A stretch of 64,000 nt of DNA, from the NCBI RefSeq assembly GCF_005144965.1, contig NZ_CP039704.1, positions 1,488,001 through 1,552,000 on the forward strand, in the 5' to 3' direction. Source of the DNA: Hankyongella ginsenosidimutans. Lineage in GTDB: Bacteria; Pseudomonadota; Alphaproteobacteria; Sphingomonadales; Sphingomonadaceae. Each line of letters starts with the position of its first letter. The first letter of the stretch is position 1. Both the position numbers and the translations under genes were made by a program. Shown one piece after another: positions 1 to 64,000 of the stretch. A model generated the notes under the pieces. It had not been told where the DNA came from. It saw only the letters and a list, made by a program, of their open reading frames with translations, and did not search any database.

Positions 1-95
1 GCGCGCACCGCCTCCTGTGGTCCGACGACATGCTCCATCGCGGCGATGAACTCTTCGGCCAGGCGGCCATGCGTGACAAGAACCAGACCGATCAT
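1..95 (-). CDS. PTS EIIA component, mannose family (N-terminal fragment)
   Basis: Only the first 31 codons lie in the window. They begin MIGLVLVTHGRLAEEF, the usual opening of the short EIIA(Man)-type proteins that accompany HPr kinase and RapZ in alphaproteobacteria. The His in VTHG is where the family's phosphorylated histidine lies. The start codon overlaps the rapZ stop in an ATGA arrangement, so it is the next gene in the same operon. In this family the protein accepts phosphate from HPr and acts in regulation rather than sugar uptake; that role is inferred from family and context. Confidence 0.8.
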   Translation of the reverse strand, partial: MIGLVLVTHGRLAEEFIAAMEHVVGPQEAVR

Positions 96-1035
96 ACTCG
101 CATCAACTCTACTTGCGCTTCCCCGGCGTTCTGCGCGTGGACTTTCAGGTCGCGGTGATTCACCGTGAGGTCGTAGCCTGCCGCACGCAGGGTGCACGCC
201 GCCTGTTCGGCGAGGTAGACCGAGCGATGCTTGCCGCCGGTGCAGCCGAAGGCGGCGGTCAGGTAGGCCTTCCCTCGTGCTGGTAGCGCGGCAGCAGCAG
301 CAGCAGCAGGTCCATGATGCGGGTGAAGGCGTCGTGGTAGGCAGGGTCGGCGGCAATGTAGCAGCCCACATCGGGGTCGAGCCCGGTCATCGGCCGCAGC
401 CCCTCGTCCCAGTGCGGGTTGCGCAGGAAGCGCATGTCGAACACCATGTCGGCGTCGCGCGGCACGCCGCGCGCAAAGCCGAAGCTCATGAGCGTCAAGG
501 TCAGGCGCGCGGAGCGGCTCAGCGCGAACAGCTGGCCGAGGCGGTGGCGCAACTGGTGGACGGAATCGTCCGTCGTGTCGAGCACCACCTGCGCCCAGCG
601 ACGCAGCGGCGCGAGCATCTCGCGCTCGCGGGCGATGCCGTCCTGCACCGGGCGGTCCTGCGCGATCGGGTGGCGGCGGCGGGTTTCCGAGAAGCGGCGC
701 GCCAGTTCCTCGCCGGCGCAGTCGAGGAACGCCACCACGACTTCCATCGCAACCGCGCTTTCCAGCTCCTTCAGCTGCTCGACGATCCGTTCGGCGTTGA
801 AGGCGCGGGTGCGGGCGTCGACGCCGATTGCCAGCGGCCGGTCCGCGTCGTGGGTCGGGTTGTCGTCGGTCACTTGCAGAAGCCGGCTCAGCAGGCCGAC
901 CGGCATGTTGTCGACCGCTTCGTAGCCCATATCCTCGAGCGTCTTCAGCGCCGTCGACTTACCAGCGCCCGACATCCCCGTGACGATGAGGATGCGTCGC
1001 TGCGAGCGCGGCGGATCGGGTTGAAGATCGCTCAT
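92..1035 (-). CDS. rapZ: RapZ-like nucleotide-binding protein (RNase adapter family)
   Basis: A P-loop protein of about 314 residues. The N-terminal Walker A reads GMSGAGKSTAL near residue 20, and the C-terminus reads GCTGGKHRSVYLAEQ, the conserved RapZ signature. In Gammaproteobacteria RapZ controls amino-sugar synthesis through small RNAs; in alphaproteobacteria the target is unclear. The frame breaks near 269, where GAGGGAAG needs one more G for the reading to run from YQHEG into KAYLTAAFGC. Its start overlaps the hprK stop (ATGA) and its stop overlaps the EIIA start, so all three are translationally coupled. The break looks like a sequencing error because the rest of the C-terminus is perfectly conserved. 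Confidence 0.92.
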
Positions 1036-1454
1036 GATGCCGACTTTAGCGAAAGACCGTATTCACTCAAGGCGCGTTCGACCTTTTGCGCAGCATCTGC
1101 TGCATTTGCGTCGATGCGTACGAGCGGCAACGTTTGGCTTTTCCAGCGCCAGCACTCCGGTTCCGGCAGGCGTTCGGCCGCCGCCAGCGTAACGGCCAGC
1201 GCCAGCCGGGCCTTGCGCCGGTACGGCAGGCGCAGGATGCCGAGCCCGCGCGATTCGATCAGGCCGGCGAGCGGCAAGGGTGCGCTTGCGAAAAGTCCGC
1301 CGTCTTCGTGCAGACAAATCCGGTCGTCGCCGACCAGCATGGCGCCGCGGTCGATCAGGCGCAGGGCCAGGCTCGACTTGCCGGCCCCCGACTCGCCAAG
1401 CAGCAGGACGCCGCGACCGAAGACGGCGACGCAACTGGCGTGCACGGTCTCCAT
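1032..1454 (-). CDS. hprK: HPr kinase/phosphorylase, short alphaproteobacterial form
   Basis: An intact protein of 140 residues. It has only the catalytic domain: the P-loop GESGAGKSS at residues 20-28 and the following VGDDR segment. The N-terminal domain of Gram-positive HprK is absent, as is normal in alphaproteobacteria. It phosphorylates HPr on a serine and so links the PTS branch to the cell's energy state. It starts one base inside the chvG stop (TGATG) and ends overlapping rapZ. The arrangement sensor kinase-HprK-RapZ-EIIA suggests joint control of carbon and envelope signals; that link is inferred. Confidence 0.93.
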   Translation of the reverse strand: METVHASCVAVFGRGVLLLGESGAGKSSLALRLIDRGAMLVGDDRICLHEDGGLFASAPLPLAGLIESRGLGILRLPYRRKARLALAVTLAAAERLPEPECWRWKSQTLPLVRIDANAADAAQKVERALSEYGLSLKSAS

Positions 1455-3071
1455 CAGGCGTCGCGGCGCAGCCGCACGATCAGCCGCGCGCCGCTGATGC
1501 CGCCGCCCTCGGCGCGGTTCTGCGCCAGGATCGCGCCACCATGGCCCTCGACGATCTGCTTGGCGATGGCAAGGCCGAGCCCGGAGTGCTGGCCGAAGGT
1601 CTCATCGACCGGGCGCTGGGAATAGAAGCGCTTGAAAATGTCGGCCATGTTCTCGGCCGGGATGCCCGGCCCGTCGTCGTCCACCGACATCTGCCAGCTA
1701 TCGCCGCCCGACGGCTCGAGCGTCACGCGCACTGTGCCGCCGTCCGGCGAAAAGGAAAGGGCGTTGTCGATCAGGTTGCGCAGCACCTGCCCCAGCCGCA
1801 GCTCCATGCCGCGCACCATCGCGATGCCGGGGCAGGGCCCGGTCGACCAGGTGGATGCCGCGCGGCAGCCCGCTCGACCGGTAGTAATCGCACACCGCGC
1901 CGATCAGCGCGCTGAAATCCAGGCGCTCGAACTGCCCGCGCGACAGCTCGGCGTCCAGCCGCGAGGCGTTGGAGATGTCGGAGATCAGCCGGTCCAGCCG
2001 GTTGACGTCGTCCCGGATCACCGCATGCAACCGGCGGTGCAGCGCCGGGTCGGTCGTGCGCTCCAGGCTCTCGGCGGCGCTGCGCAGCGAGCTGAGCGGG
2101 TTCTTGATCTCGTGCGCGACATCGGCGGCGAAGGCCTCGGTTGCATCCATGCGCGCGTGCAGCGTCTCGGTCATCGCGCTGAGCGCACGCGCCAGATGGC
2201 CGATCTCGTCGGTGCGGCCGGCGAAGCGCGGCATGGCGACGCCGCGGGCGCGTCCCAGCCGCACGCGCTGCGCCGCCGCCGCCAGCAGGCGGATCGGCCG
2301 GACGATGGTGCGCGCCTGGAACAGAGAGATCAGCAGGGTCAGGCCCAGCACCAGCAGGAAAATATGGAACGAGGCCAGCCGCTCGTCGCGCACCACCTGC
2401 GTGATGTCGCGGGTGCCGGTGATCATCACGATGGCACCGCGGTCCCCGTCCGCCAGCAGCATCGGCGCGGCGACGCTGACCACGACCACGGTGTCCGGCA
2501 GGCGGCGCAGGTGGCTGGCGGTCGTGCCGCGCAGCGCCGCCACTGTTTCCGGCCAGCGGCCAACCGTCTGCGGGGTCGGCGGCGCATAGGCGTCAAGCGC
2601 CGGGAACGACCCCACGGTCTCGATCAGGCGGTCGAGGATTTCCGCCGAGACCGGCCCGAAGGTGCGCCGCCGCTTGCGCGCCGCCAGCGGGTCCGCGCCG
2701 CCGGCGTCGGCCACGCTGTCCAGCACCAGCCGGCCATCGTGCGCGACCAGCAGGATATGCGCCTTGCTGGTCTGCGCGAAGGCGCGCACCAGCCGGATCG
2801 CCTCGGCGCGCTGCATCGGCGGGCCGGCGTGCGCGGCGGAAAGTTCGGCGAGCGCGGTTGCCGTCAACTGGGCGTGCGTCATCAATTCCTGGCGGCGCTG
2901 GTCGATCAGCCGGCTGCGAAACTGGTCGAGGTACAGCACGCCGCCGGCCAGCATGACGAGCGCGAGCGCGTTGACGGCGAGAATCCGCAGGCTGAGCGGC
3001 GAATAGAAGGGCCGGGGCAGCCGCTCCAGCCGCTGCGCCTCAATCTTCGTTGAAGCGGTAGCCGACGCCAT
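1454..3071 (-). CDS. chvG: ChvG-type sensor histidine kinase
   Basis: A membrane histidine kinase of about 539 residues. In order: an N-terminal membrane helix ([20 protein letters not shown]), a periplasmic sensor region, a second helix, HAMP, the phospho-acceptor H-box [19 protein letters not shown], then an ATPase domain with N-box ([14 protein letters not shown]) and G-boxes ([17 protein letters not shown]). The frame breaks near 1840, between the H-box half and the ATPase half. No clear start follows the chvI stop; the ATG at 3071 lies inside the chvI end and gives [13 protein letters not shown], so the start is uncertain by about 15 codons. It partners chvI just upstream. In relatives the pair responds to acidity and envelope stress. 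Confidence 0.88.
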
Positions 3072-3744
3072 AGAGTGTCTCGATCCCTTGAACTCGCCAT
3101 CGACCTGCCGGAACTTCTTGCGCAACCGCTTGATATGGCTGTCGATGGTGCGGTCGTCGACATACACGTCGTCGCTGTAGGCCGCGTCCATCAACTGGTC
3201 GCGGGATTTCACGAAACCGGGGTGCTGCGCCAGCGCCTCCAGGATCATGAACTCGGTGACGGTCAGGGAAACGTCGTGGCCGTTCCAGGTGACCTTGTGG
3301 CGCGCGGGGTCCATGTTCAGCCGGCCGCGCACCACCGGCGGGCGCGGCGGCTCGGCGGGTGTGTCGGTCGTCTCGGCGCGTGCGGCCGCCCGGCGCAGCA
3401 CCGCGCGGATACGCTCCAGCAGCAGGCGCTGGGAGAACGGCTTGCCGATATAGTCGTCGGCCCATGGCCAGGCCCAGCGCCTCGTCGATCTCGTCGTCCT
3501 TCGAGGTCAGGAAGATCACCGGCAGCGAGGATTTCTCGCGGACGCGCCGCAGCAGCTCGATGCCGTCCATGCGCGGCATCTTGATGTCGAGCACGGCGAG
3601 GTCAGGCGGGTTTTCCAGCAGCGCTTTCAGGGCGGACGCGCCATCGGAATAGATGCGCACCATATAGCCCTCGGTCTGGAGCGCGATGCTGACGGAGGTC
3701 AGGATGTTGCGGTCGTCGTCGACCAGGGCGATGGTTTCGTTCAT
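3040..3744 (-). CDS. chvI: ChvI-type response regulator (OmpR family)
   Basis: An OmpR-type regulator of about 235 residues. The receiver domain has the acidic pair VDDD near residue 9, the phospho-Asp in [13 protein letters not shown], and the conserved LTSKDDE. The winged-helix DNA-binding domain carries [17 protein letters not shown] and the [10 protein letters not shown] recognition region, ending [12 protein letters not shown]. Two frame breaks cancel: near 3465 two bases are missing in a G-run between LGLAMG and [11 protein letters not shown], and near 3083 one G is missing in FKGIETLYG. Together they lose three bases. The start overlaps the stop of the hydrolase gene by four bases. Confidence 0.92.
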
Positions 3745-4621
3745 GCGGCCGCGGCGCGCGCGGCCAGAACCCGCGCCAGCAGCGCGTCGATAGCCGCGAT
3801 GCTTTCCGGTTCGTCCAGGGTTGGGGCGTGGCCGACGTCAGGCACGGTCACGATCGCCATGTCCGGGTTGCGCCGGGCCATTTCCGCCTGGGTTTCAGCG
3901 GTGAACAGGTCGGAGAGCGCGCCGCGCAGCGACAGGCTCGGCACACCGGCCAGCGCCTCGAACGCCGGCCAGAGGTCGGCGACGCCGGCGGCCCCGTTGG
4001 GCACGCGGAACGGCTCGGCGATGCGCGGATCATAATCGAGCACGATGCGGCCGGAGGGCTGAACGCAGGCCACCCGCTTGGCGAACACCAGCCACTGGGT
4101 GAGATCGAACTTGGGGAACACGTCAGCCCCGGTCGCCGCCAGGTGGCGCGCCAGATGCACCCAGGTCGGCCACGGCCCGATCTTGCCGACGTAGCCGGCG
4201 ATGCGCTGCAGGCCGACCGCCTCGAGCGTCGGGCCGATGTCGTTCAGCATGGCACCGGCGATCCGGTCCTTGAGCGGGCCGGCGAGGAACATGGTGAGCA
4301 ACCCGCCAAGCGACGTGCCGAGAAACACAATGCGCTCGAGCGACAGCGCCTCCACCATCGCCTCGATGTCCTGCATGTAGACCAGCGGCGTGTAGGACAG
4401 CGGGTCCGGCGCATAGCCCGAATCGCCACGGCCGCGCATGTCCGGGCACACCAGCCGCCACTGGCCGGCCAGGCGCTCGGCCACGCCCTCGAAATCCCGG
4501 CAGTTGCGGGTCAGCCCCGGCAGGCAGACCAGCACCGGCCGGTCTGCGGGCCGGCATAGTCGCGGTAGTGCAGGCGAATGCCGTCCCGCGACCAGAAGAA
4601 GCCATCGTCAAAGCGCATCAT
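3741..4621 (-). CDS. alpha/beta hydrolase
   Basis: A single-domain alpha/beta hydrolase of about 293 residues. The nucleophile elbow is GTSLGG, with the oxyanion region CLPGLTRN and a likely catalytic His in [11 protein letters not shown] near the C-terminus. The substrate cannot be told from sequence. One C is missing near 4541, so the first 27 codons (ATG at 4621 or 4618) sit in another frame from the rest. It is the first gene of the operon that continues into chvI-chvG-hprK-rapZ, with which it overlaps by four bases. A hydrolase in this position is not typical of the ChvGI module. Confidence 0.85.
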
Positions 4622-4676
4622 GCAGGGACCTTATCGTGCGGACCGCACCAGGAAAAGCCGGAACCGGCAGGTGGCG

Positions 4677-5219
4677 TCAGCGCGGGGCGAGCACCATCAT
4701 CATCTGCCGGCCGTCCATCTTGGCGGCCTGTTCGACCTGGCGTACTCGCCGGTGTCGCCAGCGATCCGGTCCATGAGCTTGAGGCCGAACACGTTGTGCG
4801 CGACTTCGCGGCCGCGGAAGCGCAAGGTGACCTTCACCTTGTCGCCGTCCTCGATGAACCGGCCGATCGCCTTCAACTTGGTCTGGTAGTCATGGTCGTC
4901 GATGCTCGGGCGCATCTTCACTTCCTTGACTTCCTGCACCTTCTGGCTCTTGCGGGCAGCAGCGGCCTTTTCTGCGACTCGTACTTGTACTTGCCGATGT
5001 CGAGAAACTTGCACACCGGCGGGTCGGAGTTCGGCGAGATTTCCACGAGATCCAGGCCGACGTCGGCGGCCATTTCGCGCGCATCCCAAGTGTTGAGAAC
5101 GCCGAGGTTTTCACCATTTTCGTCGATGACGCGGACTTGCGGTGCGCGGATGAATTCGTTGTAGGCGGGGCCACTCTGCGGCGGCGGGGCCATGGGGCGC
5201 GGGACATGGGCGGACGGAT
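4677..5219 (-). CDS. infC: translation initiation factor IF-3
   Basis: IF-3 of about 180 residues, with the N-domain [12 protein letters not shown], the linker rich in Lys and Ala, and the C-domain [15 protein letters not shown] and [11 protein letters not shown], ending [11 protein letters not shown]. It binds the 30S subunit and proofreads initiation. There are at least two frame breaks (near 4974 and 4744). The start is unusual. The strong Shine-Dalgarno GAGGAG (5228-5233, minus strand) lies 8 bases before an ATC at 5219-5217, not before an ATG. Reading from ATC gives IRPPMSRAP, which matches relatives, if one C is restored near 5195. The fallback ATG is at 5193. Non-AUG starts are a hallmark of infC autoregulation. 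Confidence 0.9.
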
Positions 5220-5383
5220 GTTGGTTTCTCCTCGTTAGTCGAACAAAAGCGTCTGGCGGCGAGCCGTGCTTCATATAAGCCCGCCGACGCATTACGCCAC
5301 TGAGAACATTAACAGATACCACGCGCGCCGTAAACGCGCGATTCTCGCGGGTCGTGGCCCATTTTGGGATTTCTTACCCCACC

Positions 5384-5420
5384 GTCCGTCTTTCAGACGG
5401 ACACCTCCCTAGAGGGGAGG
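5384..5420. repeat. double-hairpin intergenic element
   Basis: Two adjacent hairpins: GTCCGTC/GACGGAC with a five-base loop (5384-5402), then CCTCCC/GGGAGG around TAGA (5404-5420). It lies in the 5.23-5.60 kb gap upstream of infC and downstream of hslO, together with the composite repeat that follows. The type resembles the CTCCCC-based hairpins at 14.1, 30.1, 30.6 and 43.3 kb. No gene is supported between 5234 and 5601. Confidence 0.5.
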
Positions 5421-5469
5421 ATTTTGCTTCGGCGCTCTCAAACAAGCCTTGTCGGCCCGGCCCCTACAC

Positions 5470-5604
5470 CATGATATCGAACTCGTGCGCGAACTTCGAT
5501 TCCGAAAACGACACGAGAAACAATATCTTGCTCGTGTCCTTCTCGAATCTGAAATCCAACCGCGCCTGATATCGGGTGTAACGGATTTCAGATTCGGGAC
5601 ACTA
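5470..5604 (+). repeat. REP-like composite repeat, copy 1 (units A + B)
   Basis: Unit A carries GCGAACTTCGATTC followed by a CGACACGAGAAACAATATCTTG-type stretch. Unit B (5534-5602) is an imperfect inverted repeat: the left arm GTGTCC..CGAATCTGAAATCC has four extra bases, and the right arm is GGATTTCAGATTCGGGACAC, around a CGCGCCTGATATCGGG centre. The same composite occurs at 16405-16565 and, inverted, at 27164-27320. A degenerate unit A lies at 24441-24523. The right edge touches the hslO stop codon. Confidence 0.8.
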
Positions 5605-6542
5605 GCGGTCGTTCGGCTCGGGACGTTCGATGATCCAGTCGCGCGAGCAGAAGGCACAATTGACGCGGAACGAGCCGTCCGGCTCGCGCATCTCCATCAG
5701 GTCCTCGAAGCTGAACTGGCGCAACACCGCCTGAATCCGCTCAATCGAGCAGCGGCAGCCCTTGGTGAGCGGGAACGGCTCATGCACCAGCACGCGCTCC
5801 TGGTGGAACAGTCGCCACAGCAGCACATCGAACCCGACGCTGGGGTCGGTCAGTTCCTCGGCGGTCAAGGTCTGCAGCAGGGTGACGGCATGACGCCATT
5901 TTCGTCCGGGTGCTCCTTGGCGAACAGGCGTGGACCGCCTTCCTCGCCGCGCGGCAGGTGCTGCAGCAGCACGCCGCCGGCCAGCCAGCGGTCGTCGACA
6001 GCGTCGTGACGCACGTCCATGCGCAGCCAGGTGCCGAGCTGTTCGGAGTTCTCGAAATAGCGTTGCGCGACATCTTGCAGCGTCGGCGAATCGAGATCGA
6101 CGATGCCCTGGTAGCGCTTGGCCTCACCGGACGTGTCGATGGTCAGCGCCAGATAGCCGCTGCCGGCGAGGCTCGGCAGGTCGGCGTCGCCGGACAGTCC
6201 GGCGATGCGCGCCGGGTCGAAGCCGCAATAGCCGCGGATCGCGCCTGGGGCCATGTAATCGCACACCAGCAGGGAGGCCGGCCCGTCGCTGCGCACCTGC
6301 AGGGTCACCTGCGCGCCTTCGTCGGTCGCCAGCGTCACGCCGATCAGGGCGGTCAGGGTCAAGGCTTCCGCCAGCAGCCGGGTGACAGGCGCTGGGTAGC
6401 TGTGCGCGCTCAGCACCTCGTCCAGCACCGGGCCAAGGCGCGCAAGCCGGCCGCGCGCATCCAGACTCTCCACGTGGAAAGACTGCGCGACATCGACCAT
6501 GCGCACCACAGCGCCGACCTGGATGGATGGGCTGTCGCTCAC
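5602..6542 (-). CDS. hslO: Hsp33 redox-regulated chaperone
   Basis: Hsp33 of about 313 residues. The N-terminal folding domain contains DYMAPGAIRGYCGFD and the linker ends in ENGVMPS. The C-terminal zinc domain has the four expected cysteines as CXC (GCRCSIER) and CXXC (CAFCSRDW). Under oxidative stress these form disulfides and switch on holdase activity. The frame breaks near 5866-5868, before TLTAEELTDP. The start is GTG at 6542, overlapping the argF stop as GTGA, so the two are coupled. The stop codon abuts the composite repeat, which therefore sits directly downstream of the operon. Confidence 0.93.
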
Positions 6543-7471
6543 AGGCAGTTCAGGCACCACAGCAGGATCGCCTTCTGCGCATGCAGCCGGTTTTCCGCCT
6601 CGTCCCACACGATCGACTGCGGGCCGTCGATCACGGCGTCGGTCACTTCCTCGCCGCGATGCGCGGGCAGGCAGTGCAGGAATACAGCCTCTGGGCTCGC
6701 CTTGGCCATCAGGGGCGCGGTCACCTGATAGGGCTTCATCGCGGCCAGCTTGGCGGCGCCGCCGATCTGGCCCATGGAGACCCAGGTGTCGGTTGCGACC
6801 GCATCGACCCCTGCCACGGCGTCGTCTGCGGAAGGGCAGAAGGTGATCGTGCTGCCGCACGCGCGCGCCTGCTCGACGACGGCGGCGTTGGGCAAATGCG
6901 AGGTCGGGACGCCGAGCCGGATGTGGAAACCAAACACGCCGGCCGCCTCGATCAGCGCGTTGGCCATGTTGTTGCCGTCGCCGAGCCAGGCCCAGGTGCT
7001 GCCGGCGACCGTGCCGCGATGTTCCTCGAAGGTCATCACGTCGGCCAGCGCCTGGCAGGGGTGGTTGAGGTCGGTCAGGCCGTTGATGACCGGCACGGCG
7101 GAGGCGCGCGCGAGGTCGGTCACGGTCGCATGGCTGGCCGTGCGCAGCATCAGCGCGTCGACATAGCGGGACATGACGCGCGCGGTGTCCTCGATGGTCT
7201 CGCCGCGGCCCAGTTGCAGTTCCGCGCCGCTGAGCGTCAGGCAGGTGCCGCCGAGCTGGTGCATGGCCATCTGGAACGAGACGCGGGTGCGCGTCGAGGG
7301 CTTCTCGAAGATCAAGGCCAGGGCATGGTTGCTGAGCGGCCTGTCAGCGTCGACCGCGCCGCGCGGCAGGTCGGCGCGCGCGTCCTTCCGGCTGCGCGCA
7401 TGGTCGACGATCAGGCGGCAGGCTTCCGATCCGACGGTGAACAGGTCAAGAAAATGGCGAACCATGGTCAA
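6539..7471 (-). CDS. argF: ornithine carbamoyltransferase
   Basis: Intact, 310 residues. It makes citrulline from ornithine and carbamoyl phosphate in arginine synthesis. Diagnostic motifs are all present: the carbamoyl-phosphate site STRTR (59-63), HPCQ (137-140), and HCLPAHR near the C-terminus that carries the ornithine-binding Cys. argD lies 18 bases upstream and hslO overlaps downstream, the usual argD-argF-hslO order of sphingomonads. A second ATG two codons in (MVRHF) is an alternative start. Confidence 0.96.
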   Translation of the reverse strand: MTMVRHFLDLFTVGSEACRLIVDHARSRKDARADLPRGAVDADRPLSNHALALIFEKPSTRTRVSFQMAMHQLGGTCLTLSGAELQLGRGETIEDTARVMSRYVDALMLRTASHATVTDLARASAVPVINGLTDLNHPCQALADVMTFEEHRGTVAGSTWAWLGDGNNMANALIEAAGVFGFHIRLGVPTSHLPNAAVVEQARACGSTITFCPSADDAVAGVDAVATDTWVSMGQIGGAAKLAAMKPYQVTAPLMAKASPEAVFLHCLPAHRGEEVTDAVIDGPQSIVWDEAENRLHAQKAILLWCLNCL

Positions 7472-7489
7472 TCCTTCGCGCCTCGCCGC

Positions 7490-8680
7490 CTATGCCTCGG
7501 GCTTGCGGTAGGTTTTGGCGGCGGCGGAGATCCGTTCGCACGCTTCGTCGATGTGGTTTTGCTCGATGATGAGCGGCGGCAGGAAGCGCATCACGTCCTT
7601 GCCGGCGGCCGCGGCGAGGATGCCCTCCGAGCGGGCGTGATTGACGAAATCCCGGTTGGGCACCTTGCATTTGATGCCGCGCATCAGGCCCATGCCCGGA
7701 AGTGGCGCGTCCGGATCGAAGATGTCGTCGAGGTTCGGCGTCAGCTGCTGGAACGCCGCCTCCAGCCGTTGGCCCATCTGCGTCGCATGCTCCAGGAACC
7801 CAGGCTCAAGCACGATGTCGAGCACCGCGTTGGCGACCGCCATGGCGAGCGGGTTGCCGCCGTAGGTGCTGCCGTGGGTACCGGCGGTCATGCCGATGGC
7901 GGCGCGCTCGGTCGCAAGGCATGCGCCGACCGGGAAGCCGCCGCCGATGCCCTTGGCGATCGACATGACGTCCGGGGTGATGCCGTAATGCTCGTGGGCG
8001 AAGAGCTTGCCGGTGCGGCCGACGCCGCACTGGATCTCATCCAGGATCATCAGCAGGCCATGGTCGTCGCACAGCTTGCGCACGCCGGTCATGAACTCAG
8101 GGGTCGCGGCAGTGAAACCGCCCTCGCCCTGGATCGGCTCGAACTTGATCGCGCCGACGCTGTCGTCGATGGCGGCCTCAACCGCGGCGAGATCGTTGAA
8201 CGGCACCACCTTGAACCAGTCAGGCAGGGGCTCGAAGCCCTTGCGCAGCTTTTCCTGGTCGGTTGCAGCGATGCCGGCCATGGTGCGGCCGTGGAACGCG
8301 TTCGAGCAGGTGATGATGCGGAACTTCTGCGGCGTGCCCATCGCGTGGTGGTAGGACCGCGCGACCTTGACCGAGCACTCCCAGGCTTCCGCGCCCGAGT
8401 TGGTGAAGAACATGGTGTCGGCGAAGGTCACCGCCGCCAGCCGTTCCGCCAGCCGTTCGGCGAGCGGAATGCGATAGAGGTTGGAGGTGTGCCAGAGCCT
8501 GGCACCTTGCTCGTGCAGCGCCTTCACCAGGTGCGGATGGCAGTGGCCAAGCGCCATCACGCCGATGCCGGAGATGAAATCGAGGTATTTGCGCCCTTGC
8601 GCGTCGAACATGTAGACGCCTTCGCCGCGCACCATTTCGATGTCGGCCCGGGCGTAGGTAGGCATGATCGCAGAAGTCAT
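7490..8680 (-). CDS. argD: acetylornithine aminotransferase
   Basis: Intact, 396 residues. A class III PLP aminotransferase: FTNSGAEAWE (about 92-101) binds the cofactor phosphate, LDEIQCGVGRTG (about 213-224) holds the PLP-contacting Asp, and the Schiff-base Lys lies in SIAKGIGGGFP (Lys243). It converts N-acetylglutamate semialdehyde to N-acetylornithine and may also serve lysine synthesis. It is first in the argD-argF-hslO unit. The leader from 8681 to 8822 shows no other gene. Confidence 0.95.
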   Translation of the reverse strand: MTSAIMPTYARADIEMVRGEGVYMFDAQGRKYLDFISGIGVMALGHCHPHLVKALHEQGARLWHTSNLYRIPLAERLAERLAAVTFADTMFFTNSGAEAWECSVKVARSYHHAMGTPQKFRIITCSNAFHGRTMAGIAATDQEKLRKGFEPLPDWFKVVPFNDLAAVEAAIDDSVGAIKFEPIQGEGGFTAATPEFMTGVRKLCDDHGLLMILDEIQCGVGRTGKLFAHEHYGITPDVMSIAKGIGGGFPVGACLATERAAIGMTAGTHGSTYGGNPLAMAVANAVLDIVLEPGFLEHATQMGQRLEAAFQQLTPNLDDIFDPDAPLPGMGLMRGIKCKVPNRDFVNHARSEGILAAAAGKDVMRFLPPLIIEQNHIDEACERISAAAKTYRKPEA

Positions 8681-8822
8681 CGGCGGTCCCCAGCGGTGGG
8701 CGTCCCGGTCTTGCTTGATGGCCGGGCGTGAAACGACAACAGGCGGACCGCTGCGCGCAGCAGACCCGCCTGATCGGCACCGTACATGCGACGTCGACCG
8801 GGCCGAGTCAACGGTCGGCCTG

Positions 8823-8930
8823 GTAGTGCCTCAGTTTGAAATTCTGCCGCTCACCCTGAGCTTGACGAAGGGTGAGCGGCTCGTGGTTCGTCAAGCTCAC
8901 CACGAGCGGACTTTTCAAACTAGACACTAC
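8823..8930. mobile_element. MITE copy 1 with 10-bp target duplication
   Basis: A 108-bp non-coding element. The ends are inverted: GTAGTGCCTCAGTTTGAAA on the left, TTTCAAACTAGACACTAC on the right with one base missing. Inside are two hairpins, CTCACCCT/AGGGTGAG and CTCGTGGT/ACCACGAG. It is bounded on both sides by the identical 10-mer GGTCGGCCTG (8813-8822 and 8931-8940), which looks like a target-site duplication. A second complete copy is at 18421-18530 and a core-only relative at 43048-43116. It is too short to encode a transposase. Confidence 0.75.
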
Positions 8931-8950
8931 GGTCGGCCTGCGTGGACGGC

Positions 8951-9252
8951 TCAGCGCTTCTTCACGAATTCGGCGCGCAGCACCAAGCCCTTGATGCCAT
9001 CGTACTTGCAGTCGATTTCCTGCGGGTCGCCGGTCAGGCGGATGGATTTGATCAGCGTGCCGCGCTTCAGGGTCTGGCCGGCGCTTTCACCGTCAGGTCC
9101 TTGATCAGGGTCACCTGGTCGCCGTCTGCCAGCAGGTTGCCGACCGCGTCGCGCACCTCGACGGCATCTTCGGCCGTCGGCGCTTGCAGCGTGCTGGCGG
9201 GCACCCAGTCGCCGCTGGCTTCATCGTACACATAGTCTTCATCGTCGGCCAT
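8951..9252 (-). CDS. PhnA/YjdM-like zinc-ribbon-less domain protein
   Basis: A small acidic protein of about 100 residues. It starts MADDEDYVYDEASGDW and continues [27 protein letters not shown], ending EIDCKYDGIKGLVLRAEFVKKR. That is the PhnA C-terminal beta-barrel fold seen in YjdM (alkylphosphonate utilization operon protein). The N-terminal zinc ribbon of full-length YjdM is missing. The frame breaks near 9082, where one G is needed to read VKGAGQTLKRG. Despite the family name no phosphonate role is established. It lies 20 bases from the peroxiredoxin gene, on the same strand. Confidence 0.75.
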
Positions 9253-9272
9253 CGGGTTCCTCGCTTTACCGG

Positions 9273-9809
9273 CTATTTCTGCGCGGCCTTCCAGTCGCGC
9301 ACCGCTTTCAGCGCGCCTTCGACATGGCTGACCGGCGTGCCGGTGCTGTGCGTGTAAATGATCTTGCCGTCCGGCGCGATCACATAGGAAACCCGGCTCG
9401 CCTTGCCGGGCAGCAGCGCCAGCTTCGCGTCATAGTCGGCGATGGTCTGTTTGCTTGCGGCGGCGACCGCGAACTTGCTCTGACATTCCTTGACCGAGAA
9501 TTTGTTCAGGGTCGCGATATCGTCGCCTGAGATGCCGACCACGGTGGCGCCAGCGGCGGTGAAGTCGCCGATCATGTCCGCAAAGGTGCGCGCCTCCAGC
9601 GTGCAGCCGGGCGTGAAGGCGGCCGGATAAAAATACAGCACCACCGGCCCTTTCTTCAGGGTGTCGCTGAGGCTGAAGCTGAACGGCTTGCCGGCAAGCG
9701 AGGCCTGCGTCGTGAAAGTGGGGGCGCTCTTGCCCGGCTTGAGCGCTGCGAGCGCCGGGCTTGCAAGCATGCTCATGGCGAGGGCGGCGGTGAAAAGTCG
9801 GCGGATCAT
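9273..9809 (-). CDS. exported peroxiredoxin (BCP/PrxQ type)
   Basis: Intact, 178 residues from the ATG at 9809, which follows GGAGACC. A Sec signal peptide (MIRRLFTAALAMSMLASPALA) precedes a thioredoxin-fold domain. The peroxidatic Cys is in FTPGCT (Cys69), and a second Cys at position 109 (KECQSK) may be the resolving one. It should reduce peroxides in the periplasm with an unknown reductant. BCP-family members are usually cytoplasmic, so the leader is the notable point. It is divergent from cobA, sharing 175 bases of upstream DNA. Confidence 0.88.
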   Translation of the reverse strand: MIRRLFTAALAMSMLASPALAALKPGKSAPTFTTQASLAGKPFSFSLSDTLKKGPVVLYFYPAAFTPGCTLEARTFADMIGDFTAAGATVVGISGDDIATLNKFSVKECQSKFAVAAASKQTIADYDAKLALLPGKASRVSYVIAPDGKIIYTHSTGTPVSHVEGALKAVRDWKAAQK

Positions 9810-9984
9810 CGGCGGTCTCCCAACAGGTTTGCACCACATTACGCGCGAAATGCCTGTTTGGGCCATACCTCGCGAACAACGGCTCGTCTTGCGCGCGCCG
9901 CCAAGTCAGGCTTGTCCTGACCCAAGAAAGCTGGTTTGCGCCTTGCGCCGACCACCCCACTTGGGGCCTGTTATGAGGATACCC

Positions 9985-10785
9985 ATGCCCTTTACGCATT
10001 CCTTGTCGCGCCATGCCTCCGGCGGGCGCATCAGTCTGGTCGGCGCCGGCCCCGGCGATCCGGACCTCCTGACCGTACGTGCAGCGCGCGCGCTCGGCGC
10101 AGCCGATGTCGTCGTGCATGACGGCCTGGTCGACCCGCGCATTCTGGATCTCGTGCGGCCGGAGGCGCTGCTGATCAACGTCGCCAAGCGCCGCGACCAT
10201 CACAGCATGCCGCAGGACGCCATCAACGCGCTGCTGGTCGCAGAGGCGCAGAGCGGCCAGTATGTCGTGCGCCTCAAAGGTGGCGACCCGTTCATTTTCG
10301 GCCGGGGCGGCGAGGAGATGGAAGCCGCACATGCCGCCGGGGTCCCGGTCGACATCATCCCCGGCATCACGGCGGCGCTCGGCTGCGCTGCGGGCGTCGG
10401 CATGCCACTGACCCACCGGGAACTGGCCAGCAGCGTCACCTTCGTCGCCGGCCAGAAACGTGACCTCGCAGCGCAGGACTGGCGCGGGCTGGCGGGGCCG
10501 GGGCGGACGCTGGTGATCTACATGGGGCTGGCGACCGCTGCCGATACGTCCGCCAAATTGATGGCGGACGGCCAGCCGGCGTCGACTCCAGTGGCCATCA
10601 TCGAGAATGGCGCGCGACCGGACGCGCGGGTCCTGCGCGGGCGTCTGGACCGGCTGGCCGATCTCGTGCGCGAACACAATGTGCAAAGCCCGGCGCTGAT
10701 CGTGGTCGGCGCAGTCGCGGCCTATGCCGCGCTGACGCCGCAGACTTTCGCCATACCGGCGCTCGAAAACGCGGAAAGCGAGTAA
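9985..10785 (+). CDS. cobA: uroporphyrinogen-III C-methyltransferase
   Basis: Intact, 266 residues. It uses S-adenosylmethionine to methylate uroporphyrinogen III to precorrin-2, the route to siroheme for the sulfite reductase encoded two genes on. Signatures: VGAGPGDPDLLT, the conserved VVHDGLVDPRIL, RLKGGDPFIFGRGGEE and VIPGIT-type loops. The start is the ATG at 9985, five bases after GAGG, rather than the earlier ATG at 9973. It opens the plus-strand sulfur operon. Confidence 0.93.
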   Translation: MPFTHSLSRHASGGRISLVGAGPGDPDLLTVRAARALGAADVVVHDGLVDPRILDLVRPEALLINVAKRRDHHSMPQDAINALLVAEAQSGQYVVRLKGGDPFIFGRGGEEMEAAHAAGVPVDIIPGITAALGCAAGVGMPLTHRELASSVTFVAGQKRDLAAQDWRGLAGPGRTLVIYMGLATAADTSAKLMADGQPASTPVAIIENGARPDARVLRGRLDRLADLVREHNVQSPALIVVGAVAAYAALTPQTFAIPALENAESE

Positions 10786-10786
10786 C

Positions 10787-11086
10787 ATGCCGCAAATCCT
10801 GAACGCCAACGATCTGCCGACCGGGGACGTCGTCTACTGGACGGGCGAAGGCTGGAGCCGCGACATCCGCGCGGCCGCAATCGTGGCCGACACGGCTGCG
10901 GCCGAACGTTTCGCCGAGGCCGAGGTCGCCGCCCGCCGGGTGGTCGAACCCTATTTCGTCGATGTCGAAGACACCACCGATGGCCCGCTGCCCGTGCGTG
11001 CGCGCGAGCGGGTGCGGGCGTTTGGCCCGAGCGTGCGGCCGGACCTTGGCAAGCAGGCGGACTTCAGAATGGGAGCAAAGGCATGA
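10787..11086 (+). CDS. DUF2849 protein of the sulfite-reduction operon
   Basis: Intact, 99 residues, one base after the cobA stop and overlapping cysI by four bases (ATGA). The sequence opens MPQILNANDLPTGDVVYW and contains EPYFVDVED, as in DUF2849 proteins. The family is almost always found between cobA/cysG and the sulfite reductase gene in alphaproteobacteria. Its function is not established. The tight coupling suggests a role with the reductase or siroheme delivery, which is inference only. Confidence 0.85.
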   Translation: MPQILNANDLPTGDVVYWTGEGWSRDIRAAAIVADTAAAERFAEAEVAARRVVEPYFVDVEDTTDGPLPVRARERVRAFGPSVRPDLGKQADFRMGAKA

Positions 11087-12781
11087 GCCTTGCAGCGCTG
11101 CGCACCGCGCCGGTTCAGGCGCACATGTACCGGTACGACGATTTCGACAAGGCGATCGTCCAGACCCGGGTCGACGAGTTTCGCGACCAGATCGCCCGCC
11201 GCATGGCCGGCGAACTGACCGAAGACCAGTTCAAGCCGCTGCGGCTGATGAACGGCCTGTACCTGCAGCTCCATGCCTACATGCTGCGGGTCGCCATCCC
11301 GTACGGCACGCTGTCCTCGGCGCAGGTGCGCCAGCTGGCGCACATCGCCCGGCGCTACGACAAGGGTTATGCGCACTTCACCACCCGCCAGAACGTCCAG
11401 TACAACTGGATCAAGCTGGAGGAGGCCGGCGACATCCTGCAGGCGCTTGCGGACGTCGAGATGCACGCCATCCAGACCTCCGGCAACTGCATCCGCAACA
11501 TCACCACCGACCAGTTCGCCGGCGCGACCACCGAGGAAGTGGCGGACCCGCGCCCCTGGGCCGAGCTGCTGCGCCAGTATTCGACCTTCCACCCGGAATT
11601 TTCCTACCTGCCGCGCAAGTTCAAGGTGGCGATGACCGGCGCACCCAGCGACCGCGCCGCCATCCTGTTCCACGACATCGGCCTGCGCATGGTGCAGGAC
11701 GCCGGCGGGCAAACGGGCTTCGAGGTCTATGTGGGCGGCGGCATGGGCCGCACGCCGATTGTCGGCAAGCTGATCAAGCCGTTCCTGCCGACTGCGCAGT
11801 TCCTCAGCTATGTCGAGGCGATCATGCGGGTCTACAACCGCTACGGCCGCCGCGACAACATCTACAAGGCGCGCATCAAGATCCTCGTGCACGAGATCGG
11901 CGCGGAGGAGTTCTCGCGCCAGGTCGATGAAGAATGGCAGTCGATCCTGAAGCAGGGTGTCGATGCGCCGGATGCCGAGATCGCGCGGATCGCCGCCTTC
12001 TTCGCGCCGCCGCCGTTCGACGCCACTGCAACCGATGCGGCGTTCGAGGCGGCGCTGGCGGCCGAGCCGGCGTTCGCCCAGTGGGTCCAGCGCAACGTGG
12101 CCAGCCACAAGGCACAGGGCTACAGGGTTGCGACCATCAGCCTCAAGCCCCTGAACGCGGACGGCACGGCAGGCATTCCGGGGATGCGTCCGCTGACCAG
12201 CTGGACGCCATTGCCTCACTGGCCGATGCCTGTTCCTTCGGGGAAATCCGCGTCACTCACGAGCAGAACCTGGTGCTGCCGCACGTCCGCTCCGCCGATC
12301 TGCCGGCGATCTGGCGCAGGCTGGCCGAGATCGGCCTTGCCACCGCGAATGTCGGCCTGGTCTCGGACATCATCGCCTGCCCGGGGCTGGACTATTGCAG
12401 CCTCGCCAACGCCCGCTCGATCCCGCTGGCGCTGAAGCTTCATGAGCGCTTCGCCGACTGGAGCCGCCAGGCGGATCTCGGCGAGCTGAAGATCAAGATC
12501 TCCGGCTGCATCAACGCCTGCGGCCACCACCACGCCGGCCACATCGGCATCCTCGGCGTCGACCGTAAGGGGTCGAGAATTACCAGTTGCTGCTGGGCGG
12601 TTCGGGTGCGGAGGACGCGTCGGTCGCGGAAATCCTCGGCCCCGGCTTCGATGAAGCCGGCGTGATCGACGCGGTGGAAAAGTCATCGAGCATTATCGCG
12701 GCGTCCGCCAGCCCGGCGAGCGCTTCCTCGACACCTACCGCCGCACCGGCCCAGACCTTCAAGGAGGCCGTTTATGGCTAA
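11083..12781 (+). CDS. cysI: sulfite/nitrite reductase hemoprotein subunit
   Basis: About 566 residues, with two ferredoxin-type half domains and two siroheme-binding halves. The first half has FTTRQNVQYNWIKLEE and TSGNCIRNITTDQF. The second carries the four cysteines for the [4Fe-4S]-siroheme centre as CPGLDYCSLA and GCINACGHH. It reduces sulfite to sulfide. At least three frame breaks are present (near 12180, 12572 and 12682, and probably 12751), all curable by single bases in G/C/A runs. The C-terminus ends FKEAVYG and overlaps the DUF934 start. DUF2849, DUF934 and CysH neighbours make sulfite, not nitrite, the likely substrate. Confidence 0.9.
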
Positions 12782-13301
12782 CCCCGCGATCGAGCGCCGG
12801 GAGCAGGAGCGCGCCGCCATCGACGTGGACGTCTCCGGCGTGCGGCTCAACCTGCGCGATGCGGCGCTGGACTGGAGCTATGTGCCGGGCTCGGCGGACG
12901 TGCCTGCGGACGGCGCGGCCGTGGTCGACCTCAAGCGCCTGGCCGAGACGCCCGCGCGCGGCGTGCGCCTGATGCCGGAGGATGACGCCCGCACGCTCGC
13001 CGACCATCTGCCGCGTCTGGACCTCATTGACCTGGTGTTCCCGAAATTCCGCGACGGCCGCGCCTATTCGTCGGCGCGCATCCTGCGGGATTGTCTTGGC
13101 TATACCGGCGCGCTGCGCGCTGTCGGCGACGTCCTGGCCGATCAGATCGCCTTCATGGCCCGCTGCGGCATCGATCAGTTCGTCCTCAATCCCGCGGTCA
13201 GCGCCGAAGCCGCCAAGGCAGCGCTTGACCGCTATGCCTATGTCTACCAGCGCGGCAGCGATCCGCGCGCGCCCGTCTGGCACCTGAGGAGGTCCTCATG
13301 A
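12774..13301 (+). CDS. DUF934 protein (CysX-like) of the sulfite-reduction operon
   Basis: Intact, 175 residues. It contains LVFPKFRDGRAYSSARILR, the DUF934 signature, and DQIAFMARCGIDQFVL. The family accompanies sulfite reductase and APS reductase genes in proteobacteria; its molecular job is not settled. The start ATG at 12774 lies within the last codons of cysI, and its TGA overlaps the cysH ATG, giving a continuous coupled string. Confidence 0.85.
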   Translation: MANPAIERREQERAAIDVDVSGVRLNLRDAALDWSYVPGSADVPADGAAVVDLKRLAETPARGVRLMPEDDARTLADHLPRLDLIDLVFPKFRDGRAYSSARILRDCLGYTGALRAVGDVLADQIAFMARCGIDQFVLNPAVSAEAAKAALDRYAYVYQRGSDPRAPVWHLRRSS

Positions 13302-14093
13302 CCTATCTGTCCCCGTGACGATTGAAGCCGCAGAGACGCATACGCCGGACGTCATCCGCATCTGGACACAGGCTGACGCGGATGCGCTCAACGCCCGGTT
13401 CGCGGGCGCGCCGACGCAGGACATGCTGCGCGAAGTGCTGACCGAGCTGCTGCCCGGTCGGGTCAGCGTCGTGTCGTCGTTCGGCACCGAGTCGGCGGTG
13501 CTGCTGCATATGGTTACCGCCGCTGAACCGGCGACGCCGGTGATCTTCGTCGACACCCTGCGGCTGTTCCCGGAGACCCTGGCCTATCGCGACACCCTGA
13601 TCGCACGCCTCGGCCTGACCGGGGTCGAGAGCGTGATGCCGGATGCGGACCGGCTGGCGGCGGTCGATCCGCAGCAGCTGCGCTGGTCCTACGACCCGGA
13701 TGGCTGCTGCGCCGTGCGCAGGTCGAACCGCTCGACCGCGCGCTTGCAAACGTCGAGGTGTGGATTTCCGGGCGCAAAGGCTTCCAGGCGAAGACGCGCA
13801 CCAACCTGCCGCTGTTCGAGGTCGAGAAGGGCAAGCTGAAGATCAACCCGCTGGCCGGCTGGGCCAAGGCCGATCTCGACGCCTATTTCGAGACCCACGC
13901 GCTGCCGCGCCATCCGCTGGAAGCGCAGGGCTACCTCTCGATCGGCTGCATGCCCTGCACCAGCGTGGTGAAGCCGGGCGAAGACCCGCGCGCCGGCCGC
14001 TGGCGCGGCTGGGACAAGACCGAGTGCGGCATCCATGGTGGCGACGACGCGGATGTCACGCCGTTCGACCCCGCCCAGCAGCCGGTATTCTAG
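13298..14093 (+). CDS. cysH: phosphoadenylyl/adenylyl-sulfate reductase (iron-sulfur type)
   Basis: About 265 residues. The N-terminal PP-loop region reads VSVVSSFGTESAVLLHM. The catalytic tail is KTECGIHGG. Two cysteine pairs, CC in DPDGCCAVR and CXXC in IGCMPCTS, are the [4Fe-4S] ligands that mark APS reductases, so APS rather than PAPS is the likely substrate (family knowledge). The start is the ATG at 13298, which overlaps the DUF934 stop and follows GAGGAGG. It needs one extra C near 13313; otherwise a GTG at 13315 would be used. A second break is near 13722, after CCAVR. Confidence 0.92.
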
Positions 14094-14138
14094 CGTTTGA
14101 TGACTTGAGAGTTTTCCGGGTCAGATCGAGGCGGATTC

Positions 14139-14229
14139 TCCCTCCCCTTCAGGGGAGGGACGGGGTGGGGCCTGTCAGGCCACGTCTGTCCAATATCCCC
14201 TCCCAACCCCTCCCCTGAAGGGGAGGGGC
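14139..14229. repeat. CTCCCC-hairpin repeat downstream of cysH
   Basis: Two near-identical hairpins built on CCTCCCCTTCAGGGGAGG (about 14140-14159) and its partner CCCTCCCCTGAAGGGGAGGG (about 14208-14228) are separated by a TGTCAGGCCACGTCTGTC spacer. The whole sits between the convergent cysH and HerA genes. The hairpins could act as a two-way terminator. They belong to the same general class as those flanking the DUF559 gene. Confidence 0.6.
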
Positions 14230-14254
14230 CTGATCAGCCTGGACCGGAAAGACT

Positions 14255-15927
14255 CTAGCGGCTCTGGCGGCGCCAGCGGTCGACGATCGCCGCCACGCTG
14301 TCCGCGCCGGCATCGGCTGTGCTCCACTTGGCCGAGAAGTCGGCGGTCGCGGAGCGCGGCCGCTGGTTTTCCGGCAGCTCGTCCAGCGCCACGCGCTGCG
14401 GCACCGGGAACGCCTCGCCGGTCATGATCGCCTCGCCCGTCGAAAGCGACGGCAGGAAATCGAGCAGGCCGGTCGCACTGTCCGCCATCACGCCGCGCAC
14501 GATGTCCTGGTCCCGGCATTGGTGATGCGGAACGCGACCACGGTATTGCACTGCGAGAGGATCGTCGGGTCGATTTCGGCCGGGCGCTGACTGACAATCG
14601 CCAGCGACAGCCCGTATTTGCGGCCTTCCTTGGCGATGCGCGCCACGGCGTTCTTGGTCGGCTCGAAACCGGATTTCGGGTCCGCGGGCACATAGTGGTG
14701 CGCTTCCTCGCATACCAGCAGGATCGGGTGCTCGCCGCGGCTCCACAGCGCAAAATCGAACGTGATCCGGCACAGCACCGACAGCACGACGTTCAGCACC
14801 TCGGACGGCACGCCGGAGAGGTCGACGATGGTCAGCGGCTTGCCATCGACCGGAATGCGGAACATGCGCCGCATGATGTCGGCCATGGTGTCGCGCACGG
14901 TGATGCCGCCGAACATGAAGCCGAACCGTGTATCCGCCCGCAGGGTCTCAAGCCGGTTCTTCAGCCAGCGCGCGGCGATCAGCGGCTGGGATTTGTCGAA
15001 CCGGCCCATATGCTCTTCGATCAGCCGGATTACCTCGCGCAGGGCATACGGGGTCGGCGTGTCGAGCATCACCAGATGCTCGGGGAACTGGATGGTCTTG
15101 GCGTAGGCGCGCCGCGCCGCCGGGATCAGTTCCTTCAACAGCAGGATTGCCTCGTCCGCGTGCGCTCCGGCATCACGGTTGCCGACGATGATCTCCGCCA
15201 GTTCGTCAGCGGTGAACAGCCAGTAGGGCAGGTCCATGGTCTGCGGCGTGAGGACTTCGGCGCGGTTCGGAAACGCCGCTGCATATTCGCCGTGCATGTC
15301 GAGCAGCACGATGTGCGCCCGGGCGTGCCGGTCGAGCAGGCGACGCAGCAGCAGCGCCACGGCGCAGGACTTGCCGGACCCGGTTGAGCCGAGCATGGCG
15401 ACATGCTTGCCGAGCATGCCGTCGACGGAGGCATAGGCACGCCGGTCTTCGGCCTGGTGCAGCGTGCCGATGGCGATGGCTGCCCCGCAGGAGAAGTTAT
15501 AGATGGTCTCCAGATCGTCGGGCGTCGCCAGGAAGAGAATCTCGCCAAGGGCCGGGTGGCGCGAGACTCCGCGGTTGAAGCGTCCGTTCGACTCCGGCGT
15601 CGTCTCGCCGACCAGCTCGATCTCGGCGAGATAAAGCTCAGCACGGCCGTCGTTTTCCGGCATCGGAATGGAAAGTCCGGTCACCATGCCGAACACTCGG
15701 TGCGCGCCGCAGTGCATGCGCACGATCTCGCCCTTGCGCAGTTCCGCCGTGCCGCCGGCACCGCAGGTTTCCGGGTCGATCTGGGCGACCAGGCTTAGCC
15801 CGGAAATGGAAACGATGCGCCCGAGCCGCGTCGGTGCCGGGGCTGGCGGGGTCGCATCCCGCGCTGCCTCCAGGATCCACGTCTCGACGTTTGCCCCTGA
15901 GTCCGTGAACGATTGTACGTCTTCCAT
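14255..15927 (-). CDS. HerA-like ATPase (DUF87/HAS-barrel)
   Basis: About 557 residues. An N-terminal HAS-barrel (GRIVSISGLSLVAQID) is followed by the hexameric motor domain: Walker A MLGSTGSGKSCAVALLLRR, the early acidic motif VLLDMHGEYAAAF, Walker B PILLVCEEAHHYVP, and the RIAKEGRKYGLSL and SQRPAEID segments typical of HerA. HerA-type motors translocate DNA, often with the NurA nuclease; no nurA or phage-defence partner is visible here. The frame breaks near 14508, and the tail then ends VAAIVDRWRRQSR. MEDVQSF at 15927 is the likely start, since the upstream in-frame codons run into intergenic DNA. Confidence 0.85.
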
Positions 15928-15976
15928 GTGGCCGGGAATACCGCGGCCCGGTAAAAATTCCGGCAATCAAGAATGG

Positions 15977-16392
15977 TTAATGCGCTGGCAGTGCGGCGTC
16001 GCCGTCCGCCTGGCGCAGAAATTTCTGCGGGTTGACCCGGCGCTCGCGCTGGGCGCTCATGCACACGACCGGGTCCATGGGCGGGCCGCGCTCGGATCGC
16101 GCGTCAACATATGTGCCGAGCGGGGTTGCACCCGGCTGCGGCGGGTAGAAATACACGTCCAGGATGCAGGGCGCATAGGCGAACTGGAGGTGGCGCGCCG
16201 TCGACGTGCCGCGCTCGAAGGTGGCCGGGCCGAAGCGCGCGATCACGGCGTCCGGCGTCTGGCCGATGGCCCAGGCGGTCGTCGGTGCTGGCGGCGGGGC
16301 GGCGGCGGTAACTGCACGGCGTGGGTCGCGGTCTGCGGTTGGGCGCAGGCGGCGAGAAACATGACAAGGATCAGCGCTGCGTCGCGTGTCAT
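15977..16392 (-). CDS. small lipoprotein of unknown function
   Basis: About 138 residues. It starts MTRDAALILVMFLAAC, a lipoprotein signal with lipobox LAAC, then a Pro-rich stretch. After a break near 16305 (one C lacking in the C-run) comes a folded part, TPDAVIARFGPATFERGTS and APCILDVYFYPP, ending KFLRQADGDAALPAH. The pattern of a DxVxxxFGxP motif and hydrophobic strand resembles small outer-membrane lipoproteins of the SmpA/OmlA or DUF type; no firm family. Composite repeat copy 2 occupies its upstream region. Confidence 0.6.
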
Positions 16393-16404
16393 GCCTGCCC
16401 CTCT

Positions 16405-16565
16405 AGTGTCGCGGAATCGTAGTTCGCTACACTGTGATATCGGGTTTATGCACGAACTTCGATTCTGAAAACGACGCGAGAAACAATATCTTGATAGTGT
16501 CCTTCTCGAATCTGAAATCCAACCGCGCCTGATATTGGGTGTAACGGATTTCAGATTCGGGACAC
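16405..16565 (+). repeat. REP-like composite repeat, copy 2 (units A + B)
   Basis: The fullest copy. Unit A has both arms: GTGTCGCGGAATCGTAGTTCG and, after a TGATATCGGG centre, CGAACTTCGATTCTGAAAACG. Unit B follows with GTGTCC..GAATCTGAAATCC and GGATTTCAGATTCGGGACAC. It lies between the lipoprotein start and the end of the EI24 gene, and its right arm supplies the last codons and TGA of that gene. Confidence 0.8.
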
Positions 16566-17243
16566 GAGCGCGCGGTGCACCATGTGGGTTGCCATGGCGG
16601 CACCGAGAAGCGGGGCGAGCAGGTTCAGCACCGGCACCAGATAGAGCAGGGATGCCGCGACGCCAAGCCCGGTCACGCCGCCGCGGTTCTCCCGGCGCAG
16701 GGTGCGCTCGGCGTCGGGCGGCAGATGCCGCAGCGCCACAAGCTGAAACAGATCGCGCCCCAGCAGCACGCCGTTGATGGCCATGAACAACACAATCGGG
16801 CCGACAGCCGTGAACAGCAGCGCCAGATAGGCCGGCAGCGCCGCCAGGTTCCACAGCAGCATGCGCAGGGCGGAGCCGAGCGCCAGGCCAAGCCCCTGGA
16901 CCAGTCCAACGGACCGCACGGCCCTGGCCTGCGGGTAATGCCGGGCCTCCACCGCATCGACGACGAAATCGAGGAACAGGCCCATGACGGCGGTCGCGAC
17001 GGCGGGAAACAGCAGTACCGCGGCCAGGATCGCCAGCACGATGCCGCCGGCGTCCTGCCCGCGCGTCCAGACCCAGCGCAGCCAGCCGGGCCAGCCGGCA
17101 GGGTCGATGCCGTCCAGCACCCGGTCGAGCCCGAACCAGAGGCCGGCAAACAGCGCCACCGAGATCAGGCTGGAGACCAGCAGGATCAGCAGCATCCGGC
17201 CGCTGGCCATCTGTTCAAGGCTCAAGCTGAAGGCGCGCAGCAT
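16551..17243 (-). CDS. EI24/CysZ-like integral membrane protein
   Basis: Intact, 230 residues. There are about five hydrophobic segments, including LLILLVSSLISVALFAGLWF, AAVLLFPAVATAVMGLFLDF and LLYLVPVLNLLAPLLGAAMA. The layout fits the EI24 family that includes the sulfate permease CysZ. Given the cysteine operon upstream a sulfate transport role is tempting, but the family also has other members, so this is inference. The final residues LVSRI and the stop are read from the right arm of the adjacent repeat element, so the original C-terminus may have been altered by the insertion. Confidence 0.75.
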   Translation of the reverse strand: MLRAFSLSLEQMASGRMLLILLVSSLISVALFAGLWFGLDRVLDGIDPAGWPGWLRWVWTRGQDAGGIVLAILAAVLLFPAVATAVMGLFLDFVVDAVEARHYPQARAVRSVGLVQGLGLALGSALRMLLWNLAALPAYLALLFTAVGPIVLFMAINGVLLGRDLFQLVALRHLPPDAERTLRRENRGGVTGLGVAASLLYLVPVLNLLAPLLGAAMATHMVHRALVSRI

Positions 17244-17329
17244 CAGATGTACCCGCCCGCCGCGGTTGCCATGGCGCGCCCCGCCCGGTATGCGGGCGGC
17301 ATTACGGAATTTCCTTCGGAGACATCGAC

Positions 17330-18317
17330 ATGAGCGACCAACGGCTTGCAGTTCTTGGTATCGGCAATGCGATCGTGGACGTGCTGTCCCACGCCACAGA
17401 CGATTTCCTGACGGCGCAGGCGCTGGTCAAGGGTCGATGCGCCTGATCGACGAGGCGGAAGCCGAGCGGCTGTATGGCCTCATGGGGCCGGGTCATGAGA
17501 TTTCCGGCGGCTCGGCTGCCAACACCATTGCCGGAATCGCGGCGCTTGGCGTGCCGGCGGGCTTCATCGGCAAGGTGCGCGACGATCAGCTGGGCGCAGT
17601 GTTCGCGCACGACATCCGCGCCGCTGGCGTCGAGTATGCGACCGATGCCGCGGCGGATGGTGCCTCGACCGCGCGCTGCCTGATTCTGGTGACGCCAGAC
17701 GGCCAGCGCACCATGAACACCTTTCTCGGCGCCAGCCAGGGCCTCAACCCGAGCGACCTCGACGCCGCGCAGATCGCCCGCGCGGAAGTCATCTACCTTG
17801 AAGGCTACCTCTGGGATCCGCCCGCAGCCAAGGAAGCGTTCATGGCCGCGATCCAGATCGCGCACCGCCAGGCCAACAAGGTGGCGCTCACCCTGTCGGA
17901 TTCCTTTTGTGTCGCCCGCTACCGCGACGAGTTTCTGGAGCTGGTCCCCAATCACATCGACATCCTGTTCGCCAACGAGGCGGAGATCAAGGCGCTGACC
18001 GGCACCGACGATTTCGACGCAGCGGTCGCCTGGGCGCGCGACGCCTGCGATATCGTGGCGATCACCCGGTCGGAGAAGGGGCGGTCATCGTCGCGGGCGA
18101 CGAAACGCACGTCGTTCTGGCCGAGCCGGGCGTGCATGTGGTCGACACCACCGGCGCCGGCGACCTGTTCGCCGCCGGCTTCCTCGCCGGGCTGGCCAAG
18201 GGCCTGCCGCTTGAGACGTGCGGGCGCATGGGCGTCATCTGCGCGGCGGAGGTCATCAGCCATATGGGTGCCCGCTCCGAGGCCGACCTGAAGGCGCTGG
18301 TCGCGCGCCGCCTCTAG
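17330..18317 (+). CDS. adenosine/sugar kinase, PfkB family
   Basis: About 329 residues. PfkB signatures: GIGNAIVDVL at the start, SGGSAANTIAGIAALG for substrate binding, and VVDTTGAGDLFAAGFLAG with the catalytic Asp and anion hole. Proteins of this subgroup in alphaproteobacteria are annotated as adenosine kinases. Two frame breaks: near 17435 (AAGGGTCG lacks one base before MRLIDE) and near 18080 (the G-run in EKGAVIVAG). The start ATG at 17330 follows TTCGGAGA. Confidence 0.88.
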
Positions 18318-18366
18318 ACCTTGATCGTTTCAGATTGAATCAAGCTGAAACGTGAATCATGGTCTA
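18315..18366 (+). terminator. long hairpin after adenosine kinase
   Basis: It starts at the kinase stop codon. Outer pairing TAGACC/GGTCTA and inner GTTTCAG/CTGAAAC enclose an 11-base loop. No U-tract follows, so it may be a transcript-stabilising or rho-type end rather than a classic terminator. Confidence 0.4.
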
Positions 18367-18420
18367 AATTGTTGATAAGAGGCTGCTGACTTTACGTTGA
18401 CCCACGAGGCAGTGGCGGCA

Positions 18421-18530
18421 GTAGTGTCTCAGTTTGAAATTTTGCCGCTCACCCTGAGCTTGACGAAGGAGTGAGCGGCTCGTGGTTCGTCAAGCTCACC
18501 ACGAGCGGACTTTTCAAACTGAGACACTAC
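18421..18530. mobile_element. MITE copy 2 with perfect terminal inverted repeats
   Basis: 110 bp. The left end GTAGTGTCTCAGTTTGAAA is the exact inverse of the right end TTTCAAACTGAGACACTAC. Inside are the same two hairpins as in copy 1. The flanking 10-mers AGTGGCGGCA (18411-18420) and CGTGGCGGCT (18531-18540) agree at eight inner positions, consistent with an aged target duplication. It sits in the oxyR upstream region. Confidence 0.78.
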
Positions 18531-18592
18531 CGTGGCGGCTTGCATCGCGAAACCGGCGATGGAATACAGGGCCTGTCGCAACGGGGCCATGC

Positions 18593-19497
18593 ATGTTCCT
18601 GCCATCCATCAAGCAGTTGCAGTATCTTATCGCCCTGCATCAGCACAATCACTTCGGGCGGGCGGCGGACGCCTGTTTCGTCACCCAGTCCACCTTGTCG
18701 GCCGGCCTGCGGGAACTGGAGACCGGGCTGAACGCCGTGCTGGTCGAGCGGACCAAGCGTGTCGTGTCGTTCACGGCCCTGGGCGAGCAGGTCGCGCGCA
18801 AGGCGTATGTCGTGCTGCGCGAGGCGACCGAGATCGCGCAGATGGCGCAGGCGTCCGGGCGGCCGCTGAGCGGAGAACTGCGCCTGGCGGTGATCCCGAC
18901 CATCGCGCCGTTCTTCCTGCCGAGAACCCTGCCGGCGCTGCGCTCCACCTATCCCGATCTCAAGCTGTTCCTGCGCGAGGAAATGAGCCATGCCGCGTGC
19001 GAGGAGCTGCTGCGCGGCCAGATCGACTGCGTGCTGCTGGCGCTGCCCTACAACTGCGGCGAAGTGGAAGTGGCGGAACTGTTCGAGGATGCGTTTTCGG
19101 TCGCCTTCCATGAGCAGGAATTCGCGCCACCGCCTGCGACCATCGCGCCGGCGGAAATCGAAGGCGAGCGCCTGCTGCTGCTCGAGGACGGCCATTGCCT
19201 GCGCGACCAGGTGCTGATCGCCTGCGAACGGCCGGAGCTGCGGATCAATCGCGCCGTGCTCGGCACCTCGCTGCACACCATGGTGCAGATGGTCGACAAC
19301 CGGCTCGGGATGACGCTGCTGCCGCAGATGGCCATCGACTGCGGCATCCTCAACGACACGCATGTTCTCGCGCGCCCCTGAGCGGCCCGCGCGCCCGCCG
19401 TACCATCGCTCTGGCCTGGCGGCGAAGCTCGCCGCGCGAGGCGGAATTGCGCCTGCTGGCTGAATTTCTGCGCAAGGCCGCCAAGGGCGAACAATAA
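18593..19497 (+). CDS. oxyR: OxyR hydrogen-peroxide sensor, LysR family
   Basis: About 301 residues. The N-terminal winged HTH (IKQLQYLIALHQHNHFGRAA) is followed by a LysR sensor domain. The two redox cysteines are present with the right spacing: Cys202 in EDGHCLRDQ and Cys211 in IACERP, nine apart as in the E. coli pair. It activates peroxide-defence genes. The frame breaks near 19378 (CCCC should be CCCCC); restoring it adds a tail ending FLRKAAKGEQ. MITE copy 2 lies 62 bases upstream of the start and may affect its promoter. Confidence 0.92.
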
Positions 19498-19538
19498 TAG
19501 GCTGGGCAAAGCGCTGCGCCGACGTGAGGGACGACACG

Positions 19539-20562
19539 ATGAAATCGCTGATATGTGAAACCTTCAGCCCGCAGGGGCGCTTGAACAGCGCGAGGTGCTC
19601 ACGCCGGATGTGGGGCCGGGTGAAGTGCGCATCCGCGTCATGGCGGCCGGCGTCAGCGCGAACGACCTGCTGCTCGTGCAGGGCATGACCAGCCCGAAGC
19701 CGTCGCTGCCGTTCACGCCGGGGTCCGAGGTGGCCGGGGTGATCGATGCCGTGGGGCCGGGCGTCCAAGACATCGCGGTCGACGACCATGTCATCGCGCT
19801 GACGAGCGCCGGCGGCTTTGCCGAATTCGTCGTGGTGCCGAGCGATGCCGTGGTCGAGATCCCGGAAGGCATGGCCTATACGACGGCGGCGGGGTTCATC
19901 CTGACCTACGCCCCGGCGCATCATGCCCTGAAACAGCGCGCGGCGCTGCAGGCCGGGGAGACCGTTCTGGTGCTGGGCGCGGCCGGTGCCAGCGGGCTTG
20001 CCGCGATCGAGGTCGCCAAGATGCTGGGCGCGCGTGTCATCGCGGCGGCGTCCACCGACGAGAAGCTGCAACTGGCCAAGCGCTTCGGCGCGGACCATCG
20101 GATCAACTACACCGATATCGACATGCGGGAAGCGCTGAAGGTTTTGACCGACGGGGCAGGCGTCGACGTGGTGTTCGACCCGGTCGGCGGGGAAGAGGCC
20201 GAGTCGGCGCTGCGCTCGCTGGCGCTGTGCGGGCGCCATCTCATCATGGGGTTCGCCGCCGGTCCGGTAGCGCCGATCTCGCCCAACGCCCTGCATGCGC
20301 GCGGCGCGGCGCTGATCGGCGTGCAGTGGGCGCCTATGCGCGCCTGCACCCGGATGTACAGGCGGACAATCTGGAAGAGCTGGTGGCATGGTACAAGGCG
20401 GGCAAGCTCCAGCCCGCGATCGGTCAGGTGTTTGCCTTCGATCAGGGGACGGAGGCGATCCGCTCGGCGGCGGATCGCGGCACCATGGGGCGTGTGGTGC
20501 TGGACGTCAGCGGCCGCCAGCCGAAGCTGAGCGACGTCGTCGGCCCCGGCGAACTGTGTTGA
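19539..20562 (+). CDS. NADPH:quinone oxidoreductase (zinc-independent MDR)
   Basis: About 341 residues of the medium-chain reductase fold. The N-terminal catalytic domain has GVSANDLLLVQG; the nucleotide-binding domain has VLVLGAAGASGLAAIEVAK (an alanine-rich AAxGxxG loop that favours NADPH). The zinc ligands of alcohol dehydrogenases are absent. Frame breaks near 19578 and 20332. It runs in the same direction as oxyR with 41 bases between, so it may be peroxide-responsive. It converges on ptsN with no gap. Confidence 0.88.
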
Positions 20563-21025
20563 TCAGGCGGCTTTCGGCTGCTCGCCGCGCAGGAGGATCG
20601 CCAGCAGCGCGTCGTCGTTGAGGGCACCGCGCAGCTTTCGCACAGGCCATGCTGGCGCAGCATGCGCGAGACCAGCGCCAGTGCCTGAAGATGGCTCGCG
20701 CCCGCGTCCGTCGGCGCGAGCAACATGCACGCGATGTCGACAGGCGCGCTATCGATGGACTGATAGTCCACCGGCTGCTCCAGGGTGACGAAAATGCCGA
20801 TCAGGCGGTCAAGGCCGGGGAGCTTGGCATGCGGAATGGCGATGCCGTTGCCGACCCCTGTCACCCCAGCTTCTCGCGCTCCTGCACCGCCGCCAGGGCC
20901 TGCGCCGCATCGATGCCGTAGGCGCGCGCCGCGATGTCGGCCAGACTCGTCAGCAGGTGCTTCTTCGACCCGGCGCGCAGACGCGCCGCGACCGCGGCAG
21001 GCGAAAACAACGAGGATACATCCAT
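20563..21025 (-). CDS. ptsN: nitrogen-PTS EIIA component
   Basis: About 154 residues. The phospho-His lies in GVGNGIAIPHAKLPG, the PtsN signature, preceded by the helix ALAAVQEREKLG. It takes phosphate from the PtsP-NPr chain and regulates potassium and stress functions. Frame breaks: near 20863 (a GGG needs one more G) and near 20639 (GAAA needs one more A). Both occur in homopolymers. It is last in the lptB-rpoN-hpf-ptsN cluster. Confidence 0.9.
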
Positions 21026-21172
21026 GGTCTTCTCAAAACATAGTCTGCAGCTGGGCTGCAGTGCAGCCGCAATACAGCAAAATTCTCACCAATCCATGGG
21101 CTGGCGAAAAGTTTCTAGGCACGTGACGATCAGGGCACCGGTCTTAAATGCTTCCTGAGACAGGCCGTGCCT

Positions 21173-21770
21173 TCAGGCGGATGGATTGTCCTGCGGTTCG
21201 ACCCAGGCGACGTTGCCGTCCTCCCGACGATACACCATCGACAGGCGCCGGTTGGCAGCGTTGCGGAACAGCAGCGCCGGCGTATTGCGCAGGTCCAGCA
21301 GCATCACGGCGTCCGACACGCTGACCTCTGGGATGTCTGAAGGCATTTCGGCGACAATCACGGGGCTTTGTGCTTCCGGCAGCTCGTCCTCCGACTCGCG
21401 GTCGAGCGACTGGAACACGACATAGGCGGCCGGCGTGAGGTCGAGCGTATCCGGCTCGGCGACGCCATTGCCATGGTGATTGGTGAGGCGGCGCTTGTAC
21501 CGGCGCAACTGCTTCTCGATGCGGCTTGAGGCGAGATCGAAAGCCGAGCGCGCATCGCCGCCATTACCCTCGGCCTTCAGCATGATTCCTGTCGAACGTG
21601 CAGGGCGCAGTAGGCATGAAATCCAGTGCCGCCCTCATCCCGGCTCATGGTCACCTGGGCGCGGAGCGATCGGGAAAAATATTTATCGGCGATTTCTTCC
21701 AGACGCGCACGCGCGTGCGCGGAAAGGCATCGCCGAGATCGATGTTGCGGCCAGAGACACGGATATCCAT
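21173..21770 (-). CDS. hpf: long-form ribosome hibernation promoting factor
   Basis: About 199 residues. It opens MDIRVSGRNIDLGDAF and has the N-terminal ribosome-binding beta-alpha domain. The C-terminal dimerisation domain reads DAVMLLDLRNTPALLFRNA and the tail LSMVYRREDGNVAWVEPQ. Long HPF dimerises 70S ribosomes into 100S particles in stationary phase. Frame breaks near 21720 and 21597. It lies between rpoN and ptsN, the usual position. Confidence 0.9.
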
Positions 21771-21874
21771 GAGGGGCTCCCTTGCTTGAGGGTTGGACAC
21801 GGCGCTTTTCGCGCTTCTCATTCTTGTAACCTCAGTCACCTGTGCAGGCATTTCAAGAGGTTGTCGCAGAATAT

Positions 21875-23473
21875 CTACCTCTGGGCACCGCCTTGCCAGC
21901 CTGCTGTTCCATTGCCGCCGTTGGCGATCGCTTTCGCGCGCCGGCGCTCGACGCTGGAGGGATGCGCATGGCTTCGCGGTACTTTGCCACGGTTCGCCGG
22001 GCGATGTCGAAACTTTCGCGCTGCAGGATGTCCACGAGCTTGTCGTCCGAGAGGATGGCCTTGGGGTCTTCCGCGTCGATCAGTTCGCGAATTCGCAGCT
22101 TTACCGCTTCAGCGGAATGCGCCTCGCCGCCGTCGGCGGCCTGGATGGCGGATGTGAAGAAGTATTTCAGCTCGTAGAGCCCGCGGGGCGAGGACAGATA
22201 CTTCGCCGTGGTGACGCGGGACACGGTCGACTCGTGCATGCCGATCGCCTCGGCGATGACGCGCAGGTTCATCGGGCGAAGGTTGCGCACGCCGTGTTCG
22301 AAGAAGTCCTGCTGCTGCCGCACCAGTTCCGTCGCGACCTTGAGGATGGTGCGCGCCCGCTGGTCGAGCGCCTTGGTGAGCCAGTTGGCGGATTGCAGGC
22401 ATTCCGAGAGGAATGCCTTGTCGGTACGGTTGCCGGTCCGGCTGGCCAGTTCGACATAGTAGCGGCGATTGACCAGAACGCGCGGCAGGGTGGCGCTGTT
22501 CAGTTCGACGCCCCAGCCGCCTTCAGGGGAGCGGCGGACCAGAATGTCCGGCACCACGGTTTGCGCGCGCTCGCCGCCGAAGGCGAGGCCGGGCTTGGGA
22601 TTATACTGGCGGACCTCCTGGATCATGTCGTGGAGGTCCTCGTCGTCGACCCGGCAGATACGGCGGAGCTGCGCCAGATCGCCCCGGCCGAGCAGTTCGA
22701 GATGCTCGAGGAAGCAGGACATCGCCGGGTCCAGCCGATCCTGCTCGCGCGCCTGGATTTTCAGACATTCCGTGAGATTGCGCGCGCATACACCGCTCGG
22801 GTCGAACGTCTGCATCACCTTGAGGACGTCTTCCACGACGGCTTCCGGAATACCGAGGCGGAAGGCGATGTCTGCGAGCGGGTCGCGGATATAGCCGGCT
22901 TCGTCAACCAGGTCGGCAAGGTGGGTCGCAATGAAGCGCAGCGCCGGGTCGCCGAACGCCTCGCCGACCTGCGCCAGCAGATGGTCCTGCAGGGAGGTTT
23001 CCGCCACCAGCGTGGCGTTGAGGCCGGACGTATCGTCATAGTCGCCGCCTTCGGCGATGCTGCCGGTCCCGCTGAGGCTCAAGCCTTCCATGCCGCTGAG
23101 CATGCCATCGGTGTCGCCGGCGCGGTCGCTCGGGGAGTCGTGCTGGAACACATTGTCGTCGAGGGAGATGTCCAGCGCGCCTTCGGGCGTTGTTCCTTCC
23201 GCGATGTCGTCGCGCAGGAGGGCGGTGTCGGATGCCGTCAGGGTCTCGCGATCGTCCAGGCCATCGCCATCGTCGCCATCGCCTTCCGAGTCGTTCGCGT
23301 CCCGCTCGCCCGAGTCCTCGCCGACCTCCAGCAGGGGTTCTTCTCCAGCTCGGCGATGACAAAGCCTTCAAGCTCCAGGTTGCTCAGCGCCAACAGCTTG
23401 ATCGCCTGCTGCAGCTGGGGGTCATCACCAGCTGCTGGCTTTGTCTCAGGTCGAGGCGGGGTCCAATGGCCAT
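21875..23473 (-). CDS. rpoN: RNA polymerase sigma-54 factor
   Basis: About 533 residues. Region I is Gln-rich (RQSQQLVMTPQLQQAIKLL), an acidic region II follows, and the C-terminal region III has the HTH (MHESTVSRVTTAKY) and the RpoN box ARRTVAKYRE that contacts the -24 element. At least three frame breaks: near 23427 and 23336 (C-runs) and near 21948 at the C-terminus. The intended end is the TAG at 21875-21877. It is 15 bases after lptB. The NtrC-type activator 2 kb away is a natural partner. Confidence 0.93.
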
Positions 23474-23488
23474 GGGGTCAGGAATAGA

Positions 23489-24274
23489 TCAGAGTTGGAA
23501 ATTTTCGCCTAAGTACACACGGCGTACCTGCACATCGGCGACGAGGTCGCGCGGCGTGCCCTCGAACAGAACCCGGCCATCATAGATGATGCAGGCACGG
23601 TCCACGATATCGAGGGTTTCGCGCACATTGTGGTCGGTGATCAGCACGCCGATGCCGCGCTGCTTCAGGTGACGCACGAGCGTGCGGATATCGGAAATCG
23701 AAATCGGGTCGATGCCGGCGAACGGTTCGTCGAGGAGCATGATCGAAGGCGACGCGGCGAGTGCGCGGGCGATTTCGGCGCGACGGCGCTCGCCTCCGGA
23801 CAGCGCCATGGCGGAGGATTTGCGCAGTTTGGTCAGCGAGAACTCGTCCAGCAGTTCGTCCAGCCGCGCCGCGCGTGCCCGGCTGTCGCCTTCCACGACC
23901 TCGAGAACCGAGAGAATATTGTCCTCGACGCTCAGACCACGGAAAATGGAGGTCTCCTGCGGCAGATAGCCAAGGCCGCGCGCGGCGCGCCGATACATGG
24001 GCAGGCCGGTGATATCGTGCCCGTCCAGCAGAATCCGCCCATGATCGGGGACGACGAGGCCCATGATCGAATAGAAGCAGGTCGTTTTGCCGGCACCGTT
24101 CGGGCCGAGCAGGCCCACCACTTCGCCACGACGCACGGAGAGCGAGACATCGCGCAGCACCGCCCGGCGGTCATAGCTCTTGCCGATCGACACGATGTCC
24201 AGACCGGGGTCCGCGCTGGGGCGCACATCTGCGCCGAAGAGCTTTTCTGTCGTGGCAATCTCTTCAAGCATCAT
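23489..24274 (-). CDS. lptB: LPS export ABC transporter ATPase
   Basis: Intact, 261 residues. Walker A GPNGAGKTT (57-65), the Q-loop in YLPQETSIFRGLS, signature LSGGE (158-162), Walker B IMLLDEP (178-184), and the LptB-typical switch ITDHNVRETL. It powers lipopolysaccharide extraction from the inner membrane with LptFG. The lptA and lptC genes that normally precede it are not present; the upstream 260 bases hold only a degenerate repeat. Confidence 0.95.
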   Translation of the reverse strand: MMLEEIATTEKLFGADVRPSADPGLDIVSIGKSYDRRAVLRDVSLSVRRGEVVGLLGPNGAGKTTCFYSIMGLVVPDHGRILLDGHDITGLPMYRRAARGLGYLPQETSIFRGLSVEDNILSVLEVVEGDSRARAARLDELLDEFSLTKLRKSSAMALSGGERRRAEIARALAASPSIMLLDEPFAGIDPISISDIRTLVRHLKQRGIGVLITDHNVRETLDIVDRACIIYDGRVLFEGTPRDLVADVQVRRVYLGENFQL

Positions 24275-24440
24275 CGAAACCTTGTCCGGACCCCGGGCAT
24301 TTTCAGGAAGAGCGGAGGCCGGCTTTCCATTTGAAAATGGTCTAAGCGAGGATCGTTAACGAATTCTAACCGGTAATTCACGTTGGCCCGGTTCATGCAT
24401 GTGCAAGGATACCGCATCGGTGGCGACGGGAAAAGCCCCT

Positions 24441-24523
24441 CGTGTCGCGGAATCGAGGTTCGCAGACTGATATCGGGCGGCCGAGCGAGCTTCGATTGCA
24501 AAATTCACAAGAGAAACAGTGGG
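24441..24523 (+). repeat. degenerate unit-A repeat, copy 3
   Basis: GTGTCGCGGAATCGAGGTTCG, the TGATATCGGGC centre and GAGCTTCGATTGCAAAA match unit A of the composite repeat with several changes. Unit B is missing. It lies in the 24275-24534 gap, where I see no gene. Confidence 0.6.
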
Positions 24524-24534
24524 CTGGCTCCGGG

Positions 24535-25026
24535 TCAGGGATAGAAGAGCGGCACCGTCATGGTGTTGAGCCCGGCTGTTGCGGTAAATTCCGCCTCCGC
24601 GACGGTCGGCTTGCGGTAGATGCGCCTGGCCCTGTTGGGAAAGCCGACACCGTCAGTGAACAGGCTGAACTTGCCGTTGAGGTTGCGGTCATGGAGCACG
24701 GCGAGCGTGTATGTGCCGGGCCCTGGCAGGCGGATGCAGGAGTAGACCGCGCCGGCCTGCGGCGTCGGAGCATCGATGCGGCGGAAGACCTTGCCGCCTT
24801 CCACCAGCTTGCGGCTGTTGCCGAGAAACTCGCCCGAGTCGGTTGAGTATATCTCGAGCCGCACCTGACCTTTTCGATCCTTGAAGCCGGTGATTTCGAC
24901 GCGCAGCGCGGTCTCGTGCGCGTCGGGCGCGCAGGCGTCGGCATCCGACCCGATAGCGGGAATGGACTGGGCCGCGGCAGGGGCGGACAGCAGGGCAAGG
25001 GCAAGCGCAATCAGGCGGGGAAACAT
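24535..25026 (-). CDS. exported DUF2141 protein
   Basis: Intact, 163 residues. A signal peptide (MFPRLIALALALLSAPAAAQ) is followed by an Ig-like domain with LRVEITGFKDRKGQVRLEIY and YTLAVLHDRNLNGKFS, the DUF2141 hallmarks. It is probably periplasmic. No biochemical role is known for the family. It is co-directional with the DUF442 gene 65 bases upstream. Confidence 0.85.
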   Translation of the reverse strand: MFPRLIALALALLSAPAAAQSIPAIGSDADACAPDAHETALRVEITGFKDRKGQVRLEIYSTDSGEFLGNSRKLVEGGKVFRRIDAPTPQAGAVYSCIRLPGPGTYTLAVLHDRNLNGKFSLFTDGVGFPNRARRIYRKPTVAEAEFTATAGLNTMTVPLFYP

Positions 25027-25091
25027 GTGGGCAACCTCGCGAAGCTTTTGAAAAATCTCTGTAAGGCGATGCGGCGCGTTCGCCAGCTCTG

Positions 25092-25536
25092 TCAGGATGG
25101 GGTGTGTTGCGATCCCGCCAAAGCGCGCAGGAGTCGATCATCGGGGTGAGGTCGTAGCCAGCGTTGGCGGCGGCGGCGCAGAGCTGCTCCGGTGCGTCAC
25201 CCGCCAGGGCGCGCGCTGCCGCCCAGACCATGGTCGAGCGCGCGCCGGAGCGGCAGAAGGCCAGCACCGGCCCCTGGCAGGCGTCGATCACGGCGCTGGT
25301 CGCCAGCAGGGTCTCGAAATCGAGCGGCCCCGGGTGCACGGGAATTGATAGTAGCCAAGCCCGTGCTCGATCGCGGCCTGCGCGATGTCAGCGCAGCACG
25401 GCTGGCCGGGCACTTCGTCGTCGGGGCGGTTGTTGATGATGGCGCGAAAGCCGGACGCGGCGATCTCGGCGACATCCGCTGCGTCGATCTGGCCAGCGAT
25501 GGCGAAATCCGGTGTGAGGTGTAGGGCGCGTAGCAT
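25092..25536 (-). CDS. DUF442/TIGR01244 dual-specificity-phosphatase-like protein
   Basis: About 148 residues. It opens MLRALHLTPDFAIAGQID, contains GFRAIINNRPDDEVPGQP and the catalytic P-loop AFCRSGARS (CX5R). The family includes the phosphatase-like domain of Blh proteins and is loosely called sulfur transferase. Frame breaks near 25341 and 25133; the second restores an end of RALAGSQHTPS. The substrate is unknown. Confidence 0.8.
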
Positions 25537-25635
25537 GGTCGCACCATAGAGCCTGATCGGGTGAGGTTGAAGCATTTTGCGTCAACCGATGGCGTAAATC
25601 ACGCTCTGACTGTGGAGCCTCAATAGGTTGTTCTG

Positions 25636-27088
25636 CTAAATGCCGGCGGCTTCGTCCACGCTGATGTCGAGTTCCGCCAGACGCCGGTAGAGGGTCGAGC
25701 GTCCGATGCCGAGCCGGCGCGCCACCTCGCTCATCCGGCCGCGATAGCGGGCGACGGCGAAGCGGATGGCGTCGGCTTCCAGGTCCTGCAGCGCGCGCAC
25801 GTGCCCGCGCGAATCCGTCAACTGGATACGGTCGACCGGCGCGGCAGCACCGGGGCCGCCGCTGGCGTCTCCGCCGCCTGCAGCGCCGGCGCGGCGCGCT
25901 CCGCCCGTTGCGCCTGCGCCAGAATCTGCGGGAAATCGCGCATGCTCAGCCGGTCGCTGTCGCACAGCACCACTGCCCGGAAGATGGCGTTTTGCAACTG
26001 GCGGACGTTGCCCGGCCAGTCGAAGGCGGTCAGCAGGGTCATCGCCTCCTCCGAGACACCGCGCACGTGGATATTCTCCAGCGCTGCGGTGCGGGCGATG
26101 AAGTGGTTGATCAGCGCCGGAATGTCTTCCCGGCGTTCACGCAGCGGCGGGATGGTCAACTGCACCACGTTCAGGCGATAATAGAGGTCCTCCCGGAAGC
26201 GGCCCTGCGCGGACTCGACCGCCAGCTCGCGGTTGGTCGCGCTGACCACACGCACGTCGACCTTCTGTGGCGTCCGGCTGCCCACCGGCTCGACCTCGCC
26301 CTCCTGCAGCACCCGCAGCAGCTTCACCTGCAGGTCCAGCGACAGCTCGCCGATTTCGTCAAGGAACAGGGTGCCGCCGTTGGCGTCGGAGAACTTGCCC
26401 ATGTGCCGGTCGATGGCCCCGGTGAACGCGCCCTTTCATGGCCGAACAGCAGGCTTTCCGCCAGTTGCGCCGGCAGCGCGCCGCAGTTCACCACGACGAA
26501 CGGGCCGTTGGCGCGCGGGCTCGCCGAATGGATGGACTGGGCGATCAGCTCCTTGCCGACGCCGCTCTCGCCTTCGATCAGTACCGGCGCCGAGGAATTG
26601 GCGGCGCGGCGCGCCAGCGAGACGGCACGCAGGAACTGCGGGGACTCGCCGACCAGTTGCTCGAAGGTCAGATGTGCGCCCAGCTTTTCCGACAGCGGGC
26701 GCAGTTCGCCGTCGGCGATGCTCTCGTTGGTCGCAGTCGCCAGCGCGGCGCGAATGCGCTCAGGGCTTGCCGGCTTGGCGATGAAATCGTTGGCGCCGGC
26801 GCGCATCGACTCGACGGCGTTGCTCAAGGTCGTATGCGCGGTCAGCACGATGATCGGCAGGCGCGGGCGTTGCGGGCGGATCGCCTTCACAAGCTCCAGC
26901 CCGCTCATCTTCGGCATTTGCAGGTCGGCCATCAGGGCGCAGATTTGCGCGCCGCTCGGCCCCAGCAGGATGTCGAGGGCCTGCTGTCCCGTCTCCGCCT
27001 CCAGCACCGCAAAGCCCGCCCGGCTGGCGATGGCGGCAAGCGCGCGCCGCTGGCTCGGTTCGTCTTCGGCGATCAGCACCGTGTTCAT
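25636..27088 (-). CDS. sigma-54-dependent NtrC-family response regulator
   Basis: About 484 residues. The receiver domain starts [18 protein letters not shown], with the phospho-Asp in [13 protein letters not shown]. The AAA+ domain has Walker A GESGVGKE, the sigma-54 contact loop GAFTGA, and Walker [13 protein letters not shown]. The C-terminal Fis-type HTH is [16 protein letters not shown]. It opens promoters with sigma-54. Frame breaks near 26436 (an A-run just before GAFTGA) and near 25845. No cognate histidine kinase is adjacent, so it is an orphan in this window. Confidence 0.9.
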
Positions 27089-27163
27089 GGGCAGGATGTT
27101 CCAATATTGGACGGCTTGTTGTCTCAATACGGGACAATGGTAAATTTTGTTTATACACCGCCT

Positions 27164-27320
27164 AGTGCCCTGAATCTGAAATCCGCTGCATCCAATATCA
27201 GGCGCGGTTGGATTTCAGATTCAGGACACGGGCAAAACATTGTTTCTCGTGTCGTTTTCAGAATCGAAGTTCGCTTGATCGCCCGATATCATGGTGGGGC
27301 GAACTTCGATTCCACGACAC
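27164..27320 (-). repeat. REP-like composite repeat, copy 4 (inverted)
   Basis: The same composite as copies 1 and 2 but inverted: unit B (27164-27227) with arms CTGAATCTGAAATCC and GGATTTCAGATTCAGGACAC, then unit A with GAATCGAAGTTCGC and GCGAACTTCGATTC around GCCCGATATCA. It fills the divergent upstream region between the NtrC-type gene and the ABC1 kinase gene. Confidence 0.8.
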
Positions 27321-27371
27321 GCGTCGCGGAGATGCATTGCCGAAATCCGGCGCGCGGCCTACCTGTTCGGT

Positions 27372-28716
27372 GTGAGCGACACCTACGACGATTCAAACAG
27401 CATGTCAGGCCGACTGTCGCGCTATGCGCGGGTCGGCGTAGCCGTCGGCGGGCTGGGCCTGCAGTTCGCCGCCAATCGCGTGCTGGGGCCAAGCTCGATT
27501 CCGAGCGGCACGCCGAGGAGCTGACGGCAGCGCTCGGCAACCTCAAAGGCCCGGTGATGAAGGTGGCGCAGATTCTTTCCACCATCCCCGAGGCGCTGCC
27601 GCCCGAATACGCCCAGAAGCTGGCGCAGCTCCAGGCCAACGCGCCGTCCATGGGCTGGCCGTTCGTCAAGCGGCGCATGAAAACCGAACTCGGGGTCGAC
27701 TGGCGCGCCAAGTTCAGCGCGTTCGAGGAGACGGCGGCGGCCGCCGCCTCGCTTGGCCAGGTGCACAGGGCGGCGACGCTTGACGGCCGGGCGGTTGCGG
27801 TCAAGCTGCAATACCCGGACATGGCATCGGCGATCGAGGCGGACCTCAAGCAGCTCGACATGCTGATCGGGCTGTACCGGGCGTACGACCGCTCGATCGA
27901 CCCCAGCGAAATCCGCCACGAAATCGCCGAACGCCTGCGCGAGGAACTGGATTACGCGCTGGAAGCCAAGCACATGGCGCTCTATCGCCACATGCTCGCA
28001 GACGAACCGAACGTGCATGTGCCGGACGTGGTCGAGGCGCTGTCGACCCGCCGGCTGCTGACCATGACCTGGCTCAGCGGCAAGCCGCTTCTGACCTACA
28101 AGGACGCCGACCAGGCGGTGCGCAACCAGATTGCGATCAACATGTTCCGCGCCTGGTACGTGCCGTTTCATAAGTATGGCGTCATCCACGGCGACCCGCA
28201 TCTGGGCAATTACTCCGCACGCGACGATCTCACCATAAACCTGCTGGACTACGGCTGCATCCGCATCTTCCCGGCCAAGTTCGTCGGCGGCGTGATCGAT
28301 CTGTATCGCGCGGTGCGTGACGGCGACCGCGATCTGGCGGTGCACGCCTATGAGACCTGGGGTTTCACTGGCCTCAGCGCCGAGGTGATCGACACCCTCA
28401 ACATCTGGGCGGCGTTTCTCTATGCGCCGCTGCTCGAAGACAAGCCGCGCCTGATCAACACCTACGACAAGCCGGGCCAGTATGGGCGCGAGCAGGCCGC
28501 CAAGGTTCATGCGCGCCTGAAGGAGCTGGGAGGGTGAGGCCGCCGCGCGAATTCGTGTTCATGGACCGGGCGGCGATCGGGCTGGGCGGCGTGTTCATGC
28601 ACCTGGGCGCGCATGTGAACTGGTATCGGCTCTTTCAGGACGTGATCGAGGGCTTTTCGATAGAGGCGCTGGCCGCGCGCCAGGCGGAGGCCATGAAAGC
28701 TGCGGGGCTGGCATAG
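27372..28716 (+). CDS. ABC1/AarF/UbiB-family atypical kinase
   Basis: About 448 residues. ABC1 hallmarks: the KxGQ-like region LKGPVMKVAQILSTIPEALP, the Ala-rich nucleotide loop AAAASLGQVHRA, VAVKLQYPD with the ion-pair Lys, and the metal-binding segments GVIHGDPHLGNY and NLLDYGC. Members support ubiquinone synthesis or lipid homeostasis. Frame breaks near 27490 and near 28531 (GGG for GGGG); after the second the tail reads RPPREFVFMDRAAIGLGG. The GTG at 27372 is the likely start. Confidence 0.88.
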
Positions 28717-28781
28717 CTCCCTCTTGGCAATCCGGGGCGGCTCCGCTTATGAGGCGGAAATCCAGTTTCGAGGGTATCGCG

Positions 28782-28910
28782 ATGGCTGAACAGAACAGCA
28801 TGGATTACGCCGAGCACAAGCGCACGTGGCGGGGCTTCATGGGCTTCGTGAAGTGGGGCATTCCCTTGTCGCTGATCCTGTTTGGGGTCGTGTTGTGGTT
28901 CACGACTTGA
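28782..28910 (+). CDS. ctaH: aa3-type cytochrome c oxidase subunit IV
   Basis: Intact, 42 residues, below the usual ORF cut-off. The sequence MAEQNSMDYAEHKRTWRGF is followed by one membrane helix, VKWGIPLSLILFGVVLWF. This is the bacterial aa3 subunit IV family (PF07835): DYxEHxxTWxxF then a single helix. It sits peripherally in the oxidase; the large subunits are not in this window. It precedes pntAA, a common sphingomonad arrangement. Confidence 0.88.
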   Translation: MAEQNSMDYAEHKRTWRGFMGFVKWGIPLSLILFGVVLWFTT

Positions 28911-28973
28911 CGCCGGCGTTCCGGTCGTAGAGGCTCCCCGATACGCGGGTTGAAACCGCCGGGGAGATGCTCG

Positions 28974-30102
28974 ATGAAGATTGCCGTGCTGAGGGAAACC
29001 CAGCCGCACGAACGCCGGGTCGCGGCAACGCCTGAGACTGTCAAGAAATTCATTGGCCTGGGCGCAGAGGTTGCCGTCGAGGCCGGCGCAGGGCTCGCCG
29101 CGTCGATCGCGGATGCGGATTTTGCCGCCGCCGGTGCCGCGGTCGCCGACCGCGCCGGAGCGCTGGCCGGGGCCGCGATCGTGCTCAAGGTGCAGAAGCC
29201 CGCGCCGGACGAAATCACCGCACTGCCCAGGGGTTGCGTTCTGGTGTCGACGCTGGACGCGCTGACCGCGCGCGACCTGATGCAGCAGCTTGCCGACCAC
29301 GGCGTCACCGCCATGGCCATGGAGCTGATGCCGCGCATCACCCGCGCCCAGTCCATGGACGTGCTGTCCTCGCAGTCTAACCTTGCCGGCTACAAGGCGG
29401 TGCTGGACGCGGCCTCCGAATACGGCCGTGCCTTGCCGATGATGATGACCGCCGCCGGCACCATCCTGCGGCGCGCGTGTTCATCATGGGCGTCGGCGTG
29501 GCCGGACTGCAGGCGATCGCGACCGCGCGCCGGCTCGGCGCCATCGTGTCCGCGACCGACGTGCGGCTGGCCACCAAGGAACAGATCGAGAGCCTGGGGC
29601 CAAGGCGATCTTCGTCGAGAAGGTCAAGGGCATCGAAGGCGAAGGGACCGGCGGCTACGCGACCGAGATGTCGGACGAATACAAGGCGGCGCAGGCGGAG
29701 CTGATCGCCAGCCACATCCCCAAGCAGGACATCGTGATCACCACGGCGCTCATCCCCGGCCGCCCCGCGCCGCGACTGGTGAGCGCCGCCATGGTCGCGG
29801 CCATGCGCGCGGGCTCGGTGCTGATCGACCTGGCGGTTGAAAGTGGCGGCAACGTCGAAGGCTCCGTCGCAGGCGAGGTCGTCACCACCGCCAACGGCGT
29901 CAAGATCGTCGGCCACCGGAACGTGCCGTCCCGACTGGCGGCGGACGCCTCCGCCCTTTACGCCCGCAACCTGTTCACCTTCGTCTCGACCTTCTGGGAC
30001 AAGGAAACGAAGGCGCCGAAATGGCCGGCCGACGACGAGATCATTGCCGGCATCACGGTGACCCGCGACGGCGCGATCGTCCATCCAAGGCTGGTGGGGT
30101 GA
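28974..30102 (+). CDS. pntAA: NAD(P) transhydrogenase alpha subunit, domain I
   Basis: About 376 residues of the soluble NAD(H)-binding component. It starts [20 protein letters not shown], with the dehydrogenase-like core [20 protein letters not shown] and the Rossmann loop [19 protein letters not shown]. The start ATG at 28974 follows GGGGAG. Frame breaks near 29470 and 29604, both at short G/C runs. With the two membrane subunits it couples the proton gradient to NADPH formation. Confidence 0.93.
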
Positions 30103-30111
30103 GGGTGTCTG

Positions 30112-30208
30112 GCCCCTCCGTCGGGCTGCGCCCGCCCCTCCCCGCTGGGGAGGATCTGCTGCTCCTCCCCGGTACGGGGAGGGGACCACGCGCAGCGTGG
30201 TGGAGGGG
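30112..30208 (+). repeat. 97-bp hairpin repeat, left copy
   Basis: GCCCCTCCGTCGGGCTGCGC, then CCTCCCCGCTGGGGAGG and CCTCCCCGGTACGGGGAGG hairpins, then CCACGCGCAGCGTGG. A nearly identical direct copy lies at 30564-30660. Between them is only the DUF559 gene. It begins 10 bases after the pntAA stop. Confidence 0.8.
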
Positions 30209-30212
30209 CATC

Positions 30213-30676
30213 ATGCTGAGCGGTCCTGCACGCACGATCAGGTCAGCGCGGGTGCTCCGTCAGACCATGAGCCTGCCCGAGGTTCTGCTCTGGCAGGTTC
30301 TGCGGATGCGACCGCAGGGACATAAGTTCCGCCGTCAGCACCCAGCGGGACCGTATGTGCTCGACTTTACTGCGCCGCATCGGGTTTGGCGATCGAAGTG
30401 GACGGTGCAGCGCACGACTGCGCTGACCGGCCGGACCGTGATGGTCAGCGAGACCGGTATCTCGCAACGTTGGGCGTCGAGACGTTGCGGCTGGCTGCGC
30501 GCGACGTGCTAGACGATCTTGAGGCGTCAGTGCGGCTCATTCTGGTGCATGCCGATGCGCGTCGCCCCTCCGTCGGGCTGCGCCCGCCACCTCCCCGCTG
30601 GGGAGGACCTGCTGCTCCTCCCCGGTACGGGGAGGGGACCACGCGCAGCGTGGTGGAGGGCATAGGGAGAACGTAG
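30213..30676 (+). CDS. DUF559 (Vsr-like) endonuclease-domain protein inserted in the pnt operon
   Basis: About 154 codons. The core has QTMSLPEVLLWQVLR, GHKFRRQHPAGPYVLDF and, after a break near 30384, LAIEVDGAAHD, then RDRYLATLGVETLRL. These match DUF559, a PD-(D/E)XK-type domain related to very-short-patch-repair endonucleases: E in PEVLLW, D in VLDF, and E-x-D in IEVDG. No specific target is known. The last 35 codons are read through the right-hand 97-bp repeat and end one base before pntAB, so they are probably not original. It splits an otherwise tight operon. Confidence 0.8.
30564..30660 (+). repeat. 97-bp hairpin repeat, right copy
   Basis: It matches 30112-30208 apart from a few substitutions (for example GCCACCTCCCC for GCCCCTCCCC), in the same orientation. 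The pair brackets the DUF559 gene like direct repeats around a cargo. Confidence 0.8.
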
Positions 30677-30677
30677 A

Positions 30678-30962
30678 ATGGAATTCCTGAACCAACTCTC
30701 GATCTTCGTGATGGCGATCTTCGTCGGCTACTATGTCGTCTGGTCGGTGACGCCGGCGCTGCACACGCCGCTGATGGCGGTGACCAACGCCATTTCCTCT
30801 GTCATCATCGTCGGCGCGTTGATCGCCAGCGCTGCCGAGGGCGCGCCCATCGCCAAATATCTTGGCCTGCTGGCGGTCGTGATGGCGGCGGTCAATATCT
30901 TCGGGGCTTTGCGGTCACCCGGCGCATGCTCGGCATGTACAAGAAAAAGAGAAAAGGCCTGA
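30678..30962 (+). CDS. pntAB: NAD(P) transhydrogenase alpha subunit, membrane part
   Basis: About 95 residues with three membrane helices: FVMAIFVGYYVVWSV, LMAVTNAISSVIIVGALIAS and YLGLLAVVMAAVNIFG. In bacteria with split PntA this is the separate domain IIa. A G-run near 30906 has lost one base; the intended end is GGFAVTRRMLGMYKKK with a second correction in the A-rich tail. It is followed by pntB after 13 bases. Confidence 0.9.
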   Translation: MEFLNQLSIFVMAIFVGYYVVWSVTPALHTPLMAVTNAISSVIIVGALIASAAEGAPIAKYLGLLAVVMAAVNIFGALRSPGACSACTRKREKA

Positions 30963-30975
30963 CAGGGGTACGCTC

Positions 30976-32405
30976 ATGGAACACGCCGCCACGCCCGCCT
31001 GGGCCATCCTCGCGTATCTGGTCTCAGGCGTCCTGTTCATCCTGGCCTTGCGCGGCCTTTCCAGCCCGGAGAGCAGCCGCAAGGGCAACATGTTCGGCAT
31101 GGTCGGCATGCTGATTGCGGTTGTGACCACGCTGGTGACCCACGGGCTGGCCAACATCCCGGAAATCCTGGCTGCGCTCGCCATCGGCGGCGGCATCGGC
31201 TATGTGCTGGCGCAGCGCATCGCCATGACCCAGATGCCGCAACTGGTCGCCGGCTTCCACAGCCTGGTCGGCATGGCGGCGGTGCTGGTGGGTGCGGCGG
31301 CATTCCTCAACCCGCAGGCGTTCGGCATCGTCGATGCGGCCGGCGGCATCCTGCCGGTCAGCCGGGTCGAGATGGGCCTAGGCATCGCCATCGGCGCGAT
31401 CACCTTCTCCGGCTCGGTCATCGCGTTCCTGAAGCTGAACGGCAACATGTCCGGCGCGCCGATCCTGCTGCCTGCGCGCCATGTCATCAACATCGGCACG
31501 CTGATCGCCATTGTGGCGCTGGTCGCAATGTTCGCGCATTCGCCCGCTGCGGCGCAGGGGACGGCACGCTGCTCTGGCTGCTGATGGCCCTGAGCTTCCT
31601 GATCGGCTTTCTGCTCATCATCCCGATCGGCGGGGCGGACATGCCGGTCGTGGTCTCGATGCTCAACAGCTATTCCGGCTGGGCGGCGGCGGCCATGGGC
31701 TTCACCCTGCATAATTCCGCGATGATCATTACCGGTGCGCTGGTTGGCTCGTCCGGCGCGATCCTCAGCTACATCATGTGCAAGGCGATGAACCGTTCGT
31801 TCATCAGCGTCATCGCCGGCGGTTTCGGCGCGGAGAGCGGCGCGGCGGCCGCCAGCGGCCCGAAGGTCGACCGGCCCTACAAGCGCGGTTCGGCGGATGA
31901 TGCTGCTTTCATCATGAAGAACGCCGAGAAGGTCATCATCGTCCCCGGCTACGGCATGGCGGTGGCGCAGGCCCAGCACGTGCTGCGCGAGATGGGCGAT
32001 CTGCTGAAGAAAGAAGGCGTCGAGGTGAAATACGCCATCCACCCGGTCGCCGGGCGGATGCCCGGGCACATGAACGTGCTGCTGGCGGAAGCCAACGTCC
32101 CCTACGACGAAGTCTTCGAGCTGGAGGACATCAACACCGATTTCGGCCAGGCCGACGTCGCCTATGTGATCGGCGCCAACGACGTGACCAACCCCGCCGC
32201 CAAGACCGACAAGACCTCGCCGATCTACGGCATGCCGGTGCTGGACGTGGAAAAGGCCAAGACCGTGCTGTTCATCAAGCGCTCGATGGGCGGGGCGGGC
32301 TACGCCGGGGTCGAGAACGAATTGTTCTTCCGCGACAATACCATGATGCTGCTCGCCGACGCCAAGAAGATGACCGAGGAAATCGTCAAGGCGCTGGCAC
32401 ACTGA
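30976..32405 (+). CDS. pntB: NAD(P) transhydrogenase beta subunit
   Basis: About 476 residues. The N-terminal membrane domain has eight or nine helices (for example [20 protein letters not shown] and [18 protein letters not shown]). The C-terminal NADP(H)-binding domain has [36 protein letters not shown] and [15 protein letters not shown]. The frame breaks once near 31558. It completes the proton-translocating transhydrogenase. Confidence 0.95.
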
Positions 32406-32456
32406 GCGCGCGAAAACCGGTTCCCACTGGCCCTCGCAATGGCTAAGGGGCGGGCG

Positions 32457-33358
32457 ATGGACGAAGATATCCTGCACCCCGCGCCGCCGCCCTTCGTGAC
32501 CCCGCGCCCGTGCGGCTACGAGGAAGTGGTGACGCTTTCGCCGCTGGTGCGCCGGCTGACCGCCAAGAACCCCAGCCCGTTCACGGCGACCGGCACCGGC
32601 ACCTACATCGTCGGGCGCGGTACGGTGGCGATCATCGACCCCGGCCCGGATGACCCCGAGCACATCAACGCCATCGGCTGCGCGCTGCTGGGCGAGCGGG
32701 TCAGCCACATCGTCGTCACCCACACCCACCGGGACCACTCGCCGGGCTCCCGGCCGCTCAAGGCCCTGACCGGCGCGCCGATCGTCGGCTGCGCGCCGCT
32801 GTCCTTCCCGGACGAGGGCCCCAAGGTCGAGGAGTCGTTCGACGCCGACTATGCACCGGACCAGGTCATGCCGGACGGTGCGACGGTCAGCGGTCCGGGC
32901 TGGACCCTTTCGGCGCTTGCGACCCCGGCCACACCTCCAACCACCTGTGCTTCGGGCTGGCGGAGGAAAAGGCGCTGTTCACCGGCGACCATGTCATGGG
33001 CTGGTCGACCACCGTCATCGTGCCGCCGGACGGCGACATGACGCAGTATCTGGCGTCGCTGCGCCGGCTGCTCGAGCGCGACGATGCGATCTACTACCCG
33101 ACCCACGGCGATCCGGTGTTGAAACCGCAGGCGCTGGTGCGCGGGCTGCTCACCCATCGGCGGATGCGCGAGGCGCAGATCCTGCAGTTACTGGGCGAGG
33201 GCGTGAGCGCGATCGGCGACATGGTCGAGCGGCTGTACGTGCAGACGCCGCGCATCCTGCACCCTGCCGCCAGCCGGTCCGTGCTGGCGCACCTGGTCGC
33301 GCTCGAGCAGCAGGGCCGTGTGCGGCAGGACGCCGGACACTGGGTCGCGCTGGCGTAA
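32457..33358 (+). CDS. MBL-fold metallohydrolase, LACTB2-like
   Basis: About 300 residues. The metal-binding motif is VVTHTHRDHSPGS, with GHTSNHLCF and GDHVMGWST supplying further ligands. The C-terminal winged helix (LTHRRMREAQILQLLGEG) identifies the LACTB2/BLACT_WH subgroup, some of which act as RNases. Frame break near 32926 (CCCC for CCCCC). I place the start at ATG 32457, six bases after TAAGGGG; an in-frame ATG at 32439 is possible. Confidence 0.85.
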
Positions 33359-33385
33359 GCCGGTCCTGCTCCTTATGTTAGCCGC

Positions 33386-33794
33386 ATGACGACATTCGAC
33401 GATTTCAAGGCGGACCTCGCACTGTTCGACGACTGGGAGGATCGCTACCGGGCGCTGATCGACCTGGGCCGCACGCTGGAACCGCTGCCCGAGGCCGCAC
33501 GCAACGAGGCCAACAAGGTGCGCGGCTGCTCCAGCCAGGTGTGGCTGACGGCGGAACCGGCCGCAGGCGGCGCGCTGCACTTGCGCGGCGACAGCGACGC
33601 TCACATCGTGCGCGGCCTCGTGGCGTTGCTGTTCCTGCTCTATCAGGATCGCACGCCGGGCGAGATTCGCGGCATCGACGCGCGCGCGCGCCTGGCAGAA
33701 CTCGGCCTGGCCGGGCATCTCGCCGACGCGCACGAACGGACTGTATTCCATGGTGGAGCGCATCCGCGCCATGGCAGCGGAGGGAACGGCATGA
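33386..33794 (+). CDS. sufE: SufE cysteine-desulfurase activator
   Basis: About 136 residues. The sulfur-accepting Cys is Cys48 in NKVRGCSSQVWL, and LHLRGDSDAHIVRGLVALL matches SufE. It takes persulfide from SufS for iron-sulfur assembly. The frame breaks near 33721; the corrected tail ends MVERIRAMAAEGTA. Its TGA overlaps the ATG of the aldehyde dehydrogenase. Confidence 0.9.
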
Positions 33795-35205
33795 CCCTGT
33801 ATCTGGCAATCGATGGCACGCGTCGTTCTGGCGAAGGGCGGTGCACGCACACGGTCATCAATCCGGCGACTGGCGCGGCGATTGGCGATCTTCCGCTCGC
33901 CGAGCGCCAGGACCTGGACGATGCCTTGGCCGCGAGCGCGCGCGGCTTCGCCCGCTGGCGGCGCACCGATCCGCTGGAGCGCGCCGCCGTGCTGAAGCGC
34001 GCGGCACAGTTGATGCGCGAACGGATCGAGGCGATCGCAGCCGCCACCACGCGCGAGGAAGGCAAGCCGCTGGCGGAAGCGCGCGCGGAGATCACTTATG
34101 CCGCAAATCTGCTGGAGTTTTTCGGCGAGGAAGCCCGGCGCATCACCGGCAAGGTGCTGGCGCGCCCCTATGGCCGGCAGTCGCTGGTCCTGAAGGAGCC
34201 GATCGGCCCGGTCGCGGCGTTCGCGCCCTGGAACTTCCCCGTCAGCACGCCAGTGCGCAAGCTGGGTGCGGCGATTGCAGCCGGCTGCTCGTGCATCCTG
34301 AAGCCGCCGCTCGAGGCACCAGCATCCGCATTGGCGGTGCTGGAAGCGCTGTGGGATGCCGGCACGCCGGGCGACGTGGCGCAGGTGGTGTTCGGGGTCC
34401 CGGCCGAGGTCTCCGAGCATCTGCTGGGGTCCCCGGTCATCCGCAAGATGTCCTTCACCGGCTCGACGGCGGTCGGCAAGCATCTGATGCGGCTGGCGGC
34501 GGACAGCATGATCCGAACCACCATGGAACTGGGCGGCCATGCGCCGGTTCTGGTGTTTGCGGACGCCGATATCGAGGCAGCGCTGGATGCGCTCGCCCCG
34601 GCCAAGGCGCGCAATGCCGGGCAGGTCTGCACCTCGCCGACCCGCTTCTACGTGGAAGCGCCGGTTTACGAGCGGTTCGCCACGGGGCTGAGCGCCCGGC
34701 TGGCGGCACTCAGGGTCGGGGACGGGATGGAAGCGGGCACGCAAATGGGGCCGCTTGCCAACCCCGGCGGCTCGACGCAATGCAGGACTTGACGGCAGAT
34801 GCTGTGAAACACGGCGCGACGCTGCTGGGCGGCGGCGCACGCATCGGCAACAAGGGCTATTTCTGGCAGCCGACCGTGCTGCGTGATGTACCGGCCGACG
34901 CGCGCATCATGAACGAGGAACCGTTCGGGCCGGTTGCCGCCCTGTCCCCGTTCGAGGGGTTGGAGGCGGCGCTCGCCAGCGCCAACCGGCTGCCGTTCGG
35001 TCTGGCGTCCTATGTCTTTACCGGGTCCGCCAGGACCGCGCTGCTCGCCAGCCAGGGCATCGAGGCGGGCATGGTCGGGCTGAACCAGATCGCGGTGGCG
35101 CAGGTGGACTCGCCGTTCGGCGGCGTCAAGGAAAGTGGCCACGGCTCGGAAGACGGCCCCGAGGGTATCGAGGCCTATCTGGTCACGAAGGCAGTGCACC
35201 AGTAG
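33791..35205 (+). CDS. succinate-semialdehyde-type aldehyde dehydrogenase
   Basis: About 471 residues. The NAD-binding region is FAPWNFPVSTPVRKLGAA, the catalytic Glu is in MELGGHAP, and the catalytic Cys is in NAGQVCTSPTRF. The family level is firm; succinate semialdehyde as substrate is a best guess from the GabD-like spacing. Frame break near 34768. The last 23 bases overlap the end of the convergent epimerase gene. Confidence 0.85.
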
Positions 35206-36144
35206 CGCGCAGCCAGCCCAGCGTGTCCGCCAGCGTTTCGTCCAGCGGCCGGACGTGCAGGCCAAGCTCGCGCTGCGCCAGCGCGCTGCTGAGCGGCCTG
35301 GCCCAGTGCGCGAGTTTCACGCCGGTGAGGGCGCTGCCGGTGGCCGGCCGGTGAGCCGTGCAACCAGCCCTTCCTCGATCATGGCCGTGAAATACGCAAG
35401 CGGATAGGGTACCCGCGGCAGCTGACGCTCCGGGTCGATCAGGGCCGCGAACTGCGACAGCATGACCTCATGCCCGCCGAGAATATAGCGATGCGCCGGC
35501 TGCGGATGATCCAGTGCGGTAATGACCGCCTGTGCAAGATCGCGCACGTCAATCATGTTCAAGCGCGTCTCAAGCAGGGCAGGCAAGCGCCGTGCCGCAA
35601 GATCGCGCACCAGCCGGGTCGGCGCGGTCATGCTGATGTCGCCGGGGCCAAGCGGCATGGCCGGCAACAGGGTCGTCACCTGGAAGTTCGCGGCACGCTC
35701 GCGCGCGGCCAGCGCTTCGCCGCCGCGCTTGGCGCGCGGGTACGACCCGGCCAGCGCATCAAGCGGCGGGTCCTGCGCCTCCGTGACGGGATCCGGCGTG
35801 TCGGCGCTGAGCAGGGTGGCGTAGCTGGAGATGTAGACGAAGCGCTCGGCCCCGACCGCGCGCGCCCACGCGGCCAGCCGGCCGGTCGGATAGGCGTTGA
35901 CGGTGTCGTGGTCGCGACGGTTGCGCGTCCAGAGGTTCGAGATCGCAGCCAGATGGATCACGGCGCGCACGCCTTGCACCGCGCGCTGAAGGACCTGGTT
36001 GTCCGTAATGTCGCCGCGGATCAGCGGCACGGGACACTCCGGCCAGGGCAGGATGTCGAGCGCACGCACGGCCTTTCCGCGTGCGTGCAGCGCGGCGACG
36101 ATATGGCGACCCATGAAGCCGCTGGCGCCGGTCACCAGGATCAT
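35183..36144 (-). CDS. NAD-dependent epimerase/dehydratase (extended SDR)
   Basis: About 320 residues. The Rossmann start is MILVTGASGFMGRHIV, NAD-binding continues in HLAAISNLW, and the catalytic pair lies in YPRAKRGGE (YxxxK). The substrate is unknown. The frame breaks near 35355, after which the C-terminus reads LARPLSSALAQRELG-like helices and ends RATGALPS. The start overlaps the stop of the SMP-30-like gene. Confidence 0.85.
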
Positions 36145-37192
36145 GCGGACCCTCCCGGCATCGGGCAGACCAGCAGGCCTTGCTCGCGCACGGAGCCGAG
36201 GAGCAGCGCGCTGCCGATCACCAGTCCGACGGTAGCGCCGGACCAGGTCGTGCCGTCCGGGTCGTCGAACAGCAGTTCCGATGCGCCGGTCCGGAAATCG
36301 GTGCGAAGGATGCGGCTTGGCGCATGGTCGCCCAGGGGCCAGCCGTACCGGTGCAGGCCGAAGCGCAGCAGGCTGGGGTGCAGCGCCACGACCAGCCGGC
36401 CGGCGCTGTCGCGGGTGATGTTGTCCGGCCCGCCCGGCAGGACGCGCCTGGCCGTGCTCCCCAGCATGCGCAGCGCCTGCGCGCGGGTGTCGGCCACGAC
36501 GATGTCGCTGCCGACCGCCGCGATGCCGTTGGGGAACCGCAGATCGTCCTCGAGAATGTCGACCCGGGCACCAGGCCCGTCCGGCCAGACGATTTCCGCG
36601 ACCCTGCCGTCGCCCGAAGGCTTGCCCTGCGTGCAGGGCCCGCGATCCAGCGTCACCTCCAGTGCCGGGCCCGGCAGCAGCACCAGATCGTTGGCGCGGC
36701 ACAGCCGCGTATCGCGCACCACGGCTGCCAGGCGGTTCGCCTGCAGATCGTAGAGGCCGATGGAAACCTGGGGCGGCGCATCACCAGCATAGCGCCGCTC
36801 GACGACGGCGAGCTTGCCGTCCGCGATATCGATACCATGCGGCGCGGCATCTTTTGCAAGCAGGATCGGCGGCAGTCTGGTGGCGCTGCCGAGGGTGGCT
36901 TCCGGCAGGGCATAGAGCCCGCCGCCCGGTGGGTCGCCCCGCTCGGCGGCCAGCCGGTCATAGGCGGAGACCAGCACGCGCCGACGCGCGGGTCGTACGC
37001 CAGATCTTCCGCGCCGACGATGGGTTTTCCGGTTGATGCATCGACGAGCGGCAGGCGCTGGCAGGCGCTTGCCGGGATTGTCGGTGCGCCGACCATGGGC
37101 ACACGCCAGAACCAGACCAGCACACCCGCCAGCAGCAGCGTGGCGGCTGCGAGCAGGCTCAACCGCCGCCGGATGGGGCTTCTAGCCGACAT
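36141..37192 (-). CDS. SMP-30/paraoxonase-like beta-propeller, membrane-anchored or exported
   Basis: About 350 residues. An N-terminal hydrophobic segment (LSLLAAATLLLAGVLVWFW) is followed by a propeller with PHGIDIADGKLAVVER, FPNGIAAVGSDIVVADT and NITRDSAGRLVVA, the calcium-site spacing of SMP-30/arylesterase proteins. It may hydrolyse a lactone or ester. Frame break near 36983. It overlaps the sulfotransferase stop by 11 bases, making a three-gene unit with that and the epimerase. Confidence 0.75.
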
Positions 37193-38278
37193 CGGGTTGC
37201 GGGTATCCGAGGCGGGCGAAGGACGTCGCAAGCCGGGCATAGATGTCCTGTGCGACCGTGGCGTCCTTGTGGAAGCGATTGACCTCGAAGCTCTTCTGCG
37301 CGTCCAGATAGGCCTGGAAACGCGGGGCATGCTGGCTGAACGGGCCGATGCCGTGCCGGTCCAGGCGCAGCGGCGTCCAGACCCGCTCCACCGTGCCCAT
37401 CGGGTCGGCGCTGAAGTCGTCGTAGCGGATGGTCTGGAAGCGCTCCGGTGGCAACGCGGCACCGTCGTTCAGCACCGCCGCCATCATGCGCGCGTAGGTC
37501 TCGAAGATCACGTCCTCGACCGGCGCCGTCGCATAGTCCTGCAACGCGAACTGCTTCAGCAGCTTGGCGTAGAAGTTGCGCATGGAGACGATCACGTCGA
37601 CCGGGTTGCGGTGGATGTGGATGAACACCGCCTGCGGGTAGAGCCGCGCCAGCTGCGCCACCCGCGCCGTGTAGGTCGGGTTCTTGATCAACAGGCGCCG
37701 CCCGCCCTGATGCAGGTGCAGCTTGGTCATGAGATACTGGAAGCGCTGCTCCCACCGTGCGACCGCGTGGGGCGGCACATTGTCCAGGAACACGCCTTCC
37801 GCCACGAATTCCCGAAGGCGGCTGGGGAAATACAGGCCGTGGTAGAGCGACTGGGGAGTCATGTTCGCCATGCCCACTTCGTCTTCCTGCGGGCTGTCGA
37901 GCTTGACCGGCACCTTGTCGATGAAGCGGTCCTTCGGCAGATTGGCGACGATCTGCTTTTCAGCCAGCCGCGCCAGCAGCAACAGGTCCCAGGGCAGGCC
38001 GGTCGCCGCAGGCGGCACGAAACCGAAGCCCGCCTCCACCATCATCTGGTAGAGGTGGGTGGTGCCGGAGCGCCAGTGCCCGACAATGAACACCGGCGGC
38101 GGGATGGTGGCCGGCGCGCGTATTGCCATCCAGGCCCGCTCGGCCAGCGAAAAGGCAGGCGTCCGAGCACAGAAGCCCAGACGGCACGCGCGGTCCCGCG
38201 ATGTTCGGGCGCGACCGGCCCGCCAAGGCGGAATACTGTGGAGAGGGTGGCGAGATCGGCGCCGGACAAGGGGTGCAT
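37182..38278 (-). CDS. sulfotransferase 1
   Basis: About 365 residues. The 5'-phosphosulfate loop is IVGHWRSGTTHLYQMM and the 3'-phosphate site is VFIHIHRNPVDVIVSMRNFY. It should transfer sulfate from PAPS to an acceptor. The frame breaks near 38165, so the N-terminus (MHPLSGADLATLSTVF) is in another frame. It is divergent from murJ with 94 bases between. Together with sulfotransferase 2 at 46.8 kb and the fragment at 49.1 kb it makes three in the window. Confidence 0.85.
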
Positions 38279-38372
38279 GGCGCCTGTTAACCGCCGATGC
38301 CTACGCACCGCAAGCCTGCTGGCGCGTGCGAGGCCTTGCCAAGTCCGTTGTGTGGCCGCAGGAGAACACTGC

Positions 38373-39928
38373 ATGTCACCTTCGCCTGCCGCTCCATCTG
38401 CTGCCCGCAAGCCGTCGCTGCGCGGTTCTTTGCTCTCGGTCGGCGGCATGACTCTGCTCAGCCGGATCGCGGGCTTCGCCCGGATGTCCTGATGGCGGCA
38501 GTCGTCGGGGCCGGGCCGGTCGCAGATGCGTTCCTGATCGCATTCCGGTTGCCGAACCATTTCCGCGCGATCTTTGCCGAGGGCGCGTTCAACACGGCGT
38601 TCGTGCCGCGCTACGCGGCGCTGCACGAGGCGGAAGGCCCAGCCCCCGCCCAGGTGTTCGCCGACCGCCTGTTCACCCTGCTGCTGCTGACCCAGGCAGC
38701 ACTCGCGGCCGGCGTGCTGGCGTTTCCAGGGCCGTTCGTGCGGTTGCTGGCGCCGGGCCTTGACGGCGAGACGCTCGATCTCGCGATCCGCTTCACGCAG
38801 ATCACCTTTCCTTATCTGCTGTGCATCGCGCTCATGAGCCTGCTGGCGGGCCCTCAACGCGACCGGGCGCTTTGCAGCGGCGGCTTTCGCACCGGTGCTG
38901 ATGAACCTGTGCATGATCGCCTCGCTGCTGCTGGTCGGGCTCAAGCAGCCCTGGTTTGCGACACCGGGCGATGCGGCGGCCTGGGGCGTGCTGGCGGCCG
39001 GGATCGCACAGCTGGCGCTGGTCTGGGTCGCGGCCGCCCGCGCCGGCATCGGGCCCCGCCTGCGCTGGCCGCGTCTCGACGGTCCGGCGCGCAAATTCTG
39101 GCGCGCGTTCGGCCCGGCGACCATCGGCTCCATGGGGTGCAGATTGCCCTGTTCGCGGACACGATCATCGCCAGCTTCCTGCCAAGCGGCGCGCTCTCGG
39201 CGCTCTATTACGCCGACCGGCTGAACCAGTTGCCGATCGGGGTGATCGGCATCGCGGCCGGTACGGTGATCCTGCCGACGATGGCGCGGATGATCGGTGC
39301 CGGCGACGAGGCCGGTGCGGCGCGCGCGCAGAACCGCACGCTGGAGATGACCCTGCTGCTCGCGGCACCCTGCGTCGTGCTGTTCGCCACCATGGAGCAG
39401 GAGCTGATGCAGCTGCTGTTCCAGCGCGGCGCGTTCGACGCCGCGGCCACCCAGGCTGCTGCCGACACGCTTGCGGCTTATGCGCTTGGGCTGCCGGCGT
39501 TCCTGCTGATCCGCAGTGTGGTGGCGAGCTTCACCGCCCGCGGCAATACCGTGACGCCGCTCAAGGCGTCGCTGACGGCGCTGGCCATCAATCTGGCGCT
39601 CAAGGTCGCGTTGATGGGGGCGCTGGCGCAGGTCGGGCTTGCGCTGGCCACGTCTGCAGGCTGGGTCAATGTCTTGATCGTGGGCGTGCTGGCCGCACGT
39701 CGCGGCTATCTGAGGCCGGATCGACGGCTGGTTGCCGCCTGCCTGCTGGTGGGCGCGGCCGCGCTGCTGATGGCGGGCGGTCTTGCTGCCTTGGGCGGCC
39801 CAGCACGGGCGGCGGCCGAGCTGTCGCCGTTCCTGCGGATGGAAATCGCGCTGGGACTGCAACTTATCGGCGGGCTCGCGCTCTATGCCGGTGTGTGTTT
39901 TCTCGGCATGCGCCGGCGCGCGCGCTGA
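38373..39928 (+). CDS. murJ: lipid II flippase MurJ
   Basis: About 518 residues of a MATE-like fold with many membrane helices. The N-terminal GMTLLSRIAGFAR and LPNHFRAIFAEGAFNTAFVP are MurJ signatures; the second covers cytoplasmic loop 1. It moves lipid II across the inner membrane. Frame breaks near 38485, 38852 and 39137. The start ATG 38373 follows GGAG. Confidence 0.93.
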
Positions 39929-40115
39929 TCGCGGGTGATCCGCGAATTATTTTGCCGCGTATCTGCGTTAGACCTTGATGCTTTGGTCCGAAGGAAAATG
40001 CCGGCCCAACCGTTTAGCTAACGAGAACACGGTGTATTACGCCGGCATGGCAGCAGCTCTCGACCTGATGATCGAATTCTGCTATGTCTGCTCGGGATCG
40101 GGAAAGGATCGAACC

Positions 40116-40373
40116 ATGCAAAGAGCGCATGTGGGCTTACTCGGCATTGGCGGTGTGCTGGCCACTCTGAGCGTGATGGCGAGCCTGAATGTCTCCGTGG
40201 CGCATTCCACGGCCGCAACCGCTTTATCCAATACGCCGGCGACCGTGCTTCTGGGCTATGATCCGGCGACTGCCGACTTGCCGTCCCGCGTGATGCTGTG
40301 CGAGAAGCAAAAGCAAGGCCCGGCGCATCGTGTTGGCATCAACGCAAGCGTGGGCCGCCGTCTGCCGATCTGA
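40116..40373 (+). CDS. small exported hypothetical protein
   Basis: 85 residues, intact, with GGAAAGGATC upstream of the ATG. A hydrophobic N-terminus (VGLLGIGGVLATLSVMASL) suggests a signal peptide. The rest, ending VGINASVGRRLPI, matches nothing I recognise. It ends 13 bases before the DUF4340-like gene, so co-transcription is likely. The DNA from 39929 to 40115 shows no gene. Confidence 0.5.
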   Translation: MQRAHVGLLGIGGVLATLSVMASLNVSVAHSTAATALSNTPATVLLGYDPATADLPSRVMLCEKQKQGPAHRVGINASVGRRLPI

Positions 40374-40386
40374 CCCGCAGGTTTGA

Positions 40387-41349
40387 ATGACCGAAACTCC
40401 GGCACCTGAAACCCCGGCCGCGCAGCCGAAACCGCAATCGCATACAAGACTCTCCCTTGTGATTGCCGGAATCTTGATTCTGGCGGTGCTTCTGGTCTGG
40501 GCGCTGTCCGGGTCCGGGGACAAGCCGGCGTTTCCGCAGCTCGCGCAGAACCCTGACTCCGTTCAGCGCATTGTCATAACCGGCGCAGGCGACGAAATGA
40601 CCTTGCGCGCCGAGGGCAAGTCCTGGGTCGTTGACTCGCTGGGCGGCATCCGCGTGACGGACGCAGCGGCGCGCACGTTCATCCGCGGCTTGCGCAATAC
40701 CCATATCGCGCAGGTCGTGGCGGCGACGCCGGATCTCGTCGCCCGCAGCAAGCTGGCCCAGCCGCCGTTGCGCATCAGCCTTTACGGCGCCGACGGCGGC
40801 CCGGCGCTGACCGCTTATGCCCTGGCCGAGGCGGACGCAGGCGAGGAGGTCCGCTATGCCCTCTCCGCGGACGGCAAGCATATCCTGCGCCTGCGTGGCA
40901 TGCCGGCGCTGTCGCTGGCGCTCGACCGCTGGATCGCGCCGGAAGCGCCGGCCATGCCTGCGGACGAGATCAAGTCGATCCGGCGCATCGGCCCGGATGG
41001 CGAGACGACGCTCTGGCAACGCGCGTCGGCGGACGAGAGCTTCGCTGCCGACCCGAGCGCCGGCGCAGCGCCGACAGCGGCGTTCACCGCGCTCAAGGCC
41101 GATGAATTCAAGGCGGCCAAGGCAATCAACTGGTACGGCTCGACCGCGTTGCTGTTCACGACCTTCGACGACGTAACCTACACGGTGCAGGTGAAGCGCG
41201 AGCAGGACGGCGCAACCTGGGTTCGCTACAACGGCGACGCCGCGCCGGACGGCGACCGCGCAGCCAAGGACCGCGCGGCCGAGGCCAAGCAGCTGAAGGC
41301 GATCGCCTTCCGCGTGCCGGCAACCCCGAAGGCGCCGACCGCCAGGTAG
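40387..41349 (+). CDS. DUF4340-like membrane-anchored protein
   Basis: Intact, 320 residues. A Pro-rich head is followed by one membrane helix (LVIAGILILAVLLVWAL). Then come repeats of the type VQRIVITGAGDEMTLRAEGKSWVV, with the W.V after a polar beta-hairpin typical of DUF4340. In gliding-type ABC clusters such proteins partner GldG; no such partner is here. Function unknown. It is the last gene before the accessory island. Confidence 0.6.
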   Translation: MTETPAPETPAAQPKPQSHTRLSLVIAGILILAVLLVWALSGSGDKPAFPQLAQNPDSVQRIVITGAGDEMTLRAEGKSWVVDSLGGIRVTDAAARTFIRGLRNTHIAQVVAATPDLVARSKLAQPPLRISLYGADGGPALTAYALAEADAGEEVRYALSADGKHILRLRGMPALSLALDRWIAPEAPAMPADEIKSIRRIGPDGETTLWQRASADESFAADPSAGAAPTAAFTALKADEFKAAKAINWYGSTALLFTTFDDVTYTVQVKREQDGATWVRYNGDAAPDGDRAAKDRAAEAKQLKAIAFRVPATPKAPTAR

Positions 41350-41449
41350 CGCCTGAAGCAATTGTCACCCCGGGCGCCGCATGCGACGCTGGCCGGTATC
41401 ATCGAGCAGATGGTGATGGGCAGGGCCGAGCCTGCGCGCGGTGCTGGTG

Positions 41450-41528
41450 GACCGCGCGGCACCGGGTGATCGATTACCTCCTCAGCCCGCTCGAACGGCG
41501 GCTGGATGAAGCCGGGAGAGAAAGGTGA
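41450..41528 (+). pseudogene. C-terminal remnant of an HlyD-family secretion adaptor
   Basis: The last 20 or so codons read RVIDYLLSPLERRLDEAGRE, then R and stop. They closely follow the end of HlyD-type type I secretion adaptors (VISYLLSPLEE...SLRER in E. coli HlyD). One base is needed near 41463 to extend it, and nothing upstream back to the DUF4340 stop aligns well. It ends 5 bases before the immunity gene and probably carries its ribosome site (AGAAAGGTGAGA). Confidence 0.45.
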
Positions 41529-41533
41529 GAGAC

Positions 41534-42255
41534 ATGACCGTGACGACAAAACCTACCAAAGAATCCGCGAAGCCGAAGCCGCTGCGAATATTAGATTTAA
41601 GCGTTCGAGGCGGAGCCGTGGCGCGCGGCAGCCTTGGCATCGAGTGGGCAGGGTACTTCTGGGGTGAAGACATTCATGGCGATGTTACAAAATCCTTTTC
41701 TGGGGCCAATAACATCACGATACCGCCTGGGCCTTATGCTCCGCCGCCGCTACAGGGGCGAACGACCCCGGATTGGCACCGGGTTTCCGCGCGATTATCA
41801 TTCGCCGCCACTGATATTGATCGCGCGCTGGGCTTGGCGCCGAGCGACGCCAATCCGTGGTTGCGCGAGACCTGGCTGCTCTCCGACGCGGCAAAGCAGG
41901 CGCTGGAGGCGATCGATCCGGACGCGTTTGATTTCTTCGCGGTCGAGACAATCATTCGCGCCAAGGGGCAGCATAGCCCTGGCCCGCAGATGTGGTTCGC
42001 CGATGTCGTGCGGCACATTCAGTGCTATGTGCCGGATGTGCCGGACGAAGAAGCCTATACATATTATTATGGCGGCAATGGAAAAATGTTAAAATGAATA
42101 CGGGCCATTTCAGCCGGTCCTTGATCGGCGATGCTCTTATATTTAGGTTGGATTATTACAAAGAACTTACTTTATGCACGAGCGCGGTTCGGCTGGCATT
42201 GATGGCCTTGAAGTTAAAAGGTTTTGAATATTACAGCAAAGGGGTGGCAAAATGA
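41534..42255 (+). CDS. Imm11-like (DUF1629) immunity protein
   Basis: About 240 residues. The middle reads FDFFAVETIIRAK, then GPQMWFADVVRHI. After a break in the A-run near 42085 come SLIGDALIFRLDYYKELTLC and LKLKGFEYYSKGVAK. A W-F-x-DVVR motif, then G-x-x-x-IFRL, a Cys and LKGFxF, is the pattern of Imm11-type proteins in polymorphic toxin systems. Base composition falls sharply from about 42.06 kb. Its TGA overlaps the ATG of the nuclease-like gene by four bases. A search with the joined frame is decisive; by eye the family call is moderate. Confidence 0.55.
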
Positions 42256-42485
42256 CAAGTTTCTTTCAAGAACACCATGGCTTACCTCGGAAATTTGCAG
42301 ATGTATTGATGCAGTTGGGTTTTAAGCTCAACGACCCGCGCAATCTGGTCGGTCTACCGACATCGACGATGGTGGCGCGTGATCCTACGGTCAATACCAG
42401 CCGACACACCGGTAATCACAGCAAGGTTTATTTCAAAAATATCGAAGATGTTCTAGAGTCAAAATCGATCATATTGAATCGCTGA
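42252..42485 (+). CDS. AHH-type HNH/EndoVII nuclease domain, stand-alone
   Basis: Intact, 77 residues. It has His8-His9 in QEHHGLPRKF, then LGFKLNDPRNLVGLPT (Asn31, Leu35-Pro36) and SRHTGNHSKVYFKNIEDVL (His52, Gly54, His56, Tyr60). This order, HH then N-x3-LP then HxGxHxxxY, is that of AHH nuclease toxins, which normally form the C-terminal tip of very large secreted proteins. Here the domain is a free ORF with no signal or delivery domain, coupled to the immunity-like gene upstream. It may be an orphan toxin tip or a cytoplasmic nuclease. AT-richer than its surroundings, so likely acquired. Confidence 0.6.
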   Translation: MTSFFQEHHGLPRKFADVLMQLGFKLNDPRNLVGLPTSTMVARDPTVNTSRHTGNHSKVYFKNIEDVLESKSIILNR

Positions 42486-42545
42486 GGATTCCCAAGCGGT
42501 CGATTTTCTGATTCAGAGTACTGGCTGGAATGGAGGCCAGTATGG

Positions 42546-42605
42546 ATGAAGCCTTATTCGGATGATTTGCGCAGCCGTCTCGTGTTCGTCGATGAGACCG
42601 GGACG
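42546..42605 (+). pseudogene. IS630-family transposase scrap (internal deletion)
   Basis: MKPYSDDLRSRL is the start of many IS630 transposases. It is joined directly to VFVDETGTTTR, which belongs to the DDE region about 150 residues later. The join implies an internal deletion. Only about 20 codons remain. Confidence 0.6.
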
Positions 42606-42610
42606 ACGAC

Positions 42611-42742
42611 CCGTTGCGCATATGGGCACGCAAGCTGCTGGAGACCAAGCCGTTCAAGCTCGTCGCGGTGGCCGTCGCAAACAAACTTGCACGCATCGCT
42701 TTGGCCGTGATGAGCCAGAACACACGGTATCGCGCCGCCTGA
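42611..42742 (+). pseudogene. IS110-family transposase C-terminal scrap
   Basis: 44 codons: LRIWARKLLETKPFKLVAVA, then NKLARIALAVMSQNTRYRAA and stop. This is the end of the IS110/IS116/IS902 transposase C-terminal domain. It abuts the IS630 scrap, so one element probably inserted into or recombined with the other. The serine-containing catalytic core is gone. Confidence 0.65.
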
Positions 42743-42991
42743 TCAGGCCTCTACAACAATCTCGGGTGAAGAAAGACGTGATGCAACCAGTACGGACATA
42801 GCTGCCAAGCCCGGTGTACTGTCTGCGTAAGCAAAGCGCGATACGGTGATAGGGGTCAACAGCCAAGCGGACAAACATCAGGGCCAGTGATCAACCATCA
42901 CACCAAAGGCCGAAGACATGACCGCACCCGAACACGTTGCTTCAGTCAAATCACCCTTGATCGCAGAGCGCCGTCCAGACATGTCAGTTTA

Positions 42992-43173
42992 CTAGAGTCT
43001 GATGACTTTACGTTGATTCATGCGTCATCGCGCGGTTGCACACGCGCCGCTCACCCCGAGCTGGACGAAGGGTTGAGCGGCTCGTGGTTCGTCCAAGCTC
43101 ACCACGAGCGGACTTTACAGCCTGCTCCGTGAAGATCGGAATGGCGATCCCATCCAATGTCATCAGACTCTAG
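42992..43173. mobile_element. 182-bp inverted-repeat element enclosing a MITE core
   Basis: The left end CTAGAGTCTGATGAC (42992-43006) is the exact inverse of the right end GTCATCAGACTCTAG (43159-43173). Inside the left end, GACTTTACGTTGATTCA recurs as GACTTTACGTTGACCCA at 18388 and GACTTTAGGTTGACCCA near 43766. The middle holds the third MITE-like core. No ORF is supported inside. Confidence 0.6.
43048..43116. repeat. MITE core, copy 3, without terminal repeats
   Basis: GCTCACCCCGAGCTGGACGA, GGTTGAGCGGCTCGTGGTTC and CTCACCACGAGCGGACTTT follow the internal hairpins of the elements at 8.8 and 18.4 kb with several changes. The TAGTGTCTCAGTTTGAAA ends are missing. Confidence 0.65.
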
Positions 43174-43272
43174 CAGGCTGTTGAAAAAGTGGAATAATAT
43201 AGTCCCATTTCGTCATTCCGGCGCAGGCCGCAACCGCGTGCTGCTCCGCCCTTCGTCCGTGCCGGCTGGCGG

Positions 43273-43370
43273 CTCTCCCTCCCGCGTGCGGGAGGGTCGC
43301 GCAGCGGGGTGGGTGGAATCGCTGTGCCCACCCCGGCCTGCGGCCACCCTCCCGTGAACGGGAGGGAGAG
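43273..43370. repeat. CTCCCTCCCG-hairpin repeat
   Basis: Hairpins CCCTCCCG/CGGGAGGG occur at both ends (43275-43296 and 43347-43366), with GGGTGG/CCACCC between them. It is the same architecture as the repeats around the DUF559 gene and after cysH, with different loops. Confidence 0.6.
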
Positions 43371-43429
43371 GCTGTGTGCAGCAGGCGCACGTCCGGCCTT
43401 GTTGCCTTATGGCAGGGGAACGACCGGCG

Positions 43430-43690
43430 CTTATCTGTCACGGGCATCCGGGGCTGGACGACTTGGGGGTTGGTCAGGTCAAGTCGCGTCCAGACTTGTC
43501 TGATGCTCCGGCCTTCCCGTCCGCTTCGGGTGTGACTCCAGGCGGGGACCGCCTGCACGGACTTTGCACGGGACACGTGCCCCAGTTGGCCGCGAGCGGT
43601 CTATGCGAAGCTTCGGCTGTGTCACCGGATGGCTTCGCGCCGGTCGCCCCGGTGCGGGAGGGCACCGGGCTGCCGCCCTGGGTGCCGTGA
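43430..43690 (-). ncRNA. structured region, weak cobalamin-riboswitch resemblance
   Basis: On the minus strand the order is: a GGCACCCAGGGC/GCCCGGTGCC hairpin, CCCGTGCAAAGTCCGTGC, GGCGGTCCCCGCC, GGAGTCACACC, GACGGGAAGGCCGG and GACAAGTCTGGACGCGACTTGA. Several of these resemble boxes of the AdoCbl riboswitch (GGTGCAAxTCC, GGTCCCGCC, GGGAAG, AAGTCxGGA), but the fit is incomplete and no B12-related gene lies downstream. An ORF can be read on either strand but lacks any protein-like signature. Low confidence; reported because the region has no other explanation. Confidence 0.2.
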
Positions 43691-43808
43691 TCAGGGGCTG
43701 CAGGGACGCCCCATCATATAACCCATATGGTTATAAATGTCAAGGGAATGTGCTTTATAGCGGGATGACTTTAGGTTGACCCACGCGCCATCGTGATGTT
43801 GTCGCGCT

Positions 43809-44507
43809 TTACAGGTTGAGCATCGCCGCGCCGAGAACCGGGCCAACACCGTCCTGCACGATGACGGCAAGCCGATCCGCCTTGTGGCGCGCGATCAGCT
43901 TGGCGGGTGCTGTCAGTTTCGTCGCCGACCCCGACCATAGGCCCAGCGAAGCCTCATCGAGCACGATGTTGGTGTAGTGCAGGGTCCGGCCGCCGTTCTC
44001 TCCGGCGCGCACGGCAACCTGCCCTTGCGCGCGCACCCAGATCAGCCGCACGAGACCGCGTGTCGATGCCGCACCCTTGAGGCTGACCGTCACCGCACCA
44101 TCCGTCATGCGGTCCAGTGCGACCGTCACCGGTGCCGGTTTCTGGCGCTCCTGATCGATCAGGCTGGCGACCTTGTCCCAGCGCGAGCCGACCGTTTCCT
44201 GCGTGCCGTTCACCACCAGCTGCGGCGTATAGACCGAGCGGCTGCCCCAGCGCGACGCATAGGCGTTCTGGCGCGCCGTGTTCTCCGGTCGCGCGAAGCG
44301 GTCCTTCCAACCCAGATCGTCCCAGTAATCGACCGGCGTGGAGAGCGCGATCACGTCGGGCTGCTGCGCCACTTTCGCCAGCACGACGTCAGCCGGCGGG
44401 CAGGAGGAACAGCCCTGGCTGGTGAACAGCTCGAGCACGACCGGGCGGGCCTGCGCGGTGGCGGGTGCGACGGCGCACAGCGCCAGGGCGATCAGGGAAC
44501 GGTGCAT
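43809..44507 (-). CDS. exported DUF1223 thioredoxin-fold protein
   Basis: Intact, 232 residues. A signal peptide (MHRSLIALALCAVAPATAQA) precedes VVLELFTSQGCSSCPPADVV, with a CXXC motif, and the conserved PVDYWDDLGWKDRFARPE. DUF1223 proteins are common periplasmic proteins of alphaproteobacteria with unknown function. The DNA upstream to 44563 holds no gene. Confidence 0.88.
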   Translation of the reverse strand: MHRSLIALALCAVAPATAQARPVVLELFTSQGCSSCPPADVVLAKVAQQPDVIALSTPVDYWDDLGWKDRFARPENTARQNAYASRWGSRSVYTPQLVVNGTQETVGSRWDKVASLIDQERQKPAPVTVALDRMTDGAVTVSLKGAASTRGLVRLIWVRAQGQVAVRAGENGGRTLHYTNIVLDEASLGLWSGSATKLTAPAKLIARHKADRLAVIVQDGVGPVLGAAMLNL

Positions 44508-44563
44508 GGCATACCCCACGGCTATCGGTGACACGAAGGGTATTCTCGCCGGACGCGCAGAGG

Positions 44564-45748
44564 TTACAGGCGGCTGCGCGCCGATGCGACAGATCGATAG
44601 AATGCGACCGTCTGCCCGGCGATTTGTGGCCAGTCCGCGACCGCAGGCGGGGCCGCGGCCAGGGCTTGCCGCCAGGCCAGGACCGGCGCGGGGTCTTGCG
44701 CGAGCGCGGCCAGAACATCCGTCAGCGCCGGGCAATCGGACCGTCGGCCAGCACGGCCCCGTTTCCCCGGCCGGATCATCTCCGGTAAAGCGCCGCGGCG
44801 GCTGACGACAACCGGCAGACCGGCAAGCTGCGCCTCGCCGACGACCAGCCCGAACGGCTCATGCCATTCGGCCGGCATGACCAGCAGGTCCAGCTGCCGG
44901 AAAAATCGTCCCGCTGAACGTGGCCGAGGAACGATACATTGCCCGGCGCTTGCGCCTTCAGCGCTGCCTCGTCGGCGGCCTCGCCGCGCCCGGCGATCAG
45001 GAAACGCACCGGCGCGTCGCCCAGCAGTCTGGCGGCCGCCACGACGGCATGCGCACCCTTGCGGCGCACCAGCCGGCCGAGGTAACCGACCGTGAGCGCG
45101 CCGGCCGACGGGCGCTCAAGCGGAACATGCGCAGTCGGCGGCTCGATCCCGTTGGGGATGACGGCGCGCGCCGGCAGGTGCGCCAATGCCGGGATTGCGG
45201 CCTCGTGGGTCAGCATCACATGGCGGCTGGCCGTGATCAGGCCGTTGAGCGCGGCGAGGCGGCTGCCGCGCCGCCAGTGATAGGCGGCGCATTCCGTGCA
45301 GGGCGCGCCGCAGGGCTGACCTGCCTTGAACATGCCGCGAAACGGGCAGACCAGAAAATAATCGTGCGCGGTGTGGACGGTGGGCCAGCCCTGCTTGCGG
45401 AACCATGCCCATGCGCCAAGCCCGAACAGCCGGATATTGTGGGTGTGGACGATGTCCGGCGTCAGGTCTTTGCCACCCGCTCAAGCGCCGCCGCGCCGAC
45501 CGGGCTGGCGTTCAGCAGGCGCTGCGCCCGGCGCGCGACGCCGCGCTTGGGGTCGGTCGGCGACCCCAGTGCGCTTCCAGCCCGGTCGAGATCACCTGCT
45601 CGCCGTGTTGCGACTGGCCGTCCGATCCGGTGAGCACGGTCACAGCGTGGCCCGCCTGCACCAGCGCGCCGGCCAGCGCCGCGACCGCGATTTCCGCGCC
45701 GCCAACCTTGCGGGGCGGATAATAGTCGTTGACCAGCAGGATCCTCAT
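44564..45748 (-). CDS. glycosyltransferase family 4-like enzyme 1
   Basis: About 395 residues, GT-B fold. The N-terminal MRILLVNDYYPPRKVGGAE is a classic GT4 start. The C-terminal half has LTVGYLGRLVRRKGAH and PAEWHEPFGLVVGEAQLAGLPVV-type Glu loops (EPFGLVVGEA, the EX7E nucleotide-sugar site). CRGMFKAGQPCGAPCTECAA holds a cysteine cluster seen in some GT4 enzymes. At least four frame breaks (near 45563, 45470, 44906 and 44757). The start overlaps the stop of the upstream glycosyltransferase. Confidence 0.85.
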
Positions 45749-46846
45749 GCCGTCTTGCCCTTGCGGCGCGCATCGACCAGCGCATCGGCAAGCAACTGGG
45801 TCCAGGCGGCGGATACCGCCTGTTCGAGATAGGCGCTGGCCTTGACCCGTGCGGCGGCGCGCATCTGCGCCAGGCGCGGGCGGTCCTGGGCCAGCGCGTC
45901 CAGCCAGCCGACATAGCCGTCGACGTCGCCCTCCTGAAACAGTTGCCCGTCGACGCCGGGGAAATCAACAGCTTCGGCCCGATATGATCCGATGCGGCGA
46001 CCGGCATGCCCGTCGCCATCGCCTCGATGATGACCCGGCCAAACAGTTCTTCCCAGGTCGGCGTGCGCCTGGACGGCAGGAGCAGCACGTCATGCGCGCG
46101 GAAAATCTCCAGGATGCGCGCGCGATCCTTCACATGGCCATGGTAGGCGAGGCGTCCCGCTGCTGCGGCCGCCTCGACCTCCGGCCGGCGCGGCCCATCG
46201 CCGAGCACGGTGAAGCGCAGGTGCGGCATGCGCTCGGCGCAGGCGAGCACTTCGCCGATGCCCTTGCGGGTTTCCAGAAAGCCAACATACAGCACGTTCA
46301 GCGGCTGGTCCTGCGGCCGCTCGACGACCACGCCGAACGCATCCTCGACCGCGTGCGGAATCAGGTGCGGCGTCTGGCCCGCGAAAGCGCCAAGGCCGGC
46401 CTGGGCCGCCGGCGAGATACAGACCAGCCGGGTCGGCGGTGCCGTCAACCGGCGCCAGCCATCGATCGCCAGGCCCGTCAGCGGGCCGTAGCGGCGCGGC
46501 TGATTGGCCCCGGTCCAGTCATGCCAGCTGTTGTGGTAGATCATGGCGTTCCTGCCGGTCAGTGCGTTCAGGAAGGCCACGCGCATGTCGAACGGCGGCA
46601 GACCGGAGAGCACGACATGTCCACGCAGGCTTCCAAGCTGCAGGCGGAAGCCGAGATTGTCCGCGAAACGCCGGACGGCCTGGGCAGGCGGCACGCGGCG
46701 CAGCAGGTCCTGCCCAGCCGCTTGGTCACCACGATCTCGCGATAGAGCGGTGGCGGCAGGTTCAGGGCGGCACACACGGTTTCGACGATGCGGTAGTATT
46801 TCCGCCCGTCGGTCTCGTGAAAGATGATGACCGGCGGCGGCGTCAT
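45745..46846 (-). CDS. glycosyltransferase family 4-like enzyme 2
   Basis: About 367 residues. MTPPPVIIFHETDGRKYYRI opens it, with LNVLYVGFLETRKGIGEVL and TWEELFGRVIIEAMATGMPV as the GT4 donor-binding half. Frame breaks near 46712 and 45960. Overlaps the sulfotransferase upstream and glycosyltransferase 1 downstream by four bases each. Probably adds a sugar to the same polymer. Confidence 0.85.
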
Positions 46847-47765
46847 GCCGCCAGCTTGGGCGGGCTGGCGAAGCGGATGCCCCATTCGGCCTCGAGCCGC
46901 GTCAGATCGTCAGCATAATAAGCGGCGAGGCGTGCAGCCAGCGCCGGGCTGAGTTGCGGTTTGGCGGCCGCCGAGGTCTTGCGCAGCGCCCGGGCCTTGC
47001 GGAGCGCCAGCAGGCCGTCCGCGATCGCCAGGGATTGACCGGCAGCCGGAAGCGCCGGTGCATGCGTCCGGGCGTGTACTGGAAGAAGGCCGCATTCACC
47101 CGCGCGAACGCGGCGAGCGACGCGGGATCGTAGGCGCCTTCGTTGTGCACGCGGGTCAGGCCATCCGGGCGCTGGCCGGTGGCGATGCCAAGAAAGGTGC
47201 AGGCTTCATCGAACACCGCGCCCGGATCGGCAATCAGGCGTTCGAAGGTCGTGACCCAAATCTGCTCCTTCGGGAAATGGGCGGCCCAGGAAGCCAGGCC
47301 TTCGGCATAGCGACCGAACGTGCGGACTTCCGCCGCGCGCGCATAGTCGGCGTCGTAAACGCCGTCGAACACCCGCGCCATGCCCTCTTCTGCAGGCTCG
47401 ACCGGCAGGAACCCGAACCGCTGCATGTGGATATAGGCGGAGAGCGCGCGCTTCACGGGGTCGCGCAGCACCACGATCAGTCTGGCCTGCGGGGCCAGCG
47501 CGGCGACTGTGGCCGGCACGTGCGACAGGCACAGGTAGTTCGGCCGCTTGATCATGCGCAGCCGCCCGGCGGCAGGCGCGAAAGCCTTGGCGAGGTGGGC
47601 GGCCATCTGGTCCGGGGTCAGGTCTGTGCGCTCGAACACCGGATCCTCGCCCTCGGTCATGAACACGGCGCTATGCTCGGCAAGGCCGGCCTGCAGGCTG
47701 GTGGAACCAGCCTTCTGCGCGCCGATGACGATGGCGTCGACCACGCCGGGCTGGGCTGCGCTCAT
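46843..47765 (-). CDS. sulfotransferase 2
   Basis: About 307 residues. The PAPS 5'-loop is AIVIGAQKAGSTSLQAGL and the 3'-site is RLIVVLRDPVKRALSAYIHM. The middle GRYAEGLASWAAHFPKEQI is typical of heparan-type and bacterial carbohydrate sulfotransferases. Frame break near 47035. It starts within the polymerase stop codon. Placement between a polymerase and glycosyltransferases points to sulfation of a polysaccharide (inference). Confidence 0.88.
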
Positions 47766-49095
47766 GCGAACGCTCCGCGGAAGGCCGGTCTGGGTCTGGC
47801 CTTGGGCTGCAGCCATTTCGCCATGACGTTGAACAGGAAGATCGGGACGACGATCACAAAGTAGCGGCGCGCCAGCGTGTTGGAAAAACCAAGCTGGATC
47901 AGGTCCATGATCAACTGGACCCCGATCACAAGGCTGAAGGCGTTCAGCATCCAGTCGCGGTAGCGGGTCTGGATCGCGCGCAGAAAGAAGCCGGTGACGA
48001 CGCCGCCGACGAACGGGCCAAACCAGCCGAAATTATAGTACCACTCGCCGGGACTGGAGATGGGCAGGCCGAACACCCGGGTGGGAATGAAAGCTGCGCG
48101 ACCGTGACTCCGGTATTGATCACCTCCGGCTTGTCGGCCCAGAGCGCGCGCGGGATGAGGCCGATGAAGCCGAGGTAGAAATCCTGACCGTCACGCAGCG
48201 GCAGCCCGTTGCTTATCAGCTTTGCAACGCCTGCGAAGCCATCGAACAGGTTCATGTTCATGCTGATCATGATTTCTTCAAGGTTGAGCATGTCGCCGGT
48301 TATGGTCGCACCGCGTACGGACATCAGACGATAAAGGTTCAACCCGAACAGCAGGGCCAGCGGCACGCAAAAGGCCAGCCCGAGCATGACAATGTCTTTG
48401 CGCGGGCGCTTGTTGGCGAAGATCGACGCGCGCCAGTTGCCGGTGTAGAGCCAGAGTCCGGCGGTCAGGGCAATGCCCGGCAGCACGATCGAGTTCCGCG
48501 AGCCGGTCAACGCTGTGTAGGTGCCCAGTAGCAAAAACATGATGATCGCCGACCAGAAGCGACCCATGCGCTGCTGCTGCAGCATGGTCAGTCCATAGCC
48601 GACAGTCAGGTAAAGCGTGGCAGGCAGAATCTCGGAAATCAGCGTGGCATCGCCAAGACCCTTCTCCAGGCGCACGTAGAGGATGAGCCGGGCGATCGAC
48701 GGCGCGGTGGCAAGCACATAGGCCACGACCAGCGCGGAGAGGCCCCAGTAAATCCACAAGGCGCGCTCGATGCCTTCGCTGTTCGCGTGCGGCGTGTCGA
48801 TATGCGGGAATAATTTGGCGAATATTCCAGCGGATCGCACAGTCGCCAGCACGGCCGCAACACCGGCAAGGCAGGACAGCGCCAGCAGCTCGACCTGCGC
48901 CAGCAGTTCAACGTCGCCGCGAAAGTCCGGAATGAAATCGGGCCGCGGTGGGTAGCCGAGCAGGAAGATCGCACCCGGCCGGACCACGAAAATCAGGATA
49001 AACAGCAGGCCGAACAGCCCGATGCAATCGACCAGCTTTTCCGAGAAGGCACGGATGAACAAGACGGCGCAGCCAAGCACGCCGAGCAGCATCAT
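47762..49095 (-). CDS. O-antigen/oligosaccharide repeat polymerase (Wzy-like)
   Basis: About 444 residues with ten or more hydrophobic segments, such as LFGLLFILIFVVRPGAIFLL and VIGVQLIMDLIQLGFSN. A large periplasmic loop precedes WYYNFGWFGPFVGGVVTGF, the pattern of OpgC/Wzy-type oligosaccharide polymerases. It would polymerise the repeat unit in the periplasm. One frame break near 48090. Its start overlaps the stop of the sulfotransferase fragment. Confidence 0.8.
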
Positions 49096-49538
49096 GACGA
49101 CGAAAAGGGTTTCCCCGCGCTCATGCCGCCGCCTGCTCCATCTTGCTCTCTTCGGTGTTGCGCCAGGAGTCGAGATTGCGCCCCAGCAGCGCCTCCACCT
49201 CGTCGACGGTCTGACGGAAGTCGGCGCGCAGCCGGGCCAGATGCTCGGCAGTCGGCCCGCCCTCGTTTTCCTTGGCGGCGGACGGCTTGAAGAACAGCTT
49301 CTTGAACAGCGGGTGGTATTTCACCGCCCCGACGATGGTCGCGAAGCCGACGGCGCGCAGGCCCCAGCCGACCTGTCGCAGTGCCCAGAACAAGGCGGGT
49401 TGGCGGGTCGAGCCGCAGCTCAAGCTTTTTCCGTGTAAGGCAGGGTTGCATCGAAATCGACGTCGGCACCGCCTCGGCATAGCTGGCGGCCGAAATCGGC
49501 GACGCGTCCGCTTTCAGATCGTCAAACAGCAGCACCAT
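49092..49538 (-). pseudogene. C-terminal fragment of a third sulfotransferase
   Basis: MVLLFDDLKADAS is the middle of a sulfotransferase (compare VLLYEDLKADP), followed in shifting frames by DVDFDATLPYTEKA, then YHPLFKKLFFKPSAAKE and LRADFRQTVDEVEALLGRNL, then DSW, the usual C-terminus where the last Trp ends the LLGRDLxxW motif. The PAPS-binding N-terminal half is absent. Two frame breaks (near 49480 and 49428). Its end overlaps the polymerase start, so it was the first gene of that operon before truncation. Confidence 0.6.
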
Positions 49539-50131
49539 GCACCTGCGAAGCGCGGAAACAGCCGGAACGACCTGACTTCAGCGGCTCCGATCATAGCCGG
49601 CTGGCGATTCTCGATTTCCGGCGAATTTCGCAGCGCCTTCGGCGAACGCGGAGTTGCGGTGCGGCCGATCCGGCCGTCATGTCACCAGGCTAGTGAGACA
49701 CCAGCCGTCTCACACGCGGCGGCTCGCGCACCGGCGACACCAGAGATCGTCGCAGTGCGCTCGCCAGGGCGAGAGTCGCTGCCGCAATATTGCGTCGCTC
49801 AGTGCTTCAGAGTCGTAAAGCTGGTAGCATCGTGCGACGAGCTCGCCCGGTTGCCCTTGCGTCGCTCTCCGGCGCTCCTGCGCACCAGTCCGAGCGCATG
49901 ACCAGGAAAGCCGACTTCGCTGTTCGAGGTGAACGGTCGAACGAAGGTATGTACAGGTCCTTGACCGGTTGGCGATGGCGACGCCGAGAACCTCGCGGCG
50001 TCTGGGCCGCCACATCGACAGCTGGTGGTGATGCGCGCGAATCCACCGGTCGATCGATCCGCGCTTGCGGTTCGCGCTTCAGGTTGCACACGCCGATCTC
50101 GTTCAGAGCGATGAAAGCTTCTGCTCGGTGC
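49539..50131 (-). other. scar between cysN and the sulfotransferase fragment
   Basis: 593 bases without a supportable intact gene. Close to cysN, about 50060-50125, the minus strand reads KLSS/LNEIGVCNLK and then TGGFARI, like the last domain of CysN (LNEIGVCNL...TGGFILIDR), but the intervening 100 residues are lacking and the frame is broken. Nearer the sulfotransferase fragment there is a hairpin GTGAGAC/GTCTCAC (49694-49714). Long ORFs on both strands here have no recognisable motif. Confidence 0.5.
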
Positions 50132-51109
50132 TTACGCGCTCCGACAGATGCGCCGCTGCGCGACCTCCGTCGCGCTGCACAGCACATTGTCGACAAGCAG
50201 GATGGTGACCGCGTCGCCGGCGTGCGCGGTCGCAAGGTCGGCGTCCGTGGTCACGATGCGGCGCACGGTCGAAGGGCGGCCCGAATTGGCGACCACGATC
50301 GCGTCACCGACCGATACCGAGCCGCTGGCGACGGTGCCGCAGAAGCCGCGGAAATCCAGGTGCGGGCGGTTGACCCACTGCACCGGCATGCGGAACGGCT
50401 GGTCGTCCGCATGATCGCTGACATCCACGACTTCCAGATGCTCCAGCAGGGTCGGGCCATCATACCAGCTGCACCGCTCCGTGCGGCCGGTCACATTGTC
50501 GCCGAAGCGCGCGGACATCGGAATGGCGATCAGATCGGGGAAATGCAGCTCCGCGGTCTTGGCCTTGTAGTCGGCGACGATCGCATCGAACACCTGCTGG
50601 TCGAAATCGACCAGGTCCATCTTGTTGACGGCCAGCACCACGTGCTTCAGGCCCAGCAGATAGGCGATGTAGCTGTGGCGCAGGGTCTGGGTCAGCACGC
50701 CCTTGCGCGCATCGATCAGGATAATCGCGAGGTCGGAATTCGAGGCCCCGGTCGCCATGTTGCGCGAATACTGCACGTGGCCTGGCGTATCGGCGACGAT
50801 GAAGGAACGCTTGGCGGTCGAGAAGAAGCGGTAGGCGACGTCGATGGTGATGCCTTGCTCGCGCTCGGCCTCCAGGCCGTCGACCAGCAGGGCGAAGTCG
50901 ATGTCTTCGCCGACCGTGCCGTGTTTCTTGGAGTCGTTCTCCAGCGCCAGCAACTGGTCTTCCATGATCAACTTGGTGTCATAGAGCAGACGGCCGATCA
51001 GCGTCGACTTGCCGTCATCAACTGATCCGCAGGTCAGGAAGCGCAGCAGGCCCTTGGCGGCCTGCTCGGCGCGCTGGGCGATCGCTTCGGCTCGTGCTTG
51101 GCTGGTCAT
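50132..51109 (-). pseudogene. cysN: sulfate adenylyltransferase large subunit, damaged
   Basis: The readable part is 325 codons. The GTPase domain is complete: GSVDDGKST (28-36), the switch [14 protein letters not shown], and NKMDLVDF. Domain 2 is present up to [20 protein letters not shown], and then the frame runs [20 protein letters not shown] to a stop. Full CysN is about 100-150 residues longer, and traces of its end lie in the next 70 bases. Start overlaps the cysD stop (TGATG). A CysC (APS kinase) domain, needed for PAPS and often fused here, is not found in the window. Confidence 0.75.
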
Positions 51110-52109
51110 CAGAAATATCCCTCGCGCTTCTTCTTTTCCATCGACGCCGCTTCATCGGAGTCGACCAGGCGGCCCTGGCGTTCCGAGGTGCGCGCCGAGA
51201 GCATCTCCGCGATCACCTGCTCGACCGATGCGGCATCCGACTCGATGCACCCGGACAGCGGCCAGTCGCCCAGCGTGCGGAACCGCACCAGGGTGTCGGT
51301 GGTCGCCTCGCCGGGGCGGTATTCCATGCGGTCGTCGTCGACCATCAGCAGCACGCCGTTGCGATCGACGACCGGGCGCGTCTGGGCGAAGTAAAGCGGC
51401 ACCACCGGAATGGCCTCGAGCCGGATGTATTCCCAGATGTCGAACTCGGTCCAGTTGGACAGCGGGAACACGCGGATCGTCTCGCCCTTGGCGACGCGGG
51501 TGTTGTAAAGGTTCCAGAGCTCCGGGCGCTGGTTGCGCGGGTCCCAGGTGTGGCCGGCGGAGCGGAACGAGAACACGCGCTCCTTGGCGCGGCTCTTTCC
51601 TCGTCGCGCCGGCCGCCGCCGAACGCGGCATCGAAGCCGTTGGCGTCCATGCCGGCCTTCAGCGCGTCGATCAGCATCAGGCGCGCCCACTCGCGGCTGT
51701 CGGTGTTGAACGGCGTGCGGCCGGAGGCGGCGGCATCATGGTTCGACTGCACGATCAGCCGCAGGCCAAGCGCTTCGGTCAGTTCGTCGCGATGGACGAT
51801 CATGTCGCTGAAGTCCCAGCCGGTCGCAATGTGCATCAGCGGGAACGGCGGCAGGCTCGGCCAGAACGCCTTCATCGCCAGGTGCAGCATGACCGACGAG
51901 TCCTTGCCGATCGAATAGAGCAGCACCGGATTGGCGAACTCGGAGGCGACTTCGCGCATGATGAAGATCGACTCCGCCTCCAGCGCGCGCAGGTGCGCGG
52001 ACAGCGTCGAAGGGCGGCGCGCGGCGGGGTCGTTGAAGCGACGGGCGTACTCCAGGATATCCGGGCGGCGCACTGTCGTCTGGGCGGGTTGGGCAGTCGT
52101 GGAAGTCAT
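51109..52109 (-). CDS. cysD: sulfate adenylyltransferase small subunit
   Basis: About 333 codons including a longer-than-usual head; [20 protein letters not shown] begins the conserved part. The PP-loop is [20 protein letters not shown], and the C-terminus ends [11 protein letters not shown] as in all CysD. With CysN it makes APS from sulfate and ATP. One frame break near 51597, in the GGRRDEE to [10 protein letters not shown] linker. It could feed both APS reductase and, through PAPS, the sulfotransferases. Confidence 0.93.
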
Positions 52110-52407
52110 CGATTTTACCCTGTCACGGTGCGATGGCCGTCAAGAAAGGCCGGCTGACGAAACGGCATATGCAAAGATTAATAAAAGCAGGCGTATACGT
52201 AATAAAACATTCACAATCACAATCTCGGTGACAACTGTAACTATCTTCCCGATAGAAGCCGCTCTCACCAAGCCATTCGTTTTCGAGGGCGAGGTCCGAA
52301 ATGCTGCATCTCAAGCCCTTCAGCCGCCCGCACCATCCTTTTGTGCATGCGCGAGATGAGGTCAAGCGTTTCCGTGGTAAACGCAAGCAAGTTTCTTTAT
52401 CTCCGGC
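52110..52407 (-). promoter_or_regulatory. AT-rich upstream region of cysD
   Basis: 298 bases between the cysD start and the dadA stop. The middle (about 52155-52260) is far richer in A+T than its surroundings, with runs such as TTTTATTAATC and TTTTATTACGTATACG on the minus strand. This is the likely promoter and activator-binding zone for cysDN. I cannot fix a -10/-35 pair. Confidence 0.4.
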
Positions 52408-53634
52408 TTAATCTGCGCTTTTCAGCATCTTGGCGAGCCGTCGGGCGCTGCCGGCAGCCAGGGTCCAGCCCAGCGTGCCATGGCCGGCGTTGAGCCAGAG
52501 GCCGGGCAGCCCGGTTCCGCCGACCAGCGGCAGGTTGCCCGGGGTGACGGGTCGATGGCCGACCCAGGGCGCGCCGCCGCATAGTCGCCGGCAGCCGGAA
52601 AGCGCCGCTGCGCCAGCGCGATCATCCGCGCGATGCGATCCGGCGGCGGTTCCGCGTCGCGCCAGCCGAGGTCGAGAAACCCCGCCACGCGCAGCACGTC
52701 GCCAAGGGGAAATCACCAGACGATTCGCCTCGTCCGTCACGCTCAGTCGCGGTGTGCCATTGGCATGCGCGATCGGCACCGTGATGGAGTAGCCCTGCGC
52801 CGGGGCGATTGGCACGGACAGGCCAAGCCGCGCCAGCAGCGGCGCGGACCCGCAGCCGAGCGCGACGACGACATGGCGTGCGCGAAGCTCCGCTGGCTGA
52901 CCGCCCTGCTCCATATGAATGCGCCAAGCGCCGCCTTCCGGGGCCAGGTCCGTAACCCGGCTGTTGTAGCGGTAGTCGACGCCGTGGCGCGCGCTGGCGT
53001 CGGCCAGGCGTTTGGCGAACGCGTGCGCATCGCCGAAGCGGTCGCCCGGTGCATAGGTTGCAGCGTAGAGGCGGGAGTCGCCGGTGGCGAGCGCCGGCTC
53101 CAAGGTCAGGGCCTCCGCTGGGCCGAGGCTTTGCGTCGGCCACCCGGCGCGATGGAGACGGCTGCCGATCTCCCGCCACGCCTTCGCTTCGGCCGCCGTA
53201 TCGTGGAGGTGCAGGATGCCGCGCCCCGGCGCAGCATCGAAACCGAGGTCCTGCTGCATCGCGTCCAGTGCCTGCGCGCTCTCGATGGCCAGCGCCAGCA
53301 GCGTATCGGCGCGCTGTGCGAATCGCGCCGGCAGCGACTCTGCAAGAAAGATCAGCAGCCAGCGCCACTGCCGGGGATCGCGGTTCAAGCGCACGCGAAT
53401 CGAGGCCTGCGGGTCGAACAGCGCCGGTGCGATCAGGCGCCAGACGCGCGGACTCGCCCATGGCTCTGCGTGGCTCACGGAAATCTGGCCGCCGTTGGCG
53501 AAGCTCGTCTCCTGCGCCGGGCTGTCCCGCGCGTCGACGACAATGGCGGACAGGCCCTCGCGCGCCGCCCAGTAGGCTGTGCTCACGCCGACGACGCCCG
53601 CGCCGAGAATGGCGACATCATGGATAGTCCGCAT
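52408..53634 (-). CDS. dadA: D-amino-acid dehydrogenase
   Basis: About 409 residues. FAD-binding Rossmann motif VAILGAGVVGVSTAYWAAREG near the start, ETSFANGGQISVSHAEPW (typical DadA) and HRPVTPGNLPLVGGT at the C-terminal FAD site. It oxidises D-amino acids to imino acids at the membrane. Frame breaks near 52705 and 52575. The start MRTIHDVAIL at 53634 is preferred over an upstream in-frame codon. It is divergent from ridA, which removes imine intermediates. Confidence 0.88.
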   Translation of the reverse strand: MRTIHDVAILGAGVVGVSTAYWAAREGLSAIVVDARDSPAQETSFANGGQISVSHAEPWASPRVWRLIAPALFDPQASIRVRLNRDPRQWRWLLIFLAESLPARFAQRADTLLALAIESAQALDAMQQDLGFDAAPGRGILHLHDTAAEAKAWREIGSRLHRAGWPTQSLGPAEALTLEPALATGDSRLYAATYAPGDRFGDAHAFAKRLADASARHGVDYRYNSRVTDLAPEGGAWRIHMEQGGQPAELRARHVVVALGCGSAPLLARLGLSVPIAPAQGYSITVPIAHANGTPRLSVTDEANRLVISPWRRAARGGVSRPRLARRGTAAGSHRADDRAGAAALSGCRRLCGGAPWVGHRPVTPGNLPLVGGTGLPGLWLNAGHGTLGWTLAAGSARRLAKMLKSAD

Positions 53635-53786
53635 CGGCACGTATGTAGCGATCTTATGCGGGCGTTCATGCGAAAAATCGTCCACGAGCCGGAAACAGCG
53701 CCGATGCGCCCCGTTGCCGCGTCAAGCACGAGCAGATACGGTGAACGAAAATTGCCGCAATGGAAAACCACAAGGGGAGTAGCGCT

Positions 53787-54174
53787 ATGCGTCAACGCGT
53801 TTTTCCGGTTCACCCTATGAGTCCCAGATCGGGTTTTGCCGTGCGATCCGGGTGGGGATATCGTTCACGTCTCCGGCACGGCGCCGCTCGCGCCGGACGG
53901 TTCGACCGCCTGCCCGGGCGATGCCTATGGCCAAACCAAGCGCTGTTTCGAGATTATCGAGGCGGCGGTCCGCGAACTGGGCGGTACGCTCAGCCACATC
54001 GTGCGCACGCGCCTCTATCTGACCCGGCTCGACGCCTGGCCCGAGGTTGCACGCGCCCATGGTGAGCTATTCGGCTCGATCCAGCCGGCTGCGACCGCGC
54101 TGGCCGTTTCAGGACTCATCCGCTCGGATTGGCTGGTGGAAATCGAGGCCGAAGCCATCATCACGCAGGACTGA
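53787..54174 (+). CDS. RidA-family enamine/imine deaminase
   Basis: About 129 residues. HVSGTAPLAPDG, QTKRCFEIIEAAVRELGG and the substrate Arg in HIVRTRLYLTRLD are RidA features. The catalytic-site Arg sits in the TRLYL strand. Frame break near 53838, close to RSGFCRAIRVGD. SD AAGGGGAG precedes the ATG. It is seven bases from the acyl-CoA dehydrogenase and opposite dadA. Confidence 0.88.
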
Positions 54175-54181
54175 TATTCCC

Positions 54182-55335
54182 ATGACCCATCAATTCGCGC
54201 TCACTGAAGATCAACTGGCGATCCAGGATGCCGCGGCCCGCTTCACCGCAGACCACATCACCCCCATGCAGCCGACTGGGACCGCGACCATTTCTTCCCG
54301 GTCGACACGATCCGCAAGGCGGCAGAGCTCGGCTTTGGCGCAATCTATGTGTCGGAAGAGTCGGGCGGTGCCGGCCTCGGGCGGCTGGAAGCCGCGCTTG
54401 TCATGGAGGCAATGGCGTACGGCTGCCCCTCGACCTCGGCGTTCATCTCCATCCACAACATGGTCAGCTGGATGATCGACAGCGTCGGCTCGCCCGATCT
54501 CAAGGCGCGGTACCTGCCGAGCCTGGTCACCATGGAGCATTTCGCGAGCTACTGCCTGACCGAACCCGGCTCGGGGTCCGACGCTGCAGCGCTAAGCAGC
54601 CGCGCCGTGCGTGACGGCGATCATTATCGCCTGACCGGCTCCAAGGCGTTCATCTCCGGCGCCGGGGTCAGCGATATCTACGCCGTGATGTGCCGCACGG
54701 GCGACGCATCGCCTGCCGGCATCTCCTGCCTGATCGTGGAAAAGGACTGGCCGGGCGTCTCGTTCGGCGCACCGGAGCGCAAGCTCGGCTGGCGCTCGCA
54801 GCCGACCGCTGTCGTCAGCTTCGACGATGTGAAGGTGCCGGTCGGCAACCTGCTCGGTTCGGAAGGCGAAGGCTTCAAGATCGCCATGCGCGGGTTGGAC
54901 GGTGGGCGGCTGAACATCGGCGCCTGCTCGCTTGGCGGCGCGCAGCGGTGCCTGGAGGACGCGATCCGCTATACCCGCGAGCGCCGGCAGTTCGGCAAGG
55001 CGATCGGCGAGTTCCAGAACACCCAATTCATGCTCGCAGACATGGCGACCGAGCTGGAGGCCGCGCGCTGCCTGCTGTACACCGCTGCGGCCAAGGTCTC
55101 TGCGGGTGCTGCAGACCGCACCATGTTCGCCGCGATGGCCAAGCGCCTGGCGACCGATGTCGGCTTCAAGGTCGTCAACGACGCCCTGCAACTGCATGGC
55201 GGCTACGGCTATCTGCAGGATTTTGCGGTCGAACGCTTCCTGCGCGACCTGCGGGTGCACCAGATCCTCGAGGGCACCAACCAGATCATGCGGGTGATCA
55301 TCGCGCGGGAATTGCTGCGCCACAATTTGTCCTGA
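54182..55335 (+). CDS. acyl-CoA dehydrogenase, isobutyryl-CoA type
   Basis: About 384 residues. Signatures CLTEPGSGSDAAA, FISGAGVSDIYAVM and the flavin-binding QLHGGYGYLQDFAVERFLRD; the catalytic base lies in HQILEGTNQIM. The spacing and RRQFGKAIGEFQNTQFMLADM resemble ACAD8-type enzymes of valine breakdown, but the substrate is inferred. One frame break near 54276 (one base missing before DWDRDHFFPVD). It is followed by a strong terminator. Confidence 0.85.
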
Positions 55336-55343
55336 ACAGGAAA

Positions 55344-55368
55344 CGCCCGCACAGGGTCTGTGCGGGCG
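55344..55368 (+). terminator. hairpin between convergent genes
   Basis: A perfect 10-bp stem CGCCCGCACA/TGTGCGGGCG around GGGTC, eight bases after the acyl-CoA dehydrogenase stop and 27 bases from the stop of the convergent sugar transferase. It can serve both directions. Confidence 0.8.
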
Positions 55369-55395
55369 TCCCTTGGATGAGGTTGTCGGATAGAG

Positions 55396-56128
55396 TTAGT
55401 AAGCGCCGCTGGATTTAAGAACTGCCGGCAGGGTGCGCAGCAGGATGGAAACATCGGTCCAGAGCGAGAGCTTGCGCACATAGGTGCAATCAAGCTGAAC
55501 GCGCTGCTCGTAGGTGGTGTCATTCCGGCCGCTGACCTGCCACAGGCCGGTGATGCCCGGGCGCACCGCGTAGTAATAGACGCGGCGGCTGCGATAGTAG
55601 GTGTCCAGCTCGTCCTTCACGACCGGGCGCGGGCCGATGAGGCTCATGTCGCCGACCAGGACATTCCAGAGCTGCGGCAGCTCATCGATGCTGGAGAGGC
55701 GCAGGAAGTGACCAACCTTGGTGATCCGCGGATCGTTCTTCAGCTTGCGGGTCGCATTCCACTCGGCGCGGGCCTCCGGGTTCTGCGACAGGAAGCGCTC
55801 AAGGCGCTCAGCGGAGTCGACGACCATCGAGCGGAACTTGGCGACCTTGATGATGCGGCCGCCACGGCCAATGCGCTTTGGCGGTAGAAGATCGGACCCT
55901 TGTCGGTCATCCATACGGCGAGCGCAGCCGCTGCAAAATCGGCGACAGCAGCAGCAGCCCGACCAGCGCGCCGAAAATGTCGATCCCGCGCTTCAGGGTC
56001 ACATAAGCGCCGGTCTTGTCGACGGCAGCGACAGCGCCGACGTCGGCCCATGCGCCGACATCCGAAGCAAGTGCGGCCTCGGCGGCGAAGGCCGGAGCCA
56101 GATCGTAGCTATCCGAATTGCGGTACAT
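55396..56128 (-). CDS. exopolysaccharide undecaprenyl-phosphate sugar transferase
   Basis: About 244 residues. One N-terminal membrane helix ([13 protein letters not shown]), then the catalytic domain: [40 protein letters not shown] and [16 protein letters not shown], the WbaP/PssY pattern. It loads the first sugar-1-phosphate on the lipid carrier. Frame break near 55870-55915. It is the short single-helix form. It lies last in the export locus 63.1-55.4 kb. Confidence 0.92.
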
Positions 56129-56567
56129 CAAGCGAATCCTTTAACATCCGAAACAAATTGGCTATTGTAGGCGAACCAACCCACGGACACTCAGAGCAAG
56201 AAACAATTGTTTTATCTGACGAAAGTATGAGCAAATACCGTGCCATGCATGGGGCGCGCGCTAGCTGACTGCAAGTCGTGCGAATTTCCCCGGTTTCAGG
56301 ACAGATATTGCGGCATCGCAACGCTCCGAGTGTCAATAATTCCGACACTTTCTGACTTTTTGTTGCAATGCCATGACAGTTTCGTACGCGGATGCAAAAT
56401 ACCATACGCCGCACGCGGCCATGGTTAACCCGCCAGACGAACAAATCCTCCCTGGCGTCGTATTTGTGACGCTTCTTATTCAAATTTCGTTAATTATCAT
56501 GGTTAAAACAAGGTGCCTGCGGAGCAGCTCAGCGTTAAAGCCCCGTAATAGTTTATGCTGCACCGCA
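56129..56567. promoter_or_regulatory. AT-rich intergenic region before the sugar transferase
   Basis: 439 bases, visibly poorer in G+C than the flanks, with ACAATTGTTTTATC and GTTAATTATCATGGTTA stretches. It separates the O-antigen ligase gene from the sugar transferase, both on the minus strand, so it probably carries a separate promoter. The 125-codon ORF on the minus strand has no signature. Confidence 0.4.
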
Positions 56568-58011
56568 TCAATGCCAGCGTGTGGAAGTGGACTGCGCCAC
56601 CCCGAACGCCAGCAGCAAAACATAGGCCGAGGTAACCGCCGGAATCTCGAGGCTGAAGTCGACCAGGCTGTGCAGCCCGACCTGAACCGTCGCGCCAAGG
56701 CCGATGAGGCTGTAGGGCAGAACACGCTTGCGGCGATAGATGCCATTGTAACAGGCGTAGGCGAGAAGCCCCAGGCTGAGAAGCAGGACCAGCGTGCCTG
56801 GCCAGCCCAGTTCGATCATGTTCTCAAGGTAGGAACTGTGTGCGTCGACAACCGAGCGCAGGCCGATCAGCTCGTCGGAAATATAGGGCGTGAACACATA
56901 TTCGAACGACCCCAGGCCGTTGCCCAGCAGAGGCGTGTGGTGGAACGCGGTGATGGCGGATTTGTAGATGACCGAGCGATCGTCGATCGAGTCGAACGCT
57001 GACGCGGACGTAAACCCTTCGGTCATGCGGCCGCCGGCGATGCTCATGATGCCGCCGACGCCGAGCGCAAGCAGCGCTGCCGCGCCAAGCAGGCTCTGCA
57101 TGCGCAGACCGCGGCGGCTGAGCACGAGGATGATCATGATCCCGCAGGCCAGCGCCGTCGTCAGCACCCCGGCGCGCGATCCGGTGAAGGACAGGGCGAC
57201 GCAGAGAACGCTGAAGCACAGCACCAGCAGGAAATAGCGGGTGATCAGCAGTTGGATCACCGTGCGCACCTGGATGTGCAACGGATCTTCCCGGTTGATT
57301 TCCCGGCGCAGCGTCGAGACAATCATGCCGAGCGCCGTTACCACGCCCAGACCGACGAAGGTGGCATAGCTGTTCTTGTTGATGAACGTCGCGGTCAGGC
57401 TGTCGCGATAGGCGACCCGCTCGGCGAAGGCGACGGCCGTATTGCCGGCCGCCAGTATGAACGCGCCGTAGCAGGCAAGGCCAACCTCGACGACCAGCAG
57501 GGCTTTCAGGCCGGCCTCCGCGGAATCGCGGTTGCGCCCGACGGCCCAGCCCAGCAGGAACAGCACGAGATAATATTGATACCAGCCGAGCGCGTTGCGG
57601 GTGATGCCCGGGTGGCGCTGATGGTGCCGCTGAGCGAGGCGCTGAGCGCCGCGCTCGCTTGCGCCCAGATCGGGTGCCACACGCCGTGCGGCAGCCCCGG
57701 CACGCTTTGCAGGAGATGAACACCAGCAGGCCGACAAACAGCAGGCCCGGGGCGACGACCGGCCGGACATCCCAGCGCGGCAGGTCGACGCGGGACATCA
57801 GCATCAGGCCCAGCGCAAGGCCCGCGCTGCCGACGCCGAACCAGGCGATGGATTGCGCCCAGGCTTCGACGCCGCCGAATGCGATAGCGAGCGCCAATAT
57901 CGTGGCGACCAGAAGGTAGGCGGGCAGATGCGCCAGAAGCCGCCGCTCGATCTGCAGGCTGTTCTGGCGCTTCCCGGCGTCTTCCTCGAAATCACGCAGT
58001 ATGGTCGCCAT
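56568..58011 (-). CDS. O-antigen ligase/polymerase (Wzy_C family)
   Basis: About 481 residues with around twelve membrane helices. The large periplasmic loop carries GSRAGVLTTALACG and LLGNGLGSFEYVFTPY followed by VDAHSSYLENMIELGWPG, the Wzy_C signature with the conserved His and Glu. Frame break near 57710. In this locus it is probably the polymerase of the exopolysaccharide. Starts MATILRDFEEDAG. Confidence 0.88.
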
Positions 58012-58034
58012 AACGCTCTCCGCAACGAAAGGAA

Positions 58035-59299
58035 TTAAAGGGCAAGTTTCAGATTCAGGGACACGGTATTCCGGCGGTAATCGATGAAATTGATCGGGCT
58101 GTTGCGTGCTTCCCGGGCGGCGGTCAGCACCAGCGAGAGATATTCGTTCATCAGGTACCGGACCGAAAGCTGGGCGAGCGTCTCGGTATCCGTGCGGTTC
58201 AGGCCGTTGAAGCGCAGGCGTGCGAACTGGCCGTCCGCAGAAATGATGAGGTTGCGCAACAGTTCGTGGTCCACGCCGAGCCCGTATTGCGTCACGAGGC
58301 GGCCAGCCGAGACGGTGGTGGCCGTATCGACAACCCGGCGGTCCACGGTCAGGCGCGCGGAGGTCAGGCTCGTGACGTTCCACAACAGGTCGGCGCCGAA
58401 GGTGATGCCGTTCACGGTGTCGATCGCGCCGCTCTGGTAATTCTGGGTCAGGTAGCCGACCCGCACGTTGCCGTACAGCAGCCGGGTCAGGGCGAACTCG
58501 AACCCGCCCTCGATTTCATAGCCATGCGAGTCGCGGTCCAGGTCGGTCGCCGGATTGAACTGCGGGCTATCGGTATCCAGGACGTAGTTGCGATCATCGT
58601 AAGACGCACGCAGCAGGAGCTGGTAGCCGGGCGACAGTTCATAATCGAGCCGCGCCGCGCCGGTCAGGATCCGCCGGTCCCGAAAATCCTGGTCGACGAT
58701 CAGTCCGCCTGCCACTCCATCACTGTAGTTCAGTTTCTGCCAGCCGAAATCGAGCGCGGCGGTCAGCCGGTTCACGGTAAATTCGGCTCCCGTCCTCACC
58801 GTGCTGTCCGTGTATTTGATCGGGTTTTGGGTTTGCGTGTTGGTGTCAATGCTGGCGCGGTTCTCGAACAGACGCTCGAAGCTGCCGTCCGCCGTCAGCT
58901 TGAAATTGCGGGCGATGTCATATTCACCGCTGCCTGCGATTCCTGAGTCCGTCGCGTTTTCGCCGCCGTTGTCGACGAAGCGGCGGGTGCTGGAATAGCT
59001 GGAGAGCTTGAGCGCGTGGCGGCCCCAGTTGGATTGCAGGCGCAGGCGCGGCTCGATTGTGAAAAGCCGTCGCTGCTTTTGTCTTCAGCCTCGGCGAACA
59101 CGTTGTCGGTGTAGCTCGCATCGACGGCAAGCGACGGATAGAGAAAGAAGGACCCGAGCCTGACGCCGACCGGCGCATATTCCGGTCGCGGGCGGTCCGC
59201 AGACCCGACGCCCTCGGGGATCGTCTGTCCCGCTGCCGGCCGGGCCGCAAGCACGATCAGCGCAAAAGCCATTGCCGTTAATTTCACTTGTGTTTCCAT
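58035..59299 (-). CDS. outer-membrane beta-barrel of the exopolysaccharide locus
   Basis: About 421 residues. A signal peptide (MAFALIVLAARPAAGQ) precedes a series of amphipathic strands, such as RLDYELSPGYQLLLRASYDD and ending TVSLNLKLAL with a terminal hydrophobic residue. It resembles BBP2/EpsL-type putative capsular-polysaccharide outer-membrane proteins. Frame break near 59058. Probably assists secretion. Confidence 0.8.
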
Positions 59300-59360
59300 T
59301 GGCGTACCCAGTTGAAAGACCAGTGTTGGAAATGGCGGGACGCGCCTCGCTCAGCCGGGG

Positions 59361-59968
59361 TTAGAAATAGCGCTCCGGAACCTGGATGGTGTCGCCCGGG
59401 AAGATCAGCGTATCCTGGCTGGCCTTTACCTCGACCTTCTTGCCGTCCTTGCCGCGGGTGATGAACAGCTTCTTGCTGTTGGCGCGGTAGGTGTAGCCGC
59501 CTGCCGTCGCGATGGCCTTCAGGGCATGCAGTCCGACCGTGAACGGATACTCGCCCGGATTGGCGACTTCGCCGTAAATGTAGAATGGCCGGTAATTCAG
59601 GATCTGGACGCTGACGCGCGGTTCCTTGACGTATCCCTGGCGCAGGCGGTCCGAGACACGCTTCTCGAACTCGCCGATGGTGGCGTCCGTCGCCTCGACA
59701 TTGCCGATCAGCGGCAGGGCGACCTGGCCGCTGTCGCTGACGGTGAATTCCCGGACAACTGGCTTTCGTCGAACACGATGACGCGCAGCTTGTCCCCGGC
59801 GCCAAGCCGATAGGCGTTGAAAAACTCGGCCTCGGACTGCTGGGGCGCCGTCTCTGGCGCCGCCACCGGGGCGCTGGCGCAGCCGGCGATCAGAGAGCAG
59901 GCGAGAACGGCGAGCGTGAGCGCGCGCGAGCCGCTCCACCGGTTCTGTATTTTCAGGAACTTCAACAT
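59361..59968 (-). CDS. polysaccharide export lipoprotein (Wza/GumB type)
   Basis: About 202 residues. Lipobox LIAGCAS at the end of the leader, the Poly_export domain YRLGAGDKLRVIVFDE, then after a frame break near 59752 VSDSGQVALPLIGNVEA and the SLBB domain FYIYGEVANPGEYPF. It forms the outer-membrane pore. Ends GDTIQVPERYF. 61 bases to the barrel gene. Confidence 0.92.
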
Positions 59969-60054
59969 CGCTCAGGCCTCACACTATGATTTGACGATAC
60001 CCTTACCGGCCGCTGACGTATGCCGCATAATGACTGGCGGCGCGAAAATACGGC

Positions 60055-60760
60055 TCAGGACTCTTTGTTCTCGCTGGCGCTCCGCTGCCGTCGCTGGACT
60101 GGTGGCACCGGCGGGTCGACATGCGCCTGGGCGAGCAAGCCGTTCATCTTGCTCTGCACCACAGCGTCCAGGGAGAAATAATAGCCCTGCCAATAAGGGT
60201 TGAGCGGCCCGTTGATCAGGCGAACCTGGCCGATGCACTGCTGCTGCTGCGCCTCAGGCAGCGCGGCCCAGTGGACGGCGCAGAAGGTCAGCCGCGGAAA
60301 CACGAGTTGCCCGAAGCGCTCGCCCGTCTTGATGGACATGTCGAAAGCGCTGATGACCCCAGGCTCGATCTGGCCGTCACTGCTCTCGGCCAGCGCGAGA
60401 TTGTACCAGACCGCCGGCTGCGGCGGCGCAGCTTTCAGCGAGGAGACGATGTTGGTGTAGGCGAGGGCGCGCTGAGCCTCATAGGCACGGTCGTCTTCCG
60501 TCTGATCGGCGATGATGAGGCTGATGTCGGCCAGCCTCGCCTTGAGGATCGGGTCCTTCTTGGTGGTCTTGCTCGCTGCGAACAATGCATCGAAGACCTG
60601 CGCCGCCTGCGTCTTGTCGTGAACGTCTGCGAACAGGAAATTATCGTAGGCGTAAATCGCGTTCCATCGTTGCCAGTTCGGCCCCAGGTCAACGCGCCCA
60701 GCGCCATGAGACCCGCCCCGCCAGCGCGATACCGCCGCCCGCAATGGTTCGTGGTTTCAT
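60055..60760 (-). CDS. unknown protein of the export locus
   Basis: About 235 residues. A hydrophobic N-terminus (MKPRTIAGGGIALAG, then LMALGAL) suggests a membrane anchor. The body is helical, with YDNFLFADVHDKTQAAQVFD, DPILKARLADISLIIADQ and AVWYNLALAESSDGQIEPGV, somewhat like tetratricopeptide-type repeats. Two frame breaks in the first 35 codons. A role in polysaccharide assembly is inferred only from position between the kinase and wza. Confidence 0.6.
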
Positions 60761-60807
60761 GGCTCTCCCTGTTTCCCGCTCATCGGCGCGTCAGCAGCGC
60801 CGTTGCA

Positions 60808-63118
60808 TCATGCGTCTTCGCGCCCGCCGTCGGCGTAATATTTCGTATAGCGGCCTGAATAATAGTTTTCGTCGCCATATGCGACGCTGTTGCGCGCCAT
60901 GCGCTGGAGATCGACGACGTTGAGAACAAAGCCCGCCACGCGGGTCTCCGCCTGGCGCAGCTTGCGCAATGCCGCCAGGGTGGCATCGCGGGTGTCAGTT
61001 CCCAGCGGATGGAGAACACCACGCTGTCGACCTTGCGCGCCAGAACCAGCGGATCGACGATCGGCAGCACCGGCGGGCAGTCGAGGATCACATAGGCATA
61101 GCGGCTGCGCGCACCGGCCAGCAGATCGCTCATGGCCCGCGAATCCAGCAGATCCGCGGAGTTGGACGGTTTTGAACGCTATAGATGCAGTCCAGGCGCG
61201 CGCCCTCATGGCGCACCACGGCGTCGGCCAGACTCGCTTCGCCGCTCAGCAGTTCCGGGAGTCCGATCTCCGGCTCCGCGCTCATGATTCCCGCGACGCT
61301 GGGGTTGCGCATGTCTGCGTCGATCAGCAGCGTCTTGTGGCCCGAGGCGGCGAGCGAGGCCGCCAGCGCGCATGCCAGCGTCGATTTTCCTTCATCCGGC
61401 AGCGACGAGGTCACCATGATGACGCGGGGCGGATTGTCGACGTTGGAGAAGACCAGCGAGCTGCGCAGCTTGCGCAGGGACTCGACGAAAATGGAGGTTG
61501 GCGCCTGCGTGATATAATCGACGATGGTTTCAGCGCGGGCGTCCTTCAGCGTCTTTTGTTGACAAGCGGGACGGACGACAGGTGCGGCAGCCCGAGGTAC
61601 TGCTGCACCTGCTCGGCGGAGCGGAACCCACGATCCAGCGCCTCCAGCAGCGCAATCAGTGCAACGCTGATGGCGAGCGAGAGAATGATGCCGATCGACA
61701 GGAAAACGCCGGTATTGGGATAGCTGGGATGGTTCGGGACGATCGCCTCGGAGGTTTTGCGTGCCACTGGATCTGCGGAGTCCGAATTGCCCAGCACGAA
61801 CGACTTCTTGTAGCCCTCAAGCAGGCTCTCATAGAGTTGCCGGGTTGAGTTGGCCTCGCGTTGCAGCTCGCCCAGCCGGACCATCGCGCGCTCGTTGACC
61901 GCCGCCGAACGGTCGAGCTGGCCAAGCGAGGATGTCAGCGTGTTCAGCCGGGCACGAGCGACTGCAGCCTCGTTGTCGAGGTTCGACATGATGCGCCTCG
62001 ACTCGGCGACGATCTGGCGCTCGACGTCGGCCATTTCCGCCTTGATGTTGACGACCGACGGGTGGAGGTCGCCGTAGCGGCTGCTCAGTTCCGCCTGCCG
62101 ACGTGCGATCTCGGCCTGCTGCGCCCGCAGACGCGAAATGACGTCCGACTGCAGCACCTCGTTCAGGGTCTGCACGTCACCACCGCGTTGCAGGATGTCC
62201 GCCATCTGCTGCCGACGCGCCTCCTTCTCTGCAAGGTCGGCGCGCGCATTGACCAACTGGCTGTTGAAATCCGCGCGTTGCTGGTCGGTCATCGATTTGC
62301 CGCCGATATCCAGCAGGTTGTTGGCGGCGCGATATTGCTCGACCGCCTGTTCCGCTTTCTGCAGCTTCGTGCGCAGATCCTCGAGCTGGCTGTCGAGCCA
62401 GCTGTTGGTCCGCTTGATGCTGTCGATCCGGGTGTCGAGCTGGTCGACGAGATAAAGATCGACCAGCGTGTTCGCGAGCTCGGCCGCGCGCCTGGGCGAT
62501 GTCGAGGTGGCGTTGATGCTGATCAACTGGCTCACGCCGACCCGCTTGATGGAAATCTGCCCGCGCAACTGATTGATGATCTTGACCGTCGCCGGATCCG
62601 TGGCGGGCTCGGCCTGGTCCTGCGTGATCGTCGACGCCGGCTCGTCCTTTCTCAGCCAGGACAGGGGTTGAGGTAAGACAGCAGCGAACGGCTGTCCTTG
62701 ACATACTTGAATTCGTTGATGTCCTTGAGGCGCAGCTTTTCCGTCAGCCGCTCCAGCAGGGTCGAGGACTTCAGAATCTCGACCTGGTTGTCGACAAACG
62801 CCGACTCCGAAGAGGTCGGCAGATTGTTGTCGGTGAGTTCAAAACCTGCGTCGACCGGGGCAGGGCGAGAATTTGCGCCGTCGCAGTGTAGCGCGGTTCC
62901 GCCATGGCGGTCGCCAGCAGTGACAGCACCGCGCCAAGCACCACGGCGCCACCCAGTACCGAGCGCCGGCGCTTGATGACTTCAATCAGCGCCGCAACAC
63001 CGTTCGGCGCAGTCGATTGTTCCGGCTCAGCGCCCGCTGACCCGAGCCGCTCCGACGCCATGAGCAGGAGACGGTTGTCATGACTGGAACTGGGCTGCCG
63101 AATCGCGGGGATCTCCAT
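60808..63118 (-). CDS. Wzz/Wzc-type polysaccharide co-polymerase with BY-kinase
   Basis: About 770 residues. An N-terminal Wzz domain (helix SVLGGAVVLGAVLSLLATAM), a long coiled coil, a second helix (LSIGIILSLAISVALIALL), then the bacterial tyrosine kinase: Walker A SSLPDEGKST, Walker A' LLIDADMR and Walker B YVILDCPP. The C-terminal tyrosine cluster ENYYSGRYTKYYADGG is the autophosphorylation tail. It controls chain length and export. Frame breaks near 62875, 62660, 61553, 61165 and 61007. It is the first gene of the locus. Confidence 0.9.
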
Positions 63119-63380
63119 TAGACCGGTCTCCAGATTGCGGGCATGATAACATTAGACCCGAAATGATATGGCAGTGCAAAATCGAATCGGGGTGTCATAT
63201 CGATCTTGCCGCCCATCCGCAATCACTGAAGGCCGCGCACAAATGCGCCTTTCCAGCCACTCTTGGCCCCAATCATAGCAGATGGCGGCCGCAAATTCGA
63301 TGGATTTGACCGTATTCGGAGCGGTTGCGCCCATCTGCATGCCCCGCAGGCGAAACAGATGTCAGCCGCACCGGCAAAAC

Positions 63381-63407
63381 AAAAGCCGCCTCAAAAGGCG
63401 GCCTTTT
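63381..63407 (-). terminator. intrinsic terminator of the small secreted gene
   Basis: Stem GCCGCCT/AGGCGGC (63385-63402) with a four-base loop, followed on the minus strand by a T-rich tract (TTTTGTTTTG). It lies 22 bases past the stop at 63429. Confidence 0.85.
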
Positions 63408-63428
63408 CGTGTTTAATCCCGAAGGATA

Positions 63429-63610
63429 TTAGTTGGCGCGCGGCGGGATCGGAGCGCGGCAGTTGCGGCCGCCCGGAACGCGCGGCGAGGTTTGGCAGCT
63501 ACCGGTGACACCCGGGCTCGGGTTGCCAATGGAAGTGCGGGCGAAAGACGGAGCAGCGGTCGAAACCGAGAGGCCAAGCGCAACGGCGGCCATCAAGCCA
63601 AAAATTTCAT
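63429..63610 (-). CDS. small secreted protein
   Basis: About 60 residues. GAAAGGTGACTT precedes the ATG at 63610. The reading MKIFGLMAAVALGLSVSTAA, then PSFA, is a signal peptide if one A is restored near 63606. The mature part, about 35 residues with two cysteines (GSCQTSPRVPGGRNCRAPIP), has no family I know. The terminator directly after it supports a real single-gene transcript. Confidence 0.55.
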
Positions 63611-64000
63611 AAGTCACCTTTCCTGTAAAATACCTTGAACTCAGAAACCTTGGGTCCATTACCCAAAACCCGCCGTGTAGTAAACGGAAATCTGCCCGAA
63701 CGGGGATTATTCTGGGTGCATGTGGGTTTTGGCGTTGTGACCCGGCGAAAAAGTAACAATCTGGTTCCTGGGTGCGACGTCGGGATGGTGTTTGCATCCG
63801 GTTTTTTGATGCGTTGCGGGATGCCCTTCACTGATTCGCGCCGCCCCTGTGTGTTTGGGCAGAACCGCGGGCCGCACAGCCCTTCTGTCTGAGCTCAGGG
63901 CGAGCGGTGAGGCGTCAAGCGGAGACGCTACCCGCAGGCCTGGCGCCGTGCATGGAGGGCGGTGCGCGAGCCTTGTATAGTGTCGCAATATATAATGTCG
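63611..64000. other. no gene seen
   Basis: 390 bases with no coding signal on either strand. The first 100 contain the promoter of the small secreted gene. The final bases (TGTATAGTGTCGCAATATATAATGTCG region, 63974-64000) are AT-rich and may belong to a feature beyond the edge. Confidence 0.5.

Follow-up and report, generated by a model that had tools for sequence, protein, structure and literature searches.

A DUF559 gene between hairpin repeats in the transhydrogenase operon

The window, i.e. the whole 64 000-nucleotide stretch of Hankyongella ginsenosidimutans DNA that was analyzed, contains the pnt operon, in which open reading frames placed pntAA (transhydrogenase alpha subunit 1; 28974–30102, plus strand, frameshifted) upstream and pntAB (30678–30962, plus strand, with a frameshift near the 3′ end) downstream of a DUF559 unit. 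Between the pntAA stop at 30102 and the pntAB start at 30678 lie 575 bp that contain a gene for a Vsr-like nuclease of the DUF559 family (PF04480; 30213–30550, plus strand, 3′ end approximate), defined by two Pfam-matching stretches (30240–30374 and 30362–30547) and by alignment. The gene is bracketed by 97-bp direct repeats (30112–30208 and 30564–30660). This arrangement had been proposed in the initial annotation of the DNA, and both repeat copies, as well as the DUF559 match in the Pfam search, were confirmed. The repeats share a 71-nt core that is 99% identical and a 32-nt head that is 91% identical, with one additional A in the right copy relative to the left. Single-strand folding of both repeats was far stronger than that of shuffled DNA (z −6.3 for the left and −4.7 for the right repeat).

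Each 97-mer is composed of two two-hairpin units that are arranged head to head (tail′-P2′-P1′ – GATCTGCTGCT – P1-P2-tail). In addition to the three palindromes that had been described initially, the repeats contain a fourth hairpin, CGGGCTGCGCCCG. In the left repeat, the outer unit (30112–30153, minus strand) is reversed (tail′-P2′-P1′) and belongs to type 2, as at loci L130, L132 and L133, and the inner unit (30164–30208, plus strand), which belongs to type 1 and is the unit captured by the genome-wide pattern described below, forms the left end of the DUF559 unit. Its two hairpins, P1 (CCTCCCCGGTACGGGGAGG, 30164–30182) and P2 (ACCACGCGCAGCGTGGT, 30185–30201), are followed by the tail GGAGGGG. 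In the right repeat, a reversed type-2 inner unit (30564–30606, minus strand) forms the right end of the DUF559 unit and is followed by a type-1 outer unit (30617–30660, plus strand). These assignments are based on repeat alignment and, for the two outer units and the right inner unit, also on folding. The 97-bp direct repeats result from the presence of an extra unit outside each end of the DUF559 unit. Taken as a whole, the DNA between pntAA and pntAB probably represents one copy of a mobile unit with the arrangement P1-P2-tail – gene – tail′-P2′-P1′.

The PF04480 match exceeds the gathering score, and an apparent 1-base deletion near 30375–30390 interrupts the frame of the window copy. Single-base indels also break pntAA, pntAB and pntB (28974–32405), and the assembly is 86.7% complete. 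The split is therefore likely a sequencing error, so the DUF559 gene cannot be called dead, and the error-rich appearance of the assembly makes apparent pseudogenes at 28974–32405 unreliable. In line with an earlier remark that the gene reads through the right repeat copy, the second DUF559 frame (30386–30676) runs across the right repeat. Within the window, no methyltransferase gene adjoined the DUF559 gene.

Copies, solo elements and mobility

The pntAA and pntAB genes had been described as normally adjacent, and comparison with empty sites bore this out. The DUF559 unit occupies the pnt junction in 14 of 70 genomes examined by tblastn with the tail of the PntAA protein, and in insertion-free relatives the junction mostly comprises ∼2–26 nt and contains no hairpin. 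The pntAA|pntAB junction seems to be a permissive insertion hotspot. The same operon junctions (pdhC|lpdA, pntAA|pntAB and carA|carB) are occupied across many genera, which indicates that most copies are old and vertically inherited and that jumps are occasional. At the pnt junctions of genomes G075 (L171) and G049 (L107), a different solo palindromic repeat was observed with no DUF559 gene, the one in L171 resembling the CGTCATTCCCGC type, and other genomes carry small unrelated ORFs in this junction.

In genome G045, the unit was found at five unrelated loci, as three full copies, one internally deleted copy and one half. Relative to the reference full copy at 2894500, the full copy at 2322319 (on the other strand) is 98% identical and that at 935970 is 86% identical; the copy at 253560 has an internal deletion of ∼184 bp, and only the left half is present at 1308964. 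The reading frame of the G045 DUF559 protein is intact. A species related to G045 (G100) has one diverged full copy and one lone right end. The block shared between G045 copies reaches ∼35 bp beyond P1 on both sides, and element boundaries are approximate, since the flanks of filled/empty pairs are too diverged and the sites are often composite. At two G045 loci (L193 and L197), AGCGGAC/GTCCGC motifs are located 35 bp outside P1 on both sides and move with the unit; they may represent either a duplicated target or outer ends. A role as separate target repeat was considered for the AGCGGACAYTGC block that lies outside P1 in G045, and was rejected: with the exception of one possible relic in G100, its matches elsewhere than in the unit were unrelated 12-mers.

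Units of the window type were searched for with the pattern GGGGAGGGGN{0,1}ACCN{6,18}GGTGGAGGGG, which matched in 45 of 100 genomes with up to 108 units per genome (G066); the reversed pattern, used as a control, gave zero matches in all 100. In G066, 20 complete solo elements of 93–142 bp were identified, which have common ends (AAAATCCTCC..GGAGGATTTT), consist of one type-1 end and usually one type-2 end, and are nuclease-free. No target-site duplication was detected at these 20 elements (mean match 0.85 nt, compared with 0.61 ± 0.28 nt for shuffled sequences). As far as sequence comparison can tell, mobility of the unit is well supported.

Association of DUF559 genes with flanking repeats

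At genus level, the H. ginsenosidimutans genome was the only one available for comparison. Within the family, DUF559 genes are present in 87 of 100 Sphingomonadaceae genomes, with at most nine copies per genome. A survey of sphingomonad DUF559 genes for matching palindromes in both flanks had been suggested, with lack of enrichment beside the repeats as the outcome that would speak against a link; this outcome was looked for and not found. Among loci with 20 kb of context, the left and right flanks contained a matching repeat (local alignment score of at least 20) at 48 of 60 DUF559 loci, compared with 1 of 748 control genes, which were other genes from the same regions. In a wider set, for which flank similarity was determined with fixed core coordinates, matching flanks were observed at 99 of 128 DUF559 loci with 60 different neighbor pairs, and the best match was inverted at 74 and direct at 25 of these. 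The corresponding numbers were 65 of 78 for the named loci of the window clade, which derive mainly from Sphingomonadales, along with Caulobacter and Brevundimonas MAGs, and 15 of 27 for class-level loci outside the family; ∼20% of DUF559 loci have no matching flanks. The collection was scanned with an alignment of the window clade (A2), as a more diverse alignment (A1) had no conserved stretch.

Flank repeats with ∼100–130 matched bases were observed at L043, L062 and L184, in direct orientation, and at L081, in inverted orientation; the gene looks as though it were bracketed by entire solo elements. In many DUF559 proteins (e.g. those of L045, L047 and L061), the flanking palindrome encodes the C-terminus (..PLPNPSPARGEG), and a repeat-derived tail is therefore frequent among annotated DUF559 proteins.

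The sequence of the ends is related to that of the protein. For the 99 repeat-flanked loci, with only pairs from different genomes with unrelated neighbors considered, protein identity was correlated with flank similarity (Mantel rho 0.347; permutations: mean −0.006, sd 0.039, maximum 0.137). Ends were shared in 10 of 12 pairs from unrelated sites in different genomes with more than 60% protein identity, and in 1 of 48 pairs of paralogs less than 50% identical within one genome. Judged by these comparisons, repeat type tracks nuclease lineage and not host genome.

The presence of the window-type repeat also follows that of the nuclease. The repeat was found in none of the 13 genomes without DUF559 and in 45 of the 87 genomes with it (p = 2e-4). 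With respect to the window clade, whose profile scores are bimodal across the 100 genomes, it was found in 32 of 37 genomes with window-clade DUF559 and in 13 of 63 without (odds ratio 24.6, p = 8e-11; the sample contains nearly one genome per genus and p values are without phylogenetic correction). In the 13 repeat-bearing genomes without detected window-clade DUF559, either the nuclease was lost or another mobilizer is at work. Many window-type repeats and no detected window-clade DUF559 were observed in G010 (104 copies), G011, G001, G043, G076 and G097.

Nuclease fold and hairpin structure

The alignment of DUF559 proteins contains invariant E, D, E-x-D-G, H and R residues that are typical of Vsr-like PD-(D/E)XK nucleases. 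The AlphaFold2 model (pLDDT 85.7) is nearest to 3hrl, a gonococcal DUF559 protein, followed by the catalytic domain of I-Bth0305I (PDB 3r3p) and by Escherichia coli Vsr. I-Bth0305I is also matched at the sequence level (E 9e-5), and the TM-scores for this protein are 0.64–0.73. Among 102 distinct P2 hairpins, 84 have a 3-nt loop, which in 69 of these is C-GNA-G, and the stems covary. GNA triloops closed by a C-G pair are unusually stable in DNA, and their prevalence hints at recognition of the hairpins as folded single strands or cruciforms. For the Caulobacter DUF559 protein VsrA, a function in mismatch repair has been proposed, and in vivo it elicits a DNA-damage response if a cytosine methyltransferase is absent (PMC12907096); DUF559 members therefore appear to act on chromosomal DNA.

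Proposed mechanism and alternatives

The reading that we favor, with a probability of about two in three, is that the unit is a mobile element similar to the RAYT (TnpA-REP)/REP-REPIN system, or 'REPtron', of e.g. E. coli, Pseudomonas and Stenotrophomonas (PMC8266576), but with an unrelated nuclease, the DUF559 protein acting as the putative mobilizing enzyme; the unit would move through sphingomonad genomes as a genetic parasite. The initial annotation had suggested an analogous but unrelated repeat-mobilizing unit, and this agrees with the occurrence of the unit in several copies, of deletion derivatives and of copies without the enzyme, with ends that are specific to each lineage and with the missing correlation with Y1 transposases. 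In the proposed pathway, the nuclease would recognize the hairpins, probably in extruded or single-stranded form, given that C-GNA-G triloops cap most P2 hairpins, and would cut or nick at these sites. Repair of the break would then copy the unit in a homing-like manner, the repeat ends providing the homology. In this way, repeat sites would be converted into nuclease-bearing sites, and incomplete copying would leave enzyme-less pairs behind. Such a cut-and-copy model would account for spread within genomes, for the lack of target duplication, for a solo pair beside the gene at composite sites and for the direct repeats of the window.

The main alternative in terms of chemistry assumes the same unit but a nuclease that aids single-strand excision and insertion of the hairpin-ended DNA, i.e. 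peel-and-paste as in IS200/IS605 and RAYT elements. The DNA-type GNA triloops and covarying stems of the hairpin ends, the strong single-strand folding and the absence of target-site duplication would all be compatible with this chemistry; however, no partner gene was seen, the structural neighbors of the nuclease include a homing endonuclease, and PD-(D/E)XK nucleases are not known to form the covalent tyrosine–DNA intermediate of peel-and-paste. We regard it as possible, though clearly the less probable chemistry.

The main alternative to nuclease-driven movement is that DUF559 is a passenger repair gene located between repeat copies that are moved in trans, in the manner of a composite transposon, by a RAYT/Y1 or other transposase. 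A composite would give long direct repeats around the gene, as observed in the window and at 12 other loci, and a passenger role would be in agreement with the proposed repair function of Caulobacter VsrA (PMC12907096). The best support for a trans-acting enzyme comes from the 13 repeat-bearing genomes without the nuclease of the clade. However, RAYT-type Y1 transposases are present in just 17 of 100 genomes, and their association with the repeat is not significant (11 of 45 genomes with the repeat versus 6 of 55 without, p = 0.11); no Y1_Tnp match was found in the H. ginsenosidimutans genome, in G045 or in the repeat-richest genomes (G066, G010, G042, G081 and G063). In addition, the cargo of a composite element should vary, yet it is DUF559 that recurs between the ends, and the sequence of the ends can be predicted from the DUF559 lineage. 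A passenger role is thus unlikely.

It is highly improbable that the hairpins are host features (mRNA stabilizers, attenuators or terminators) and that DUF559 genes merely lie in permissive junctions: the hairpins are strong and the units are mostly located between co-directional housekeeping genes (both neighbors at 76 of 132 loci), but matching flanks are all but absent among control genes of these regions (1 of 748), repeat type follows nuclease lineage at unrelated sites, empty junctions are mostly 2–26 nt long and hairpin-free, and identity between copies at unrelated sites reaches 98%.

Relationship to known systems

Like REPtrons, the DUF559 units consist of a small nuclease gene flanked by palindromic repeats and are accompanied by many enzyme-less, often inverted paired copies; enzyme and repeat co-evolve, and hairpin DNA is the likely substrate. 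They differ in the feature that defines REPtrons, as the gene encodes a Vsr-like PD-(D/E)XK nuclease and not an HUH/Y1 enzyme. Moreover, the repeat consensus has no GTAG tag, the ends contain two hairpins, and several divergent nuclease–repeat lineages occur per genome. The CGTC-tagged REPs of alphaproteobacteria (Di Nocera et al. 2013), apparently without a dedicated transposase, are likewise abundant palindromes that often form inverted dimers (PMC3733652), but by sequence they appear to be a different family, and the repeats associated with DUF559 exceed them in size and enclose a nuclease gene. CCGTC is found in the inner arm of type-2 units; the size and architecture of these units are unlike those of the CGTC-tagged REP, which is a single 20–40 bp palindrome with CGTC at one end. 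An element that resembles a CGTC-tagged REP stands alone in the pnt junction of G075.

EDxHD/Vsr-like homing endonucleases such as I-Bth0305I, whose known role is selfish spread by cutting, share the nuclease fold and sequence similarity with DUF559. I-Bth0305I is an intron-borne protein whose specific target is long, whereas the DUF559 unit lacks introns and inteins and is equipped with hairpin ends of its own; a relationship to homing elements would lie in the similarity of the predicted fold to that of I-Bth0305I. Very-short-patch repair nucleases (Vsr of E. coli and VsrA of Caulobacter) have the same fold and proposed active site (PMC12907096), but the genes of DUF559 units are repeat-bracketed and multi-copy. 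As in MITEs, an autonomous copy, here the one that bears the nuclease, has ends in common with short copies that lack the enzyme; unlike MITEs, the solo elements have no target-site duplication, and there is no DDE transposase.

The chances are about even that DUF559 proteins are dedicated mobilizers of large alphaproteobacterial palindromic-repeat families. Under that reading, the units would constitute a class of mobile elements whose spread depends on hairpin ends and one Vsr-like PD-(D/E)XK nuclease and involves no known transposase, recombinase or HUH enzyme. In the open-access literature, no report linked DUF559 (or COG2852) to palindromic or flanking repeats, and none on REP/REPIN or sphingomonad repeats described an association with DUF559; subscription journals were outside the search. 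Alphaproteobacterial genomes are rich in hairpin repeats whose spread is unexplained, and one such family now has a candidate cognate nuclease that co-evolves and co-travels with it and whose presence is strongly linked to that of the repeats. For DUF559, a widespread domain of unknown function, this suggests a candidate role in which a PD-(D/E)XK nuclease drives a mobile element, and it cautions against taking every DUF559 protein for a repair enzyme.

Other hairpins and DUF559 genes in the H. ginsenosidimutans genome

Three further hairpin loci of the window, at 5.4, 14.1 and 43.3 kb, had been described as related and nuclease-free. By-eye comparison upheld this for the first, a solo right half-unit of the window repeat family (5380–5428, minus strand), but the other two belong to different families. 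The solo inverted pair at 14137–14230 (CCCTCCCCTTCAGGGGAGGG, second family) corresponds by eye to the ends of another DUF559 gene of the same genome, located between sufC and sufB (L010). For the solo inverted pair at 43276–43372 (CCCTCCCG..CGGGAGGG, third family), no nuclease gene with ends of this type was seen in the genome.

The Pfam search identified four DUF559 genes in this genome. Three are short and located between operon genes, in pnt, lpdA|PDH E2 and sufC|sufB (neighbor names were taken from sequence reading and from the literature on these operons), and each sits between palindromes of its own separate family. In the fourth (L013, 932459–932617), the DUF559 domain is part of a much larger protein with helicase-like adjoining sequence, and no palindromes were found near the domain; this branch looks like a different use of DUF559. 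The same hairpin repeats also occur as two insertions in the isoleucyl-tRNA synthetase gene (L002, ∼132.7–133.3 kb), one of which is open in a frame that runs on into the gene, a reading weakened by assembly frameshifts. These insertions recall the in-gene palindromic elements of Rickettsia.
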